Assembly (NCBI GenBank): GCA_900696645.1
Contig: CAADGV010000012.1
Span: 96,181 to 160,180 of the forward strand
Reading direction: 5' to 3'
Source of the DNA: an uncultured Chlorobiota bacterium
GTDB taxonomy: Bacteria; Bacteroidota; Ignavibacteria; UBA10030; UBA6906
DNA: 64,000 bases
The notes beneath the pieces were generated by a model. It saw nothing but the letters and a program-made list of their open reading frames with translations. It did no database searches and was not told the DNA's origin. A program made the position numbers and the translations under genes. Shown here piece after piece: positions 1 to 64,000 of the stretch (its first letter is position 1; each line of letters begins with the position of its first letter).

Positions 1-1
1 G

Positions 2-1348
2 TGCAATGTCGCGCAGATCGTCGCGGCAAGGAGATATCTGAAGCCGCTGGTTGTCCTCTCCGCGTGTGCGGGAGTAACGAATGTCCTTATCAAAACGGCA
101 CACGACGCAGCAGCCGGAAACAAGAAGGAGGCAATGAAGGGTTTTGCAGCGTTGCAGGAACGTCACAACACCATTGCCGAAGAACTTCTGGGACCCGAAT
201 CTCATCGCGCAAAGGAAGTGTTCGAATCCGACTTTGCCGAGCTGCGTCAGCTTGTGCACGGACTTTCCATTCTGAACGAACTGACTCCGCGGGCGCTTGA
301 CCAGATTGTGGCGCACGGCGAGCGTTGGTCGTCGCGGCTGCTGTCCCTCTTCCTCCTCCGCGAAAGAATCCCCGCAGAATACGTCGATGCACGAACGGTG
401 ATGATCACAGGGAATGAATTCACGAAAGCTGCTCCGCTGTTCGACATCATTCAAGAGAAGGCGGAGAAGATTCTGCAACCCCTGCTTGATGAAGGAAAGA
501 TTATCGTTACACAGGGCTTCATCGGCGCGACGAAAGAGGGAATCACCACAACAATCGGACGCGGCGGCTCGGACTATTCCGCTTCGATTTTCGGTGCAGT
601 CTCGAATGCAGATGAAATTCAAATCTGGACGGACGTTGACGGCTTCCTGACCGCCGACCCGAAGATCGTCTCGGATGCCCGCAGGATCAAGGAGATGACA
701 TTTACAGAAGCCGCAGAGCTTGCCTACTTTGGCGCAAAAGTACTGCATCCGAGTACGATTCTACCCGCAGTTCAAAAGAGCATCCCCGTTCGGGTGCTGA
801 ATTCTCGTCGGCCGGAGGGAGAAGGAACGCTGATTACCAACACCGCCCCTGCATATCCGGGCTGCGTTGTGAAATCTGTCGCGTACAAAAAGGGGATCAC
901 GGTTATCGGTATTCAGAGCACACGAATGTTGATGGCGCACGGTTTTCTTGCTCGAGTGTTTGAAGTATTCGAGCGCTACAAGAAAAGCGTTGACGTCGTC
1001 GTCACGTCCGAGGTGGGCGTGTCGCTGACGGTTGACACCGAAGCGGATGTCGAGGCAATCGAGGCCGAGCTTGCCCGCTTTGCCGATGTGAAAGTGGAGA
1101 AGAACAAAGTCGTCTTCTGCGTTGTCGGCGAGCGGATGAAGCTGACGAAAGGAGTCGCGGCCCGTGTGTTCCACGCGCTTGCTGAATCCGGCGTTAACGT
1201 CGAGTTGATCTCGCAAGGCGGATCGGAAATCAATCTTACATTCGTTGTTGACGAATCGGACGTGGAGAAAACTGTACGCGCCTTGCACCGGGAGTTCTTC
1301 TCGGATAACTACGACGAAGCCGGATTGGTTGATGAGATACCTGAATAG
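2..1348 (+). CDS. lysC: Aspartate kinase, 5'-truncated by the window edge
   Basis: Phosphorylates aspartate in the first step of lysine/threonine/methionine/diaminopimelate synthesis. The frame is open from base 2, so the true start lies left of the window and an internal ATG at 134 should not be taken as the start. The visible 448 residues include the family motif VVLSACAGVTN near the beginning, the kinase-core segment around GRGGSDYSAS, and the aspartate-site segment WTDVDGFLTADP. The C-terminal third carries two ACT-type regulatory domains (visible in VTSEVGVSLTVD and VFHALAESGVNVELISQGG). Only the first roughly 15-25 residues, including the usual KFGGTS motif, are missing. The serine/glycine-rich second ACT segment is typical of monofunctional, lysine- or threonine-inhibited enzymes; which amino acid inhibits it cannot be read here. 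The gene ends 33 bp from the convergent phosphoesterase gene. Confidence 0.95.
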   Translation, partial: CNVAQIVAARRYLKPLVVLSACAGVTNVLIKTAHDAAAGNKKEAMKGFAALQERHNTIAEELLGPESHRAKEVFESDFAELRQLVHGLSILNELTPRALDQIVAHGERWSSRLLSLFLLRERIPAEYVDARTVMITGNEFTKAAPLFDIIQEKAEKILQPLLDEGKIIVTQGFIGATKEGITTTIGRGGSDYSASIFGAVSNADEIQIWTDVDGFLTADPKIVSDARRIKEMTFTEAAELAYFGAKVLHPSTILPAVQKSIPVRVLNSRRPEGEGTLITNTAPAYPGCVVKSVAYKKGITVIGIQSTRMLMAHGFLARVFEVFERYKKSVDVVVTSEVGVSLTVDTEADVEAIEAELARFADVKVEKNKVVFCVVGERMKLTKGVAARVFHALAESGVNVELISQGGSEINLTFVVDESDVEKTVRALHREFFSDNYDEAGLVDEIPE

Positions 1349-1381
1349 AATACCAGAGCGCAGGGACGCTGCGGTAAGTTG

Positions 1382-2578
1382 TCAGGCCTTTCGCAAAGTA
1401 ACGAGTGTCAGCTCCGGCAACGTCCCCAGCCTGATCGGCGGCCCCCAATAACCGACGCCGCGATTCACATACACCCACATGGTGTCGTGTTTGTGCAGTC
1501 CTTCAATGTAGGGCTGGTTGAGGCGGGCAAGATAGTTGCCGGGAAAATACTGTCCGCCATGCGTATGACCCGACAGTTGCAGATCATACCCGAACTTCGT
1601 CGCTTCGGCAACACTGCGCGGCTGATGCGCAAGAAGAATGCGCGTCACGCCTTCAGGCGCTCCGGCTACCGCAGCCCCCGGATGTGACGCGTGTGCGCTT
1701 CCAAAATCCTTGCCGCCGAAATCCGTAACTCCCGCAAGAACAATCTTCCCTTCTCCCTGTGTAATCACGCGATGTTCGTTATGCAGAACATCGAACCCCA
1801 GTCTGTCCGCCTCGCGCATCCACGCCTCAACCCCCGAATAATACTCGTGGTTGCCCGTTGAGAAATATGTTCCGAACGGCGCTTTCAGTTCTTTGAGCGG
1901 AGCGACATCATCCTTCAACCATGCGACGGAACCATCAACAAGATCGCCGGTAAAGACTATCATGTCGGCTTTTTGTTCAAGAATCTGTCCGGTGATCTGC
2001 TCAACATAATCCCTTTTGATAGTCGGCCCCACGTGCAGATCGGAGAATTGCAGAATGCGGAATCGGTCAAACTCCAGCGGCAAGTTGGCAAGAGGAATAT
2101 CTACCGACTCCACCATGGGACGACGGTGAGCCTGCAGAAATCCGTATCCACTGGCTGCTGCCGCAATACCGATGATGCCGATGTTCGATGCGTGAACGAG
2201 AAATCTCCTGCGGTCGTCGCTTACCGGAATCTCATCACGTCTCCGAGACAGGCTCTTTCCGGCCCTGTTAATGCCCTTGCCGATCAACAGCACAAGATCG
2301 CGCAACACAACAAACGTCAGCACAAGCGTGAAGAATCCCATCACGATGTAGCCGAGATATGAAAAGATATCCAGCGCATTGCTCTGAACGCCGGCAAGGA
2401 AGAAGGCGAACGGTACTTGCGGAATCAGGAACAACAAGACGACCACCACCCAGGCGATTCGAGCCTGTTCACGGGTGAAGTGAGCCGCTTTGATGACTCG
2501 CCTGCCGACATACCAATGGGCAAGTCCGATGACGCCAAACCAGATGGAGAAGAAGATGAGAAATTGGATACGAAACAT
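1382..2578 (-). CDS. Membrane-anchored calcineurin-like metallophosphoesterase (YkuE-like)
   Basis: A 398-residue protein with three hydrophobic segments in the first 100 residues and a C-terminal metallophosphoesterase domain. The family's two-metal motifs appear in order: SDLHVGP (about 180), FTGDLVDG (about 211), GNHEYY (about 242), LLAHQP and GHTHGG (about 337). Between the membrane part and the catalytic part lies RRRFL followed by a hydrophobic Ala/Ile-rich stretch (about residues 123-150). This resembles a Tat signal or a fourth membrane anchor and would place the enzyme on the outer face of the inner membrane. Relatives act on phosphodiesters or lipid phosphates such as UDP-diacylglucosamine-type or undecaprenyl substrates; the substrate here is unknown. 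No clear Shine-Dalgarno precedes the ATG. Confidence 0.85.
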   Translation of the reverse strand: MFRIQFLIFFSIWFGVIGLAHWYVGRRVIKAAHFTREQARIAWVVVVLLFLIPQVPFAFFLAGVQSNALDIFSYLGYIVMGFFTLVLTFVVLRDLVLLIGKGINRAGKSLSRRRDEIPVSDDRRRFLVHASNIGIIGIAAAASGYGFLQAHRRPMVESVDIPLANLPLEFDRFRILQFSDLHVGPTIKRDYVEQITGQILEQKADMIVFTGDLVDGSVAWLKDDVAPLKELKAPFGTYFSTGNHEYYSGVEAWMREADRLGFDVLHNEHRVITQGEGKIVLAGVTDFGGKDFGSAHASHPGAAVAGAPEGVTRILLAHQPRSVAEATKFGYDLQLSGHTHGGQYFPGNYLARLNQPYIEGLHKHDTMWVYVNRGVGYWGPPIRLGTLPELTLVTLRKA

Positions 2579-2652
2579 AGTTGTTCAATACTGATTGTTT
2601 TGGCCGGAACAGACGGACTGCAAGATAGAACGGAGAATTCCAGCGGAGAGTT

Positions 2653-4122
2653 TCATTGATTCGAGCTTCGGTGCATCTCCAAAGCCTTCCGTGCAATACC
2701 ATGTGCCATTCCCCGAAACACCAGACCGTGCAATGGATAGATAGAGTACCAATACAGTAGTCCCCGCAATCCCTTCGGATAGAATCGTGCCGTCTGTGTA
2801 AGAATCGAGCGACAGCCATCTTCGGATTCGACGGTAAATTCCAGCCAGGCGCTTCCCGGCAACTTCATTTGCGCCCGCAGGGTGAGTGAGGTTACCGGTA
2901 CAACAGATTCGACCCGCCAGAAATCGAGCGCGTCACCCGGCACAAGCTCATTGGGATGCCGGCGCCCTCTTCGCAATCCGACACCCCCGATCAGCTTGTC
3001 GATGAACCCGCGAATCCTCCACAGTACGTTTCCGTAGTACCATCCGTTGTTTCCTCCGATGGACATGAACGCACGAAAGACGGAGGCCGCCGGTGCATGA
3101 ACTTCGACTTTCCGGATGTCTGAAAGAAGCTGCATGGTTCCATCGAGCAATCCTTCACCGTAGCCGACAGACGCGTTCGTCCACCGCGTTTCAACAGACG
3201 AATTGTGAACAGCCAGCATGGCGCGCCGGATTGCCTCGTCAAATGGGAGGGGCGAAAAGGGAAACAGCGTATGCGCAAGATCGGATTCGCATACCATTTC
3301 GGATTTTAATCCTTCAATCAGAGGACGGGCAATAGATGCAGGAATCGGCGTGACGAGGTTGATCCATAACGATGATAGTCGAGGGGTCAGAACGGGCACA
3401 ACAAGAATGGCGCGCTTCAATCCGAGCAGTTTCGCGAAGCGCAACATCAGTTCCTTGTATGAGAGAATATCCGGGCCGCCGATGTCTATTACCTTTCCGG
3501 CCGAATCCGGAATGCGCAGGGCGTCAACAAGATAGCGCAAGACATCGCGAATGGCAATCGGTTGTGAACGTGTCGAAACCCACTTTGGAGCTGTCATAAC
3601 AGGCAACCTGTTTACCAACGCGTGCATCATTTCAAACGAGGCACTTCCGGACCCGATGATCATGGCGGCACGAAATTCCGTAACGGGAACAGGTCCTTTT
3701 GCGAGAATTGCTCCGACTTCGTTTCTGCTTCTCAAGTGCGGAGAAAGATCGGATGAGCGGCTTCCCAGTCCGCCCAGATAGATTATCCTCTGAACATGTG
3801 CCGCCGCCGCCGAATCAGCCACATTGTTGGCAGCTTGCCTGTCGTGTTCTTCAAAATCATTGTCGCCGGCTCCCATCGAATGCACCAGATGATACACCGC
3901 ATCGCAGCCACGCATCGCATCTGCAAGCGAACCCCGGTCCAACACATCCCCTCTGACTATCTCTACCTGTTTCCAGCCACGTCCTTGCAACTTCCGCGGA
4001 TCACGCGCAAGGCAGCGGACACGGAAGCCCGCGTCCAACAGAAGGGGAACAAGTCTGCCGCCAATATATCCCGTTGCGCCAAGAACGAGAACCCGTCGTA
4101 TGTCTTGTGAAACTGATTTCAT
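2653..4122 (-). CDS. NAD(P)-binding SDR/epimerase-like protein with C-terminal DUF2867 domain
   Basis: A 489-residue two-domain protein. The N-terminal half is an atypical short-chain dehydrogenase/NmrA-like Rossmann domain with the nucleotide loop GATGYIGG at residues 14-21, followed by RCLARDPRKL, where the basic residues suggest NADP(H). The YHLVHSMG segment resembles complex I NDUFA9-like atypical SDRs. The C-terminal ~155 residues (from VEVHAPAASVFRAFMSIGG) match the START-like DUF2867 arrangement often fused to this SDR type; it ends with hydrophobic, Trp/Tyr-rich sequence. Function is not established for the family; redox chemistry on a lipid or quinone-like ligand is an inference. It is transcribed divergently from the AsmA-like gene across a 142-bp spacer. 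Confidence 0.8.
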   Translation of the reverse strand: MKSVSQDIRRVLVLGATGYIGGRLVPLLLDAGFRVRCLARDPRKLQGRGWKQVEIVRGDVLDRGSLADAMRGCDAVYHLVHSMGAGDNDFEEHDRQAANNVADSAAAAHVQRIIYLGGLGSRSSDLSPHLRSRNEVGAILAKGPVPVTEFRAAMIIGSGSASFEMMHALVNRLPVMTAPKWVSTRSQPIAIRDVLRYLVDALRIPDSAGKVIDIGGPDILSYKELMLRFAKLLGLKRAILVVPVLTPRLSSLWINLVTPIPASIARPLIEGLKSEMVCESDLAHTLFPFSPLPFDEAIRRAMLAVHNSSVETRWTNASVGYGEGLLDGTMQLLSDIRKVEVHAPAASVFRAFMSIGGNNGWYYGNVLWRIRGFIDKLIGGVGLRRGRRHPNELVPGDALDFWRVESVVPVTSLTLRAQMKLPGSAWLEFTVESEDGCRSILTQTARFYPKGLRGLLYWYSIYPLHGLVFRGMAHGIARKALEMHRSSNQ

Positions 4123-4180
4123 AGTATGTTGTTAACACCGGCAGAAGGTAATCGGTTCGGCGGTGCGCATTGCAGTTACA

Positions 4181-4209
4181 TTGCCATTCGGAACGCTTTT
4201 CTCTATATT
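4181..4209 (+). promoter_or_regulatory. Predicted sigma70 promoter for the AsmA-like gene
   Basis: TTGCCA at 4181-4186 and TATATT at 4204-4209 are separated by exactly 17 bp. The predicted transcription start near 4216 gives a leader of about 50 nt before the ATG at 4265. Confidence 0.6.
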
Positions 4210-4264
4210 TTCAATTAGATAAAGAGAGTTGCAGCGTTTGTTACTTAGCGAAGGGAGAAGCGTT

Positions 4265-6769
4265 ATGGCACTTTCAAAGAAAGCAAAAATCTGGATTATT
4301 ATCCTCGGCATTCCGGTTGTGCTGATTCTCGGAGCCGTAGGGGCATTGAAATTCTACTTCACCAGCGAACGACTGAAGGCTCTGCTCATTCCGCAGATCG
4401 AATCGGCAACGGGGCGCCAAGTCGCGATCAGCGATATCAGCCTCAACATATTCCCCGCAATTGCGCTGGACATCCGCGGGCTCACCATTGCCAACAAGGC
4501 GGAATTCTCGGAGAAACCAATGCTGGCACTTGACAGGATGTTGGTTGATGTGAAACTGCGACCCTTGTTCGACAAGCGCGTGGAGATTTCCTCGTTGCTT
4601 CTCGAAAAGCCGAGCTTGATTCTCGAGACAAACGAAGACGGATCCGTGAACTACAGGGAGAAACCCGCGCCGGGTGAGGAAGAACCTGCACCGACGGGCG
4701 AACCTGCAAGCCTGGCAGGAGTTCTGCTTTCCGATCTGCGCATCATCAACGGATACATCGAGTTAGCAGACAGGCGGTATAATTCGCGGCAGGTGTATGG
4801 CGGATTCCATGCACAGGCGAGCGCAGACTTCAACCCTTCCGCCAACATTGCGCGCATCGAATGCAAAGCAGCCATCGATAGCTGGAACTACGGTTCACTC
4901 ACCTCTATGCTGATAACCGATTGGCGCATTACTGCCGATGCGACCCTCCTCGTTGATGTCTCGAAAAACATTCTCACAATCGAAAACGGAAAGGGATTTC
5001 TGAACAGCATTCCGCTTGATGTGTCGGGCACTGTTGATATGATGGACAAGCCGAAGATGGATCTTGCGATCGAAGCAAAGAATGTGAATGTCGCGCAACT
5101 GTTGAATCTCACGCCGAGGGAGTATGTGGAGAAAATCAAGGGTGTGAAAGGAAACGGCGACGTCGAGGCGAAGTTCATCATCAAAGGAATGTACGACAGC
5201 GAAACGCAAACGCTTCCCGACATCACAGGCACCATCAATAGTACAAATGCCTCTATTCAGTATCCCGATCTCCCGAAGCCCATAACGAACATCAATATTG
5301 TTTCGGATGTTGTCAGAACAAAGAATCAGCAGGAATTTCACATCAGGAAACTCTCTGCCAATTTGGGACAGAACCCCATCTCTGCAACTGTTGACATCAT
5401 CAACTTTGACGATCCCTCTCTTATGATGGCAATCAATGCGGCGCTGAACCTTGCCGAAGTGAAAGAGTACTATCCCGTTGAAGCCGGAACAACGCTCAGC
5501 GGTTCTATGAAAGCCAACGTCAACATTGCGGGCAAGATGAGTAACCCGGATGCTATGAAAGCTGCCGGAACCATGGAATTTCACAACGTTACCATTGCCA
5601 CAGCAACAAGCAAGAATCCGGTCAAAGACATGAACGGCACGATCACGTTCAACAACCAGATTCTTGAATCGAAAAGACTATCGATGAATATCGGCAAATC
5701 TGATCTGGCACTGGCATTTACCGTCAGGAATTATCTTTCGATGATGTCGGATAAGAACGATGCGCCGAAGGCAACAGCAAACGTATCGCTGACATCGAAC
5801 CGTCTCTTCACTTCCGACATCATGAGCGATGAAGAAGCGAAGCCGTCGGGCGGCCCTGCCCCACCGAAACAAGCAAAAGCAGCAATGCCTCTTCCAAATG
5901 TTGACATGGAAATAGCGGCGAAGATCGGCACACTGACGATGCAGAAGTTTGAGATGAAGGATGTCCGTGGAACGATGAAAATCGCCAACGGCATCATCAA
6001 CATGCAAAACCTGACTATGAAGATGTTCGACGGCGCGATTGCAAGCAAGGGCACGGTGAACCTGCAGAACCCGCAACGTCCGACATTTAATCTGAATCTT
6101 GACATGAACAGCCTCAACGCAAACTCGGCGTTGTCCTCTTTCACATCGTTCGGCCAGCGATTGTTGGGTGACATGAATATGGATATTCACATCAGCGGAG
6201 CGTTGGACGATACGCTCGGATTGATTCCGTCATCGTTGAATGCAACCGGCAACGTTGGTGTGAACAACGGCAAGTTGCAAGGCGTGAAGGTGAACCAGCA
6301 GATTGCAAGTCTGCTCAACGTTCCGGAGGTTTCTGACTTAAGCTTCAAGGATTGGGTGAATGCTTTCTCCATCAAAGACGGGCGGGTCAACATCCCCGAT
6401 TTGAAAATTGCCGCTCTCGGCGCTGACTATACCATCGCGGGATCGCAAGGGCTGGACGGTTCGATGGATTTCAAGATGGCTTTGCTGCTGTCGGAGGCAA
6501 CTTCGGCAAAGGCGAGTGTCCCCGGCTTTGCGGGCGAAGCGCTCAATGCCCTCAAGGAACCGAACGGCAGACTGAAACTCGACTTCCTCGTCGGCGGATC
6601 AACCGACAATCCCAGAGTTCAGCTTGATACCCAATCGTTGCAAGCCCGCGCCGCCGAGTTTGCAAGATCAAAACTCGACGCGGAGAAACAAAAGCTGCAA
6701 CAGAAGCTTGAAGATGAAGCGAAAAAGAAGGGCGGGGACCTTCTCAAGGATTTGTTCAAGAAGAAATGA
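4265..6769 (+). CDS. AsmA family outer-membrane-biogenesis protein
   Basis: An 834-residue protein with one N-terminal membrane anchor (about residues 6-30) and a long periplasmic beta-rich region. The AsmA N-terminal signature is visible just after the anchor (FTSERLKALLIPQIESATGRQVAISD); the C-terminal AsmA_2-like region includes VNNGKLQGVKVNQQIASLLN. AsmA/TamB-like proteins are thought to form a periplasmic groove that moves phospholipid to the outer membrane, so this protein probably sits in the inner membrane facing the periplasm. The end is lysine-rich and helical. I chose ATG 4265 because AGGGAG lies 7 bp upstream; a TTG 36 bp earlier also keeps the frame but lacks a ribosome-binding site. 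Confidence 0.85.
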   Translation: MALSKKAKIWIIILGIPVVLILGAVGALKFYFTSERLKALLIPQIESATGRQVAISDISLNIFPAIALDIRGLTIANKAEFSEKPMLALDRMLVDVKLRPLFDKRVEISSLLLEKPSLILETNEDGSVNYREKPAPGEEEPAPTGEPASLAGVLLSDLRIINGYIELADRRYNSRQVYGGFHAQASADFNPSANIARIECKAAIDSWNYGSLTSMLITDWRITADATLLVDVSKNILTIENGKGFLNSIPLDVSGTVDMMDKPKMDLAIEAKNVNVAQLLNLTPREYVEKIKGVKGNGDVEAKFIIKGMYDSETQTLPDITGTINSTNASIQYPDLPKPITNINIVSDVVRTKNQQEFHIRKLSANLGQNPISATVDIINFDDPSLMMAINAALNLAEVKEYYPVEAGTTLSGSMKANVNIAGKMSNPDAMKAAGTMEFHNVTIATATSKNPVKDMNGTITFNNQILESKRLSMNIGKSDLALAFTVRNYLSMMSDKNDAPKATANVSLTSNRLFTSDIMSDEEAKPSGGPAPPKQAKAAMPLPNVDMEIAAKIGTLTMQKFEMKDVRGTMKIANGIINMQNLTMKMFDGAIASKGTVNLQNPQRPTFNLNLDMNSLNANSALSSFTSFGQRLLGDMNMDIHISGALDDTLGLIPSSLNATGNVGVNNGKLQGVKVNQQIASLLNVPEVSDLSFKDWVNAFSIKDGRVNIPDLKIAALGADYTIAGSQGLDGSMDFKMALLLSEATSAKASVPGFAGEALNALKEPNGRLKLDFLVGGSTDNPRVQLDTQSLQARAAEFARSKLDAEKQKLQQKLEDEAKKKGGDLLKDLFKKK

Positions 6770-6778
6770 TTCACAACC

Positions 6779-6826
6779 GTAGGGACGTTCTCCAAAGGAG
6801 TCCTTGGGACAATTGAGCGTCCCTAC
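6779..6826. repeat. Short palindromic element between asmA-like gene and rsmA
   Basis: A perfect 9-bp inverted repeat, GTAGGGACG at 6779-6787 and CGTCCCTAC at 6818-6826, encloses a second small inverted repeat (CTCC-AAA-GGAG). The AAAGGAG in the loop could serve as a ribosome-binding site for one of two in-frame TTG codons (6804, 6813). It looks like a REP-type palindrome or a structured leader; it is not followed by a T-run, so it is a poor terminator. Confidence 0.5.
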
Positions 6827-6833
6827 ATACATC

Positions 6834-7628
6834 GTGAAAACCATCCGCCCAAAACAATCCCTCGGTCAGAATTTTCTTCGTGATGAGAATATCGCGCGCA
6901 AGATCGTCGGGTCGATGGAGATTCATCCCAACGACCTCGTCTTGGAAATCGGCCCCGGCGAAGCAGCACTAACCAAACATCTCGCTCAACTCACTGACCG
7001 ATTGATTGTTGTTGATGTCGATCGCCGCGTAATTGAACGCATGCAGGAAATGTACCCGAACGGCGAAGTGGAGGTTCAGCACAGCGATTTCCTTCAGTCT
7101 GATTTTGCGGCAATTCTGCAAGAACGAGATTCGGCCACACTTCGCATCGTCGGCAACATTCCATACAACATCACAAGCCCGATTCTGTTTCATATTCTCG
7201 ACAACCGTTCGCATGTCAGCGATGCGACTCTCATGATACAGAAGGAAGTTGCCAGGCGGCTGGTTGCACAGCCGGGTACTAAAGATTACGGAATTCTTGC
7301 CGTTTCTTGCCAAATCTTTACGGATGTCGGGTTGCTGTTCGACGTCTCGCCCAAATGCTTTTTTCCCTCACCCAAAGTTACATCATCCGTCATACGGATG
7401 AAAATCCTTCCGCAGCCGCGGTATGCGCTGCATGACGAGGCGTTCTTCAGGAGTATGGTTCGGGCGGTGTTCGGCAAACGCCGCAAGACATTGCGCAATT
7501 CATTGAGCTATTTTCTCGACCCTCTCCCTTCCATCCCGGAACGATTCGATTTGTCGAGACGCCCTGAAGACCTGTCGCTGCGCGAGTTGGCGGAGTTGGG
7601 AAACATCCTTGCGACAAAGAGGGCATAG
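6834..7628 (+). CDS. rsmA: 16S rRNA (adenine1518/1519-N6) dimethyltransferase
   Basis: KsgA/RsmA dimethylates two adjacent adenines in helix 45 of 16S rRNA during small-subunit maturation. The protein opens with IRPKQSLGQNFL, the family's N-terminal signature. The SAM-binding motif EIGPGEAALTKHL and the catalytic NIPYNITSPILF motif follow, and a C-terminal helical domain contains FGKRRKTLRNSL. The start is uncertain. GTG 6834 gives the usual short N-terminus before RPK but has no Shine-Dalgarno. In-frame TTG codons at 6804 and 6813 lie near AAAGGAG, but in that case the N-terminus would be encoded by the inverted repeat. I prefer 6834 (264 residues, typical length). Confidence 0.93.
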   Translation: MKTIRPKQSLGQNFLRDENIARKIVGSMEIHPNDLVLEIGPGEAALTKHLAQLTDRLIVVDVDRRVIERMQEMYPNGEVEVQHSDFLQSDFAAILQERDSATLRIVGNIPYNITSPILFHILDNRSHVSDATLMIQKEVARRLVAQPGTKDYGILAVSCQIFTDVGLLFDVSPKCFFPSPKVTSSVIRMKILPQPRYALHDEAFFRSMVRAVFGKRRKTLRNSLSYFLDPLPSIPERFDLSRRPEDLSLRELAELGNILATKRA

Positions 7629-7667
7629 AAGGCAACGTGTCCTGCCTCAATTGCCTGCGTTTCTTGG

Positions 7668-7696
7668 TTGCTTCTCTCTGCTTCATCGGCTATATT
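7668..7696 (+). promoter_or_regulatory. Predicted sigma70 promoter for the secreted metalloprotease
   Basis: TTGCTT at 7668-7673 and TATATT at 7691-7696 with a 17-bp spacer. The leader of about 60 nt contains a small hairpin (CCTGT, loop, ACAGG). Confidence 0.5.
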
Positions 7697-7761
7697 TTTC
7701 AGACATAACCACGCCTGTTTTCGCGACAGGGGATCCATTGACTGTTACAAGGAAAGTCACG

Positions 7762-10602
7762 ATGAGAAGTCTGTTTGCGTTTGCAGCAGTATGCTGCCTC
7801 ATTTCATTCTTGCAGAACAATACATCCGCCCAACGCGCCGACGGTTTTTGGCAGGACGTTGCCGAGCCGGCAATTCCATCGGTTGGCGAACGGCTGATCG
7901 TTCCGGTCGCGTACAGAACTGTTGAACTCAATCTGAATGCGCTGAAGAATCTTCTCTCCCAAGCCCCGTGGGAGGAAAACGTGAGAGCGTATCACTCGAA
8001 TGTCCGGTTGAGTCTTCCTATGCCGGATGGAACATTCGAACCATTTCGTATTGTTGAATCTCCCATCATGGCACCGGAGCTTGCAGCACGTTATCTCGAA
8101 ATCAGAACATACCTCGGTCAAGGAATCGATGATCCGACGGCAACCGTTCGTTTCGATGTAACACCCGCGGGATTTCACGCGATGATTATCTCCGCCGGCC
8201 CGACCGTCTACATTGACCCGTTCAGCCGCAGTACCACGCAGCACTACATCAGTTATTATAAACATGCAGTACTTTATGATGAGGCGCGCCGTTTTGAAGA
8301 GATCGGGGTTGAAGATCCGAACGGCGAAATGGCGCGGGAGATTGCCTCGCTTGTTGCGGCAAACCGTTTCACATCCATCGGCGAACAGTTGCGGACATAC
8401 CGGCTGGCGTTGGCTTGTACCGGTGAGTACGCGACATTTCACGGCGGCACGAAGCCGCTTGTTCTCGCGGAAATGGTCACCGCAATGAACCGTGTGAACG
8501 GCATCTACGAACGCGAGGTAGCAGTCCGCATGGTGCTGATTCCGAACAACGATACGTTGATTTACCTGAATGCCGCAACGGATCCTTACACCAATAACAG
8601 CGGTTCCACAATGTTGGGTCAGAATCAAACAACCCTTGACAACATCATCGGCAATGCGAATTACGATATCGGGCATGTGTTCAGTACAGGAGGAGGAGGC
8701 ATTGCAGGGCTCGGCGTTGTCTGCCGTACAGGCAACAAGGCTCGCGGGGTTACAGGCCTTCCTTCACCTATCGGCGACCCCTTTTATGTTGACTACGTTG
8801 CTCACGAAATGGGGCACCAGTTCGGGGCAAATCATACGTTCAACGGCAACTCCGGATCGTGCAGCGGCGGAAACCGCAATGCTTCGACCGCCTATGAACC
8901 CGGAAGCGGCTCTACCGTTATGGCATATGCAGGTATTTGCAGTCCGCAGAACATTCAAAATGCCAGCGATGATTATTTTCACGGCGTCAGCATCGATGAA
9001 ATTGTAGCGTATACAACAACGGGGTTCGGTGCCGGGTGCCCCGTAGTAACGTCAACCGGAAACTCGGCGCCGGTTGTTGATGTGCCCGCTTCCGGGATCG
9101 TTATTCCGCTCAACACGCCGTTCTTCATGCCGGGCTCGGCATCCGATTTCGACAATGACCCCATGACCTATACGTGGGAGCAATTTGATCTCGGCCCTGC
9201 AGGGCATCCCAATACACCGAGCGGCGGCGCCCCGATTTTCCGCAGCTTCAAGGGAACGGCATTGGATTCCGTCCGATTCTTCCCGCGCATGTCCGACATT
9301 CTGAACAACACGCAGACAATGGGCGAGATACTTCCGAGTTATGCGCGTACGCTTACATTTCGTTTGACTGCCCGCGATAACAGGGCCGGCGGAGGCGGGG
9401 TAGGCAAGAATTCGACCGCAATCAGTGTCAGCGGAACAGCCGGACCTTTTGCCGTAACAGCTCCCAACACGTCCATCACATGGTTAAGAAACTCGGTTGA
9501 TACAGTACGATGGAATGTTGCAGGAACAGATCTGGCTCCGATCAGTTGCGCAACGGTCAACATCCTTCTTTCCACTGACGGCGGAGTGACCTATCCGACG
9601 GTTCTTGCCGCCAACACGCCCAACGACGGCGTTCAGGCAGTAACCATCCCGAACATTCTCACTACGACGGCACGAGTCAAGATCGAGGCAGTAGCAAATA
9701 TCTTCTTCGATATCTCGAACGTGAACTTTGCCATCGGGCCTGTTGCATCACCGTCGCTTATCTCTCCCGTAAATGCATCCACGGGCAATCCCACCTCGAC
9801 TTCGCTGCGGTGGCGAACTGCCAACGGTGCAGCAACATATCATGTGCAGTTCTCGAACGATCCGTCATTCATCAATCTGATCGTGAATGATTCGACGTTG
9901 ACGGATACTTCGCGTGCTGTCAGCGGCTTGCTGAACAATACTCTCTACTACTGGCGTGTCCGTTCGAAAAATGCCGAAGGTGTCAGTGGCTGGTCGGAAA
10001 CGTGGAATTTCAGAACAATCATTGCTCCGCCCGCTGCCCCGGCCCTTGTTTCTCCCCCCAACAATGCAGTCAACCAACCGGTGTCGCTGACGCTGCAATG
10101 GAGTTCCGTTATTTTTGCAACATCATACCAACTTGAAGTGGCAACCGATTCAGCGTTTACGGCAATAGTTGTCGATGATTCGGTGGCGGGAACATCACGC
10201 GGAGTCACGCTACTGAACGACATCAAGTACTACTGGCGTGTCCGTGCACGCAACGCTGGAGGATTGGGTAATCCCTCACCCATCTGGAACTTCACAACCG
10301 AAGCGGCACTTTCGGTGGCAGGACGGCAGGGGATTCCATCCGATTTCCAACTGATGCAGAACTACCCCAATCCGTTCAACCCGTCAACAGTGATCGAGTT
10401 TGCGTTGCCGCGTGAAGTGATCGTGACGATGGAGGTGTTCAGCCTTATCGGAGAGCGCGTTGCGTTGCTTGTTGATGAGAAGAAGACTGCGGGATACCAT
10501 TACATCACATTCGATGCGAAGGGACTCGCCAGCGGATCATACATCTACCGCCTGCGAGCAGGAGATTTCATACAGACGCGCAAACTGGTTTTGTTGAGGT
10601 AA
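7762..10602 (+). CDS. Secreted reprolysin-type metalloprotease with Fn3-like repeats and type IX sorting domain
   Basis: A 946-residue exported protein. A signal peptide ends near residue 22, and a beta-rich propeptide-like region follows. The metzincin zinc motif HEMGHQFGANH is at residues 348-358 (HExxHxxGxxH), with a Met-turn at VMAYAGIC shortly after. Downstream are an Ig/PKD-like region, two fibronectin-III-like repeats (both with YYWRVR), and a C-terminal type IX sorting domain with the NYPNPFNPST box. The likely role is degradation of extracellular protein after transport across the outer membrane, attached or released by the secretion system. ATG 7762 was chosen because AAGGAAA sits 7 bp upstream and the signal peptide begins there. 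A strong terminator follows. Confidence 0.9.
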   Translation: MRSLFAFAAVCCLISFLQNNTSAQRADGFWQDVAEPAIPSVGERLIVPVAYRTVELNLNALKNLLSQAPWEENVRAYHSNVRLSLPMPDGTFEPFRIVESPIMAPELAARYLEIRTYLGQGIDDPTATVRFDVTPAGFHAMIISAGPTVYIDPFSRSTTQHYISYYKHAVLYDEARRFEEIGVEDPNGEMAREIASLVAANRFTSIGEQLRTYRLALACTGEYATFHGGTKPLVLAEMVTAMNRVNGIYEREVAVRMVLIPNNDTLIYLNAATDPYTNNSGSTMLGQNQTTLDNIIGNANYDIGHVFSTGGGGIAGLGVVCRTGNKARGVTGLPSPIGDPFYVDYVAHEMGHQFGANHTFNGNSGSCSGGNRNASTAYEPGSGSTVMAYAGICSPQNIQNASDDYFHGVSIDEIVAYTTTGFGAGCPVVTSTGNSAPVVDVPASGIVIPLNTPFFMPGSASDFDNDPMTYTWEQFDLGPAGHPNTPSGGAPIFRSFKGTALDSVRFFPRMSDILNNTQTMGEILPSYARTLTFRLTARDNRAGGGGVGKNSTAISVSGTAGPFAVTAPNTSITWLRNSVDTVRWNVAGTDLAPISCATVNILLSTDGGVTYPTVLAANTPNDGVQAVTIPNILTTTARVKIEAVANIFFDISNVNFAIGPVASPSLISPVNASTGNPTSTSLRWRTANGAATYHVQFSNDPSFINLIVNDSTLTDTSRAVSGLLNNTLYYWRVRSKNAEGVSGWSETWNFRTIIAPPAAPALVSPPNNAVNQPVSLTLQWSSVIFATSYQLEVATDSAFTAIVVDDSVAGTSRGVTLLNDIKYYWRVRARNAGGLGNPSPIWNFTTEAALSVAGRQGIPSDFQLMQNYPNPFNPSTVIEFALPREVIVTMEVFSLIGERVALLVDEKKTAGYHYITFDAKGLASGSYIYRLRAGDFIQTRKLVLLR

Positions 10603-10631
10603 GAAAGCAGACGGGAAGTTCGCTGTTCAAG

Positions 10632-10650
10632 GCCCGCTTCGGCGGGCTTT
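10632..10650 (+). terminator. Rho-independent terminator after the metalloprotease
   Basis: GCCCGC / TTCG / GCGGGC stem with a UUCG tetraloop followed by TTT; it lies between convergent genes and could serve both strands. Confidence 0.75.
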
Positions 10651-10655
10651 GATGT

Positions 10656-11573
10656 TTAGTGTGATCGTGCAACAAGATAGTCCCAACTCATTTTGGCAAT
10701 CCCGGCAATAATACCTTCATTTGTCTCGTTATTCTCCTTCGAGTTTGAAACAAATACCGCAAGGGCAAAGTGCCTTCCATCGGGCAGCGTCACGATGCCA
10801 ATGTCGTTCACGGCTGCCGCTACTCCCGATTCGTCCCTCCCTGAAGTCCCTGTCTTGCGAGCGACGATGGTTCCCGCAGGCAGGTTGCCCTTGATTCTCT
10901 TCGGCCCGGTTGAGGTTTCGACCATAATCTTCCACAACAATTCGAAACTGCTTGAAGAGAGCAGTTCTCTTCGATAGAACAATTCGAGCAATTGAACCGC
11001 TGCGCCCGGAGTTGTCCAATTCGTGAATTGAACTTCCCAGGCTTTGTGCATTTCCTCCTCCGTCGTCTTGATGGAGACGTCATGAACTCCTAAACCATGA
11101 ATGAACTCCTCCACTTTTTCCGTCCCTCCAGCGAGCGTGAAGAGAATATCACATCCGTTATTGTCGCTTTGAGAGACCGTGTAAGCGAGAATATCGCTCA
11201 GCGGGAGTTCAACATTCCCATCAGGATATTTTTCCCTCAGCGGGCTCCAGGTATCGGGCAACAAATCCTGTTTCGCAATTCTGATTTTCTGATCGAGTGA
11301 GAACCCGCCTTCATCCACTTTGTGAAGGACGGCCAGCGCGAGGTGGAATTGGTACACACTTTGCATCGGGTAATGCTTATCGCCGCCAACAATCAGCAGT
11401 TCCCCGTTGTCGAAGTTTATGATTGCAACACCAACGTCTGCCCGCTTTGTTTTGAGAAACTCTTCAAGATCAGCCTTCAGGTGGTCGAATTGAGCAATGG
11501 CGGATTGAAGAAAGAGAAGAGTCAGAAAGCCAGCGGCCACAGATTTCAGGGGAATCATAGAGTCTTTTCTCAT
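10656..11573 (-). CDS. Class A beta-lactamase homologue (PER/CfxA-like) with SxxQ instead of SxxK
   Basis: A 305-residue exported serine hydrolase-fold protein; the signal peptide ends near AIAQ. The layout matches the PER/CfxA branch: nucleophile region MQSVYQFHLALAV (Ser72), SDN loop (136-138), omega-loop glutamates near 172-174 followed by TNWT, and the KTG triad (240-242). In active class A enzymes the residue three after the serine is Lys (Ambler 73), which is essential for acylation and turnover; here the codon is CAA, glutamine. It may therefore be a poor or inactive lactamase, a penicillin-binding sensor, or a hydrolase of other chemistry. ATG 11573 overlaps the upstream hydrolase stop (ATGA), so the two are probably translationally coupled. 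Confidence 0.85.
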   Translation of the reverse strand: MRKDSMIPLKSVAAGFLTLLFLQSAIAQFDHLKADLEEFLKTKRADVGVAIINFDNGELLIVGGDKHYPMQSVYQFHLALAVLHKVDEGGFSLDQKIRIAKQDLLPDTWSPLREKYPDGNVELPLSDILAYTVSQSDNNGCDILFTLAGGTEKVEEFIHGLGVHDVSIKTTEEEMHKAWEVQFTNWTTPGAAVQLLELFYRRELLSSSSFELLWKIMVETSTGPKRIKGNLPAGTIVARKTGTSGRDESGVAAAVNDIGIVTLPDGRHFALAVFVSNSKENNETNEGIIAGIAKMSWDYLVARSH

Positions 11574-12790
11574 TGGTTGGCGAATCCGTATTTCACAAAC
11601 GCAAAACTTCCGAACGCCCGCAACGCTTCCGCCTGGGCGTGTACCGTGCCGATGTCGCCCACTTTGTATCCGTCTTCGCCACCGTGCAGGTTCCATCCGT
11701 TACGGATACCGTTATCGCTCTCACGATGCAGCGTAACTGTTGCCTTCCCGTGGCCGTTCGTCCAGACGTGGTCAAGCATGCGTTCGATCTTGCCGGGCAG
11801 ATCGGCGAGCTGGTCGTGCGCAATCAGATACGCTTCAAGCAGAAAATTCACGAACGCGCCGTTGCCGTCCATATGTGTTTGATAAAAATCGGTTTGATCA
11901 ACCCAGTTTGCTTCGGGGCTCATGATATGCCGGGCGGTAGCAACGGCAATTGTTCTGAACTTCCCGTCATTCGTCGCACGATACAGAGCGGCGGCCACGG
12001 CGCAGTAACCCGTCCCGTGCCACGGTAATTCTTTCCCGAACGCCGCGCGGCCGGGTCGCCCTTCCCATCGTCCGTTTCCTTTATACAGAGTCTTTTCGAC
12101 GCCCGGTGTTTGTCCGTCACCGTTCCACACAAGCAGCGCATCGTCGAGATAGCGTTGTTCGCCCGTTGCGTTGAAGAGCAAGCAGGCAACCGTCACCATC
12201 TGATTCATGTTGCTGTTGGTGAAGATCGGTTCGTTCACGCGTGCAGTAGGCGGCCAATTGTACCACGTCCAGAAACCTTCATGGTTGGAAAGCCGCCCCT
12301 CTTTGCGTGCGCCGTCGTAGCGTTTCGCAGCATTCGTGACCAGCGGCGTGTTGATCTTTCCGGTTACATCCCACCACTTGAGTTCAGCGAGCGCTGCCCA
12401 TGCCCTGTCGTCGACCCAGTAGCCGTTGTCGAGACGGGTTAAATTGCGCTGTACGATGTGATACCGCAGCAACGCGCTATCCCTTGTTACTGCAAATAGA
12501 AACGCATCGCCGATGGCCCCGTACGCCCCTTCCCAACCGGGAGTGTACACGCGATGGAAGAGTCTGCCGATTGCGTAGGCACGCTGAAGCCAAATTTCAG
12601 TAGGTTTGTATTGCTGTGAGATTGCGGGGGCGGGTTGCGCAGGAGTTGTTTTCCCTCCTTCTTTCGAAAGATAAACGATAGCCGCAACCAACAGAAGGGC
12701 ACCAACCGCAATCAGGATTTTAATTGCATTTCCATTTCGCGGAACGCCTTCTTCCGTAAGATGATTTTTCCGTCTCGACCGCTTTGTCAA
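11570..12790 (-). CDS. Membrane-anchored GH76-like (alpha/alpha)6-barrel glycoside hydrolase (putative)
   Basis: A 406-residue protein with a basic N-terminus, one membrane segment (about residues 24-42), a short Pro/Ala linker and a helical domain rich in Trp/Tyr/Asn. The segments YWVDDRAWAALAELKWWDVTGK and TNSNMNQMVTVACLLFNATG resemble GH76 alpha-1,6-mannanases, where a pair of adjacent aspartates (here VDD) is catalytic. The fold assignment is reasonable; substrate and activity are unknown. The only usable start in this frame appears to be TTG 12790, because an in-frame stop lies just upstream. It shares ATGA with the beta-lactamase homologue, suggesting one transcript for two envelope hydrolases. 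Confidence 0.6.
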   Translation of the reverse strand: MTKRSRRKNHLTEEGVPRNGNAIKILIAVGALLLVAAIVYLSKEGGKTTPAQPAPAISQQYKPTEIWLQRAYAIGRLFHRVYTPGWEGAYGAIGDAFLFAVTRDSALLRYHIVQRNLTRLDNGYWVDDRAWAALAELKWWDVTGKINTPLVTNAAKRYDGARKEGRLSNHEGFWTWYNWPPTARVNEPIFTNSNMNQMVTVACLLFNATGEQRYLDDALLVWNGDGQTPGVEKTLYKGNGRWEGRPGRAAFGKELPWHGTGYCAVAAALYRATNDGKFRTIAVATARHIMSPEANWVDQTDFYQTHMDGNGAFVNFLLEAYLIAHDQLADLPGKIERMLDHVWTNGHGKATVTLHRESDNGIRNGWNLHGGEDGYKVGDIGTVHAQAEALRAFGSFAFVKYGFANQ

Positions 12791-12852
12791 TTCTTCACCA
12801 ATGTCATGATCATGAATTCATCGATGTGGGCTGAGGAAATTGTCCGCCTCAC

Positions 12853-14400
12853 TCAACGCATCAGCAGAATCTTCTTTGTTGCACTCAAATCCCCCGCCTG
12901 CAATCTGTACATATACACCCCGCTTGCAAAACCGTCCGCATTGAACTTCACCGACTTGAACCCTGGAACCTGAACCTCATCCGCCAATGTCGCGACCTCC
13001 CGGCCCAGTACGTCAAACACCTTAAGCGTAACATGGCCACCTGTCGGAAGTTGATAGCTGATGGTTGTTGTCGGATTGAACGGATTCGGATAATTCTGGT
13101 GGAGAACAAATGCCTCCGGCACAGTCGGTTCTGGATTCACAGATGTCAATTGAAGAAACGGCGAGTAGAAAACTGTGCCGAACGCCGCGCTATCAGGCCG
13201 GTGGTAGATCCAGCTCTCAATCACCAGAGAATCGTTCGACCCCCAGTAGTTGTTTTGGGCGGCAATATCCTGTGTGCCGTTGTTGTAGAGTTGGTAGATC
13301 GTGCCGCCGTTATTGTTGTTGTCGAACCTATTCTTGCCGTCGTCCGTTGTGTCGGCATTGCTGAGGTCGCCAACCACGGGTTTCGGCGAATTGTTGAGTC
13401 CGGCAGAAGAAACAATTGTGATACCCCAATAGTTGTTCTTCAGGATATTTCCTGTGATAATCGGAGAGTTGGATGGCCCGCCCGTCTGAACCGTGATGCC
13501 GCTACCCGAGACAAGCGGATCGGGATTGATGCGATTGTTCTCGATACGATTGTAGCGGATGAGCGGACGTAACGTTCCCCCGGCACTCAATCCCTGTACA
13601 ACAATACCAAAACTATTGTTGTGAAGGTAGTTGTGCTCGACTATCGCATTGCACACGTCGCTGCTGGTAAGAGTCACAAGGCTGATTGCTCCCGCCCGAA
13701 AATAACTTCCATTGTAGATTTCGTTTCCGCGAATAACCGGGTTGTTCGTCCCCTGCCCCCCGATGGCGATAGCGTTTCTCGCTCCGGTGTTCTGGTAGTT
13801 GTTGTACCGGAATAGATTGTCTTCAATGAGGGGCGACGAGTTGACATTGGCGGTAATCGCGGATTGGCGATTGTATTCAAACACGCAATCCCTGATCGTC
13901 GGACTCGCTTCAAAACAACGAATGGCGTTCGTGCTGTTTTTAGTGAACAGGGAATGGGAAATGGTCGGGTTTGCATTGAAGCAGTACACCGCGTCCACAG
14001 CATTCATGATTCTGCAATAGGAGATCACACAGAGAGAATCAACTGCCGTATCATCAAACCGGAAGCCGCGATACCAGCCTGCGCTGTCAACACTTCCTTT
14101 CATGACGATTGAATCTGTTGCAGTTCCGATGGCACGCAACACACCGAAAACCGTGAATCCTTTTCCCGCACCTTGGGTCACAGTAATACTTGATCCCGGC
14201 AAAATGGTCAGCCTGTCATTTGCTGCAATTGTAATCGTATCCGTCATCGTGTAGTCGGGAAATGTTCCCGTCAGAGTACCGCCGGAGAACGCGACAAGAC
14301 TGTCGAGATTCCACTGCACACCTGTGTTAGGCGTTGTGTAGCCCGCGAAGGCGTGGACAGTCATGATCGAAACAAACACAGTGAAAATAGTCCTTAGCAT
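12853..14400 (-). CDS. Secreted right-handed parallel beta-helix protein with type IX sorting domain
   Basis: A 515-residue protein: a signal peptide (cleaved near AFAG), then a Ser/Asn/Gly-rich domain of short beta-strand repeats (for example NPTISHSLFTKN, SPTIRDCVFEYN, SPLIEDNLFRYNN), typical of pectate-lyase-like beta-helices. The C-terminus is a sorting domain with NYPNPFNPTTTISYQLP and VLGREVATL. Such proteins bind or cleave polysaccharide or act as surface adhesins; I see no catalytic signature that decides. The frame stays open 147 bp further upstream, but that part would lie inside the rRNA methyltransferase gene and lacks a signal peptide, so ATG 14400 is the start. Confidence 0.85.
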   Translation of the reverse strand: MLRTIFTVFVSIMTVHAFAGYTTPNTGVQWNLDSLVAFSGGTLTGTFPDYTMTDTITIAANDRLTILPGSSITVTQGAGKGFTVFGVLRAIGTATDSIVMKGSVDSAGWYRGFRFDDTAVDSLCVISYCRIMNAVDAVYCFNANPTISHSLFTKNSTNAIRCFEASPTIRDCVFEYNRQSAITANVNSSPLIEDNLFRYNNYQNTGARNAIAIGGQGTNNPVIRGNEIYNGSYFRAGAISLVTLTSSDVCNAIVEHNYLHNNSFGIVVQGLSAGGTLRPLIRYNRIENNRINPDPLVSGSGITVQTGGPSNSPIITGNILKNNYWGITIVSSAGLNNSPKPVVGDLSNADTTDDGKNRFDNNNNGGTIYQLYNNGTQDIAAQNNYWGSNDSLVIESWIYHRPDSAAFGTVFYSPFLQLTSVNPEPTVPEAFVLHQNYPNPFNPTTTISYQLPTGGHVTLKVFDVLGREVATLADEVQVPGFKSVKFNADGFASGVYMYRLQAGDLSATKKILLMR

Positions 14401-14435
14401 AGGGGAGTTCTTTCGAAATAAATGTGACACGATAA

Positions 14436-14464
14436 AATGTAGGGACTGAGGCAACCAACTGCAA
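14436..14464 (-). promoter_or_regulatory. Predicted promoter for the beta-helix protein
   Basis: On the minus strand TTGCAG and TACATT are 17 bp apart, ending about 36 bp before the ATG at 14400. The -10 box is imperfect. Confidence 0.4.
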
Positions 14465-14476
14465 CGCTGCAGCACA

Positions 14477-15718
14477 TCAACGGGGTTCAAACAACACCAT
14501 CGTCTCCATGGTTGCGGTTCCGGGAAACATGTCGAAGGGCACGGCACGTGCCGGCTTGTATCCGTTCTTTTCCCACCGTTTCAGCTCTTTTGCAATCGAA
14601 TCAATATCACAGAAAATGTGCAGCACACGCCGCGGGTGTTTTGCGGCGATACACTCGATGACACCCGCTGAAGGTCCTTTGCGCGGAGGGTCAAGCAGCA
14701 CGACATCATCCTTTCGGGCGCCCGACATGATTCTTTCAAGTGATTCGTCGTTGACATCACTCCGTATGAAGCGTACGTTGGAGACCTTCTGCCGCTTTGC
14801 ATTTGCAATTGCCGATTCAACGGACGGAGGCGATAATTCTACTGCAACAACAGAATCCACGCTGCTGGAAAGGCACAGTGCAAACAATCCGTATCCGCAA
14901 TACAAATCGAACAGCGTTGACTCCTTGGTCGGTTGCAGAAGTTGCTCCGCCGTTTGAATCATCTTCTCGAGAATCGCCTGATTGATCTGTGAGAAGGAAA
15001 GCGGTGAAAACAAGAAACTTCTTCCCATTGTCCGGTGGAAGATTTCCGATTTACCGAACAGCTTCTTGAATTTCGGCCGTGAGTCCGGGCTTTTCGATCC
15101 TAGATAGTACCCCGGACTTGAGCTGTCCTCATATATAAAAACGCCGATGATGCTCACGTTTTTTTTGGTGAGAGATTTCGAAAGCGTGTTGGCGGCGTGA
15201 ATTGCTTCGGGAGAGATATCATTCACATTGAAAATGACAGTCTGCTCCGAGTAGTTGCCTTTGATCACAACATGATTCAGCACCTTCGCAAGTTTCTTCG
15301 CATACGGTTTGGAAATACTCTCCTGAATCTGCTTGTAAATTATGCTATGTGCGGACGGTTCGATGGCGCATCGCATAACAGGAAACGGTTTCAGTTCACC
15401 TTCTTCATTCGGGCTGATTAGCCCGAGCCGTACAGAATCCCGAAACGAGAACATACGACGTTTCGTTGTGGTCCGGTAGTCCCTGCCGAGCGGAGAGCGA
15501 ACGAGCGACTCAAGCCGGCATGAAACCCTCAGCCCCTTCCAGAATTTCTGCAATGCCTCATTCTTCAATGCGGCTTCTGCATCGTACTCCAGATTCACGG
15601 CATGACAAAGCCGGCATCGTTGCCCGGTTGGAGTCTGACACTCGCCTTCGTCAAGTCGGCGGGGAGAAAGCTGTGCTGCTGTAATGGTTGAGGAGAGAAC
15701 CTCTTCAAATGGCTGCAT
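14477..15718 (-). CDS. 23S rRNA (uracil-C5)-methyltransferase, TrmA/RlmD family
   Basis: A 413-residue SAM-dependent RNA m5U methyltransferase. The Rossmann motif LFDLYCGYGLFAL, the LLDPPRKGPSAGVIE motif and the C-terminal FDMFPGTATMETMVLFEP are all diagnostic. A cysteine after the DPPR motif (in HIFCDIDS) is the expected nucleophile, although the usual SCNP context is altered. The N-terminal C-x6-C-x2-C arrangement (residues about 27-37) resembles the [4Fe-4S] ligands of RlmD-type enzymes. No TRAM domain is evident. Exactly which uridine (747, 1939 or tRNA U54) is modified cannot be read from the sequence. Confidence 0.88.
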   Translation of the reverse strand: MQPFEEVLSSTITAAQLSPRRLDEGECQTPTGQRCRLCHAVNLEYDAEAALKNEALQKFWKGLRVSCRLESLVRSPLGRDYRTTTKRRMFSFRDSVRLGLISPNEEGELKPFPVMRCAIEPSAHSIIYKQIQESISKPYAKKLAKVLNHVVIKGNYSEQTVIFNVNDISPEAIHAANTLSKSLTKKNVSIIGVFIYEDSSSPGYYLGSKSPDSRPKFKKLFGKSEIFHRTMGRSFLFSPLSFSQINQAILEKMIQTAEQLLQPTKESTLFDLYCGYGLFALCLSSSVDSVVAVELSPPSVESAIANAKRQKVSNVRFIRSDVNDESLERIMSGARKDDVVLLDPPRKGPSAGVIECIAAKHPRRVLHIFCDIDSIAKELKRWEKNGYKPARAVPFDMFPGTATMETMVLFEPR

Positions 15719-15768
15719 GAACTCTTTCGATGCGGAGACGGAGACTGCTGCGTCTCAACAGGTGCACA

Positions 15769-17082
15769 TCAATGGGAAAGTTGGTGAAGTGATTTTTCCA
15801 GCCGGGGCAGCATCTCCCGAATCTCGGCTAACGAGACTGCTCCGACGGAAAGTCTGAACCATCCCGAATCTTCATTCATTCCGAACGCCTGGAACGGAAC
15901 AATCGCCAGTCCCGCCTGATGCAGCAGGTAGCGGCGGATGTCTTCGTTTGTACGAAGGGCGTCGCCCGATGGCGTCTTTCTTCCGTTCAACGCGAAACGG
16001 GCCGTCAAATAGATAGCGCCCATCGGCGTAATCGCATCGACGGGCAAGCCCTGCTTGCGTAGCGACAGAATGCCCTTGTACAACGCGTCGAGTCGCGATT
16101 GAAGTCCTGCCTTCATTTTCTTGTGATATGCTTTGACCTGGTCGGTGGCGCTCAGGAGTTTGGCAACGGCAACCTGTTCGGCACGCGGCGCCCACGCCCC
16201 CACATGCCCGATAATACTCGACATTTTCTGAACAATATCCGGCGGACCGACAACCCAGCCGACGCGAACGCCTGTTGCGGCAAACGGTTTTGAAATGCCG
16301 TCAACAAAAATCGTGTACGGCTCCATCTCAGGGCAAAGAGTCACTGGATTGTAGTGCACGGTCGAGCCGAATGTCAGCATCCAGTACACCTGATCGTACA
16401 TCACAAACAGCGGTCGCTCGTCGCGTCCGCGGCGCGCATTCTCCTCCAACACAAGATCGCAGATTTCCTCCAGCGCCCCCTTGCTGAATGCCGTTCCTGT
16501 CGGATTCAGCGGAGAGTTGAGGGCAAGCAATCGTGCTCCACGAATGTGCGGCTCGAGATCTTTTCTTGTCGGGAGAAAAGCTCTTTCGCTGTTGCAGATA
16601 ACAGGCGCACCCTGTGCCCCGACCTGATGGCAGTAGTGGTTGTTGTTCCACGAGGGAACCGGATATATGACACGATCTTCCGCGTCAACAACTGCGCGAT
16701 ACGTGCCGTAGATTCCGGGGCGTGATCCGCCGGTCACCAGCACGGATTCCAAAGGATATTTCAGATCGAGCCATCGTTCGTAGAATGCGAGAATCGATTT
16801 TTTCAAGGGCAGCATACCATCGGAGGGAGGATAGTTCGTTTCGCCGCGCTTCAACGCCTCTTTGATATTCTCTTCCAGAAATTTCGGGATTTTGAACTCC
16901 GCCGGACTGAAATCGCCTACTGTTAGATTGCAAATGGTCTTCCCTTCCGCCACCATGGCACGAATATCGGCGGCAATCTTCAGAATCTCAGACCCGATCA
17001 ATCCCTCAGCCATCGTCGAAACCCGACGCGCGGCGCGGTGGGACACGTTTCGCTTCGCCTCAACAAGATGTTCTTTCTGCAT
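15769..17082 (-). CDS. PLP-dependent aminotransferase, class I/II (aspartate aminotransferase-like)
   Basis: A 437-residue fold-type I aminotransferase. SPLNPTGTAFSKGALEEI is the family's asparagine/proline motif, YDQVYWMLTF holds the aspartate/tyrosine that contact PLP, and the Schiff-base lysine lies in DGISKPFAATGVRVGW. The C-terminal FRLSVGAV carries the carboxylate-binding arginine. The enzyme transfers an amino group between an amino acid and a 2-oxoacid; the NNNH and SRPGIYGTYR sequences set it apart from the textbook AspC, so substrate is open. The start at 17082 has GAGGGAG about 8 bp upstream. It is transcribed divergently from the hybrid kinase genes. Confidence 0.88.
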   Translation of the reverse strand: MQKEHLVEAKRNVSHRAARRVSTMAEGLIGSEILKIAADIRAMVAEGKTICNLTVGDFSPAEFKIPKFLEENIKEALKRGETNYPPSDGMLPLKKSILAFYERWLDLKYPLESVLVTGGSRPGIYGTYRAVVDAEDRVIYPVPSWNNNHYCHQVGAQGAPVICNSERAFLPTRKDLEPHIRGARLLALNSPLNPTGTAFSKGALEEICDLVLEENARRGRDERPLFVMYDQVYWMLTFGSTVHYNPVTLCPEMEPYTIFVDGISKPFAATGVRVGWVVGPPDIVQKMSSIIGHVGAWAPRAEQVAVAKLLSATDQVKAYHKKMKAGLQSRLDALYKGILSLRKQGLPVDAITPMGAIYLTARFALNGRKTPSGDALRTNEDIRRYLLHQAGLAIVPFQAFGMNEDSGWFRLSVGAVSLAEIREMLPRLEKSLHQLSH

Positions 17083-17258
17083 AAAGTGTCTCCCTCGTGA
17101 ACGTTACCTGTGTCTGGAAATGAATATAGTGTTTTCATGATGAAGATGGAACGCCGCCAGGAACGTACTGCCGAAAGAGGCATTGCGCGAACGATTGTAG
17201 AAACAACAAGGCTCGCACATTCTCAGCACAGCATGAGGTAAGCAGAACCTTCCTTAAT

Positions 17259-17286
17259 CTGACAAAAACCTTCTGGCATATACATT
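17259..17286 (+). promoter_or_regulatory. Predicted promoter for the hybrid kinase pair
   Basis: CTGACA at 17259-17264 and TACATT at 17281-17286 with a 16-bp spacer. The rest of the 247-bp spacer before the kinase shows no convincing gene; a 34-codon ORF at 17137 has no ribosome-binding site. Confidence 0.4.
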
Positions 17287-17329
17287 GAACTCATGTGAAC
17301 AAATCGTGCTCTTACGACTGTCCTGCACT

Positions 17330-20014
17330 ATGTACATGAAACAACTTAGGGAAATCCGTTCGTCGTACCAATTCAAACTTATAGCTGCATTTGCTGTTCC
17401 GTGGCTTGCTGTTGTTGTTTTCGGGCTTACGTTCTATCCTGAGAAGCAGAAAACATTCAGTACAGAGGCGGCACTCAAGCAGGCACTGACAATGAGTGAA
17501 ATGCTCGCGTTCTCTGTCGGCACCGGACTCACGGAAAGCAACTATGAAATGGTTGAACGTGCATTTGAGTGGACAAAAAAGGACAGCAATGTTACGTATG
17601 TAACTATCCAGGATGAAGGAGATAGTTCCATCCTTGCATACAATCCGCGGCAAACATCCGTTGGAAAGAGTTCAAAACTCTTCACCGAAAGGCTTGTTGA
17701 TATTGGCCAGTCAACCATCACTGTGTATACGCCTGTCGCAAATCAGTCTCGTAGATTAGGAACAATCATCCTGGAGTATTCGCTTGATGCCTATCAGCAA
17801 GAGATTGCCGACCAGCGCTTTGTCTCCATGATTGTTAGCAGTATTATCTTCGCGATAGGACTCTATGGCATAGTTCTGCTTGCCCGAGAGGCAGCGAAAG
17901 TCCGGCAATACAACAAGGGTCTGATCAAGGCAACGGCACAGGCAACCGAGCAGGCCAAAATGCTCGAAGTCAAAGCGGTAGAATTGGAACAAGCGCGACA
18001 GGCTGCGGAACGGAATGCCAAACACAAATCGGAATTTCTGGCCAATATGAGCCACGAAATCCGGACGCCGATGAACGGCATTCTCGGCATGACGGAGCTT
18101 GCGCTGGATACAAATCTTTCGGTGGAGCAGAAGACATATCTCGATACCGTGAAGAGTTCGGCGGAGGCGCTTCTGACAATCATCAATGACATTCTCGATT
18201 TCTCGAAGATCGAATCCGGCAAGCTTGAGCTTGAATCCACCGAGTTTGACATCCGGGATACGATCGGGCTTGTGTTGAAGGCGCTTGCTGTTCGAGCACA
18301 TCAGAAAGATCTCGAACTCGTCTGCAATATCGCATCCGATGTACCGATGCGCGTAGTCGGCGACCCAGTTCGTATGAATCAGGTTATCACGAATCTTGTG
18401 GGCAACGCCATTAAATTCACCGAGCGGGGTGAAATCTCACTGAATGTTCATTGCGAGACCCTCGCGGATGATTCTGTCGCTCTCCGTTTTTCCGTTGAGG
18501 ATACCGGCATTGGCATCCCCGCCGACAAGATGAAGCGCATCTTCGAGCCGTTTTCGCAAGCAGATCATTCCGTGACGCGAAGGTTCGGCGGAACAGGACT
18601 GGGTCTCACCATCTCACAACAACTCATAGAGATGATGGGTGGAAAACTCGCGGTAGAAAGCGAGGTCGGCAAGGGAAGCACGTTCCACTTTGCATCACAT
18701 TTCGGATTGCGGCAACACCAGCCCGCGCGGTTTGTCGCCCCCGCCGAACTTTCCCTCGAAGGACTTCCGGTGCTGGTTGTGGACGACAATGCCACCTCCC
18801 GGTACATCCTTGAAGTAATGCTCTCCAACTGGCGCATGAAACCGCGGCTCGTTGATGGAGGTCGGGCGGCGCTTGAAGAGATGGATCGAGCCGGAAAGCA
18901 CGGAACGCCTTTTGCGCTGATGTTGCTTGATATCATTATGCCGGAGATGGATGGTTTTGAGCTTGCACAGGAAATGCAACGTCGCGGACTGATGCAGGAA
19001 ACGCATGTTATCATGCTCTCATCATCAACCCAAAAAGGAAATGCCGACCGTTGCAGGGCATTGGGAGTGCATACGTATCTGAAGAAGCCGATCATTCAAT
19101 CGGAACTGTTCGACGCGATCATTGAAACGCTGCATGCACATCCTGCAGTCGTGGCCAACACGGCACACAAAGTCGTAACAAACGGACCGAAGCTTCAACG
19201 CCCGCTGCACCTTCTCCTTACGGAGGACAATCCCGTCAATCAGATGTTTGCGATTGCCATTCTGGAGAAAAAGGGGCACAAGGTTCGTGTCGCAAACAAC
19301 GGGCAGGAGGCAATTGACATTCTCAAGAAGGAACAATTTGATGCAGTGTTGATGGATATTCAGATGCCGGTGTTGGACGGGTTGGAGGCAACACGCAGGA
19401 TACGTGCAAGCGAACAGGGCACGACCAACCACATTCCAATTATCGCGATGACTGCGCATGCAATGGAACGCGACAGGGAGGAGTGTCTTCAGGTTGGCAT
19501 GGATAATTACATCTCGAAACCTATTCGGACCGAGCATCTGTTTGAGATTCTCGAAGGCATTGCCCCCTCCGCAGAGATGCCGGATGAGCCGCAACCAGCT
19601 CACATCGCAGCAGGCCCGATGCTGACATTTGAAAAACCTGCACAAGGCACAGACTCTGTCGTTGAGGCCAAATCAATTTTTGATCGTGCAGACGCTCTTG
19701 AACAATGTCTCGGTAGCAATGAGATGTTGATGCAGTTGGCTCGCGTCTTCCTGCAGAACGCTGATCAGATGATGGCCGCGATCGATACGGCGATCAACGA
19801 GCAGGATCCGAAAGCCCTTCACCGCACAGCACACACGCTGAAGGGTGCAGTGGGAAATCTTGCAGCCAAAAAGACGTACGAGGCGGCGCTTCAACTCGAA
19901 CAAATGGGTCGCAACAACAATCTGAACGGTGCGGCTGAAGGGTTTGAGCGGCTCCGGCAACACCTCCGGCAGTTGAAACTTCATCTGCAGGAATTCGAGC
20001 AGGTTACCGCATAG
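17330..20014 (+). CDS. Hybrid sensor histidine kinase: TM sensor-HisKA-HATPase-REC-REC-HPt
   Basis: An 894-residue BarA/ArcB-like multi-step kinase. Two membrane segments (about residues 15-38 and 160-185) bracket an extracytoplasmic sensor of roughly 125 residues. A coiled coil leads to HisKA with [11 protein letters not shown] (phospho-His about 242), HATPase boxes DTGIGIP and GGTGLGLTI, receiver 1 ([18 protein letters not shown]), receiver 2 ([18 protein letters not shown]) and a C-terminal HPt domain (AHTLKG, His about 835). It can therefore carry out a full His-Asp-His phosphorelay within one polypeptide. The start is uncertain between ATG 17330 and ATG 17336; neither has a good ribosome-binding site. 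A second hybrid kinase follows after 18 bp. Confidence 0.92.
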
Positions 20015-20032
20015 TCGACCAGGAAAAAAAGT

Positions 20033-22177
20033 ATGGCACAAACAGAAAAGACACGAATTCTCATAGCGGAAGATGAGCCAACCCAGGCTCTTAAGCTGCA
20101 GTTTGTGCTGCAGCAAAGCGGTTATGAAGTTGCCGTTGCGGAGAACGGCATGCATGCACTTGAACTGATCAGACAGCAGCCTCCTACTCTTGTCATCAGC
20201 GATATCATGATGCCCGTGATGCACGGCTATGAACTCTGCAGGGCAATCCGTTCCGATGAATCACTGAAGGATATGCATGTCATACTGCTGACTTCTCATT
20301 CTAATCCAACGGACGTGCTCCACGGATTGGAATCAGGTGCGGACTCGTTCATCACGAAGCCATACAATACAAAGGCTCTCCTTTCCCGAGTTGAACAGAT
20401 TCTAACTGAAAAAGCAGATACCTGTATGAGCGGCATTCGGCCAACTGCCGGTATCATGTTCGAGGGGCAACAATACTGCGTCAATTCTACCCGTCGGCAA
20501 ATACTCAACTTTTTTGTCTCGACGTACGAGTCCATGCTGGAGAAGAATGCAGAGTTAGCCAAGGCCCGCGACGAGCTGCAGTCGCTCAGCGAAACCCTCG
20601 AGCGAAAAGTGGAAGAACGAACCCAGTGGCTGAAAGAGGAAATCAAAGAACGGCAGCGCGTCGAAGAACAGATCAGGGAACAGGCTGCCCTGCTCGACAA
20701 AGCGCAGGACGCAATTGCTGTACACGACCTTGACGGAAACATCGTGTATTGGAACGAGAGTGCAAACCGGATGTATGGCTGGCATGTTGATGAAATTATC
20801 GGAAAGAATGCCGAGGAGATACTCTATAAAGAAGTCTCAACCACAACAGCCAACAGCCCGCTCAAGCAAGCCCTCGACAAGGGAGAGTGGAGCGGCGAGC
20901 TCAAGCAAACGACCAAAGACGGCAGAGACATCACCGTTCAGAGCCGTTGGACACTCGTTCGCGACAACTACGGTGAACCCAAGTCGTTGCTGGTTATCAA
21001 CTCGGATATCACCGAAAAGAAACGTCTTGAAGCACAGGTGTTGCGTACGCAACGAATGGAGAGTATCGGCACACTTGCCGGCGGTATTGCACACGACCTG
21101 AATAATGTGCTCTCCCCCATTCTACTCTCCATAAATCTTCTTGAACGGAAGATCACCGACGAACAAAGCAGGCAGATCCTCAAACTTGTGGAATCCAGCG
21201 CACGGCGAGGAGGCGCTCTTGTAAAACAGGTGTTGACATTTGCCCGCGGATTTGAGGGCGAACGAACGCTGATGGCAGTCTCACACATCATCAAAGAGCT
21301 GCAGGCATTTGCCACACAATCATTTCCGAAAACAGTTGAACTCAAAACCGCCTGGAAAAAGAATTTGTGGAATATTCATGGTGACCCGACGCAGATCCAT
21401 CAGGTGTTGCTCAATCTCTGCGTGAATGCCCGCGATGCCATGCCCCATGGCGGTAGCGTCAGTATCTCGGCTGAGAACACAACGCTTGACCGGAACTATG
21501 CCGCCATGAATTCCGAGGCAAAACCGGGGCCCTATGTTCTGCTGAAAGTGAAGGATACAGGAACCGGCATTCCGCCCGAAATACTGGAGAGGATCTTTGA
21601 ACCGTTCTTCACAACAAAGGAAGTCGGTAAAGGAACGGGAATCGGATTGTCGACACTCCACGCAATTGTGAAGGGACACGGCGGGTTTGTGACAATTCAA
21701 ACGGAAGTGGGCAAAGGAACAGAATTTTCTGTTTACCTTCCTGCGGTTGAATCAACAGCAGCCGAAACCGGTGATTCGCAAGAGAAACAAATCCCCGATG
21801 GCCTGGGTGAACTTGTGCTCGTCGCAGAGGACGAGCCCGCAATCCGCGAGATTACGAAAGATTCGTTGGAGCGGCATGGTTACAGAACAGTGATCGCCAC
21901 AGACGGCATTGAGGCGCTTTCACTTTATCTCCAACACAAGGATGAAATCAAGTTGGTGGTTTTGGATATGATCATGCCGTATATGGACGGACCGTCGACG
22001 ATTCGTGCACTTGAGAAGATGAACGCCAACGTCAAGGTACTTGCGGTAAGCGGTTCGACGGAGAAATTCAAGCTTGCGGAAGCTGCCGCGCAGAAGCCCA
22101 TCCGATTTCTGCCGAAACCATACACAACGGATAAGTTGTTGAGCGTGATGGATGAAGTGCTGCACGAAGCCGCTTAG
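20033..22177 (+). CDS. Soluble hybrid kinase: REC-coiled coil-PAS-HisKA-HATPase-REC
   Basis: A 714-residue cytoplasmic protein without membrane segments. An N-terminal receiver domain (LIAEDEP, ISDIMMPVMHG, TKPYNTKALL; about residues 8-125) is followed by a coiled coil, a PAS domain (ALLDKAQDAIAVHDLDGNIV onward, about 222-335), HisKA with GGIAHDLNN (His about 354), HATPase (DTGTGIPPE, GTGIGLSTLH) and a C-terminal receiver (LVAEDEPAIRE, VVLDMIMPYMDG). It begins 18 bp after the preceding hybrid kinase with AGGAAAAAAAG ahead of the ATG, so the pair is one transcript. The upstream kinase's HPt domain is a natural donor for this protein's N-terminal receiver (inference). No DNA-binding output is present. 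Confidence 0.92.
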   Translation: MAQTEKTRILIAEDEPTQALKLQFVLQQSGYEVAVAENGMHALELIRQQPPTLVISDIMMPVMHGYELCRAIRSDESLKDMHVILLTSHSNPTDVLHGLESGADSFITKPYNTKALLSRVEQILTEKADTCMSGIRPTAGIMFEGQQYCVNSTRRQILNFFVSTYESMLEKNAELAKARDELQSLSETLERKVEERTQWLKEEIKERQRVEEQIREQAALLDKAQDAIAVHDLDGNIVYWNESANRMYGWHVDEIIGKNAEEILYKEVSTTTANSPLKQALDKGEWSGELKQTTKDGRDITVQSRWTLVRDNYGEPKSLLVINSDITEKKRLEAQVLRTQRMESIGTLAGGIAHDLNNVLSPILLSINLLERKITDEQSRQILKLVESSARRGGALVKQVLTFARGFEGERTLMAVSHIIKELQAFATQSFPKTVELKTAWKKNLWNIHGDPTQIHQVLLNLCVNARDAMPHGGSVSISAENTTLDRNYAAMNSEAKPGPYVLLKVKDTGTGIPPEILERIFEPFFTTKEVGKGTGIGLSTLHAIVKGHGGFVTIQTEVGKGTEFSVYLPAVESTAAETGDSQEKQIPDGLGELVLVAEDEPAIREITKDSLERHGYRTVIATDGIEALSLYLQHKDEIKLVVLDMIMPYMDGPSTIRALEKMNANVKVLAVSGSTEKFKLAEAAAQKPIRFLPKPYTTDKLLSVMDEVLHEAA

Positions 22178-22225
22178 GTAGGTTTCTTCTTCCTCAATCG
22201 TCTTGTACGTGAGAGGAATGAGAAC

Positions 22226-22264
22226 GGTGACCGTTAGTGGGGGACTGACGGTCACCATTTGTTT
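22226..22264 (+). terminator. Rho-independent terminator after the hybrid kinase operon
   Basis: Perfect 9-bp stem GGTGACCGT / ACGGTCACC (22226-22234, 22248-22256) followed by ATTTGTTTTT. Confidence 0.75.
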
Positions 22265-22279
22265 TTCAAAGCAACAAGA

Positions 22280-22310
22280 AGCCCCGAACCGGCTCGTTGC
22301 CGACGGGGCT
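22280..22310 (-). terminator. Terminator for the DUF1761 gene
   Basis: AGCCCCG / CGGGGCT stem with an inner CGGC/GCCG arm just downstream of the minus-strand DUF1761 stop; the trailing CTTCTTGTTG is only moderately T-rich. Confidence 0.55.
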
Positions 22311-22315
22311 CATTG

Positions 22316-22732
22316 CTATCTCCACACAGCCAGCAAACCTCCCATCAATATCATGCAGAGAAAGTTGTATCCCATGCTGATGAGATACAACCCTGTTTTG
22401 CGGAATTCGAACGTAACAGATTGATAGGCAGTCGTAACAACCATGCCAATACACAGCATCCCCCCAATTTTCATTCCCTGAAAGAAGGTCTTCGATGCAG
22501 TGTAGTGAACAAAATAGTCCATCACGTAAGCCAGAACGATGCACATGACAAATGTAACACCGTACATCATGGCCGGATTCGTTGTGGACTTGCGGATTTC
22601 CTCCTCCGTTTTCCCCACCAGCGCCATCCATTGCCGGGCGAACAACAGATTCGAATACCAGAGTCCGCCCAGAATCATCGGGATGATTGCAGCCACGATG
22701 ATAGCAAGCCAGTTGATACCTGAATGAGGCAT
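22316..22732 (-). CDS. DUF1761 family integral membrane protein
   Basis: A 138-residue protein with four predicted membrane helices (about 8-28, 55-73, 83-102, 115-135). The opening INWLAIIVAAIIPMILGGLWYS is characteristic of DUF1761 (small four-helix proteins of unknown role). AAGGAA lies upstream of the ATG. It stands alone between two terminators; function is unknown. Confidence 0.75.
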   Translation of the reverse strand: MPHSGINWLAIIVAAIIPMILGGLWYSNLLFARQWMALVGKTEEEIRKSTTNPAMMYGVTFVMCIVLAYVMDYFVHYTASKTFFQGMKIGGMLCIGMVVTTAYQSVTFEFRKTGLYLISMGYNFLCMILMGGLLAVWR

Positions 22733-22803
22733 AGCAGTATTCCTTTATGTTGTGAGAGATCTGAAACTTCCCATCCACATCCTCTTCACTATTAACGAGA
22801 AGA

Positions 22804-23271
22804 TTATCGGCGTCGCGGGCGGGCTTGCTTCGCTTTTGACTTTGTCGTTTTCTTCTTCTTCGGTGCAGCCTTCTTCTTTGCGGCTTTCTTCCTCGCCGCC
22901 TTCTTCGGTTTCGGCGGCTCGCTTTTCACGATCCCGATCGTGTTGCCGTCCGGATCGCGGAACATCGCCATCGTCACCATACCCGGAATCTCCATCGGCG
23001 GCATAACAATGGTTCCACCGAGGCCAACCGCTTTGTTTAGGGTCTCCTGCAGGTCGGGAACTTCCGCGTAGAATGTAACAGGTGGGGCCGGCTGGCTCGG
23101 ATCGTTTTGTCCGATGCCGCCTTGTGCGCCTTTCATGCTGCCTGTGCTGACAAGTCCGTAGTGCATCGGATTGTTCGCGTTGACACTCCAGCCGAACAAC
23201 TTCGAGTAGAACTCCTGCAACTGTTCGGCATTATTGGAATTGATTTCCCAGTGAACGACGGGTGCACCCAT
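22804..23271 (-). CDS. VOC (glyoxalase/bleomycin-resistance) family protein with lysine-rich histone-like tail
   Basis: A 155-residue protein. Residues 1-115 form a vicinal-oxygen-chelate domain (VHWEINSNNAEQLQEFYSKL at the start, MFRDPDGNTIGIV at the end), similar to CFP32-like proteins that have no known substrate. Residues 116-155 are almost entirely Lys, Ala, Pro and Arg in KKAA-type repeats and end in RPRRR, like the DNA-binding tails of AlgP or histone H1-like proteins. That tail would bind nucleic acid or other polyanions. AAAGGAG precedes the ATG at a proper distance. A VOC core joined to such a tail is unusual. Confidence 0.8.
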   Translation of the reverse strand: MGAPVVHWEINSNNAEQLQEFYSKLFGWSVNANNPMHYGLVSTGSMKGAQGGIGQNDPSQPAPPVTFYAEVPDLQETLNKAVGLGGTIVMPPMEIPGMVTMAMFRDPDGNTIGIVKSEPPKPKKAARKKAAKKKAAPKKKKTTKSKAKQARPRRR

Positions 23272-23560
23272 AGCGGTACTCCTTTATTATGTGAGGGGAT
23301 GTTGGATTATGTGATGATGAAGAGTGTGAAGTCGAATACGTTTTGTTTGCGTGCGGGTTGCAGATCAGAAATGGCGTCGGTTCGCCGCCGGAATGCTCGT
23401 GAGATTATACTAAGAAGGGTTTAGCGATGCAAGAGTTATTGGGTCATGCTGACAATACCGTTATTCCCAAAAGCCCCAATTGCTGGGCTTTTGGGGGCGT
23501 TCTGGGTTTGGACTGACATCCCGAAGTCCTGCCGCATCCCAACGACAGACATCGTTTCAG
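23272..23560. other. Intergenic region with a hairpin and no convincing gene
   Basis: It holds the upstream region of the VOC gene and, at 23466-23495, a perfect 11-bp inverted repeat (CCCAAAAGCCC / GGGCTTTTGGG). The repeat is a likely terminator for the minus-strand five-gene operon that ends at 23561. A 29-codon ORF at 23427 contains QELLGHAD, discussed as a finding. Confidence 0.5.
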
Positions 23561-24196
23561 TTATTTCACAAGATTCAGCCCCTGCAGCGCCAGCGTATCT
23601 CCGGGACTGAGCATCAGCGCGTTGGTGAGAAGCATGCGCGCTTTCTGCCTGTCGCCTAAATAGTAATATGTCCATCCCAGTGAAAGGTTCGGCTCGTACT
23701 CAGCCGGATAATTACTCTGCGCCTTTTCAAGATGGCGCTTTGCCTCATCGTATTCGCCGTCGTTCAGAAGGATTTGTCCGAGGCGAAGATTGGCTGTAAA
23801 GTGCATCGGGTCGAGTTTCAGGATCGCCCGATACGTTGCCTGTACATTCTCCCAATCATTCAACGCCGAGAGCGGCAACGTGCGGCCGAGCAACGCTTCG
23901 ATGCTCTTGTTGTTGGCAATGGTGTTTGCCTGTGTATAGTACTTTTTCGACTCCTCGTAGTTCTTCGAAGAATAGGACAACCAGCCGAGACGAATGTTGA
24001 TGAGATAGTCGTTCTTGTTCTCCTTATATACATCCAGCAAAGATTGAACGGCCTTTGGGTAGTTCCCTGCCATCTCGAATTTCAGCGATTGATGGAAGGC
24101 CTCAACCTTCCCGTTGTTTTGTGACAAGACTGTCCCAGCCAAAACCGCAATGATGATGGCGGCCAGCAACACGCTGAGTAGAGTGAAGTGTTTCAT
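23561..24196 (-). CDS. Exported tetratricopeptide-repeat protein
   Basis: A 211-residue protein with an N-terminal signal peptide or anchor (residues about 6-25) and at least four TPR motifs (for example NYPKAVQSLLDVYKENKNDY, NYEESKKYYTQANTIAN, DPMHFTANLRLGQILLNDGE, PNLSLGWTYYYLGDRQKA). Its ATG overlaps the stop of the urea-transporter/M23 gene (ATGA), so it is the last gene of the PqqD/ATP-grasp/decarboxylase operon. TPRs mediate protein-protein contact; here a periplasmic scaffold for the M23 domain is conceivable but unproven. Confidence 0.82.
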   Translation of the reverse strand: MKHFTLLSVLLAAIIIAVLAGTVLSQNNGKVEAFHQSLKFEMAGNYPKAVQSLLDVYKENKNDYLINIRLGWLSYSSKNYEESKKYYTQANTIANNKSIEALLGRTLPLSALNDWENVQATYRAILKLDPMHFTANLRLGQILLNDGEYDEAKRHLEKAQSNYPAEYEPNLSLGWTYYYLGDRQKARMLLTNALMLSPGDTLALQGLNLVK

Positions 24197-26340
24197 TCTG
24201 ATGTCTCCTCGTTTGTTATTCCCGTTGCAACAAATGCGCGATCCCCCGGTGCAGAGATCCTGATTTCCTTTATCATTCCTTCTGCATCGATTGTGAGAGT
24301 TCCGTCAAGCGTTTTCCGGTAGAACGCAAAAAGTCCCGTCCCTCTCAATTGAATACTGTTCGAGATTGTGTATTCACGACTTTCTTCCGATCGTTCCGCA
24401 AACCTGTATGATGCGCTGGCGTGCAGCTGCGGACTGAACACAAGCAAGAACTCGGAAAGATAACGTACAGCGCCGCCGACTGCCTTCGACACAGGATAGC
24501 GATCCGTCCAGACAAGGTTCGGCTCGTAGCACAGAGGTACCTGCACGGCCATCAGATAGAAATGATAGAGGGCCGAGCGTTTGTTTCCCGCAAAACCGGT
24601 CAGATAGAAAATCTTGCCAACCATCGCGACGGATGCTGTCGCTCCGGCGGAGGATTCTATATACAGGCTGTTGAAGATATCCACCTTCACTTCCCACTCT
24701 TCGTTGAACGATTCACCATCAAATGAACAAGCAAACGAAAGCCTATCCCCCAACGTAAACTCGAACGCTCTCCTGATTATTTTGTGCGATTCGAGATTCC
24801 TCACAAGCATATTCTCTTCCGGATGATCGAATGTGTGCAGAACACATCCGCTTTCTGTTTTCTCTAAATAGTGGCCGATCGGATGTTCGAACGTTTTGTC
24901 TCCCAACTTGTCCGTCATCTGAAACTGGAAATGGAGATGTGGTGCCGGCGAACGTCCGCTGTTGCCGCACATCCCGACTGTGTCCCCCTTCTTCACCCGC
25001 TGCCCAACCACCAGCTTCGTTGCGTGCGGTTCAAGATGAGATACTGCCGAGAAGAGGTTGCTCCCGTGATCGATGATGACCGTGTTTCCCCAATTCGACT
25101 TCAGATTTACTGCGCCAACGTCGTTATTGGGAACACCATCAACAATCCGAACGACGGTACCTTCAAGAGGCGCTACCACGGGAAGTCTATTGCAGTAGTA
25201 ATCGCTCAATGCCGCTCCGTCATTGGCATATTCCTTTCCTTCCTCATCCGTCACAACAAAATCCCACGCATGACGCCACTTGTCCTTGTGTGTGATGGAA
25301 CCGTTATGCCCCTGCGACACACGCCACTCGCCGAAGAACGGCAACTCAGGAACAACGGCTTTGAACCGTTCAAAGCGCGACACGCGATTGTGATGGTAGT
25401 AGAAATTCTCCTCCGGTGTACCGGGCTGGAAATAGAGGAGAACAAGATCGCTCTGTTCGCGCCGGAATTTCAGGCTGTATATTACCGACAGCACAACAAA
25501 GTTGAACGGGAGTACCAGCACGGGTAATTGATAGCCGGACAGCACTTTGACGAAGAAACCCGTCAGTATCACAATAACGAGGGATGCAATGATAGAAAGA
25601 ATGAACGATTTTGTCGACGGAATGATCAAATTTCCGCCGAGAGCAAACGCTGTGAGTATCGAATTGAATCCCGCAAAAATCAGAAACCACTCGCCCGCTT
25701 CCGGCATGATCAAGTCCACGAAGATCACGCTTGAGGCAAACCCGACAATGCTCAGCGTAAACATCACTCGCGACAGAAAGAGAAGGGCAACAGCAAAAAC
25801 AATTCCCGATAACATGTCGGATTGAAACACAATTAACCCAAGACTTCTGAAATATGTCTTGATTGTATCGGGTAGTGTGCCAAGAAATTCCGGTTCAGTA
25901 AACTCGAATGGCTTGCTTTCAATTCCGTTCAGATTGGTGAGAAAGATAATGAACACGTACAGCGTCAGCACAAACGGGAGACTCAACCCCGGCAGGTTGA
26001 ACACGGCGGCAAGATGATGCTCAAGCACAGCCGAGACGAGAAATGTAATAATGATGAAGATGCCGATCAGGACGAGAAAGAACGGTGTCAGCTTGAAGTA
26101 GAATGCCGCGGCGGCACCGAAAAGAATGCCGTTGAATCCGTAAAAGCCGCTTCGGATCTTCGCCTCGTCAAATTTCAACACCGCCGCAGTCAGATTCGAA
26201 AGCACGACTCCCAACAGTGCAACAAGACCCAGCTCCGGCACAACAAACGTCGCCGCCAGCACTACCCCGCCGAACCATTTGCGGTTAGAGAAGAAAATCT
26301 GCGCGTAGCTATAGAGAATGGAGTCGAGAAGTAGATTCAT
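24193..26340 (-). CDS. Urea transporter fused to an M23-type peptidase domain
   Basis: A 715-residue fusion. Residues 1-295 are a hydrophobic urea-transporter-like domain of about ten helices (GFYGFNGILFGAA and FAGFNSILTAFALGG are internally repeated, as in UT proteins). A soluble region follows with an M23/LytM-like metallopeptidase: THKDKWRHAWDF (His351, Asp360), VVAPLEGTVVRIVDG, GNTVIIDHG and APHLHFQ (His468, His470). The last ~235 residues are beta-rich and unassigned. M23 domains usually cut peptidoglycan cross-links or activate amidases, so the soluble part should lie in the periplasm. ATG 26340 is 4 bp after the decarboxylase stop; upstream codons overlap that gene. Confidence 0.85.
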   Translation of the reverse strand: MNLLLDSILYSYAQIFFSNRKWFGGVVLAATFVVPELGLVALLGVVLSNLTAAVLKFDEAKIRSGFYGFNGILFGAAAAFYFKLTPFFLVLIGIFIIITFLVSAVLEHHLAAVFNLPGLSLPFVLTLYVFIIFLTNLNGIESKPFEFTEPEFLGTLPDTIKTYFRSLGLIVFQSDMLSGIVFAVALLFLSRVMFTLSIVGFASSVIFVDLIMPEAGEWFLIFAGFNSILTAFALGGNLIIPSTKSFILSIIASLVIVILTGFFVKVLSGYQLPVLVLPFNFVVLSVIYSLKFRREQSDLVLLYFQPGTPEENFYYHHNRVSRFERFKAVVPELPFFGEWRVSQGHNGSITHKDKWRHAWDFVVTDEEGKEYANDGAALSDYYCNRLPVVAPLEGTVVRIVDGVPNNDVGAVNLKSNWGNTVIIDHGSNLFSAVSHLEPHATKLVVGQRVKKGDTVGMCGNSGRSPAPHLHFQFQMTDKLGDKTFEHPIGHYLEKTESGCVLHTFDHPEENMLVRNLESHKIIRRAFEFTLGDRLSFACSFDGESFNEEWEVKVDIFNSLYIESSAGATASVAMVGKIFYLTGFAGNKRSALYHFYLMAVQVPLCYEPNLVWTDRYPVSKAVGGAVRYLSEFLLVFSPQLHASASYRFAERSEESREYTISNSIQLRGTGLFAFYRKTLDGTLTIDAEGMIKEIRISAPGDRAFVATGITNEETSE

Positions 26341-26344
26341 GATG

Positions 26345-27709
26345 TCAGCGGGATTTCTTCTCCTTGAGTCGGGCGGGCAGAACTTCCTGCTGCGCAAGAT
26401 ACTCCAGCGTTTCCGCTTTGCGAATCAACTCCACCGTGCCGTCTTCCATCACCATTACCACATTCGGTCGCATCGTGATGAACTGCATCCATTGCGTCAT
26501 GTTGTATGCACCGACGTGGTTCAGTACGAGGCGGTCGCCCTGCTTGAGTGTCGGCAGAACAATCCCGTCGCGCAACACATCAATGTTCATGCACAACGGA
26601 CCGTAGATGACGGCATCTTCTGTGTGTACGCTCGGCTGCTGCGCCGGTTGAACCTTGTGCTTGTACCAAAAGCTGGTGAACATCAGGTTCACACCCGCAT
26701 CGACAATGATTGCTCTGCGTCCGGTTGAGAGTCGCTTGTTTGCAATAACAGTTGTAATGAGATACCCCGCGTTGTCAATGAGTGCCCTCCCGGTCTCAAG
26801 AATAAGCGTCGGCAGATCTTCCGGTTTAATGGAAAGCTGGAACAATCCGGAGGCAATTGCATCGGCATATTGCTCAAGACTCGGCACGACTTCTTCCGCA
26901 GGCAGGTATTGCCCGATTAGTGTATTCTGGGATGCAAACCCTCCGCCAACGTCAATGTAATCCAGCGTGATGCTGAATTCATCGTGCATGCTTTTCGCAA
27001 GGCCGGCAAGTTTGCTCGCGGCCACGCGGTATGCCTCGGCACTCATCATGTACGTGCCGATATGTGTGTGCAGCCCGATCAGCGATAGTCGCGGATTGGC
27101 GACAATGCGTTTGATGGCTTGCCACGCCTCGCCGTTCTCATAATTGAAACCGAACCGATCCCACAACGGATACACGCCGACATCCATGTTGACGCGGATG
27201 GCAACGCGGGCCTTCAGTGTTTCCGTATCCGTAAGCTCAACGATGTGATACAACTCGTCGAAGTGATCAATATGAATCATCGCACCTTCGCGTATTGCCG
27301 TACGGAGCGCCTCGATGCTCTTTTCCGGTCCGTTGAAGATGATATGTTCGCCCGGAATACCCAACGCCCGCGCCTTCCGGTATTCAAATTCGGACACAAC
27401 CTCCGCCCACGAACCTTCCTGATGAAACACGGAACAAACGGCATCGAGGTAATTCGTTTTATACGACCAGGCGAATTGAACGCGGGGATACCGGTTTTTG
27501 AATACACGATAGGCATTCCGCTGATTCTGCCTGATGGTTTTCTCGGAAAGCACAAACAGAGGAGAGCCGAATTTCCCGGCGAGATCCTTGATCAGGACGC
27601 CGTCGATATTGTCGCGAACGGACGTTGACGGCCCGCTGCCGAATTTGTTCATGATGCCCGACTGATGTTTCGTCACAACGGGACGTTCGTATGTTTTCTT
27701 TTCTGCCAT
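26345..27709 (-). CDS. PLP fold-III decarboxylase, diaminopimelate/ornithine decarboxylase family, substrate unknown
   Basis: A 454-residue alanine-racemase-fold decarboxylase with a ~40-residue N-terminal extension. The PLP lysine is Lys84 in WSYKTN; GLHTHIG, DVGGGF and ETGRAL supply the phosphate- and ring-binding loops. In true diaminopimelate decarboxylases the opposite subunit contributes CESGD; here the equivalent reads GPLCMNID, keeping Cys but replacing the substrate-binding Glu by Met. The substrate is therefore probably not free meso-diaminopimelate. It starts 2 bp after the ATP-grasp gene with GGAGAG upstream and is followed after 4 bp by the urea-transporter/M23 fusion. Coupling with an ATP-grasp ligase suggests decarboxylation of an amino acid or a C-terminally attached residue (inference). 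Confidence 0.85.
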   Translation of the reverse strand: MAEKKTYERPVVTKHQSGIMNKFGSGPSTSVRDNIDGVLIKDLAGKFGSPLFVLSEKTIRQNQRNAYRVFKNRYPRVQFAWSYKTNYLDAVCSVFHQEGSWAEVVSEFEYRKARALGIPGEHIIFNGPEKSIEALRTAIREGAMIHIDHFDELYHIVELTDTETLKARVAIRVNMDVGVYPLWDRFGFNYENGEAWQAIKRIVANPRLSLIGLHTHIGTYMMSAEAYRVAASKLAGLAKSMHDEFSITLDYIDVGGGFASQNTLIGQYLPAEEVVPSLEQYADAIASGLFQLSIKPEDLPTLILETGRALIDNAGYLITTVIANKRLSTGRRAIIVDAGVNLMFTSFWYKHKVQPAQQPSVHTEDAVIYGPLCMNIDVLRDGIVLPTLKQGDRLVLNHVGAYNMTQWMQFITMRPNVVMVMEDGTVELIRKAETLEYLAQQEVLPARLKEKKSR

Positions 27710-27711
27710 GA

Positions 27712-28746
27712 CTATTTCTCTCCTGCAACCACAAGTTTTTCAAATTCTTTCATGTTGGTGATGTAATCCCACGAATAGCGGATGAAAATCGTACCGATCG
27801 TATATGTCTTGAACTGCGGCACCTGCTCTCCGCGCGCAAGCTTCACAAGTGAATACGGGAGATTTTGCCCGGCACCGGTTGCCAGATGAACCCATGCCGG
27901 GAATCGGGGATTGATCTCCAACAAAAAATACTCACCCGTCTCTTTGGATTTGATGAACTCCAACTCAAGTCCGCTTTGCCATTTCAACGCTTTGACAATG
28001 TCGGCGGCAAGACTGATCAGTGCTTTGTCATCCACTGTTACGCCGGCCCATCCTTTTCCTTTGTCTGTGATGTACAGCTTGCGCATCGGCACAGCGCCGA
28101 TGGATGCCCCGCTGCCGTCGCCGAGCGCGACAACGTTGAATTCATCTCCCGTCACATGCTCTTGTATGATGATAGGAAGTCCCCATTTGAGCCGCAGTTT
28201 GTCGAATGCCGCGTGAACATCGTTGAAGTTGTGGGCGATGTACGCGTCGTAAAAAATTCCCTTCACAACCACGGGGTAGTTGAACTGATTCGGGATTTTG
28301 TGAAGATCCTGCAGCGATGACACAAGCGTGTTTTTCGGCACCTTGAAGCTATGCACTGTACAGAAATCGAACAGCTTGTCCTTGGCGCGCAAGTTCAGTT
28401 GGTCGAACGTCGGCAGAAATGTGTGAATGCCGAGACTTCTCAGCCGCTCGCTCAGCTTGATGAATCCGTACAACTCTGAATCAAGCGTGGGAATGATGAC
28501 ATCTAACTTCTCCCTTGAGTGGATGTACGCAATCCGCTCAAACAACGGTTCCAATCCGCTCGACGGATAGGGAATGAGATAGCTTTTGTCGGCAATGTTC
28601 TCCATGTAGATGCCGGGGTCGAGCGAGTCGTACGACAACCCGATGATGCGTCCGGAAAACTCAGCTGCCGCACGCAGGCTCCGTATGACCGGCACGCCGG
28701 GTCCGGGATTGTCGGTGGCGTTCAGCCCTGTAACGGCGATGTTCAT
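27712..28746 (-). CDS. ATP-grasp ligase (CarB-like), product unknown
   Basis: A 344-residue protein. The N-terminal ~95 residues form a pre-ATP-grasp Rossmann-like domain (IAVTGLNATDNPGPGVPVIRSL). The ATP-grasp core shows KDKLFDF, YPVVVKGIFYDA (ATP-binding lysine), IIQEHVTGDEFNVVALGDG and LLEINPRFPAWVHLATGAG (metal-binding Glu/Asn). The family joins a carboxylate to an amine or thiol through an acyl phosphate. The C-terminal region (GTIFIRYSWDYITNM) lacks similarity to a known biosynthetic enzyme. It overlaps the PqqD-like gene (ATGA) and precedes the PLP decarboxylase by 2 bp, so it acts with both. Confidence 0.85.
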   Translation of the reverse strand: MNIAVTGLNATDNPGPGVPVIRSLRAAAEFSGRIIGLSYDSLDPGIYMENIADKSYLIPYPSSGLEPLFERIAYIHSREKLDVIIPTLDSELYGFIKLSERLRSLGIHTFLPTFDQLNLRAKDKLFDFCTVHSFKVPKNTLVSSLQDLHKIPNQFNYPVVVKGIFYDAYIAHNFNDVHAAFDKLRLKWGLPIIIQEHVTGDEFNVVALGDGSGASIGAVPMRKLYITDKGKGWAGVTVDDKALISLAADIVKALKWQSGLELEFIKSKETGEYFLLEINPRFPAWVHLATGAGQNLPYSLVKLARGEQVPQFKTYTIGTIFIRYSWDYITNMKEFEKLVVAGEK

Positions 28747-28997
28747 TTTGTACGAATCAGTTTGAAGGATGAAAGTTGATTGATAAAGTCATCGAAGTCG
28801 CGGACAAACGTTGCCCGTTCAACATCATACAATTCAAGGATTTTCTGCTCAATGGCTTCACGAGTGTCGCCGCCCTGAAGCATCTTGAAAATGTCTTTGC
28901 CGATTTCATTCAGCGTGAATGTCTCGCCCGTTGAAGCGAGGAAGAGAAATCCTGAATCGCTGACAGCGAGACTTTCAGGAACGAGATATGTGTTCAT
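28743..28997 (-). CDS. PqqD-like peptide-binding protein
   Basis: An 84-residue protein of the PqqD/RRE type: a small winged-helix domain that in PQQ and RiPP pathways holds a precursor peptide for modifying enzymes. FLFLASTGETFTLNEIGKDIF and GDTREAIEQKILELYDVERA reproduce the family's beta-hairpin and helix pattern. It is the first gene of a five-gene operon and overlaps the ATP-grasp gene by ATGA. Only 55 bp separate it from the divergent acyltransferase, so no precursor peptide gene fits upstream. The partner could be a peptide encoded elsewhere, or the ATP-grasp enzyme itself. Confidence 0.8.
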   Translation of the reverse strand: MNTYLVPESLAVSDSGFLFLASTGETFTLNEIGKDIFKMLQGGDTREAIEQKILELYDVERATFVRDFDDFINQLSSFKLIRTK

Positions 28998-29052
28998 CGT
29001 GCATTACCTTTGCAACTGTTGTGTGTGGGATAAATTTTCAAGACCTTGCATT

Positions 29053-30126
29053 ATGCTTACGTCAGTTCGCTTCTTTCTTTCCGCCGGGAATCGTGATCAG
29101 ACAGCCGACCTTCTGAAGGGGCTTGCAGTCGTGTTCATGATTCTGGTTCATCTTGTCGAACTCTTTGCCGCACCGGCAATTTATGACAGTATTGCGGGCC
29201 GCGTTGCGTTGTTTCTCGGCGGACCGCCCGCCGCCCCTGTGTTTATGGCCGTAATGGGATACTTTCTTGCCTCATCACGAAAATCTTCGACTCAACATAT
29301 TCGACGCGGAGTCTCCCTTTTTCTCGGCGGAATTGCGCTGAACATCGGACTGAATTTCAATCTTCTCCTCTCCATCCGTTCGGGCCGCTTTGATCTTGAC
29401 CCGCTTCCGTACATCTTCGGTGCCGATATTTTGCCGCTCGCCGGATTGAGCGTGATGGCTTTTGCCCTTCTTCGACCCCTCTTCCGGCGATCATGGATTG
29501 CGTATCTCATTCCGGCCTTCGCCGTCGCCGCTGTAACTCCCCTACTTCACAACATGGAAACGTCCGATCCGTTTTTGAAGTACATTGTGCCGTTCTTGTG
29601 GGGACAATCAAGCTGGTCATACTTCCCGCTGTTTCCCTGGCTTGCGTACCCGTTGCTCGGATACGCGTACAGAATAGCGAGCGAAAGCCTCACACTACAT
29701 TCACGAATGACGCCACCAATCCGCTTACTGCTTCTTGTCTTGTGTACTTCCGGTCTCCTGATCTTTTCAGAGACTGCATATGCGATTTCGGTTGATCTGC
29801 CCCGCTACTATCATCACTCACTTTCGTTCACACTCTGGGTGGCTGTATTCCTCTGCGCCTGGACTCTGCTTGTTTCATTTTTCGAAGAACAAACGGGAAA
29901 TACTCTGCCCGTGCTGTACATCAAATGGATGGGCCGCAATGTCACCGCTGCGTATGTCTTTCAATGGCTCTTTATCGGAAATCTCGCGACAGAACTCTAC
30001 CGCTCACAAACCGCGCTTCTAACTCTCATCTGGTTTGTTGTTGCACTCGCTGTAACAACATGCTGCATCATCGTCTGGCAGAGAGTCAAACCGAAGCTGA
30101 CTACTTTAGTAACGTCATCCGTTTAG
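29053..30126 (+). CDS. DUF1624/acyltransferase-like multipass membrane protein
   Basis: A 357-residue integral membrane protein with about ten hydrophobic segments. It opens with RDQTADLLKGLAVVFMILVH, resembling the RxxxlDxlRGlaillMvxxH signature of heparan-alpha-glucosaminide N-acetyltransferase-like (DUF1624) and YeiB/acyltransferase-3 proteins, in which the His receives the acyl group. SYFPLFPWLAYPLLGY is another family-like stretch. It probably moves an acyl group across the membrane onto an envelope sugar or peptide; the acceptor is unknown. ATG 29053 was chosen because earlier codons overlap the divergent PqqD-like gene. The 3' end overlaps the convergent FG-GAP gene by 26 bp. Confidence 0.75.
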   Translation: MLTSVRFFLSAGNRDQTADLLKGLAVVFMILVHLVELFAAPAIYDSIAGRVALFLGGPPAAPVFMAVMGYFLASSRKSSTQHIRRGVSLFLGGIALNIGLNFNLLLSIRSGRFDLDPLPYIFGADILPLAGLSVMAFALLRPLFRRSWIAYLIPAFAVAAVTPLLHNMETSDPFLKYIVPFLWGQSSWSYFPLFPWLAYPLLGYAYRIASESLTLHSRMTPPIRLLLLVLCTSGLLIFSETAYAISVDLPRYYHHSLSFTLWVAVFLCAWTLLVSFFEEQTGNTLPVLYIKWMGRNVTAAYVFQWLFIGNLATELYRSQTALLTLIWFVVALAVTTCCIIVWQRVKPKLTTLVTSSV

Positions 30127-31744
30127 TTTCCGTGAATCCGCCGGCCGTAAGCCGTGCATAGTACACGCCGCTTGGCATGCCTGCCGCATTCCATCGAACG
30201 GAGTATCTACCGGATTGAAGCGGTTCGTTAGTCAGTGTCGCGACTTCTCTCCCCAACATATCATACACCTTCAACAACACATTGTTGACCTCTGACTTCT
30301 GACCTCTGAGTTCCGGTATGCGGAATTTGATGTATGTCGATGGATTGAACGGATTCGGGTAATTCTGCTCAAGCATGAATCCCGAAGCCTGCTCATCAAG
30401 CAATTGTACACTCGCCGGGCCCATCTCGACCACTGTGAGAATTGGTTTATCCCGCGCGAAACTTGCCGAGGCAATCACCATATCCGGACGCCCGTCATTG
30501 TCAAAATCTCCCACCGAAACTTTTGACGGCCTGAACCAACCCTGATCCGAGCCGGGGGTGATGCTGTCGGTGGTGTCGTCCTGGAACACGGTCGCCTTCT
30601 GGTAATTCTGCGGATCCGTTACCGAGCCGCCTGCGTACTTCCATTGAAACACTGCTTCGTGATAGCTTCCTGCGAGATACAATTCCGGCACACCGTTCCC
30701 ATCAATGTCGCCTTTCGAAACGCCGGCGATTCCCCTGTACGGATTGTATGAGTGCAGCAGGGTGATGTTGTTGCTCGTTATCTGACTCACGTCGCCGGGG
30801 TTGGTCACGACATACACTCGTCCGTTGCCGGTGCCTACGTACAGTTCGTTTGTTGCGTTGTTATCGTAGTTCGCCTCGGCAAAGCCCATGTTGGAGAGAT
30901 CAATAGTGATGTCGTTAAGATAGACGTTGGCGGCGCGACCGTATGAGTTGGGAACGCCGGTATGTTCATAGAATGCCAAATGCAACGGTTCCCAGCCGAC
31001 GGCAACTATTTCTTTTCTCCCGTCACGGTCAAGGTCGGTTGCCTCAAGTGCATAGCCAACGTAAGCGAATGTTGTCGAATCCTGAAATTCTATGTTCCAG
31101 ACAGGATTCTGAAATGTCGAACCCGGAGCAAGGGAAAAGATCATGAACCTGCTCTTCGGCGTTGAGTAGCGTTCTTGAAAAGCAACCGCGACTTCATCGC
31201 GTCCATCATTGTCGAAATCACCGGCGATGATGGCAGTTCCTTCGTCGAATGCGGCCGTGAGGTTGAGATTCCAAGTGGCCGTTGGAAGGCTCGGGAATCC
31301 GTTATCCATTCCGTTCCATTCGAACACATAGAAACCGTGATACGTTGAATCATACGGATCAATCAAACAGAGAATCTCTTTCCTCCCGTCACCGTCAAGA
31401 TCGGCGACGGCAACAGCGCTATAGTCGTTGGAGTAGGGGTAGAACGAATAACTCCAGATGTTCTGGTAGTTGTTGTTGCCGGCATACTCGTACAAGTACA
31501 CGGCATTGTGATACACACCGCTCCACGCCGTTGACAGAAGGAATTCCTTCTTGCCATCATTGTCAAGATCGAGTTCCGATTTCATCATTGACCACACGAT
31601 GCTGCTCGGATGAAGTCCGCCTGAATCCCACGGCACCGTCCTCCATACAGGTGAAAAGGTGGATTGTGCGAGAGATATTGAAAAGAGACCCGCACTTACC
31701 GTCAATATGAAAAACGGCAGAAGGAAGTATCTATACGTATACAT
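30101..31744 (-). CDS. FG-GAP/VCBS-repeat secreted protein with type IX sorting domain
   Basis: A 547-residue exported protein with a signal peptide ending near SLAQ. It carries at least six integrin-like FG-GAP/VCBS repeats with calcium loops (DLDNDGKKE, DLDGDGRKE, DFDNDGRDE, DLDRDGRKE, DIDGNGVPE, DFDNDGRPD), which form a beta-propeller. The C-terminal sorting domain has NYPNPFNPSTYIKF and MLGREVATL. The sorting domain holds a seven-residue insert encoded by a 3 x 7-bp repeat (see findings). Binding to surface ligands is likely; no enzymatic motif is visible. AAAGGAC lies ahead of the ATG. Confidence 0.88.
   Translation of the reverse strand: MYTYRYFLLPFFILTVSAGLFSISLAQSTFSPVWRTVPWDSGGLHPSSIVWSMMKSELDLDNDGKKEFLLSTAWSGVYHNAVYLYEYAGNNNYQNIWSYSFYPYSNDYSAVAVADLDGDGRKEILCLIDPYDSTYHGFYVFEWNGMDNGFPSLPTATWNLNLTAAFDEGTAIIAGDFDNDGRDEVAVAFQERYSTPKSRFMIFSLAPGSTFQNPVWNIEFQDSTTFAYVGYALEATDLDRDGRKEIVAVGWEPLHLAFYEHTGVPNSYGRAANVYLNDITIDLSNMGFAEANYDNNATNELYVGTGNGRVYVVTNPGDVSQITSNNITLLHSYNPYRGIAGVSKGDIDGNGVPELYLAGSYHEAVFQWKYAGGSVTDPQNYQKATVFQDDTTDSITPGSDQGWFRPSKVSVGDFDNDGRPDMVIASASFARDKPILTVVEMGPASVQLLDEQASGFMLEQNYPNPFNPSTYIKFRIPELRGQKSEVNNVLLKVYDMLGREVATLTNEPLQSGRYSVRWNAAGMPSGVYYARLTAGGFTETKRMTLLK
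30287..30307. repeat. Three tandem 7-bp units inside the FG-GAP gene
   Basis: GACCTCT-GACTTCT-GACCTCT on the plus strand (AGAGGTC-AGAAGTC-AGAGGTC in the sense direction). The 21 bp add seven codons to the sorting domain and keep the frame. Confidence 0.7.
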
Positions 31745-31773
31745 GGTGATTGTCCTTTGTCAAAAACGTTTCG

Positions 31774-32625
31774 CTAGAACACAACTCTGAGCCCCAACGA
31801 GCCATACGTCGCCGAATACTCGTCATGCCCGTTGTACTCGAATGAGGGAATAACATAGAACCCTCCTGCAATATTCACGATTGCCTTCGCCTGCACAAAC
31901 CTCGTTTGCACAACCCGCTGGTTGTAAAGAATCAAATTCTCATCATCAAAGTAGAAGGCTCTTCGTCCCGCACCTGCCGTGGCAACAAGGAAGTTGCTGT
32001 TCCCGAAGGGGATGCTAATGGTTTGATGCATTGAAAACAGTGAAGGAGTCCACGACGCGTTGCTCAGAATAGCGGTGGTGGTGGCCCAGATTCCACCGGT
32101 AACCTCGAAGAAAAAAAATCCCCTCACAATGCTCGTGGCAATCTCTCCACCCGAATGGGAAAGCGTGAACGATGAACCGGCAACCTGAAATGGCGAGAAC
32201 CAATAACTTACGCCGCCCCCCATCCAATGAAAGATCGTGCGAGCAGAAAATGATTGTATCTCCCCTTCATCCAAATAGGCATAGTGGGCCGTGAGCGTGA
32301 TACGTGGCGGAAAGAACTTTGATGCCCGCGCCGAAACAAGATGTTGTGTGTAGTACTTTCCTCCGGCATCACCCCGTTCAAGCCAAAGCGAGTTGTAACC
32401 GACAGTGTAATAGTCGACCCAAGCACTGGACAGAGTAGCATAACCGCTGAGTGAGCGGGACTTCGTATCAGTGGAATAATTACCGATTGACCCGTAGGTG
32501 GAGAGTACAACATGAAGGGATGGAGAATGGGAAGAACTGACCCCGGGATCCACATTGGCCGCGCTGTCATCAACGCCTATACTCGTTGCGGTAAGGAATC
32601 CCAGCAATCCAAAAGCAAATATCAT
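31774..32625 (-). CDS. Putative outer-membrane beta-barrel protein
   Basis: A 283-residue protein with a signal peptide (hydrophobic residues about 3-17), then alternating polar/aromatic strands such as KYYTQHLVSARASKFF and RITLTAHYAYLDEGE, ending in GLRVVF. A terminal phenylalanine on an amphipathic strand is the usual BAM recognition signal. I recognise no specific family; YaiO-like barrels are a possibility. ATG 32625 is preferred because GGAG lies 5 bp upstream; a GTG six bases earlier is less likely. It is 29 bp upstream of the FG-GAP gene and probably cotranscribed with it. The 284 bp upstream hold no gene I can see. Confidence 0.65.
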   Translation of the reverse strand: MIFAFGLLGFLTATSIGVDDSAANVDPGVSSSHSPSLHVVLSTYGSIGNYSTDTKSRSLSGYATLSSAWVDYYTVGYNSLWLERGDAGGKYYTQHLVSARASKFFPPRITLTAHYAYLDEGEIQSFSARTIFHWMGGGVSYWFSPFQVAGSSFTLSHSGGEIATSIVRGFFFFEVTGGIWATTTAILSNASWTPSLFSMHQTISIPFGNSNFLVATAGAGRRAFYFDDENLILYNQRVVQTRFVQAKAIVNIAGGFYVIPSFEYNGHDEYSATYGSLGLRVVF

Positions 32626-32909
32626 ACACACTCCATCAATTCAGAAAAGGGAATTCCCGCCCTCCGTTGGGTCGTCATGGCCCAAATTGGCTGAATGTAG
32701 TGGTTACCGAATTGGGTTGTATCCGTTACGAAGTAAGGAGGCGGGCATTCCAAAGAACTCAAGATTCATCGAACAAAGCCTCGTCGGTTCATGCCCATCA
32801 ACCGGCAGAAGAAAACCAATTGGCTCAGGTTAGACCAAGAGTTACTGTTGACAGTTTAATCAGAACCAACATATGCATAAAATTCGTTAATAGCATCGCT
32901 TCGGAAGCC

Positions 32910-34103
32910 TCACGGTAAATAGAACCCCGCAGAACTCCCTACCCACGCCATGTTCTTGTTGTGATCGACGCCCATCATTTTGCCGCGGCCCATGCGGACG
33001 AGGTTTGCAACCGGCGTCAGTGTACCCCCTTCGGGCCAGATGTACATGATGCGGACTTCAGCTTTTGTTCCCCCGTGCGGTGTTTGAATGAACGCGCCGT
33101 ATTCCACTCTATCCTGAAGAACATATCCGCCTCTATGCTCCTCAGGAACTGCATCAATATCGGCACGGGTCGGCGCTATGATTACGCCGCTTCCGGCAAA
33201 TGAGAAGAGAGGTTTCAGAACCCGGTTCTGTACATCATCCGGCACTGATCTCAGTTCATTCAGAAAGAGTGTTTTCGGAACAGTCGGATGATCAAGAAAT
33301 GGAAGCGAGAATTTGCTGATGAGATAAAACCAATTCGGATGTCCGGCCCATTCCACATCCAGCTCATCCCGAAAGCTGAACGGAAGGCGTACGTCGGATT
33401 TGATCAACTCATCCACAATGGCGCGATTGTAAATGCGGTGGATCGGAACGAGATTGCCATCCCGCCAGTACAACAACTGCCTTCCCTGCTTGACGACATC
33501 GCGGATGTTCACCGTTTGTGTGCCGCACATTCTATCGGTCAGCAGAAAATCAGGTCGTGTTTTTTGATGAACGGGGTCGAGTTCGAGAAGCACGACATTG
33601 TCGGGATCATGATTTCCCAGAACTGCCTTTCTGAACAGCAACGTGTACGCTTCATAATCAAGATTACCCAACAAGAATCGGCATTCTTGAGGCAACTCGA
33701 AAACCTCCTTGAACAGCATCGACTGGACAGGCTGGAAGCAGTACAGGGTCGGAAATCCCTGCAACTCAATCAACCGCGGGGCAAATGAACCATCCGGCAG
33801 TTGTACGATTCCGAAATCCACTGCAACAAATAACGGGTGGCGTGTTTGCTTCGGAACGTTGAAGTCATGCGGAATGGTCTGCGCGGCTCGCTGAAGATAC
33901 GCGGCGTTGCTCATCAACTGCATGATGATCGATGAGCCGGCCTCCGCCATCTCGTTCATCAACGGAGCGGGAATGAAGAACGGCGTCTCCGATACGCGGA
34001 ACTCCACGTGCGTGCCACATGTCGCATCGAGCCGCTTCAAGAAGAGACGGTACTTCTCGTCGGTGAAATTGTTGTTGTAATACTGGCGAAGATGAGGAAC
34101 CAT
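32910..34103 (-). CDS. ATP-grasp-like amide ligase B, last gene of the second ligase operon
   Basis: A 397-residue protein. The C-terminal half has ATP-grasp features: VLKPLFSFAGSGVIIAP (ATP-binding Lys and glycine loop), YVLQDRVEYG (adenine strand) and KAEVRIMYIWPEGG (metal-binding Glu/Arg). The N-terminal half includes an FVAVDFGIVQLPDG segment and RPDFLLTDRMCG, and resembles circularly permuted or glutathionylspermidine-synthase-like ATP-grasp proteins. The product is unknown. It is 63 bp downstream of the M29-like peptidase gene and ends the operon that begins with ligase A at 37327. Confidence 0.65.
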   Translation of the reverse strand: MVPHLRQYYNNNFTDEKYRLFLKRLDATCGTHVEFRVSETPFFIPAPLMNEMAEAGSSIIMQLMSNAAYLQRAAQTIPHDFNVPKQTRHPLFVAVDFGIVQLPDGSFAPRLIELQGFPTLYCFQPVQSMLFKEVFELPQECRFLLGNLDYEAYTLLFRKAVLGNHDPDNVVLLELDPVHQKTRPDFLLTDRMCGTQTVNIRDVVKQGRQLLYWRDGNLVPIHRIYNRAIVDELIKSDVRLPFSFRDELDVEWAGHPNWFYLISKFSLPFLDHPTVPKTLFLNELRSVPDDVQNRVLKPLFSFAGSGVIIAPTRADIDAVPEEHRGGYVLQDRVEYGAFIQTPHGGTKAEVRIMYIWPEGGTLTPVANLVRMGRGKMMGVDHNKNMAWVGSSAGFYLP

Positions 34104-34166
34104 ACGATGGTCTCAGAGTGTCAGTTTGATTGCAGGAACAAACGGCGGGATGTAAGATCGAGCACT

Positions 34167-35186
34167 TCAGATAAGGAACTCACCACTTTCCATCACCTGT
34201 ACATCATCAATCCAAATATCGAACTTTGTTCCGACAACATCAATATGCGTGGATGATGTCCAATCGGCGCCGGTGTGTTCGGAGTAGGGATGGCCGAAGG
34301 CGATGTGTATCCCCGGAATTTTCTCGTCCTGCAGTATGTGTCCGATAACGTGCTTGAGCTGGATGTTGGTGCCGATGGCAAATTCGCCGACCCGATCGCT
34401 GTTTTTGTCGGTGTGGCAATAGTCCCAGAACTCCCGCTCAAGTTCTTTGTTGTCGCAGCGAGCGGATGTCATGCGGCTGTTTTCGATCTCAATTGTCACA
34501 GGGGTTTCTTGCAGGTCGCCGTACTTTGCGCACAGATAATCACCGACAACACCATCGACGATAAATGTTCCGTTTATGTCTGCCGGCGACGTGAAGATTT
34601 CCCCGCCGGGAAGGTTGCCCCATTTATCAGGACTGATGATGCCGCTGGTCTTGAGCCATTTCAGTTTCGGGCTCAGTTCAGCCGTAATGTTTGTTCCGAG
34701 CGGAGTTTTGCAGACAACTTTCTTCGCCACGCGGGCGAGATTCCAGACACGTGTACTGATTTCATCCACTTTGTTGAAATCGGCACGCATACCTTCTTTC
34801 ATGATCTGATGGTTCACGTTGATCATGTGACCATGACGCAAACGATGCTCGGTTACGACTTTCGTCATTTGCATGCGCGTGCGCAGTTCGCCCGTCTGCC
34901 CCCACGCTGCATAGACGCTCACCTGACTGGTGGCCAAGTCATCAAGAATCGGTTGGGGCATGTTCACATGCGGGCGGGGAGAGAAGTCTTCCAGCAGGAA
35001 TTTGTTGCACCGGGCCCCCACCTTCTGCGCTTCACTGCAGATAGCCGCCGCTATGTCATGCGTTCGTTCATCCGTTATGATCGTAACCTTCTCATGCGGC
35101 TTGACGCGCAAACATACGTTCACGGCGTTGTAAGCGCCTTCCACCAACTCTTCATCCACCATAACATCATCAATCACAAAACTCAT
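34167..35186 (-). CDS. M29-like aminopeptidase (aminopeptidase T family)
   Basis: A 339-residue cytosolic metallopeptidase-like protein. The M29 metal ligands can be placed: Glu in LPGGEIFTSP, Glu in GEFAIGTN, His in IHIAFGHPY, and His/Asp in SSTHIDVV. It is shorter than typical AmpS/PepS (about 370-410 residues). M29 enzymes remove N-terminal residues from peptides; here the gene sits between a YbdK-type ligase and an ATP-grasp ligase. It could trim or recycle the peptide these make, or have a non-peptidase role. GGAG lies 4 bp before the ATG. Spacing to the upstream ligase is 17 bp. Confidence 0.8.
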   Translation of the reverse strand: MSFVIDDVMVDEELVEGAYNAVNVCLRVKPHEKVTIITDERTHDIAAAICSEAQKVGARCNKFLLEDFSPRPHVNMPQPILDDLATSQVSVYAAWGQTGELRTRMQMTKVVTEHRLRHGHMINVNHQIMKEGMRADFNKVDEISTRVWNLARVAKKVVCKTPLGTNITAELSPKLKWLKTSGIISPDKWGNLPGGEIFTSPADINGTFIVDGVVGDYLCAKYGDLQETPVTIEIENSRMTSARCDNKELEREFWDYCHTDKNSDRVGEFAIGTNIQLKHVIGHILQDEKIPGIHIAFGHPYSEHTGADWTSSTHIDVVGTKFDIWIDDVQVMESGEFLI

Positions 35187-35203
35187 CAGTCTCCTGTGCT
35201 GTA

Positions 35204-36325
35204 TTACGCTTCGGCAGGCATACCCAGCCCGACGCGGGTTTCTTCAATAATATAATCAACCACTGCTTTCAGATCCTGTGTTTGCTCCCACACGCGCAAC
35301 TGCCGCTCGGCACCGGTGCCCATCTCCAGAATCTTGTGAACGTAGTTGATTTCCTCACGGCTCTGCAATTCATCAACAACATCATCCACGAACTGCAATA
35401 GTTCATAAATCAGGTCAACGGCAGGGAGTTCGGTTTGCCGTCCGAAATCGATCAGCTTTCCCCGGATGCCGTACCGGCTTGCGCGCCACTTGTTTTCCAT
35501 GATCAATGCGCGGCGGTACAGACGAAATCCCATGTTTGATGAATAGAGATTGTAGAGTTTCACAATTACTGCCTGCATGAGTGCCGCCAGCGCCACTGTT
35601 TCTTCGGCGCGCATCGGAATGTCGCAAATGCGAAACTCGAGCGTTCCGAAGAACGGATGAGGACGGATATCCCACCAAATCTTCTTCGCGTTGTCGATAC
35701 AATTTGTTTTTATCAGAAGATTCACGAAGCTCTCATATTCTCCGTAACTCTGAAAGTAATCGGGAATGTTTGTACGCGGGAACTTGTCGAACACCTTGCA
35801 GCGGTACGACATGAGCCCAGTGTTGCGCCCCATCCAGAATGGTGAGTTGACAGAGAGGGAAAGGATGTGCGGGAGAAAGTACCGTGCCGCATTCATCAGG
35901 TGAATCGTTGCCTCTTTGTCTTCAATGCCGATGTGAACGTGCAGTCCGAAGATAAGATTTGCGCGGGCAACCTGCTGCATATCTTCGACGATTGCATGGT
36001 AGCGCTGATCGTCAAAGATTCCCTGGCTTTGCCAGTCTGCAAAAGGATGGGTACCGGCTGCAGCCAACCTGAGTCCGTTTTCATGGGCAAGATGCACCAT
36101 GTTCCGCCGCAATTCGAAGACTTCCTCCTTCGCTTCTTTGATATTCTTGCAGATGCCCGTTCCCACTTCGACAACCGATTGGTGCATTTCCGGCTTCACC
36201 CGTTCTTGCAGGCGGAGTTTCCCTTTGGCGATAATCTCGGCATTGATATGCGAACGCAGGTCGCGTGTAATCGGATCGATCGTTTGAAATTCTTCTTCAA
36301 TCCCCAGCGTGAAACTTGGCCGCAT
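35204..36325 (-). CDS. Carboxylate-amine ligase of the YbdK/GCS2 family
   Basis: A 373-residue member of the glutamate-cysteine ligase 2 family, glutamine-synthetase fold. FTLGIEEEFQTIDP holds the first metal glutamates, FGLHVHIGIED the second metal site, and SPFWMGRNTGLMSYR and TLEFRICD follow in the expected order. YbdK shows weak gamma-glutamylcysteine ligase activity, but relatives attach other amines, so the substrate is undefined. It is the second gene of an operon with two ATP-grasp ligases and an M29-like peptidase (21 bp after ligase A), implying successive amide-bond formation on one small molecule or peptide. Confidence 0.9.
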   Translation of the reverse strand: MRPSFTLGIEEEFQTIDPITRDLRSHINAEIIAKGKLRLQERVKPEMHQSVVEVGTGICKNIKEAKEEVFELRRNMVHLAHENGLRLAAAGTHPFADWQSQGIFDDQRYHAIVEDMQQVARANLIFGLHVHIGIEDKEATIHLMNAARYFLPHILSLSVNSPFWMGRNTGLMSYRCKVFDKFPRTNIPDYFQSYGEYESFVNLLIKTNCIDNAKKIWWDIRPHPFFGTLEFRICDIPMRAEETVALAALMQAVIVKLYNLYSSNMGFRLYRRALIMENKWRASRYGIRGKLIDFGRQTELPAVDLIYELLQFVDDVVDELQSREEINYVHKILEMGTGAERQLRVWEQTQDLKAVVDYIIEETRVGLGMPAEA

Positions 36326-36346
36326 AGTCGTCTCTGCTTTCTTGCG

Positions 36347-37327
36347 CTACTTGGTGGATGTTTGTGAGGATGATTTCTTTGCTTGCTTCTTCTCGGAACC
36401 GCCATTCAGAAAGGTTGCCCACCGGTATTCGGTTACTTCGCGATTGTTATTGAGCGCCGTTTTGATCGCAAGCTCGGCCATGGCATTGACCATCCATGTG
36501 AAGTTCTCTGCTCCAACCGAGTAGTAATCCGCATCCGGGGCCGGATTGAGAAAATCGATTGCGTAGGGAATCCCGTCACGTACCGCAAACTCAAGCGTGT
36601 TCATGTCGTATCCCAATGCCCTGCAAATGGTCAGGCAATCCTTGATGATGCGTTCTTCAAGTTCAGGAGCAGGCGGAACGTTCGGAAGAACGTAGCGCAT
36701 TTCGTGCGGCTGCTTCGGGTCGTAGCGCATGATGTGTACTTTCTCCTGCCCGATGCAGTAACAACGGTAGTACTCTTCAAACTCAATCCCCTCTTGCAGC
36801 GTCATGACAAGATCGCCGGTTTGATGGTAAAAGTGGAAGAAGTCCCCTTCGTTGTGGCATTTGTACACGTGTTTCCATCCGCCGCCGCTGTACGGTTTGA
36901 GAAATGCCGGAAAGCCGACATACTCGAACACTTCTTTCCACTCCAGCGGATACCGCAGATTGCGGAATGACTGCGATGTTGTCTCAGGGGGATGTTTGTA
37001 TGACGGCAACAAGACGGTTTTCGGAATTGCAATACCGATCTTCGACATCAATGCATAGTTAAAGAACTTGTCGTCGGCACTCCACCAGAACGGATTGTTG
37101 ATGACTGCCGTCCCGTGAATCATCGCATTTTTCAAATACGCCCGGTAGTATGGAACGTCCTGCGAAATCCGGTCGACGATCACATCATACTTCTCGGGTG
37201 CCGCCATTCTCGTAATGCCGACGTCAACAAATTCGGCGACGACTCCCTGATTCATTTCGTTGATGCGGGCAACCACTGCATCGGGGAAAGTATTCTCCAT
37301 CCCGAAGAGAAAACCGACTTGTTTCAT
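36347..37327 (-). CDS. ATP-grasp amide ligase A, first gene of the second ligase operon
   Basis: A 326-residue protein with a RimK/D-Ala-D-Ala-ligase-like ATP-grasp core: FPAFLKPYSGGGWKHVY (ATP lysine and flexible glycine loop), TLQEGIEFEEYYRCYCIG, and AIDFLNPAPDAD where an Asn replaces the usual EIN ending. The N-terminal ~90 residues are a Rossmann-like pre-grasp domain (DVIVDRISQDVPYY). The last ~17 residues are Lys/Ser/Thr-rich and disordered. TGGAGT lies 6 bp before the ATG. It opens a four-gene operon with YbdK-type ligase, M29-like peptidase and a second ATP-grasp protein. Confidence 0.82.
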   Translation of the reverse strand: MKQVGFLFGMENTFPDAVVARINEMNQGVVAEFVDVGITRMAAPEKYDVIVDRISQDVPYYRAYLKNAMIHGTAVINNPFWWSADDKFFNYALMSKIGIAIPKTVLLPSYKHPPETTSQSFRNLRYPLEWKEVFEYVGFPAFLKPYSGGGWKHVYKCHNEGDFFHFYHQTGDLVMTLQEGIEFEEYYRCYCIGQEKVHIMRYDPKQPHEMRYVLPNVPPAPELEERIIKDCLTICRALGYDMNTLEFAVRDGIPYAIDFLNPAPDADYYSVGAENFTWMVNAMAELAIKTALNNNREVTEYRWATFLNGGSEKKQAKKSSSQTSTK

Positions 37328-37353
37328 GCTGACTCCAAATAGTAGTGTGTATA

Positions 37354-37377
37354 GCTCACCGGATGCACCCGGCGAGC
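37354..37377 (-). promoter_or_regulatory. Leader hairpin of the second ligase operon
   Basis: GCTCACCGG / CCGGCGAGC arms (8 of 9 pair) lie 27 bp upstream of the ligase A start, inside a predicted ~119-nt leader. There is no T-run, so a stability or attenuation element fits better than a terminator. Confidence 0.4.
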
Positions 37378-37452
37378 AATATCGATGAGACTTGACCAGA
37401 GATAGTGAAGGAACTCACTTCGAGGGAAGAAAAAATCTGCAACCTCGATGGT

Positions 37453-37481
37453 ATGATAGGGAAAACACCATTGAGTGTCAA
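37453..37481 (-). promoter_or_regulatory. Near-consensus sigma70 promoter for the second ligase operon
   Basis: On the minus strand TTGACA (37481-37476), a 17-bp spacer and TATCAT (37458-37453); the predicted start near 37446 leaves a ~119-nt leader. It lies in the short gap beyond the 3' end of the convergently oriented-in-series YbjQ gene. Confidence 0.65.
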
Positions 37482-37530
37482 GCAAGCGAAAACGCTTCCA
37501 CAAGCCTGTTTCTGCGGGCGGATGCCTTCT

Positions 37531-37854
37531 TCAGGCCGCGTCTTCAACCACAACGGCGGTTCCGTACGCCAGTATCTCCGCCGCATTTGCCATGATGTAG
37601 CTTGTGGAAAACCGGACGTCAATGATTGCATTGGCACCGAGTTCGGATGCTTGTGCAACCATTCTGTCGAGCGACTGATCCCGCGATTCGCCGAGGAGTT
37701 TCGTGTACTCTTCAATCTCTCCTCCGAAGATGTTCTTGAACAAAGCCACAATGTCCTTGCCGATATGGCGGGCACGAATCGTGTTTCCGCGAACAATCCC
37801 GATTGTGCGGACAATCCGTTTGCCGGCTATCTCACCTGAGGTTGCGATGATCAT
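37531..37854 (-). CDS. YbjQ/UPF0145 family protein
   Basis: A 107-residue protein of the heavy-metal-binding-domain-like YbjQ family: TSGEIAGKRIVRTIGIVRG at the start, HIGKDIVALFKNIFGGEIEEYTKLL in the middle and GANAIIDVRF near the end are the conserved segments. These proteins form pentamers of unknown function, sometimes tied to envelope or metal stress. Its ATG overlaps the anti-sigma stop (ATGA), so it belongs to the ECF sigma operon. Confidence 0.88.
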   Translation of the reverse strand: MIIATSGEIAGKRIVRTIGIVRGNTIRARHIGKDIVALFKNIFGGEIEEYTKLLGESRDQSLDRMVAQASELGANAIIDVRFSTSYIMANAAEILAYGTAVVVEDAA

Positions 37855-38303
37855 CTGATGACCTCTCTGTATTTGTCTGATTTATGAACAAACCATTTTT
37901 CACGCAGTACTGAAATGAAGAGGATTGCCGTCCCCAACGCCACAACGCCAATTGCCAGTTTGATGAGAAATGGAATTGATTCATCGTGCATGAAAGAAAT
38001 TGCGGCGTTATATGCACCAAATGCGAGCAGAATGGCACCGCCGATACTGACGAGCAGCCATGCAAATCCCCGCTCCATCCTTGCATATACGCCCGCCCAG
38101 TAGCGATCCCACGTTTCTTCCGGCAGCTGTTTGAATTTCATGCTCATAGTTGTCTCCTTCAGTGATTTCATTGATGCCAGTTCGTTCTGTAGCTCAGGAT
38201 GTGCCGCAAGGAGTTTCTGCAAATCAATGCTTTCTTTCTGCGTCAATTCGCCGTCAACCGCTTTTGCCAGCAACATGTGTTCTTGGTCAGTCAATTCCTT
38301 CAT
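37851..38303 (-). CDS. Putative membrane anti-sigma factor
   Basis: A 150-residue protein with an N-terminal helical region (DQEHMLLAKAVDGELTQKE, about residues 5-50) that resembles anti-sigma domains but lacks the HxxxCxxC zinc motif. Two membrane helices follow (about 79-103 and 112-132). The gene starts exactly at the sigma-factor stop (TGATG), the usual translational coupling that keeps sigma and anti-sigma balanced. Family assignment rests mostly on this position. It overlaps the YbjQ gene downstream. Confidence 0.65.
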   Translation of the reverse strand: MKELTDQEHMLLAKAVDGELTQKESIDLQKLLAAHPELQNELASMKSLKETTMSMKFKQLPEETWDRYWAGVYARMERGFAWLLVSIGGAILLAFGAYNAAISFMHDESIPFLIKLAIGVVALGTAILFISVLREKWFVHKSDKYREVIR

Positions 38304-38860
38304 CACGATGCCCTTTCCAATTGAGTGCGTAATCGTTTACGCGCATGGTACAATCTCGACATCACTGTCCCGATAGGACATTCCATCAACTCCGCAAGGG
38401 TTGCGTAGGGAGTGTCGAGCATATCCCGTGCAACAATCAGCGAGCGGTCTTCCGGCGACAGCCGCCACAATGCTTCCCACACGGATTTTCTCGTCTCGTT
38501 CAATTGCATCTGTGCCTCCGCATGAGGCTCGTTCGACTGAAGCTCATCTGTCTCTCCAACGATCGACGACAATGAGAGTGTGGCCCCGTTCCGCCGGCGC
38601 AACATGTTCAGACAATGGTTTCTGAGAATTTGATAGTACCACGTATAGAATCTTCTTCCGCTTTCAAATGTGCCAATTGCCCTGAATGCCTTGACAAATG
38701 CTTCCTGCGAGGCATCGAGCGCATCCTCATGCGAACCCACAAATCCGAGCGCCGCGTAGTAGGCCTGCTTCATGTATTTCTTTACGAGAAAGCCGAATGC
38801 CTCTTTATCCCCCTCCCGGCACCGGCGAATCCATTCGGCTTCCTGCTCGTCGTTTTGCAT
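38303..38860 (-). CDS. ECF-type RNA polymerase sigma factor
   Basis: A 185-residue sigma70 factor with region 2 (EAFGFLVKKYMKQAYYAALGF, then EDALDASQEAFVKAFRAIGTF, and RRFYTWYYQILRNHCLNMLRR) and region 4 (ALWRLSPEDRSLIVARDMLD, then PIGTVMSRLYHARKRL). It directs RNA polymerase to its own regulon. The frame can be extended 33 bp to a TTG, but ATG 38860 is preferred. It heads an operon with a membrane anti-sigma factor and YbjQ; the trigger is unknown. Confidence 0.9.
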   Translation of the reverse strand: MQNDEQEAEWIRRCREGDKEAFGFLVKKYMKQAYYAALGFVGSHEDALDASQEAFVKAFRAIGTFESGRRFYTWYYQILRNHCLNMLRRRNGATLSLSSIVGETDELQSNEPHAEAQMQLNETRKSVWEALWRLSPEDRSLIVARDMLDTPYATLAELMECPIGTVMSRLYHARKRLRTQLERAS

Positions 38861-38880
38861 AGATGTTCCGTTTCTACTGT

Positions 38881-38910
38881 ATGATACACACAATCCGGCG
38901 GTTTATTCAA
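38881..38910 (-). promoter_or_regulatory. Predicted promoter for the ECF sigma operon
   Basis: On the minus strand TTGAAT and TATCAT with an 18-bp spacer, about 20 bp before the ATG. It looks housekeeping-type rather than the AAC/CGT ECF autoregulatory type. Confidence 0.45.
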
Positions 38911-39065
38911 TCTCAGACGAGAATTTTCTTTCGCCAGATATTGTGAATATGGAATGTGAGGGAGTTCACGTCTCCGCCCTCTGAATTTGCCCTTTCAGCG
39001 ACTTCATCGTACATTGTTTACCAACAAATTGCCCATAGCCCATTTAGAAGCGAATACTGACGATC

Positions 39066-40922
39066 ATGTCTATTGAACGATTTCATACAGCCGGAGTCGC
39101 CGACTTTTCACTTGAGCGCGACAGAGCAAAGATTCCCGACAACTTCAAGTGGGATATCACAGCCATCTATTCTGATGATGCGTCGTGGAAGAACGCAAAG
39201 CAACGGTTCGTTGCAGAGTTGCCTGAGATTGAACGCTATCGCGGAAAGCTGACAGAGTCGGCACAGACGCTGTTTGGCTGCCTGGACCTCGTGAGCAGAT
39301 TGGGGAAGGAATACACCCGGTTGTATTGCTATGCCAGCATGAACTCCGACCTTGACACGCGCAACGCCACCTATCTTGGTATGGAACAGGAAATGAGCGC
39401 ATTGGGGGCGGATTTCGGAGCCAAGTCGTCGTTCATTGAGCCTGAGATTCTGAAAGTCGACAAGTCAACGATCGATGCGTTCATTGCGAGTGAGCCGAAG
39501 CTGGAAATCTATCGTCACAATCTGTATGATACGCTCCGCAGGAAAGATCATACCGGAAGCGAGGGAGAAGAAAAAATCATCGCTGATGCCGGACTCATGT
39601 CCGATGCGCCGGGAAGTGTGTACAATATTTTCTCGAACGCCGATTTTCCGTTCGCAGAAATCGAGCTTCACGACGGCAAGAAGGTAAAGCTTGACCAATC
39701 GGCGTTTGCGCTGCACAAAAGCGACGCAAACCGTGATGATCGGGAAAAGGTGTTTGCTGCATATTTCGGCAAGTTGAATGAATTCCGCCGGACATTCGGA
39801 ACGAACCTGTTCGCCGAGATTAAGAAGAACATGTTCTTCATGCGAGCCCGTAAATACCATTCATGTCTCGAACACGCCCTTGACGGCGGAAACATCCCTG
39901 TTGCGGTGTACAAGGGACTCATCGACAATGTCAACGCCAATCTCGATACGTTTCACCGCTATTTGAAGCTGCGCAAAAGACTCTTGGGTGTTGATGAACT
40001 GCATTACTATGATTTGTACGCTCCGCTCGTCAAGGACATCGACCTCAAATACCAATACGACGAGGCACGAAAACATGTTCTCAGTTCTCTTGCTCCGCTG
40101 GGCGATGAGTACATCGACATTTCACGGAAATGTTTCGACGAACGATGGGTTGATGTGTTTCCCAACGAGGGAAAACGTTCCGGCGCCTACAGCAACGGCG
40201 CCGTGTACGATGTGCATCCGTATATCCTGCTCAACTACAACGGCAAGTACGACGACGTCAGCACGTTGACCCATGAACTGGGGCACACGATGCACAGCTA
40301 TCTCTCCAACAAGCATCAGCCCTACCCGACCTCGCATTATTCCATTTTTGTGGCGGAAGTTGCATCAACGTTCAATGAGGCGCTGTTGATGGATTACATG
40401 TTGAAGACAATTTCGGACCCGGGTGTTCGTTTGTCGTTGCTCGGCAATTACCTGGACGGTATCCGCGGTACCGTATTTCGTCAGGTTCAATTCTCGGAGT
40501 TCGAACTTGCTATTCATGAGCGTGCCGAAAAGGGCGAGGCATTGACCGGCGATGGGTTCAGCAAATTGTATGACACGATCGCCAAGCGCTACTACGGTCA
40601 TGACAAAGGCGTTTGCGTTGTCGACGATATGATGCAGATTGAATGGGCACATATTCCGCATTTCTACTATCACTTCTATGTGTATCAGTACGCAACGTCG
40701 TTTACCGCTTCTGCGGCACTCTCGGAGCAAGTCCTTGCGGGCGACACGGGGACAACGAAACGATACATGCAGCTGCTTTCCTCCGGCGGGTCCGATTATC
40801 CGATCGAGTTGTTGAAGAGGGCCGGCATTGACATGACAACATCCCTTCCGTTCGATCTTACTATGAAAAAGATGAACCGTGCAATGGATGAGATCGAACA
40901 GATTCTCGCAAAGAAGACGTAA
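39066..40922 (+). CDS. pepF: Oligoendopeptidase F, cytosolic paralogue (M3B)
   Basis: A 618-residue M3 zinc peptidase without a signal peptide. The zinc site THELGHTMHSYL lies near residue 403, with the downstream glutamate in EVASTFNEALL; HIPHFYYHFYVYQYATSFTAS is the conserved substrate-channel segment. The family cleaves peptides of about 6-20 residues, usually in the cytoplasm. It is one of a tandem pair: the next gene encodes an exported homologue with very similar sequence throughout. A terminator separates them. No strong ribosome-binding site precedes the ATG. Confidence 0.95.
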   Translation: MSIERFHTAGVADFSLERDRAKIPDNFKWDITAIYSDDASWKNAKQRFVAELPEIERYRGKLTESAQTLFGCLDLVSRLGKEYTRLYCYASMNSDLDTRNATYLGMEQEMSALGADFGAKSSFIEPEILKVDKSTIDAFIASEPKLEIYRHNLYDTLRRKDHTGSEGEEKIIADAGLMSDAPGSVYNIFSNADFPFAEIELHDGKKVKLDQSAFALHKSDANRDDREKVFAAYFGKLNEFRRTFGTNLFAEIKKNMFFMRARKYHSCLEHALDGGNIPVAVYKGLIDNVNANLDTFHRYLKLRKRLLGVDELHYYDLYAPLVKDIDLKYQYDEARKHVLSSLAPLGDEYIDISRKCFDERWVDVFPNEGKRSGAYSNGAVYDVHPYILLNYNGKYDDVSTLTHELGHTMHSYLSNKHQPYPTSHYSIFVAEVASTFNEALLMDYMLKTISDPGVRLSLLGNYLDGIRGTVFRQVQFSEFELAIHERAEKGEALTGDGFSKLYDTIAKRYYGHDKGVCVVDDMMQIEWAHIPHFYYHFYVYQYATSFTASAALSEQVLAGDTGTTKRYMQLLSSGGSDYPIELLKRAGIDMTTSLPFDLTMKKMNRAMDEIEQILAKKT

Positions 40923-40946
40923 TCTAAAAACACAGATTATCTGTAG

Positions 40947-40975
40947 AAAAAGGCCCTTTGCTGGGGCCTTTTTCT
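40947..40975 (+). terminator. Rho-independent terminator between the two pepF genes
   Basis: AAAAAGGCCC / GGGCCTTTTT stem with a short loop and trailing T-run. Confidence 0.8.
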
Positions 40976-41080
40976 TTATATGTTGCGCAACCATCACGTC
41001 AGTTGATTCGTACAAGAGACAGCGTCATTTCCTCATCCCGCGGTCTCCGACGATAATCCACTACATAGAAAGGTTTCACT

Positions 41081-42955
41081 ATGCGACGTTCTACGCTGGT
41101 CTTCATTCTTCTCTCCACAGTCTTTCTTTACGGCTTCGCTCAGGAACGCGACAGGGGCAAGGTTCCGGACAAATGGAAATGGAATCTCACCGACCTGTAC
41201 TCTTCGGACGAAGCCTGGAAACAGGCGCGGGAACGCTTTTCGGGAGAGTATCCGAACGTTGAACAGTTCAAAGGTACACTCTCTACGTCGGCGCAACAAC
41301 TTGCCAAGTGTCTTGACTTCACGTTCAATCTTGCGAAGGAATTCAACCGGCTGTACATCTATGCTCATCTGAATTCCGATCTCGATACGCGCAACTCAAA
41401 GTACCTTGCGATGGTGCAGGAAATGGGACAGCTCGGGGCCGATATGGGAGCCAAATCGGCATACATCGAACCCGAAGTTCTTGCCATTGATCCCGCAACG
41501 ATTGCCTCGTGGACAAAGCAGGAAGAAGGCCTCGCGGTGTACCGCCAATACCTCGACGATATTCTCCGCCGCAAGGCTCACACAGGAACTGAGGGTGAAG
41601 AGAAGATTCTTGCCGATGCCAGCTTGCTTTCGGATGCAGCGTCCAACACATATGGCATTTTTACGAATGCGGACTTTCCTTATCCCGAGGTTCAACTGAG
41701 TGACGGCAGGACTGTCAAGGTAGACAAAGCTTCATTCGAGTTGTACAGAGCGGGAACGAACCGGGCGGACAGGGCAATTGTGTTCAAGAAGTTCTTCGAC
41801 ACGATCAATCAGTATCGGGGGACGTTCGGCACGATGACGTACGGCGAAGTGAAGAAGAACATGTTCTACGCAAAAGCTTCGAAGTACAACAATGCAATGG
41901 AGCGTGCGTTGAACGGAGCAAACATCCCCGTTCAAGTGTACACGAGTCTTGTCGACAATGTCAACAACAACCTGAACACATTGCACCGCTATCTGAATCT
42001 CCGAAAGAGAATGCTTAACGTCGACACATTGCATTATTACGATTTGTATGCGCCACTGCTGGCGAACGTCGATCTTTCCTACACGCCGGAAGAGGCTGAA
42101 AAACTCGTGCTCGCCTCGCTTGCGCCGCTCGGCAAAGAGTATGTGAATGTTGTCCAGAAAGCTATGAACGAACGGTGGATCGATCTGTATCCGACGGAGG
42201 GTAAGAGATCGGGCGCCTATTCGCAAGGATCGGCATACGACGTTCATCCGTACATGCTCCTGAATTACAATGGAAAGTACATCGACGTTCGGACGCTGAC
42301 GCACGAACTGGGCCACACGATGCAGAGCTATCTTTCGAACAAGGCGCAGCCGTTTCCGACCGCAAGCTATCCGATTTTCACGGCAGAAGTTGCGTCAACA
42401 TTTAACGAAGCATTGTTGAACGATTACATGTTGAAGACGATAAAAGACGACAATATCCGTCTTTCCATTCTCGGTAGTTATGTGGAGAGCATGAAGGGAA
42501 CGTTCTTCCGGCAGGCCCAGTTCGCCGAATTTGAAATGCGCATACACGAAATGGCGGAGAGGGGCGAATCGTTGACGGGTGACAAGCTCAACCAGATGTA
42601 TCTTGACCTGACACGAAAATACTACGGACACGACAAGGGTATTTGCCTCGTCGGGGATGAGATCAAGGCGGAGTGGATGTACATCCCCCATTTCTACTAC
42701 AACTTCTATGTATATCAATACGCCACGTCGTTTACCGCCTCGGCTGCTCTCGTGGAGCCGGTACTGGCGGGCGATAAGCAAGCAACAAAGCGCTACATGG
42801 ATTTTCTATCCGCAGGCAGTTCTGATTATGCAATCAATTTGCTGAAGAAGGCCGGCGTGGATATGACGACGTCCCAGCCGTTCACCATCACCATGAACAA
42901 AATGAATAAAGTGATGGATGAGATGGAGAAGCTGCTGACGAATATGAAGAGATAA
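41081..42955 (+). CDS. Oligoendopeptidase F, exported paralogue (M3B)
   Basis: A 624-residue M3 peptidase that begins with a clear signal peptide (MRRSTLVFILLSTVFLYGFAQ), then aligns with the preceding gene from RDRGKVPDKWKWNLTDLYS to the end. Zinc motif THELGHTMQSYL is near residue 408, and EVASTFNEALL and HIPHFYYNFYVYQYATSFTAS are kept, so it should be active. The pair looks like a tandem duplication in which one copy gained export, letting the cell cut oligopeptides both in the periplasm and after uptake. A long bidirectional terminator follows. Confidence 0.93.
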   Translation: MRRSTLVFILLSTVFLYGFAQERDRGKVPDKWKWNLTDLYSSDEAWKQARERFSGEYPNVEQFKGTLSTSAQQLAKCLDFTFNLAKEFNRLYIYAHLNSDLDTRNSKYLAMVQEMGQLGADMGAKSAYIEPEVLAIDPATIASWTKQEEGLAVYRQYLDDILRRKAHTGTEGEEKILADASLLSDAASNTYGIFTNADFPYPEVQLSDGRTVKVDKASFELYRAGTNRADRAIVFKKFFDTINQYRGTFGTMTYGEVKKNMFYAKASKYNNAMERALNGANIPVQVYTSLVDNVNNNLNTLHRYLNLRKRMLNVDTLHYYDLYAPLLANVDLSYTPEEAEKLVLASLAPLGKEYVNVVQKAMNERWIDLYPTEGKRSGAYSQGSAYDVHPYMLLNYNGKYIDVRTLTHELGHTMQSYLSNKAQPFPTASYPIFTAEVASTFNEALLNDYMLKTIKDDNIRLSILGSYVESMKGTFFRQAQFAEFEMRIHEMAERGESLTGDKLNQMYLDLTRKYYGHDKGICLVGDEIKAEWMYIPHFYYNFYVYQYATSFTASAALVEPVLAGDKQATKRYMDFLSAGSSDYAINLLKKAGVDMTTSQPFTITMNKMNKVMDEMEKLLTNMKR

Positions 42956-42981
42956 CACTGCGGCTAATCTTGGATCTGCCA

Positions 42982-43012
42982 AGACGGCTTTACTGTTCCG
43001 GTAAAGCCGTCT
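42982..43012. terminator. Bidirectional terminator between pepF2 and the cyclase gene
   Basis: Perfect 12-bp inverted repeat AGACGGCTTTAC / GTAAAGCCGTCT with a 7-nt loop, between convergent genes. The T-runs are short. Confidence 0.65.
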
Positions 43013-43016
43013 GCGT

Positions 43017-44105
43017 TTAAGCGGCTTCCAAAATACTGTACAACTCCACTTCCTCTTCCTTTCCCTTCAGCTTGATTTTGCCTATGCTTTGCGGACTCAG
43101 GTACTCGGTTCGGGGAAGCCGTTTCCACAAATCTGCCGAAAGCAACAAGTCCTTTCGAAGTGTTGTACACTCTGTCCGGATGCGTGCGGCAGTATTCACG
43201 GTATCCCCGTGATAAACGATCTCCCGCTTCACATCGCCGATTTCTCCCGAAATCACGGGTCCATAGTGGTAGCCTGCCTTGAATTCCGGAACAAACCCGT
43301 ATATCTTCTCATATTTTTCCGTATTCATGAAAATTGCGGCCGCAACTCTGAAGTAACAGGCAATGCAATTCGCATCTTTCAAACCCTTCTCCGCAGTCCA
43401 CGTTACAACCGCTTCATCACCGACATATTGATAGATCGTCCCTTTGCTTTCCACGATGGCGGGGGAAATATCGTGAAAGAAATCGTTGAGAAGTTTATGG
43501 TACCGGATATTGCCGAGTCTCTCCGCAATTGCCGTCGATGACTTGAGGTCAAGAAACATGAAGATCCGTTCCTCCTCAATCGGCTGGTGGTACTTCCCGG
43601 TGACATACATCAGCAATGCGTTGTGGCCGAGAAGCCGGTTGACCTGCCTGACGAAATTGATGAGGAAACTGGCGACAAGGGCATATACGATAACGCGAAC
43701 GAATTCCCCCTCCCACAAAAATATCTGGAACTTCGGGGAGTAAAATGCAGCCGAAAGAGAGACGTCATGCATCCAGGAGGAATGTACGAGAATAACATAA
43801 AAGACCGTACCAACAATCAGCACAACGTAGAACAGCGTGCGCAACGTGATGATAACACTGAACGACAACTGCTGGCGATACCGCGAGAAGAGGAACACGT
43901 CGGCGACGGATGTGCCGAAGCCGAGAATACATCCGATGACTACACCGTTGAGCAGTGTGTGCACGTGAAACTCGACAAACACGAGAACATACGCCATGCC
44001 TACGACGGTCATAGCGAGGGTTGCGTTGACGATTGACCGGATTTGCTGTTCGCGCTGTGAGGTCAAGCGGAAAGGTGATGACGGGTTCGTCAGCGATCTA
44101 TCCAT
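43017..44105 (-). CDS. Membrane-bound class III adenylate/guanylate cyclase
   Basis: A 362-residue protein: four to five membrane helices in the first ~175 residues, then a class III cyclase domain. The two metal aspartates are in FLDLKSST and YVGDEAV, and the transition-state Asn/Arg pair is in HGDTVNTAARIR. At the usual base-selecting lysine the sequence reads YQYVGDE, with Gln instead of Lys, as in a bacterial subgroup with the DLKSST motif; the aspartate before TVN favours adenine. cAMP is thus the likelier product but not certain. It overlaps the LOG gene by 16 bp, indicating cotranscription. Confidence 0.85.
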   Translation of the reverse strand: MDRSLTNPSSPFRLTSQREQQIRSIVNATLAMTVVGMAYVLVFVEFHVHTLLNGVVIGCILGFGTSVADVFLFSRYRQQLSFSVIITLRTLFYVVLIVGTVFYVILVHSSWMHDVSLSAAFYSPKFQIFLWEGEFVRVIVYALVASFLINFVRQVNRLLGHNALLMYVTGKYHQPIEEERIFMFLDLKSSTAIAERLGNIRYHKLLNDFFHDISPAIVESKGTIYQYVGDEAVVTWTAEKGLKDANCIACYFRVAAAIFMNTEKYEKIYGFVPEFKAGYHYGPVISGEIGDVKREIVYHGDTVNTAARIRTECTTLRKDLLLSADLWKRLPRTEYLSPQSIGKIKLKGKEEEVELYSILEAA

Positions 44106-44662
44106 TTGTCAGGGAGAGAAACCTGCGGAGCCCTTAATCGGCTGAGAAGCATTTCGGCATTCTCCTCAACGTGCAGGAGATTCAAATGTTCAGCCTTGAC
44201 GAAACGTTCGGCAACCGTATGCCTCAAGAAGTTGGTTAAAGCGTTGAAGTACCCGCCGACATTTAACAATCCCACCGGTTTAGTCAGATAGCCAAGCTGG
44301 TTCCATGTTATTACTTCAAACAACTCATCGAGTGTTCCTGTACCGCCCGGCATTGCCACAAACGCATCCGCCAGCTCGTACATTGTTGCCTTTCTGATGT
44401 GCATGTCTTTCACAACGTGCAGTTCGGTAAGTGCATCGTGAGCAACCTCTTTGCGCATCAGTGCTTCAGGAATCACGCCGACTGCGTTGCCGCCGTTTGA
44501 GAGTACGGCATTGGCAAGATGTCCCATAAGGCCGACCTTCCCGCCGCCGAAAATCAACGTAATGCGCCGTTGAGCAAGAAGGGTTCCGAATGCCTGTGCG
44601 GCATGAGCATACGCGCCATTGGCTCCGGGACTCGAACCGCAGAAAACACAAATGGAATTCAT
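44090..44662 (-). CDS. LOG family protein (putative nucleoside-5'-monophosphate phosphoribohydrolase)
   Basis: A 190-residue Rossmann-like protein of the TIGR00730/LOG family: ICVFCGSSPG at the start, FGGGKVGLMG in the phosphate loop and the signature MPGGTGTLDELFE in the middle. LOG enzymes release free base from cytokinin or purine nucleoside monophosphates. It is the upstream gene of a pair with the class III cyclase, so both may act on adenine nucleotides, but a functional link is only suggestive. Confidence 0.9.
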   Translation of the reverse strand: MNSICVFCGSSPGANGAYAHAAQAFGTLLAQRRITLIFGGGKVGLMGHLANAVLSNGGNAVGVIPEALMRKEVAHDALTELHVVKDMHIRKATMYELADAFVAMPGGTGTLDELFEVITWNQLGYLTKPVGLLNVGGYFNALTNFLRHTVAERFVKAEHLNLLHVEENAEMLLSRLRAPQVSLPDKWIDR

Positions 44663-44770
44663 GTGATGATTTTTTGAGGAGTTGTTGGAGAGATGAGAAC
44701 CGGAAAGTTCTCGAGATATTCACAAGCAATATAGGCAGAGTTGAAATAGGATGGTAGTGGGAGAGGTTTC

Positions 44771-44809
44771 GTCCCGCCTGCGGGACTCCCATGCAGGGGG
44801 GAGTCCCGC
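44771..44809. repeat. GC-rich hairpin cluster downstream of a lipoprotein gene
   Basis: GTCCCGC (44771-44777), GCGGGACTCCC (44780-44790) and GGGAGTCCCGC (44799-44809) can form either of two mutually exclusive stems. The 11-bp one lies 9 bp past the minus-strand lipoprotein stop and may terminate that transcript, although no T-run follows. Confidence 0.55.
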
Positions 44810-44817
44810 GAACTTTA

Positions 44818-45318
44818 TTACTTCTCATCCGGCAGCGGTTTCAGTTCACGAGGCTCGATCCTTAAGGCTTGTTTCAAGCCTGCGTTCGGGCCGCTGATCA
44901 CGGTCATCTCCACACTCCTGATGTTATCCGGCTTTGCGAATGTAACTGTGAATGTTGCCTTATCCAACTCGCCGGTCTCAGGCTTCGTTGATCCTGCGGT
45001 ACGAATTGCCCTCGGATTATCAACGGCGACAGTCGATACGGCACGCCCCTGTTCGTCCAATGCCTTCAGCACCACATCTCCTTCAGTATGAATTGTCGGA
45101 CTCGGAACACCCATTGCCCGGAACGGCATTGCTGAGTAGCCTTCCTTCGTTGCTTCAATCCGGACGAGCAAAACAGGGACGGGCGTATGAAGGGTTCGCG
45201 TCGTCGGCATATTCTCGGGATCAGATTTGAAATCCCCCATTTCCTTCTCTTGCACGTTGTCGCGATTGCTGCACGAGAAGAGGAGGAGTGTCGTCAAAAA
45301 CAGAACTGTCGTTTTCAT
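44818..45318 (-). CDS. Putative lipoprotein
   Basis: A 166-residue protein with a lipobox ending at Cys16 (LLLFSC), so it is probably lipid-anchored. The rest is beta-rich (VLLVRIEATKEGYSAMPF, ATFTVTFAKPDNIRSVEMTV), consistent with one or two Ig-like modules; I recognise no family. ATG 45318 overlaps the M64-like protease stop (ATGA). Upstream codons in the same frame lie inside that gene and are not used. Confidence 0.65.
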   Translation of the reverse strand: MKTTVLFLTTLLLFSCSNRDNVQEKEMGDFKSDPENMPTTRTLHTPVPVLLVRIEATKEGYSAMPFRAMGVPSPTIHTEGDVVLKALDEQGRAVSTVAVDNPRAIRTAGSTKPETGELDKATFTVTFAKPDNIRSVEMTVISGPNAGLKQALRIEPRELKPLPDEK

Positions 45319-46418
45319 GGCGTCTCCAGTTGTGAATAGAACCAACTGATTCGGTTGATGCACGTCCGTTCGAAGTCGGGCATTGCTGCGTCGCCGTCGT
45401 TCAGCATGATGCATGTGAGCGAGCTGGGCTCGGGCCTCCACCAACTTCCCTCAATATTCTGGCAATCGGCGGCAGGCCAGCCGTTCGATGTATTATATGA
45501 CTCACAGTTTGATTTCGAGTTGTAATTGTTATGGTGCGGATCGCTCGACGTGTTGTGTCCACCGCCCGAATATTCATCCATCAATTTGAATGCGGCGTGG
45601 CCGCTCTCGTGTGCCGCTGTGCCGATATTTGTTGGCTCGGTACCGAAGTTGCCACCGCTGGCCCAGTCTCGCTTCACTGTCGTATGAATCACGGCAGCAT
45701 GATCGATGATGGTGGAATTCTGCACGCTCGATGGAATATCCATTGTTCTGGGGCTGGCGTCGAAATCGCTGATGAACCCGCGCTGCGGCGAGTAGTAGAA
45801 CTGCCAGTATTTCTTCCCCATCTTCACGCCATTATTGATATGATAGCCGTCGAAAATGAGTGCTTCGAGATCGGGAAGCATGTTGCGCGCTGTTGCATAG
45901 TCCGTTCTATCGGCAACGAAGCAAACGTCAATCCGTTCGGCCGGGGCTCCGTTGCCCCACAGTGGAATGGGATTGTTGCCGAACGGCCAATCGCCTGCAG
46001 CAAACGACCACTCCTCCTGCTTCGAGTTTCCCTTCTTGTCCGTCACTCTGAACAGGAACGTGAGAAACGTCGAAGCCGGAAATCCTGTGAGTGCGTGAGT
46101 TTCATTGATGCTCGTCGGGTTGGAGGGGAAATTCCACGTCTTCACGAGACCCCACGTGCCGTTGTTCCGCTTTGTTGCCGTTTGCATGCCGTTCACAACG
46201 GAGAGGGCATACTCATAGACATACAGCCTGGCCTGGCTGATGCCGTCGCCGTCGGTCGCATTGACGGTGAAGTCGACGGACTGGTTGTTTGACGGATGAA
46301 GCGGTTTGTATCGCGTCGACATCCGTGTCATCGATGCGCAGCCCGTCAAGTAGATAACGGAAGCAGCCAGTACTACTGCAAACACTCCGCGCCGCGCAAC
46401 GATCCGCATTGGATTCAT
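45315..46418 (-). CDS. M64-like metalloprotease lipoprotein
   Basis: A 367-residue lipoprotein with a lipobox at Cys27 (YLTGC). After a beta-sandwich-like N-terminal region, the catalytic part begins near RIDVCFVADRTDY; the zinc motif HESGHAAFKLMDEY (His270, Glu271, His274, DEY 281-283) matches the HExxH...L.DEY pattern of M64 IgA-protease-like peptidases. The final ~80 residues contain several cysteines and PSSLTCIMLNDGD, also M64-like. It likely cleaves proteins at the cell surface or in the periplasm. A coupled lipoprotein gene follows. Confidence 0.78.
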   Translation of the reverse strand: MNPMRIVARRGVFAVVLAASVIYLTGCASMTRMSTRYKPLHPSNNQSVDFTVNATDGDGISQARLYVYEYALSVVNGMQTATKRNNGTWGLVKTWNFPSNPTSINETHALTGFPASTFLTFLFRVTDKKGNSKQEEWSFAAGDWPFGNNPIPLWGNGAPAERIDVCFVADRTDYATARNMLPDLEALIFDGYHINNGVKMGKKYWQFYYSPQRGFISDFDASPRTMDIPSSVQNSTIIDHAAVIHTTVKRDWASGGNFGTEPTNIGTAAHESGHAAFKLMDEYSGGGHNTSSDPHHNNYNSKSNCESYNTSNGWPAADCQNIEGSWWRPEPSSLTCIMLNDGDAAMPDFERTCINRISWFYSQLETP

Positions 46419-46535
46419 AGCACACCTCGCACTTTGGTGATTGATGATCCCCCCATTACGTTTTCCGTATGCCCAGTATACTTCATTCCTGCAACTGACA
46501 CCATGCCGCAGGTACGGTATTCGTCGGAACGATGG

Positions 46536-49500
46536 CTAACCTCTCAACCAATTTGCAAGCATGTTGTATTTCTCTGTCAGCCAGCTCATTACGGGATGGC
46601 CGAACAGCGCATCGGCTCCGAGAGCAGCCAGCAGAATAAAAGCAGAAACAAGTAGTGTAACGAGAAGCCGGAGCCAGAACTTCCTCCCTTTGATGAAATC
46701 GCTGATCAGAAAGATCAGAAAATTCATTCCCAACGTAATCGCTGCAAGCGTAATACCCAATTGCTGCATCGGAGTATTCGTGAGAAGAGTCCCGGAAACA
46801 ATCAGCAACGCTTCGAACACATACAGAACCTTGAGCCAATGCCGCACGAGAAGGTTAACGAGGCTGCCCGGCACCGCAACGATAACAAGTCCCCAAAAAA
46901 CCTGACCCAGCCGGGCAATCCACGAGCCGCCCGATTTGGAGAGGTTACGTTTTTCGGATAGTTGCTCAAGCATTTTGCCGATAATGCGACTCGCACGCGA
47001 CATCGTCTTCAACGTCGCTTCCGGATTTGCGGTACGGTTAACCGAATAACTTTCCCTGAAAAACTGCAAGAGACTCTCTTCCTTCAGAAGGAGGCGGAAC
47101 AGCGCCTCAGCTTTGGAATTGACCGAGTCGCCGTATTGTTTATCAACAAGCTCACGTAGTTTCTCGACGTCGTCAATTCCTTTTGACTGAACCAATGACT
47201 CGGCAAGTACTTTGCTGAGCGTTCGGACATCCTGCGGACGCAAGTCTTCCTTGAGAATTTCCTCCTGTGCCTCTTGAATCAGCTTGTCGCGCAGTTCTTT
47301 ATGCACATCGCCGGGCAGCAATGAGCTGATGATGCGCTCCGCTCCGTCAAGTCTTCCCCACAAAATATCATTCTCACGCCAGACACGATCGAGAAACGCG
47401 CCAAAATTCCCCAACGCTGTGCCGGCAAGTTTCTTCCTGCCGTCGGGTTTTGCGCTTTCTTCTCTCTCATTGATCAAGCTTGTCGCATCTTCAGGACTTA
47501 TCCGTATCACCTCAACGACATCAAGCTCTCCCGCATCGGCACTGTACAGCACGGGAAATGTGATCATGTCATAGTCATCGTAGAATTGATAGTAGTGGAA
47601 GAGACACTCGCGGGCTCTTCGCTCGGGGGAGTTGGCAGACAAGGAAGATTTTTTGGGATTCAGTGCCTCTGAACAAATTTCGGACGCCTTCCCCGTCGCT
47701 TTGAAAATGAACGACGATAATTCCCCGGCAAGAGTCGTGAGGCCTCTTTCCAAAGACTTTTGCTGCAGAAGATGTTTCGCTTCATTCATGCGGAAATTCT
47801 CGGTCGGCTCATTGAGCAGCTTCTTAATTTGATCCGGCGTGATGCCGGTACCGACAACAAACCGGTGAAGCGGATTCTTTTCCTGACGGGCACGCAATGC
47901 ATTACGGGCACCGGTCAACACGGAGTACGCGGAAGCAAGCGACCCCCTGATGTTCAGAAGTTCCTGACGGAATGCGGTCTCGTTCAGATCCTTCAGGTCG
48001 TACTTCCTGCCGATATTATCGAGAACAGCCTCAGCATCACGACCGCCGCCGTGCAGAACGTCAAGCTTGCCTTGGACGAACGCGAGCCGCCTCAGCCTGT
48101 AGCCGAGGTCGAATTCGAGCAGGAATCTGTTTTCCGTAGCCCGTGTGTCTTTCCGTTCCTTGTAGATTGTGTAGTGCATACTTCGCCATGCGCGCACAAG
48201 GTAGCGGATTCCCAGCAGTTGGTCGGAGTCTTCATCCAGTCCCGATGCGCGGGCGATGAGTTCGGCAATCTGATCTGTTACAGAACCAACTTTAAGACGT
48301 TGATAGCCGCCGTACGCAATGCCCTTCTTCCGTATCATCTCCGCCAGATCCTGCTCGGCCCACTTCGGACCGGGAAGTGATTCGGAGCGATCTCCCTCGT
48401 TGCCGTATTTGACATCCACTTCGATGCCGGTGGTAATGCGGCTGATGCGTTCGATGAGACTGTTGCGTTGCAGAACGCGTTGCAAATCTTCACGAATTGT
48501 TTCATAGCGGGGAAGAACAAGAAGCGCGGCATTGACATTTTCCAATGCATCCGGTTTCTCGGTTGAGACCCCCGACTGCTCAGGATGCTCGGGAGCCGGT
48601 TCGATGTAAATCAGTTTTCTGTCAACCGGAAAATCGGCCTGACGCGTCATCAACGCATCAATTGCATAGCTGAAGGGCTTGTTATCAAGGTAGCCGCCGT
48701 CGCCGAACGACCGGGCACTGAACCGAATCTCGGAGGATGAACGGTAACCCTCGATGAACCGCGCCCAACGATCACTGGCAGAAGTACTGGAAGGATCATC
48801 GTTGTACGGCGGAATTCGTTTCACGATTCCGTCAATGTCGTCCAGCCGCATCGGCTCGAATGCAAACGGAAAGGACGACGTGCAGCGGGCCGCAAACGCA
48901 AGAAACGGATTAAAATCCTTCATGAAGTCGTTGCGAATCGATTCGCCGTCATCCGTCATCCGGTCAACGTAATCCGTCTGTGCTTCCGTCTGCGATGCCG
49001 TCGTGTAGTATTTGAAATGAAACACGTTCTTGTGTCTTCGCTCGTACACAACAGCATCGGCGAGCCGGAGCGGCACGGTAACGCCGCGAATATCTGTTGC
49101 AGTCACGAAGAGATCAACTTCGGTTCCGTAGGGCGATTGCGCAACGGGCGTGCTGGCACGTGACTTTTCCATATCGTCGAACGCCTTCAGCAGCTTCAGA
49201 TACATCCGGTTGCTGTTCAGAAGGGATTGGGGTTGGCGTTGGCGGGTCAGAGGCAGATTCTTCACTGACTCCTTGTCGTTCAGCAAGAGCGCGAGATCTC
49301 CTTCTTCAACCCATAACTGTTTCAGGTTGTTCATCAATTGATTGTTGGCAAGTGCCTTGGCAAGAAAGATGGCATTGATGCCGCCGGCGGATGTTCCGGA
49401 GAGAATGTCGACCACAAATCGCGTCCTGATCGGATCGTCTGGAAGCGATTCCCGGAAAATTTCCTCGTGATTGCTGATGATCTGTCCGAGCTTTCGATAG

Positions 49501-49715
49501 ACTCTTTCCGTGCCGGACAATTGATCGTTGGAGAAGAGGGGGTCATCGGGGCGTTTGTTGTCGGCGGGGGCGGTTGCGCGTACGAGATGATACAACTCCT
49601 GCGCAATACCATTGATGTAAATGGCGAGCGAAACGCCGCCATACATCACTATTGCAAAACGGACTTCCTGGGTATATGCACAACGCGGCGATGAGGACGG
49701 TGCGGGGGTGGACAT
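46536..49715 (-). CDS. Patatin-like phospholipase with DUF3376-type extension and C-terminal membrane segments
   Basis: A 1059-residue protein. The patatin core comprises the oxyanion loop MYGGVSLAIYINGIAQEL (about 25-41), the nucleophile motif GTSAGG (Ser109) and the catalytic DGG (339-341). A ~500-residue helical region follows, as in patatin-related proteins with DUF3376, and two or more membrane helices lie near residues 965-1045. Patatins hydrolyse acyl esters of phospholipids. The large extension and membrane anchor suggest a role in membrane lipid turnover, but no physiological substrate is known. GGAG lies 6 bp ahead of the ATG and a near-consensus promoter lies upstream. Confidence 0.88.
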   Translation of the reverse strand: MSTPAPSSSPRCAYTQEVRFAIVMYGGVSLAIYINGIAQELYHLVRATAPADNKRPDDPLFSNDQLSGTERVYRKLGQIISNHEEIFRESLPDDPIRTRFVVDILSGTSAGGINAIFLAKALANNQLMNNLKQLWVEEGDLALLLNDKESVKNLPLTRQRQPQSLLNSNRMYLKLLKAFDDMEKSRASTPVAQSPYGTEVDLFVTATDIRGVTVPLRLADAVVYERRHKNVFHFKYYTTASQTEAQTDYVDRMTDDGESIRNDFMKDFNPFLAFAARCTSSFPFAFEPMRLDDIDGIVKRIPPYNDDPSSTSASDRWARFIEGYRSSSEIRFSARSFGDGGYLDNKPFSYAIDALMTRQADFPVDRKLIYIEPAPEHPEQSGVSTEKPDALENVNAALLVLPRYETIREDLQRVLQRNSLIERISRITTGIEVDVKYGNEGDRSESLPGPKWAEQDLAEMIRKKGIAYGGYQRLKVGSVTDQIAELIARASGLDEDSDQLLGIRYLVRAWRSMHYTIYKERKDTRATENRFLLEFDLGYRLRRLAFVQGKLDVLHGGGRDAEAVLDNIGRKYDLKDLNETAFRQELLNIRGSLASAYSVLTGARNALRARQEKNPLHRFVVGTGITPDQIKKLLNEPTENFRMNEAKHLLQQKSLERGLTTLAGELSSFIFKATGKASEICSEALNPKKSSLSANSPERRARECLFHYYQFYDDYDMITFPVLYSADAGELDVVEVIRISPEDATSLINEREESAKPDGRKKLAGTALGNFGAFLDRVWRENDILWGRLDGAERIISSLLPGDVHKELRDKLIQEAQEEILKEDLRPQDVRTLSKVLAESLVQSKGIDDVEKLRELVDKQYGDSVNSKAEALFRLLLKEESLLQFFRESYSVNRTANPEATLKTMSRASRIIGKMLEQLSEKRNLSKSGGSWIARLGQVFWGLVIVAVPGSLVNLLVRHWLKVLYVFEALLIVSGTLLTNTPMQQLGITLAAITLGMNFLIFLISDFIKGRKFWLRLLVTLLVSAFILLAALGADALFGHPVMSWLTEKYNMLANWLRG

Positions 49716-49763
49716 GAAGTCTCCGGGGGATGTTGATAAAAGAACAGCAGTAATTCGGGAAGA

Positions 49764-49792
49764 ATCTTACTCAAACCAACATCGAATGTCAA
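49764..49792 (-). promoter_or_regulatory. Near-consensus sigma70 promoter for the patatin gene
   Basis: On the minus strand TTGACA (49792-49787), 17-bp spacer, TAAGAT (49769-49764); about 48 bp before the ATG. Confidence 0.6.
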
Positions 49793-49816
49793 GCCTTTAG
49801 CCCGGACTCACGCAAC

Positions 49817-50263
49817 CTATTGCGGGTATGACCTCACAAGTCTGTTAATCCAGCGATGAACGGCGTGAATCGATTTGACCGGCTCGGTGAACATTAAGAT
49901 GCATTGCCCGTGAATGAGATTGAGGCCGTGTTGCTTCGCAAACGCAATCGCTTTATCGGATTCCGCCCCTTGTTGCAGCCAGATGTTGGTGATGCCTTTT
50001 GTGTGAGCCCGGACAACGATTTCCGCGGCAGCTTCGGGATGAACAACAATCACGAGGGATTTGACCGATTCCGGTAATTCGTCGACACGTGCAAAACATG
50101 AAACACCTTCCACCGAAGGAAGATGCGCCGAGACCGGATAGACTGCAAAACCCTTGTTTTTCATCTCACGAAAGATGATGTTGCCGAATTTTCTGCTGTT
50201 GCGCGAAACGCCGACAACTGCAAATGCCTGAGAAGCGAAGAATTGTTCAATTGATGTTTTCAT
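49817..50263 (-). CDS. CoA-binding domain protein
   Basis: A 148-residue single-domain protein with the CoA-binding Rossmann fold found in succinyl-CoA synthetase alpha: FAVVGVSRNSRKFGNIIFREM at the start, FAVYPVSAH, and NIWLQQGAESDKAIAFAKQHGL near the end. These stand-alone YccU-like proteins have no established role. It is monocistronic, with AGGT about 8 bp upstream of the ATG. Confidence 0.88.
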   Translation of the reverse strand: MKTSIEQFFASQAFAVVGVSRNSRKFGNIIFREMKNKGFAVYPVSAHLPSVEGVSCFARVDELPESVKSLVIVVHPEAAAEIVVRAHTKGITNIWLQQGAESDKAIAFAKQHGLNLIHGQCILMFTEPVKSIHAVHRWINRLVRSYPQ

Positions 50264-50397
50264 AACGTTCTACCTGATTTGTCCGAAGATTAGAATTTCT
50301 TAACCGGATTCTCTTTTCGATTCAAAATATCTATGTTGGGATTGTCACATCTTCTAAGACCGCGTCTTCGTATGGTTTGTGTAGAAAGGGGAGTTCC

Positions 50398-51204
50398 ATG
50401 ACCAGAGTCTTGTTTTCAGTTCTTGTTGTCCTGCCATTGTTTCTGTTTTCATCATGTGTGAAAGATGATAACCCGGCCGCTCCGGATCCTGAAGAGCAGA
50501 CGGGAACACTTATCATTCGCATGACGGATAGCCCGATAGCGTTCGACTCGGTCCTTATCCGGGTTGACAGTGTTCGCATTCATGCCAGCAACTCCGATAC
50601 GCTTTCTTCAGGATGGCACACCATAAACCGGACGCGCGCTATCTACAATCTCCTTTCGCTGACGAACGGTGTAGATACCGTCATCGGCAGGGCACCGCTT
50701 CCTCCGGGAACATACTCCCAGCTTCGACTCCACATTGGCAACGGAAGCCGCGTGGTTGTTGGAGGCGTCTCTCATCCTCTCACCATTCCGAGCGGATCGC
50801 AAAGCGGTTTGAAACTCAACGTACATGCAACAATTCAACCGAATATCGCCTACACACTGCTTCTTGATTTCGATGCTGCCCGATCGATTCTCCGGACAGG
50901 CAATGGCAGCTTCAGCCTCAGGCCTGTTCTCCGCGTCGTAACGACGGCACAAACAGGCACAATCAGCGGGCATGTTGTGCCAGTATCGACGCGTCCGATT
51001 ATCACCGCCTATAACGCCACGGATACGATCTCTACAATGGCGGATGCGTCGGGGGCATACACACTGGCGTATCTCCCGCCTTCATCATACTTCGTGAGCT
51101 ATGTGTCTACGGATACGACATACCGCGATTTTACTGTAGCAGGCGTTATTGTCTGGGCCGGTGTTACCACTCCGTTGGGCACAATAACGCTGCAGCCGCG
51201 GTAG
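50398..51204 (+). CDS. DUF4382 lipoprotein with carboxypeptidase-regulatory-like domain
   Basis: A 268-residue lipoprotein; the lipobox is LFSSC near residue 18. Residues about 30-170 match DUF4382 (GTLIIRMTDSPIAFDSVLIRVD, PPGTYSQLRLHI); residues 185-268 form an Ig-like carboxypeptidase-regulatory domain (TISGHVVPVSTRP, ADASGAYTLAYLPPSSYFV). Such proteins are surface or periplasmic and of unknown function. AAAGGGGAG ends 5 bp before ATG 50398, which decides the start. Confidence 0.82.
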   Translation: MTRVLFSVLVVLPLFLFSSCVKDDNPAAPDPEEQTGTLIIRMTDSPIAFDSVLIRVDSVRIHASNSDTLSSGWHTINRTRAIYNLLSLTNGVDTVIGRAPLPPGTYSQLRLHIGNGSRVVVGGVSHPLTIPSGSQSGLKLNVHATIQPNIAYTLLLDFDAARSILRTGNGSFSLRPVLRVVTTAQTGTISGHVVPVSTRPIITAYNATDTISTMADASGAYTLAYLPPSSYFVSYVSTDTTYRDFTVAGVIVWAGVTTPLGTITLQPR

Positions 51205-51230
51205 GTATCGTCGGGAGACCCTGTCAGCCG

Positions 51231-51953
51231 TTACTCCAAAGCATGCTCCAACACTTGATACTCCGTGTGCATTTTTTCGATCGCGGATGTGATCGTTTCC
51301 TTGTCGTTTGACTCTACCGCAACCGCCAATTCATCCACCGAGGCAGAGAGAGTGGCGCGCTTCTCGACAAAAACGGGCTCGATTGCTTTTCGTCTCTCCG
51401 GCAAGGTTACGTTGTTCAACAAGCCCATTTTGTCCTTGAGAGCTAAGACGGATTTCTTGATATTCTGGAGATGATACTCCGGAAGATAGTAGTGGTACAG
51501 CGGGTAGAGAACCGTATGAAACGCATCAAGTTCCGGCAACGGCGGACGTACCACACGTACAAGCTTCTCGTACTGGGCGTGCAGGTTCTCCGCGACATCA
51601 AGCAGGTGTTTGTCGTTTTTCTCCTTCACTGCATTTTTGTACTCAGCGACAATGTTCTGCAGTTGCCCTACGCCTTTCGCCCACGCCTCCTTCTTGTCCC
51701 GCAGGATTCCCGGCAGCTCAGCGCTTGAAACAGCTTCTGTATACTTTTCAATTTCCGGGAGCAATGAGATAAGCATCGCAATATCCTTCTCCGGCCAGGC
51801 AGTATGCCAGAGTTGGAAGATAACAGTATGAAACTCCTTCAGCGCGGGAACTTCAGCTTTCAATTCGGCGCCAAGTTCGTGCGATTTCTCCTGGGCGCTG
51901 CACGAAACAATCGACAGAAAAAATAGTACGGCAATGTAATGAATCCGATTCAT
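51231..51953 (-). CDS. Putative lipoprotein with two tandem helical repeats
   Basis: A 240-residue protein with a lipobox-like signal (LSIVSC, Cys18). The rest is helical and consists of two similar ~100-residue halves: FHTVIFQLWHTAWPEKDI in the first matches FHTVLYPLYHYYLPEYHL in the second, and both end in a MHTEYQVL/LHAQYEKL-type helix. Conserved histidines and aromatics suggest a four-helix metal- or haem-binding bundle, but no ligand can be assigned. I do not recognise a named family. It is convergent with the DUF4382 gene. Confidence 0.6.
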   Translation of the reverse strand: MNRIHYIAVLFFLSIVSCSAQEKSHELGAELKAEVPALKEFHTVIFQLWHTAWPEKDIAMLISLLPEIEKYTEAVSSAELPGILRDKKEAWAKGVGQLQNIVAEYKNAVKEKNDKHLLDVAENLHAQYEKLVRVVRPPLPELDAFHTVLYPLYHYYLPEYHLQNIKKSVLALKDKMGLLNNVTLPERRKAIEPVFVEKRATLSASVDELAVAVESNDKETITSAIEKMHTEYQVLEHALE

Positions 51954-52175
51954 TGTGACCTCTATGATTTTGTTGTTGATGTAGAAAGAACAGATGGGAA
52001 GAAGAGAGTTTTTGTCAGACCTAACTTCGCTCGGAATCAGCGTGTGTCATCCAATCCTGAGATCAGGCTTCTGTGTGTTTGAAATTGCGCATTCAGCCTG
52101 ACACCGATTTCCTGCAGGCACAAGAAAGACAATCAGCGTCGGGATCATCAACCACTCTGCACGTGCCGGACGCCG

Positions 52176-52925
52176 TTACTTCTTTGCCTTTCCTTGCGCT
52201 GCGACGGCCTCCATCGCCTTCTTCACCGCTTCCGGATCGCCCAGATACTCGCTTCTAATCGGCTTGAGGTTTTCGTCAAGATCATACACCAGCGGCAAGC
52301 CGGTTGGAATATTCAGTTCGGTAATGTCCGCCTCTGAAACATTGTCCAGGTATTTCACAAGCGCCCGAAGGCTGTTGCCGTGCGCCGCGATGATCACGCG
52401 CTTTCCGCTCTTGATTGCGGGGGCAATTGTTTCGTGCCAGTAGGGCAGAAACCGGGCGACCGTGTCTTTCAGGCATTCGGTTGCAGGAAGTTCCTCCGGC
52501 TTCAGGTCCTTGTAGCGCGGATCGAAACCGGGGAAACGAGGATCGCTTCTCTCCAGCACCGGTGGCTGAATGTCGTAACTCCGGCGCCAGATTTTTACCT
52601 GGGCTTCGCCGTACTTTTCGGCTGTTTCGGATTTATTCAATCCTTGCAATGCGCCGTAGTGTCGTTCGTTCAGCCGCCAACTGTTGTACACCGGAATCCA
52701 CATCAAATCCAACTCGTCCATCACGTACCACAACGTTCGGATGGCCCGCTTCAGCACGGAGGTGTAGGCAACATCGAACACGAAACCTTTTTCTTTCAAC
52801 ACTTTTCCGGCGTTTCGGGCCTCTTCCTTTCCCTTGTCGGAAAGATCAACATCAGTCCAGCCGGTAAAGCGGTTTTCTTTGTTCCAGGTACTTTCTCCGT
52901 GGCGAAGGAGGACGAGTTTGTACAT
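52176..52925 (-). CDS. gpmA: 2,3-bisphosphoglycerate-dependent phosphoglycerate mutase
   Basis: A 249-residue glycolytic enzyme that interconverts 3- and 2-phosphoglycerate through a phosphohistidine. [12 protein letters not shown] (His9 phosphorylated), [27 protein letters not shown] and [14 protein letters not shown] match GpmA throughout. Length is normal. GAGGT lies about 7 bp before the ATG. The last ten residues are Ala/Lys-rich, a tail common in the family. The 222 bp between this gene's stop and the repeat lipoprotein hold nothing I can identify. Confidence 0.97.
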
Positions 52926-53016
52926 TGTGCAAACCTCAAGAGTGTTTAATTCGGTCAGTTAGCTGATGTAAGATACAAAAGAGCAGGCTTGAATTCATCC
53001 CGCCGTAGAAAGCTAA

Positions 53017-53050
53017 AGAGGTGTCTCCTATATACAGCGAAGACACCTCT
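53017..53050 (-). terminator. Hairpin downstream of the DHOD-like gene
   Basis: Perfect 10-bp inverted repeat AGAGGTGTCT / AGACACCTCT, 14-nt loop, about 20 bp past the minus-strand stop; the T-run is weak. Confidence 0.55.
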
Positions 53051-53071
53051 GTGCGTTTGTCACTGCTTCTT

Positions 53072-54070
53072 CTAAATGATTACTTTGTACTGATTCAGCG
53101 CCTTCATGTAGTTCGCTCGCTCAAATGCCGCGGGGTCGGCAACGGATTTCTGACTCATGCTCCCCTTCATCTGCGAAACGGAAACGTACTCGTGTTCCAG
53201 CATCCATTGACGTACTTCGGACAGTACGGTTGTGACATGTTGCGGGCCATGCTTCAACAAAGCTGAACACATCATCGTCACATCCGCCCCGGCCATCAAC
53301 ATCTTGATAACATCCTGGGCTGTGTGAACGCCGCTCGTCGCCGCCAGACTTGCCTTCACTTTTCCGTGAAGGATGGCAATCCACCGCAACGGCAACCGCA
53401 TCGCCATCGGAGTGCTGAGGACAACACCCGGCACAACTTCAAGCGTCTCAAGATCGATATCGGGCTGATAGAAACGGTTGAACAGCACAAGTCCGTTTGC
53501 CCCTGCCGTATCCAACCGTTTCGCCATGTGTGCCATTGAACTGAAGAACGGACTCAACTTCATCGCCACGGGAACCTTGATCGCTTGCTTCACGGCGTGA
53601 AGAACTTCGAGATAGCGATCCTCAACTTCCTGTCCTGTAAGCTCCGGGTCCGTCGGAATGTAATACACGTTCAGCTCAAGCGCATCGGCGCCCGCTTGCT
53701 CGATTTTTTTTGCATAGTCAATCCAACCGCCGACGGAAATACCGTTCAGGCTTCCGATAACGGGAATCGAGAGCTTTTCCTTTGCGGCATGCAGCAACTC
53801 AATGTACTCGTCCGGGCCGAGGTTGTATTCCTGTGACTCGGGAAAGTAGGTGAGCGATTCTGCGAAACTCTCCGTTCCGTAGCTGAGATAGTGATTCAAC
53901 TCGGCCGCCTCATGTGCTATCTGTTCTTCAAAAAGAGAGTACATTACGATTGCCGAAGCGCCGGAGTCTTCCAGACGTTTCATCGAATCGAGCGAGCGCG
54001 AAAGCGGCGACGCTGATGCCACAAGCGGATTCCTGAGATGCAGGCCGAGATAGTTGGTTGAGAGATCCAT
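53072..54070 (-). CDS. Dihydroorotate dehydrogenase-like FMN protein
   Basis: A 332-residue TIM-barrel flavoprotein resembling Pyr[20 protein letters not shown] at the start, [11 protein letters not shown] and [18 protein letters not shown] for FMN binding. The active-site stretch that in true PyrD reads NxSCPN is here [11 protein letters not shown], without the catalytic cysteine/serine. It is the DHOD-like type often found next to pyruvate:ferredoxin oxidoreductase, as here (31 bp downstream of that gene, AGGAGT before the ATG). It probably moves electrons on another substrate rather than oxidising dihydroorotate. Confidence 0.85.
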
Positions 54071-54101
54071 AAGTACTCCTGAAATTTTGCGTTAGTGTCT
54101 G

Positions 54102-57100
54102 TCAGTTCGTTGACGGAGCCGGTTTCACGGGTGCGGCCGGTGCCGGCGCAGCGCCATTCCCCGGTGTTTCCGCTGCGAGCGATTCAAGCGCTTTCCATCT
54201 TGCCTCCACATCTTCCTGCGCAAGTTTCATCAATTCCTTTGCTTCGCGCGGATGGCTCTTCGTCAGCATTTTGTAGCGCGTTTCCATGTATGCATATTCT
54301 TCGAACTTGATCTTCGGCGCTTTGCTGTCGAGTTTCAAGGGGTTCTTTCCTTCCTGCGCCAACCGCGGGTCAAACCGGTACGTCGGCCAGTGGCCGCATT
54401 CGACGGCATACTTCTGATTCGTCATTCCCTTCGTCATGTTGATGCCGTGCGCGATGCAGTGGCTGTACGCAATAATGAGTGACGGTCCGTCGTACGATTC
54501 CGCTTCCATGAATGCACGAACCGTCTGCGCATCGTTGTAGCCCATGGCGATCTGTGCAACGTACACATTGCCGTACTGCATGGCAATGCGACCGAGATCT
54601 TTCTTGCCGAGCGGCTTGCCGGCGGCGGCAAACTTCGCTACTGCTGCACGCGGGGTCGCTTTCGACATTTGCCCGCCGGTGTTGCTGTACACTTCCGTAT
54701 CAAGCACGAGGATGTTCACGTTCTTGCCCGATGCAATAACATGGTCCAATCCGCCGTAGCCGATATCATACGCCCATCCGTCGCCTCCCATGATCCATAC
54801 GCTCTTCTTCACCAACATATCCGCAAGAGTCAGAAGCCGCTTCGCGTCAGAAGAGTTCATTCCGGCAAGTTTCTTCTTCAAATCCTCGACACGTTGGCGC
54901 TGTTCATAAATGCCCGGTTCGTCAGATTGGTTGGCATTAAGAATAGCGTCGGCAAGATCATCGCCTATCTCACTCTTCATCTTCTCCACTATCTCCATCG
55001 CCATCTGATGTTGCTTGTCGATTGAGAGTCTCATGCCGAGGCCGAACTCTGCATTGTCTTCGAACAGTGAATTGCTCCACGCCGGTCCGCGGCCTTCGTG
55101 ATTGAAGGTCCACGGCGTAGTCGGAAGGTTGCCGCCATAAATCGATGAACAACCCGTTGCATTGGCAACAATCATTCTGTCGCCAAACATCTGCGTTGCA
55201 AGTTTCACGTACGGCGTTTCGCCGCAGCCCGTACAAGCACCGGAGTACTCGAACAGCGGCTGCGCGAACTGCGAACCCTTCACCGAGTCCATCTTGATTG
55301 TGCGGCGGTCGGTTTCGGGAAGGGAAAGGAAGAAATCATAATTCGCCCTTTCACGCTCGCGAATCGGCGGCTGCTCGGTCATGTTGATGGCTTTCAGCCT
55401 CGTCTCTTTTTTATTCTTTGCCGGACAAATGTCAACGCAAATGCCGCAGCCCGTGCAATCTTCGGGCGCTACCTGTACCGTGTACTTCATGCCCTTGTAT
55501 TCGACGCCCTTGTAATCCATTGACTTGAAAGTTGAGGGGGATGTTGCCAATTCTTTCGGGTCATACACCTTTACGCGAATTGCCGCATGCGGACAAACGA
55601 TTGCGCATTTATTGCATTGAATACACGTTCCCGTTTCATCCCAAATGGGAATTTCGAGGGCGATGTTACGTTTCTCCCATTGGGCTGTTCCGGTGGGGAA
55701 TGTGCCGTCCTTCGGAAATACGCTGACAGGAAGCGAGTCGCCGAATCCGGCAATGATTCCTGCCGTAACATTCTTGACGAAATCCGGTGCCTTGTCGGAA
55801 ACGACGGGCGGCATTTCAATCTTGCTGCTGACTGCTGCGGGAATTTTTACTTCGTGTAAATTAGCAAGTGTCTGGTCGACAGCGGCGTAGTTTTGCTGGA
55901 CAATCTGATCGCCCTTCTTGCCGTACGTTTTCTTGATAGAATTCTTGATTGCGGCAATTGCCTCATCTTTCGGCAACACACCGGAGATGGCAAAAAAGCA
56001 TGTTTGCATAATGGTATTGACGCGCGCACCCATACCGGTTGCCTGCGCCACTTTGTAGCCGTCGATGACGTAGAATTTGATTTTCTTGTCGATGATCTGT
56101 TGCTGAATATGTCGCGGGAGCTGGTCCCACACCTGATCGGGACCGTAGAAGCTGTTCAGCAAAAATGTTGCATTCGGTATCGCATTACGTAACACATCAT
56201 ATTTTTCGAGGAAGAACCACTGGTGGCACGCAACGAAATTCGCCCGCTCGATAAGATATGTTGAGTGAATCGGGCGCGGGCCGAACCGGAGATGCGATGT
56301 TGTTGTCGAGCCCGATTTCTTCGAGTCGTACACGAAATAGCCCTGCGCGTAATTGCTCGTATCCTCGCCGATGATTTTGATGGAATTCTTGTTTGCTCCA
56401 ACGGTTCCGTCTGCGCCGAGGCCGTAGAACATTGCCCGCACAACATCATCGGGTTCGGTGCTGAACGAAGCATCATACTCGAGACTCGTGAACGTCACAT
56501 CGTCGTTGATGCCGACGGTGAAGTGATTCTTCGGATTCTCTTTCTTCATCTCATCGTACACCGCCTTGACCATTGCCGGTGTGAATTCCTTTGAAGAAAG
56601 TCCGTACCTGCCGCCGATGATTTTCGGAAACGCAAACGGCAGCTTGTTATTGATAAACAACTCGGTGGTTGCAGTAAGAACATCCTGATACATCGGCTCG
56701 CCGGATGCGCCGGGTTCCTTTGTTCTGTCCAATACCGCAATACTCTTCACCGATTTCGGTAAGGCTTCGATGAAGCGTTTCGTATCAAACGGACGGAACA
56801 GCCGGACCTTCAGAACGCCGATGTTTTCTCCGCGCTTGTTCAGGAAGTCAACCGTCTCTTCTACCGTTTCCGCTCCCGAACCCATAATCACGATAACACG
56901 CTCGGCTGTCGGTGAGCCATAGTAGTCGAACAGTTTGTACTTGCGTCCAACGACCCGGGCAAACTTGTCCATCGCCTTTTGTACGACGTCGGGAAATGCA
57001 TTGTAGTAGGGGTTCACGGTCTCACGTGCCTGGAAGAACACGTCGGGGTTTTGCGCTGTGCCGCGGAGAACGGGTCTTTCGGGGGTTAGCGCCCGCTCGC

Positions 57101-57710
57101 GATGCGCACGGATCAGATCGTCATCGATCATTGCGCGCAAATCATCATCAGTAAGTTGCTCGATTTTCATCACTTCATGCGATGTGCGGAAACCGTCGAA
57201 GAAATGCAGAACAGGGAGTCTGCCTTCAAGCGTGGCGGCTTGCGCAATCAACGCCATATCCATCACTTCCTGCACCGAGTTCGACGCAAGCATCGCAAAT
57301 CCGGTTTGTCTCGCCATCATCACATCACTGTGATCGCCGAAGATGGAGAGAGCATGCGAAGCCACCGTTCGTGCGGACACGTGGAAGACAGTCGACGTCA
57401 GTTCGCCGGCGATCTTCAACATGTTCGGCAACATCAGCAGCAAGCCTTGCGAGGCGGTGAAGGTTGTTGAGAGCGCCCCTGTTTGCAGCGCGCCGTGTAT
57501 CGCTCCTGCCGCTCCGCCTTCACTCTGCATTTCCGTAACCGAAGGAATGGTGCCCCACAGATTTTTCCTTCCCGCCGCCGACCATTCATCCGCCCATTCC
57601 CCCATGTTCGATGAAGGAGTGATGGGATAGATACAGATGACTTCGTTCAACTTGTGAGCAACATAGGCGGCAGCTTCGTTGCCGTCAATGGTGACATGTT
57701 CGCGCTTCAT
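54102..57710 (-). CDS. nifJ: Pyruvate:ferredoxin (flavodoxin) oxidoreductase
   Basis: A 1202-residue single-chain enzyme that oxidises pyruvate to acetyl-CoA and CO2, reducing ferredoxin. Domains appear in order: the pyrimidine-binding domain (ICIYPITPSSNMGEWADEW), the CoA/gamma region, two [4Fe-4S] ferredoxin motifs (CIQCNKCAIVCPHA and CTGCGICVDICPAKNKK), a third cluster region (CTGCGETPYVKL) and the TPP domain (GDGWAYDIGYGGLDHV, YSNTGGQMSKATPRAA). ATG 57710 follows GAGGT; a TTG two codons upstream is less likely. The C-terminal ~25 residues are a Pro/Ala-rich tail. It is cotranscribed with the DHOD-like gene. Confidence 0.97.
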   Translation of the reverse strand: MKREHVTIDGNEAAAYVAHKLNEVICIYPITPSSNMGEWADEWSAAGRKNLWGTIPSVTEMQSEGGAAGAIHGALQTGALSTTFTASQGLLLMLPNMLKIAGELTSTVFHVSARTVASHALSIFGDHSDVMMARQTGFAMLASNSVQEVMDMALIAQAATLEGRLPVLHFFDGFRTSHEVMKIEQLTDDDLRAMIDDDLIRAHRERALTPERPVLRGTAQNPDVFFQARETVNPYYNAFPDVVQKAMDKFARVVGRKYKLFDYYGSPTAERVIVIMGSGAETVEETVDFLNKRGENIGVLKVRLFRPFDTKRFIEALPKSVKSIAVLDRTKEPGASGEPMYQDVLTATTELFINNKLPFAFPKIIGGRYGLSSKEFTPAMVKAVYDEMKKENPKNHFTVGINDDVTFTSLEYDASFSTEPDDVVRAMFYGLGADGTVGANKNSIKIIGEDTSNYAQGYFVYDSKKSGSTTTSHLRFGPRPIHSTYLIERANFVACHQWFFLEKYDVLRNAIPNATFLLNSFYGPDQVWDQLPRHIQQQIIDKKIKFYVIDGYKVAQATGMGARVNTIMQTCFFAISGVLPKDEAIAAIKNSIKKTYGKKGDQIVQQNYAAVDQTLANLHEVKIPAAVSSKIEMPPVVSDKAPDFVKNVTAGIIAGFGDSLPVSVFPKDGTFPTGTAQWEKRNIALEIPIWDETGTCIQCNKCAIVCPHAAIRVKVYDPKELATSPSTFKSMDYKGVEYKGMKYTVQVAPEDCTGCGICVDICPAKNKKETRLKAINMTEQPPIRERERANYDFFLSLPETDRRTIKMDSVKGSQFAQPLFEYSGACTGCGETPYVKLATQMFGDRMIVANATGCSSIYGGNLPTTPWTFNHEGRGPAWSNSLFEDNAEFGLGMRLSIDKQHQMAMEIVEKMKSEIGDDLADAILNANQSDEPGIYEQRQRVEDLKKKLAGMNSSDAKRLLTLADMLVKKSVWIMGGDGWAYDIGYGGLDHVIASGKNVNILVLDTEVYSNTGGQMSKATPRAAVAKFAAAGKPLGKKDLGRIAMQYGNVYVAQIAMGYNDAQTVRAFMEAESYDGPSLIIAYSHCIAHGINMTKGMTNQKYAVECGHWPTYRFDPRLAQEGKNPLKLDSKAPKIKFEEYAYMETRYKMLTKSHPREAKELMKLAQEDVEARWKALESLAAETPGNGAAPAPAAPVKPAPSTN

Positions 57711-58023
57711 CGTCAATTACCTCGTGTAAAAATATGAGACAGAGTAGAATTTCTTTTCCAGATATGATAACAAACCCTCACCATTTTTGCGAATTCTGTG
57801 CCATGCACAATCAACGGAATACGGCTTATTTCATCAAAAATCTGACCGGAAATTCCAAGATTTAGGAAAATCAAAGGCCTTTTTGCAATGATGAGAAGCA
57901 GGGCACAGGCGCTGTTTGAGGACTTGACTCTTTCTGAATTCTGCGCTACTATCAAGCGTGGAGTTGTTACTTTACCCGCCGTTCTTTCTCATCTCAATCA
58001 ATTCACAAACCAAGGAGGGAGCA
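57711..58023. other. Divergent regulatory spacer between nifJ and the NifX-like gene
   Basis: 313 bp, AT-richer than its surroundings, with the plus-strand promoter at 57924-57952. An 80-codon minus-strand ORF (57713-57955) has neither a ribosome-binding site nor recognisable similarity and is not called. Confidence 0.5.
57924..57952 (+). promoter_or_regulatory. Near-consensus promoter for the NifX-like gene
   Basis: TTGACT at 57924-57929, 17-bp spacer, TACTAT at 57947-57952; leader of about 65 nt with AAGGAGGGAG before the ATG at 58024. Confidence 0.6.
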
Positions 58024-58503
58024 ATGAAATTTCTTGTTGCGTCAATTGGTAATCGGTTGGAAAGTTACGTCGCAAAGCGATTTGAACATGCCGCATGGTA
58101 TTTGATTGTCGATTCCGAGACACAAGCAATCGAAGCCATCCGCCACAACACGCCACAGGATCGTCACGCTGCGCTACTGAAAGCCGCATCCGCGGAAGTA
58201 CACGCAGTTGTTGCCGGAAGGTTCGGAGAGAGTTCACTGAAGCTGATCCGAACGCATGATATGCGGATTGCCTTTGTCCATGGCATCACCGCCAAGCTCG
58301 CTATGGAAAAGATTGTAACGCGGGAAATTGAACTGATTGATGTGAACGGGATGAGAGAACACCGTACTCCGCTTACGGGAATGATGCAACGAGTATTCCC
58401 GGGAAGAAAAACCGGAAGAAGCCCGATTGCCTCAGCAGGCTATTCGTCAGACTCCCAGCGCGGGCATCATCATTTGCAGCAGTACGGAGGAAGAGGACAT
58501 TAG
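58024..58503 (+). CDS. Dinitrogenase iron-molybdenum cofactor (NifX/NifB C-terminal)-like protein
   Basis: A 159-residue protein. Residues 1-115 follow the NifX/NifB cofactor-binding fold: FLVASIGNRLESYVAKRFEHA at the start and VVAGRFGESSLKLIRTHDMRI in the middle. Such stand-alone proteins carry metal clusters or have unknown roles; no other nif gene is nearby. The last ~45 residues are Gly/Ser/Arg-rich and end in a His cluster (RGHHHLQQYGGRGH), a plausible extra metal site. Excellent ribosome-binding site (AAGGAGG). A strong terminator follows. Confidence 0.75.
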   Translation: MKFLVASIGNRLESYVAKRFEHAAWYLIVDSETQAIEAIRHNTPQDRHAALLKAASAEVHAVVAGRFGESSLKLIRTHDMRIAFVHGITAKLAMEKIVTREIELIDVNGMREHRTPLTGMMQRVFPGRKTGRSPIASAGYSSDSQRGHHHLQQYGGRGH

Positions 58504-58524
58504 AATTCGGATCAGGCAAGACAG

Positions 58525-58563
58525 ACTCCGCCCGTTACAACGTTCGATGGGCGGAGTTTTTTT
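58525..58563 (+). terminator. Rho-independent terminator after the NifX-like gene
   Basis: ACTCCGCCC / GGGCGGAGT stem followed by seven T; convergent with the agmatine operon, so it may be bidirectional. Confidence 0.85.
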
Positions 58564-58566
58564 GTT

Positions 58567-59628
58567 TCAGAGTGCGGGTTGTTGCTGAGTGAGGCAATGC
58601 AGCGTACCGAAGCCCCACACAAGATCGACTGCATGAATGCCGATCACAGGCCTGTCCGTGAAGAGTTCTGACAAGATTCCCAAGGCAACACGGTCACCCG
58701 GATCATTAAATGTAGGAACGAGAACGCCCGCATTCGAGATGTAGAAATTTGCGTAACTCGCCGGTAATCTTACGTCATCGAGGTACAGCGCCGAAGGCAT
58801 TGGCAACGAAACCACTTCCACCTTTGAACCATCCTCAAGTCGGGCACACTCAAGCCGTTCACGATTCTCGTGCAAGGCAGTGTAGTTTGCATCTGTCGGA
58901 TTATCCTCGCTGCACAACACTACAGTTGTCGGATTGACAAACCGGCATAGATCGTCAACGTGGCCGTGCGTGTCATCGCCTGCGATTCCTTTCCCAAGCC
59001 AGATCACATTCGTTGCACCGAGGTTCTCTGCCAGCACATTCTCCATTTCTTGTCGTGACATCCCCGGATTCCGAACCTGTGTTGTCTGATCGAGCAAGCA
59101 TTCTTCCGTCGTCAGCAATGTTCCCCGTCCGTTTACGTCAATTGCGCCGCCTTCAAGCACGACGGGCTTTCCGTTGTGAGATGGATGAAAGAGGCGGATT
59201 CCGAGCGCTTTTGCCGCCCGTGTGTGAATATGCTGATCCTTCTTCCAATCGGGGTACTTTGCCCACGCGTTGAACTTGAAATTCGTCACTGCAACTTCGG
59301 ATTCATTCCTGACAAACATCGGCCCGAAGTCCCGTGTCCATCCGCGGTTTGTCGGAAAGCGGAAGAATTCCACTTGCGACATATCGGCGTGCACGCGTTT
59401 CAGCAAACGACATGCGCTTGCTTCATGTTCTTTCGCGTTGACGATGATGCGGACGATCTCACCCGCGCTCAGCTTTCTGACAATCTCCCCGAACACCCAG
59501 GGAATAATGCTGAACTTTCCGGGCCAATCGCTTTTGTTGTGGGGCCAGCCGATCCATGTTGCCTCATGTTCTTCCCATTCGGCAGGCATGCGATAGTTGA
59601 AAGATGCGGGCGTTGCTACTGTTGCCAT
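58567..59628 (-). CDS. aguA: Agmatine deiminase
   Basis: A 353-residue guanidine-group-modifying enzyme that converts agmatine to N-carbamoylputrescine. RMPAEWEEHEATWIGWPHN at the start, NRGWTRDFGPMF, GGAIDVNGRGTLLTTEECLL, GDDTHGHVDDLCRF and the catalytic cysteine near residue 345 (GFGTLHC) are all family hallmarks. Its start overlaps the N-carbamoylputrescine amidase gene by 13 bp, so the two-step pathway to putrescine is one transcript. No arginine decarboxylase gene is nearby. Confidence 0.95.
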   Translation of the reverse strand: MATVATPASFNYRMPAEWEEHEATWIGWPHNKSDWPGKFSIIPWVFGEIVRKLSAGEIVRIIVNAKEHEASACRLLKRVHADMSQVEFFRFPTNRGWTRDFGPMFVRNESEVAVTNFKFNAWAKYPDWKKDQHIHTRAAKALGIRLFHPSHNGKPVVLEGGAIDVNGRGTLLTTEECLLDQTTQVRNPGMSRQEMENVLAENLGATNVIWLGKGIAGDDTHGHVDDLCRFVNPTTVVLCSEDNPTDANYTALHENRERLECARLEDGSKVEVVSLPMPSALYLDDVRLPASYANFYISNAGVLVPTFNDPGDRVALGILSELFTDRPVIGIHAVDLVWGFGTLHCLTQQQPAL

Positions 59629-60527
59629 TTCTCCCCGTCGAGAAATCGCTGGTCAATTCCCTGATACGCGTCAATGCGGCGGTCGCGCAGAAACGGCCAG
59701 TTTCGTCGGACATCCTCTATTCTCTCCAAATCAACTTCGCCGATCAAAATCTCCTCTTTGTCAACAGATGCTTCGGCGAGGATGACGCCCTGCGGATCGG
59801 CAAGAAATGATGTTCCCCAAAATTCGAGTCCGGGTTGGCCTTCAACCGTCTTCTCGTGCCCGATTCGATTTACTGCCGCAACGTACACTCCATTGGCAAT
59901 TGCGTGTCCGCGTTGCACGGTTTGCCACGCATCGCGTTGCTGCTTGCCGAACTGCGCCTTCTCGTGCGGATGCCAGCCGATTGCAGTCGGATAGAACAGA
60001 ATAGTCGCTCCGCGCAACGCTGTAAGCCGTGCACCTTCGGGATACCATTGATCCCAGCAAATCAACGTGCCGATGTTGCCCTTGCTTGTATTGAATGATT
60101 TGAATCCGAGATCGCCGGGCGTGAAGTAGAATTTTTCGTAGAACGCCGGATCGTCGGGAATATGCATCTTGCGGTAGATGCCGAGGAGTGTGCCGTCGGA
60201 ATCGATAACGGTCGCGCTGTTGTGGTACACGCCCGGGGCACGCTTTTCAAAAATCGGGGCAATAATTACAACACCCGCTTTACGAGCAACGGTTGAAAGC
60301 GTTTGCGTTGTCGGGCCGGGAATTGTTTCGGCAAGTTCGAAGTGGGCAACATCTTCTTTCTGGCAGAAGTATTGCGAACGGAAGAGTTCGGGCAGACACA
60401 CAACCTGCGCGCCTTTTGTTGCCGCCTCTTCCACTTTTGCCGCGCCATGTTTCAGGTTGCTGTCGGGGTTCGGCTCAAGCGCAATTTGTACAAGCCCGAC
60501 GGTGAATTTGCTGGGATGAGTTGACAT
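59616..60527 (-). CDS. aguB: N-carbamoylputrescine amidase
   Basis: A 303-residue nitrilase-superfamily enzyme that hydrolyses N-carbamoylputrescine to putrescine, CO2 and ammonia. The Glu-Lys-Cys triad is visible: Glu in VCLPELFRS, Lys in YRKMHIPDD and Cys in LICWDQWYPEGAR. FYEKFYFTPGDLGF and GTSFLADPQG are typical of AguB. It lies upstream of aguA with a 13-bp overlap and has a good promoter. Confidence 0.95.
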   Translation of the reverse strand: MSTHPSKFTVGLVQIALEPNPDSNLKHGAAKVEEAATKGAQVVCLPELFRSQYFCQKEDVAHFELAETIPGPTTQTLSTVARKAGVVIIAPIFEKRAPGVYHNSATVIDSDGTLLGIYRKMHIPDDPAFYEKFYFTPGDLGFKSFNTSKGNIGTLICWDQWYPEGARLTALRGATILFYPTAIGWHPHEKAQFGKQQRDAWQTVQRGHAIANGVYVAAVNRIGHEKTVEGQPGLEFWGTSFLADPQGVILAEASVDKEEILIGEVDLERIEDVRRNWPFLRDRRIDAYQGIDQRFLDGEKWQQ

Positions 60528-60556
60528 GCTGATGAACTCTGCAAAAATGTTGAGTG

Positions 60557-60585
60557 AATATACCCGATGAGCGGTTGAGAATCAA
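60557..60585 (-). promoter_or_regulatory. Predicted promoter of the aguB-aguA operon
   Basis: On the minus strand TTGATT (60585-60580), 17-bp spacer, TATATT (60562-60557), about 30 bp before the aguB ATG. Confidence 0.6.
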
Positions 60586-60589
60586 CGCG

Positions 60590-61204
60590 CTATGGCGCCA
60601 ACCGCTCAATCTTCCATCCGTCATCAGCCTTGCGATACACGAGACGGTCGTGCAGCCTGTTCTCCCGTCCCTGCCAGAACTCGATGGTATGCGGCGCGAG
60701 ACGGTACCCGCCCCAATGTTCCGGTCGCGGCACAACGGTTCCCTTGTACCGTTCCGAGAGTTGCCTGAATCGTTCATCAAGAAACTCCCTGCCCGGAATA
60801 ACGCAACTTTGCGGTGAAACAAGCGCCCCAACCTGACTATCCCTTGGCCTGCTGTGAAAATACTCGTCAGATTCGGCATTCGTCATTCGTGCAACCACTC
60901 CTTCAATTCTTACTTGTCGATGGAGAGATTGCCAGAAGAAGACAAGCGCCGCGTTCGGGTTTTCTGCAAGCTGTTTCCCTTTTTCGCTTTCGTAGTTTGT
61001 GAAGAAGCAGAATCCCCGTTCATCAAAACTCTTCAGGAGAACGATTCTTGCCGAGGGCTTGCCGGCGCGGTTGGCGGTGGCAAGCGTCATCGCATTAGCG
61101 TCGGGAATGCCTGCCTTTGTTGCGTCATCAAACCATCGCTGAAATTGGACGACGGGATTGGCCGCTGCGTCTTTCTCAAGCAGAATGTTTGCGGGATCGG
61201 ACAT
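60590..61204 (-). CDS. pdxH: Pyridoxamine 5'-phosphate oxidase
   Basis: A 204-residue FMN enzyme that oxidises pyridoxine/pyridoxamine phosphate to PLP. NAMTLATANRAGKPSARIVLLK, FCFFTNYESEKGKQL, FFWQSLHRQVRIEG, SRPRDSQVGA and HTIEFWQGRENRLHDRL are the conserved segments in order. It begins 8 bp after the carbonic anhydrase stop, so the two are cotranscribed. Oxygen is the usual acceptor, hinting that the organism meets some oxygen despite its anaerobic-type pyruvate enzyme. Confidence 0.95.
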   Translation of the reverse strand: MSDPANILLEKDAAANPVVQFQRWFDDATKAGIPDANAMTLATANRAGKPSARIVLLKSFDERGFCFFTNYESEKGKQLAENPNAALVFFWQSLHRQVRIEGVVARMTNAESDEYFHSRPRDSQVGALVSPQSCVIPGREFLDERFRQLSERYKGTVVPRPEHWGGYRLAPHTIEFWQGRENRLHDRLVYRKADDGWKIERLAP

Positions 61205-61212
61205 GCGGAATG

Positions 61213-61755
61213 CTATGCTTCATTGATGAGATAGAGAAGATTGTCTTCGACGCGATACAGCATCGGTGCAATTTGAATTTTCGGGTATCGCATCCGGAGG
61301 CGCTTCGCCTCGCTTAAGACAAAATCTATTTCGTTCACAATCTCGAACATCGGGGAAAACTGCGTGAAGTGCTGTTCCGCCAATTCCCTCTCCCATCCGG
61401 CATGCTCGACCAGTCCGCTGATGAACATCTCCTTCCGTGCATGAAGATTCACCATCCCGCAGTTGTTGTGCCCGATAAGCGCAATGTGCCGCACACCGCC
61501 GACGGCAATGGCAAACGAGACTTTGAACTCGCTGTAGCGCAGATTCGCCCCGCCTGCCCGGATGATGAATGCAAAATTGTCGGGGATGTGCAGATGCTTC
61601 CGGTTGTCCATGCACATACCGACAAGCAGTTGCGCATTCTGGAATTCTGTGAACGGCGACTTGAGATTGTGGAAGGCAAGAAGCTGCCCGATTGGTGTAT
61701 TGCGATACTCCGGCGGTATATCGCCGCCGGCAGCTACAGGAAGAAGTCGGTTCAT
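61213..61755 (-). CDS. Short beta-class carbonic anhydrase-like protein
   Basis: A 180-residue protein with the beta-carbonic anhydrase zinc site: CMDNR (Cys48, Asp50, Arg52) and HNNC (His96, Cys99). NFAFIIRAGGANLRYSEFKVSFAIAVGG is the expected strand and glycine region. It interconverts CO2 and bicarbonate if active. The C-terminal half is divergent and shorter than in classic CynT-type enzymes, so another reaction cannot be excluded. It is cotranscribed with pdxH and preceded by a good promoter. Confidence 0.8.
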   Translation of the reverse strand: MNRLLPVAAGGDIPPEYRNTPIGQLLAFHNLKSPFTEFQNAQLLVGMCMDNRKHLHIPDNFAFIIRAGGANLRYSEFKVSFAIAVGGVRHIALIGHNNCGMVNLHARKEMFISGLVEHAGWERELAEQHFTQFSPMFEIVNEIDFVLSEAKRLRMRYPKIQIAPMLYRVEDNLLYLINEA

Positions 61756-61794
61756 CCGGGTTTGATTGTTGTAAGTGAAGGAATGCTAAGGGTT

Positions 61795-61823
61795 AGTATA
61801 ACTGAACTGCGCGGAAAAATCAA
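61795..61823 (-). promoter_or_regulatory. Predicted promoter of the carbonic anhydrase-pdxH operon
   Basis: On the minus strand TTGATT (61823-61818), 17-bp spacer, TATACT (61800-61795), about 40 bp before the ATG. Confidence 0.6.
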
Positions 61824-61834
61824 ACACAAAAAAA

Positions 61835-61861
61835 CGGCTGCCCCATGGTGCAGGGCAGCCG
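61835..61861 (-). terminator. Rho-independent terminator for the truncated sorted-protein gene
   Basis: CGGCTGCCC / GGGCAGCCG perfect stem; read on the minus strand it is followed by seven T. It lies just upstream of the carbonic anhydrase promoter. Confidence 0.75.
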
Positions 61862-61878
61862 TGTATTTCGAAATGCTT

Positions 61879-62060
61879 ACTGACTGATGTTACGCAAAAC
61901 CCAAAGGCGCTTCAATTTTTGACACCGACCTCATCCCCCGGCCCCTTCTCCTAAGAAGAGAAGGGGAGATTTAAGCGAGGTTTCGATAAGTCCCTCTCCT
62001 CTCAGGAGAGGGATTTAGAGAAACAAACGAAATTCAAAAATTTGCGTAACATGAGTCACT
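61879..62060. mobile_element. MITE-like element with 20-bp terminal inverted repeats
   Basis: The ends at 61879-61898 and 62041-62060 are inverted copies matching at 18 of 20 positions, including a perfect 12-bp core ATGTTACGCAAA. Inside are two perfect 9-bp hairpins: CCCCTTCTC/GAGAAGGGG (61942-61966) and CCCTCTCCT/AGGAGAGGG (61992-62012). The 182-bp length, lack of coding sequence and terminal repeats fit a non-autonomous transposable element. It ends just past the stop of the neighbouring sorted-protein gene. Confidence 0.65.
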
Positions 62061-62063
62061 GAA

Positions 62064-63836
62064 TCATTTGGCCAGCACCAACTTGCTCACCTTAGTCAAC
62101 CGCACGCTTCCATTTGCATCGGTTGCCGTGAAGCGCGCAAAGTACACGCCGCTGGCCACTCCCGACGCGTCCCACGTTGCAGAGTGGTAGCCTGCTTCGT
62201 GCTTGCCATTCACCAGATCCACCACCTTCCGTCCCAACACGTCATACACTACTAACGATACGTTACTTTCCTCCGGCAAAGCGAACTTGATTGTTGTGCT
62301 CGGATTGAACGGATTGGGATAGTTCTGACTGATACCATATTGTTGAGGAATTCCGCGTTCGCCACCCGTAGCAAGCTTGTTTGCCGACGCAGTTTCCGAT
62401 GATGTATGATGTACAGACGCGGCACTGACGCGAAGGGATGGATTCTCACGGTTCAGTCCAAGCACGCTGATGAAGAACTTGACTTGCTTACCGCGCAGTA
62501 ACCGTGCAGGCAGCCTGAATGTCTTGTTCAACGAATGGTCGGAAGTGAAACGCCACCGGGCAACGGTGCGCTCCGTGTTGCCATTGAGTGTGTAGGACAC
62601 ACGCACGCGCAACGGCGTGTTGCGCACGCCAAGCGACGATGCCGACTTGGAACTCATCCGGATTCTCAGGTGCACACTATCCGCGTTCTGCGGAACGGCA
62701 TACGAGCCGCTGCCGAGGTACTGCTCGATGTTATCGACCGTCGCGGTAAAACCGCTGTCTTCCGCCGCAAAACGAATCCTCTGCTTTGTTCCTGCCGATG
62801 TTGCCGTCAATGGCAGCATTTCGACCTCCAACGATGCACCGGAAGTTTCGTCGCGCACCATCATTTCGCGTGTTGCCTCTTCGTTCTCCTCTTCCTCCGC
62901 ATCCCCTTGAGGAAAGGCGATCTGATAGATCGGGCCGGAAAGCGTGCGGTACGCGTACGGCACTGCCTGCGTCGGCATTTCGGCTCCGATGAGCACCTGC
63001 GGATCGGCGCCGTTGTGCGGCATGACCTGCGGAGAAGACCATGAGGCGCCATAGTTGCCGGACTGCGAACGGAAGATGGACTGCCCGTTCGTCCACATCC
63101 AGAGGAGCTTGCCGTCACCCAGATACGTTACGGTCGGGCTTTTGAAGTTCGCACCGGTGAACTTTGTCGAGGGGTACCAGATTCCGTACTGTTGCATCTC
63201 TTTGCTCTGAAAACAGACCGACGAGGTATAGGTCGGAATAGGAGCATCTCCTCCCTCATCCCCTTCAATCAGTTCCTTATCCGGCTCATCGGTTCCCTCT
63301 TCACCATCTTCCAGCATCTCCCATACCACGCCCACTTTGCCGTAGTCAGGAGCCATGGTGACAACTTGCGATGCACCCGCGAACCTCACACGACTCGATG
63401 TGCTTGCGGGAACAGCTTCCTCCGGCAGTAAGTACTCAACAGCCCGCCGCCAGCCACCATACGTGGACCCGCCAATCCACGTGTAGATCTTATAGTAATC
63501 AAAGAAGACACTTGTTCCGTTGTCATACGTGATGGGAACGGTGCTGCCCAAGAGCGAGCTGAGACTCGGACGGAAGCGCCCCTGCAGCAAATCGGAATAC
63601 GTATCGCGGCTCCACGTGAGACCATAGTCGATGGACTTCATAACCTCGATACCGTTCGCGGCGGTGCAGGCAACGAGAAGCTTTGCGCCCTCAAAGTCTC
63701 CCCTTCTCGCAACGACAGGGGCCGCCAGCACTGACGCGTGCGGCGTGAATGTTCCGGCGAGGTGAGGTATGGAGGGCTCGGAATCAAACGAGGAATACCA
63801 GATTTGGTCGGTACCGGAAAGATTCGTGTGCCACAC
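62064..63836 (-). pseudogene. 5'-truncated secreted protein with type IX sorting domain
   Basis: A 590-codon frame with no signal peptide. The protein-like sequence continues upstream of the only start (GTG 63836) through VEGVTSDIDVV, then meets an in-frame TGA near 63886. The remaining part resembles a BNR/sialidase-like repeat protein (SIDYGLTWSRD, SQSGNYGASWSSPQ), has an acidic linker, and ends in a full sorting domain (NYPNPFNPSTTIKF, VLGRKVVDLV). Without a signal peptide it cannot be exported, so it is probably a gene remnant; the upstream DNA is occupied by the promoter of a plus-strand gene. Confidence 0.65.
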
Positions 63837-63888
63837 AACATCGATGTCAGAAGTGACACCCTCAACAATTCTCCCTGTTCCGCTTCAG

Positions 63889-63917
63889 TTGAAAATGGAC
63901 TCCTGAAAGGGTAGAAT
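63889..63917 (+). promoter_or_regulatory. Predicted promoter for the gene at the right edge
   Basis: TTGAAA at 63889-63894, 17-bp spacer, TAGAAT at 63912-63917; AAGGAG and the ATG at 63950 follow. Confidence 0.6.
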
Positions 63918-63949
63918 ATAGGAAACTCACAACCAGAAGGAGCCACGTT

Positions 63950-64000
63950 ATGGAACGCAACGTCATCACCGTTCAGACCAAAGCCGAGATTCTCCGGGAG
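63950..64000 (+). CDS. Start of an unidentified gene, cut by the window edge
   Basis: Seventeen codons (MERNVITVQTKAEILRE) begin at ATG 63950 with AAGGAG about 8 bp upstream and a good promoter, so this is very likely a real gene. Too little is visible to name it. Confidence 0.6.
   Translation, partial: MERNVITVQTKAEILRE

Follow-up and report, generated by a model that had tools for sequence, protein, structure and literature searches.

The window analysed here, a stretch of 64,000 nucleotides, comes from an assembly of 4.2 Mb, and the relatives of its source organism are Ignavibacteriota. Between positions 23561 and 28997 its minus strand encodes, in this order, a PqqD-family protein, an ATP-grasp ligase, a PLP decarboxylase, a protein that joins a urea-transporter-type (UT) domain to an M23 peptidase domain, and a TPR protein (Table 1). 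The junctions of the five ORFs are, in the same order, a 4-bp ATGA overlap, a 2-bp gap, a 4-bp gap and a 4-bp overlap. This array had been described in an earlier note on the DNA, and its coordinates, overlaps and short gaps are as given there; the family assignments are borne out by Pfam and NCBIfam matches, and 55 bp do separate the PqqD gene from a divergent gene (ATG at 29053). Two more minus-strand genes of the same conserved cluster had been overlooked beyond this divergent gene, those of a secreted FG-GAP protein and of a predicted outer-membrane barrel.

Table 1. Positions of the cluster genes and of their domains in the window.
Feature	Position	Strand	Match or remark
TPR protein, N-terminal membrane anchor or signal, 211 aa	23561..24196	-	PF07719 (TPR_2) 1.1e-17
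UT channel domain + M23 peptidase domain + C-terminal domain, one protein, 715 aa (from ATG)	24193..26340	-	
UT-M23 C-terminal domain	24193..24918	-	model; weakly LolA/YmcC-like half barrel
M23 (LytM) peptidase domain, residues 351-476	24913..25290	-	PF01551 4e-15
Urea-transporter-type membrane domain, residues 5-288	25477..26328	-	PF03253 (UT) 1.7e-51
Fold-III PLP decarboxylase, FigC/BtrK/DAPDC group, 454 aa	26345..27709	-	Orn_Arg_deC_N 3e-32
Leader-like decarboxylase tail, residues 4-24 (KKTYERPVVTKHQSGIMNKFG)	27638..27700	-	Lys22 codon 27644-27646
ATP-grasp ligase, 344 aa	27712..28746	-	PF15632 (ATPgrasp_Ter) 2.4e-11
PqqD-family (RRE-type) protein, 84 aa	28743..28997	-	PF05402 2.1e-12
Divergent acyltransferase (HGSNAT/Acyl_transf_3)	29053..30126	+	PF07786 3e-13
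Secreted FG-GAP protein, T9SS sorting tail	30101..31744	-	PF13517 5e-30, PF18962 3.9e-7
Predicted 14-stranded outer-membrane barrel	31774..32631	-	conserved with the cassette; structure model

The gene array is a real module, linked far beyond chance and spread across the phylum (Bacteroidota sensu GTDB, in Ignavibacteria and Bacteroidia). Profiles of the ATP-grasp, UT-M23 and decarboxylase proteins each found 33 of 395 phylum genomes, and the three lists are identical; the carriers span 26 genera, in Ignavibacteria and other classes. The chance of identical lists for two independent genes is about 10^-48, a figure that shared ancestry makes too strong, but the linkage stands despite this overstatement because the spread of the cassette is patchy. 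A survey of 100 relatives gave 12 genomes, counting that of the window, with an ATP-grasp orthologue (44-100% identity), and a UT-M23 gene matching over a long stretch occurs in exactly these 12; one further relative (G057) has a broken UT-M23 piece and no ATP-grasp, and in another genome (G103) the UT half and the M23 half are encoded by two ORFs. Of 51 loci that encode an ATP-grasp orthologue, near-duplicates among them, 50 gave a PqqD match in a profile search, so that the PqqD-ATP-grasp pair, whose separation in relatives had been set beforehand as the finding that would speak against a common pathway, is kept together. On a 10.6-kb contig of a genome that is 62% complete (L058, G033:C112), the decarboxylase retains its tail motif (YEKPTI) and no PqqD is present. 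Distances between genes correlate (r 0.80-0.93). The distribution beyond the phylum was searched with the window's ATP-grasp as sole query, in one genome collection. Six core genes, one taxonomic range and the perfect co-occurrence of the three genes tested make the module a clean unit.

The same gene order also recurs across the phylum, and the module is larger than first noted: the barrel belongs to it and usually the T9SS-tailed secreted protein too. The arrangement found in most Ignavibacteria starts with the secreted T9SS protein and runs through PqqD, ATP-grasp, decarboxylase, UT-M23 and TPR to the barrel, which is the final cassette gene in most Ignavibacterium loci; members of other classes have a further protein after UT-M23 and before TPR, either a TPR-barrel protein or a different barrel-like one. 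T9SS-tailed FG-GAP homologues adjoin the cassette or sit inside it in other loci, and in three of them (L057, L059 and L060) the secreted FG-GAP gene separates PqqD from ATP-grasp. On a Paludibacter-labelled contig (L052, 12496-13374) the trio PqqD, ATP-grasp and decarboxylase is followed by a DUF4476 protein, with no UT-M23. For the window's genus, the genes of both the barrel and the secreted protein are upstream, cut off from PqqD by the opposite-strand acyltransferase gene; among the loci compared, the window, L033 and L054 are the only ones with an acyltransferase there, and it is probably an insertion into the cassette that set the barrel and the T9SS-tailed gene apart in this genus. No further gene family was conserved beside the cassette in the loci compared. 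Four distant loci (L057, L059, L060 and L061) have a small secreted protein of about 150-170 amino acids next to PqqD; it ends in paired Cys (DCYWC or GCYWC) in three of the four, and the one that was scanned had no Pfam match.

The decarboxylase starts with about 33 residues that have no counterpart in its solved relatives and that follow the pattern K-K-x-Y-E-R-P-x-I-...-G-x-x-N-K-F-G. The core of this tail, [Y/F]xxPx[I/V/L], is present in 49 of 49 decarboxylase homologues, with Pro10 and Lys22 (in the KFG motif) invariant, and within the first 45 residues of just one of 830 other ORFs. Mean column identity is 0.70 over residues 4-24, 0.42 over the variable linker (residues 25-34) and 0.70 over the enzyme. 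Lasso-type and LPP PqqD-type RREs bind the motif [Y/W]xxPx[L/V/I/F/A], and three LppB residues make the contacts in the solved complex, Asn33 by fixing the kink at the Pro, Asp70 through a bond to the Tyr hydroxyl and Phe74 by packing on the Pro; the N33A mutation nearly abolishes binding and D70A weakens it (PMC13381572). The closest solved relatives of the cassette PqqD are the lasso B1 proteins TbiB1 and TfuB1, and LppB residues N33, D70 and F74 (chain 9x8z_B) align with its residues N30, D67 and F71, conserved in 51, 45 and 48 of 51 rows, respectively; judged by these residues, the cassette PqqD appears to have the leader-binding cleft of an RRE. The two partners also vary together. Where residue 7 of the tail is Tyr, it is paired with Asp67 of PqqD (42 of 42 loci), and where it is Phe, which has no hydroxyl for an Asp to bond, Asp67 is gone (six of six loci; Tyr in four, His in one and Ser in one). 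The six Phe7 rows form one clade (quick tree, support 90) and therefore count as a single correlated change, after which the freed position drifted, rather than as six events. Docking of PqqD on the decarboxylase tail is thus well supported by the sequences, and the earlier idea of a PqqD that holds a peptide for modification needs revision: its ligand is probably no separate peptide but the N-terminal tail of the decarboxylase.

The remaining proteins of the module point to the envelope. The UT domain can be aligned with urea transporters of solved structure and shares with dvUT, a bacterial urea transporter, the membrane fold as far as sequence tells, and several slot Phe/Leu residues; it differs from dvUT in the polar pore residues of its second half, in being fused to M23 and C-terminal domains, and in that the genome, which has a single UT gene, has no urease. 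The pore signature LPxxTxPF reads LPGLSLPF in the first half (Thr to Ser) and LPVLVLPF in the second (Thr to Val), and the window's UT domain therefore seems to lack the two LPxxTxPF motifs of a functional urea channel. UT proteins are passive small-solute channels, which makes export of a larger conjugate through this domain doubtful; import of a solute through it is as conceivable as export. The M23 zinc ligands H351, D360, H468 and H470, plus H435, are conserved in every row with the column in question, and the domain has, by its residues, the putative H, D, HxH zinc site of the family. The C-terminal domain of the same protein was modelled with a pLDDT of 84 and gave a best Z of 9.1, the LolA rows scoring about 6 to 7; the comparison tool rates Z values of this range as middling. 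The model of the barrel protein (pLDDT 83.8) has an all-strand body of about 14 strands, with OmpG as top Foldseek match (E 5.8e-9) and Z of about 20 to OmpG and FadL-type barrels, and it predicts a closed barrel of amphipathic strands which, with the signal sequence, would make an outer-membrane beta-barrel. The TPR protein is conserved together with the cassette. The literature searched, with most subscription journals outside its coverage, gave no account of the gene set, no role for the UT-M23 fusion and no UT and M23 pairing of any kind.

We propose, at about even chances, that these genes form an indivisible, envelope-spanning biosynthesis module in which PqqD brings decarboxylase and ATP-grasp ligase together and a conjugate is made, trimmed and handled at the envelope. 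PqqD would be an adaptor that grips the [Y/F]xxPx[I/V/L] tail and sets the decarboxylase beside the ligase, and would present no ribosomal precursor peptide. The ATP-grasp enzyme would join a carboxylate to an amine or a thiol, giving what may be an amino-acid conjugate, and the FigC/BtrK-type decarboxylase would take off the free alpha-carboxylate of the conjugated amino acid to leave an amine. The UT-M23 protein could then deal with the product at the inner membrane, and the TPR protein and beta-barrel with its passage through periplasm and outer membrane, a direction of transport that is conjectural. The suggestion in the earlier note of one pathway with an action on the envelope is retained in this proposal owing to gene linkage and order; in place of a separate peptide for PqqD, the proposal has docking on an enzyme tail as the probable arrangement.

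The catalytic residues of the decarboxylase are intact (K84 in 49 of 49 rows; C373-M374-x-I376-D377 in the 48 of 48 rows that have the column), and its PDB matches are headed by FigC (7kh2, 299 bits), with DAPDC at 227 and BtrK at 154 bits. A route of the polyamine or lysine type, in which a free basic amino acid is decarboxylated and the ATP-grasp enzyme then couples the amine, would be common for fold-III decarboxylases, and the NCBIfam models lysA (233 bits, cut-off 297.9) and FslC (237 bits, cut-off 500) score alike, both below their cut-offs. In ODC, ADC and DAPDC, however, an acidic residue beside the catalytic Cys binds the free side-chain amine, the FigC residue being Met355 (PMC7857480), and the cassette enzymes have Met374 after this Cys in all 48 rows with the column, the loop being CMNID versus CESGD in LysA. 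The Arg of the DAPDC specificity helix is also missing and a separate LysA with a normal CESGD loop is encoded elsewhere in the same genome, which leaves this route improbable. FigC, SbnH, AcsE, MccE and BtrK all decarboxylate amino acids that are already attached to something (PMC7857480), and the Cys-Met active-site loop shared with FigC makes a conjugated substrate likely. The attached group is unlikely to be citryl, because the citrate-contact residues H357, R387 and N389 of FigC are replaced by Ile376, Gln406 and Met408. A rhizoferrin-like siderophore system, with a decarboxylase acting on an N-citryl amino acid, is therefore very improbable even though FigC, of the rhizoferrin N-citrylornithine decarboxylases (FigC/FslC), is the best match and closest solved relative; the cassette enzyme has in addition an N-terminal tail of its own, and the cassette comprises no NIS synthetase. 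The ATP-grasp protein has its best PDB matches among carbamoyl-phosphate synthase-type ATP-grasp enzymes, and K162, E202, E261, E263, E277, N279 and R281 are nearly invariant in 52 rows. In the BtrI/BtrJ/BtrK arm of butirosin biosynthesis the ATP-grasp ligase is BtrJ. By analogy with BtrJ and BtrK, the ligase would act before the decarboxylase.

Readings also diverge on what the tail is for. PqqD-type proteins serve as flags for ribosomal peptide pathways, and this could be an ordinary RiPP pathway with a precursor encoded elsewhere, the decarboxylase tail competing with its leader or mimicking it. The closeness of the cassette PqqD to lasso B1 proteins and the lasso-leader motif of the tail agree with such a pathway, but in 52 loci the 450 bp flanking the cassette on each side contain no conserved short ORF bar the end of the T9SS-tailed gene, in keeping with the earlier note, which saw no precursor gene at either end of the array. 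A search of 18 genomes keyed on the decarboxylase tail motif, which a precursor with a different leader would escape, gave no second ORF that was credible. Distant-precursor RiPP synthesis is thus distinctly improbable. The second ORFs considered were weak matches (E 0.05-0.9); of the four that were read, the G000 and G001 ones resemble each other, the former being antisense to a gene that reads as argininosuccinate lyase, and the other two look like chance. The tail alone matched none of the NCBIfam leader models or PDB entries, and a Pfam DUF5972 hit (E 0.06, 11 residues covered) was set aside as evidence. The families called for the window cluster include neither a lasso B2 protease nor an Asn-synthetase-like cyclase. 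Alternatively, the tail could itself be the modified substrate, as a fused precursor or a carrier arm, with the ATP-grasp enzyme loading the invariant Lys22. PqqD would then present the tail, and an amino acid joined via its side-chain carboxylate would be decarboxylated while attached, a parallel to BtrJ and BtrK acting on the carrier BtrI. Lys22, conserved in 49 of 49 homologues, lies in the region absent from solved relatives and beyond the part that PqqD should grip, and carrier-bound decarboxylation is established for BtrK (PMC7857480), itself a solved relative; yet Lys22 could instead be needed for folding, in the active site or to dock the ligase, and such an arm has no obvious release step, so that we regard this reading as rather unlikely. 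We consider equally doubtful the fuller form of this reading, a precursor-less RRE pathway in which Lys22 accepts the amino acid from the ATP-grasp enzyme, the decarboxylase thus has its own swinging arm, and the product is released into an envelope machine of UT-M23, TPR protein and barrel.

Each part of the module that we propose comes from a known family, and the pairing of tail and PqqD re-uses known RRE-leader recognition; in the features compared, the pathway as a whole does not fully match RiPP, butirosin-type or rhizoferrin-type systems. It has the cleft residues of the lasso and LPP RREs (TfuB1, TbiB1 and LppB) and their ligand motif, YxxPx[L/V/I], but the motif is on an enzyme and not on a precursor peptide. 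With BtrI/BtrJ/BtrK it has in common a small partner protein and a fold-III decarboxylase whose amino-acid substrate is, here probably, already attached (PMC7857480 for BtrK and BtrI), and here too the ATP-grasp ligase and the decarboxylase are in one operon; the small protein, however, matches PqqD/RRE and not a phosphopantetheine carrier family, and the cassette adds an envelope part and has no aminoglycoside genes. If the ligand of PqqD is an enzyme tail, a PqqD match need not mean a precursor peptide, and the tails of neighbouring enzymes would be worth scanning for leader motifs.

A few observations concern genes outside the module. A second PqqD-family gene in L002 (G000:C7:178626-178784) is unlinked and has no cassette relatives around it. 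PADLOC gave no match to defence systems. On the minus strand, 32910-34103 encodes a protein of 397 aa for which Pfam, NCBIfam and PADLOC gave no match and that was found, among the loci examined, in the same genus only (L054), and on the other side of the cluster 22804-23271, also minus, encodes a glyoxalase-family protein with a long Lys/Ala-rich C-terminal tail of the histone H1 kind (KKAARKKAAKKKAAPKKKKTTKSKAKQARPRRR).
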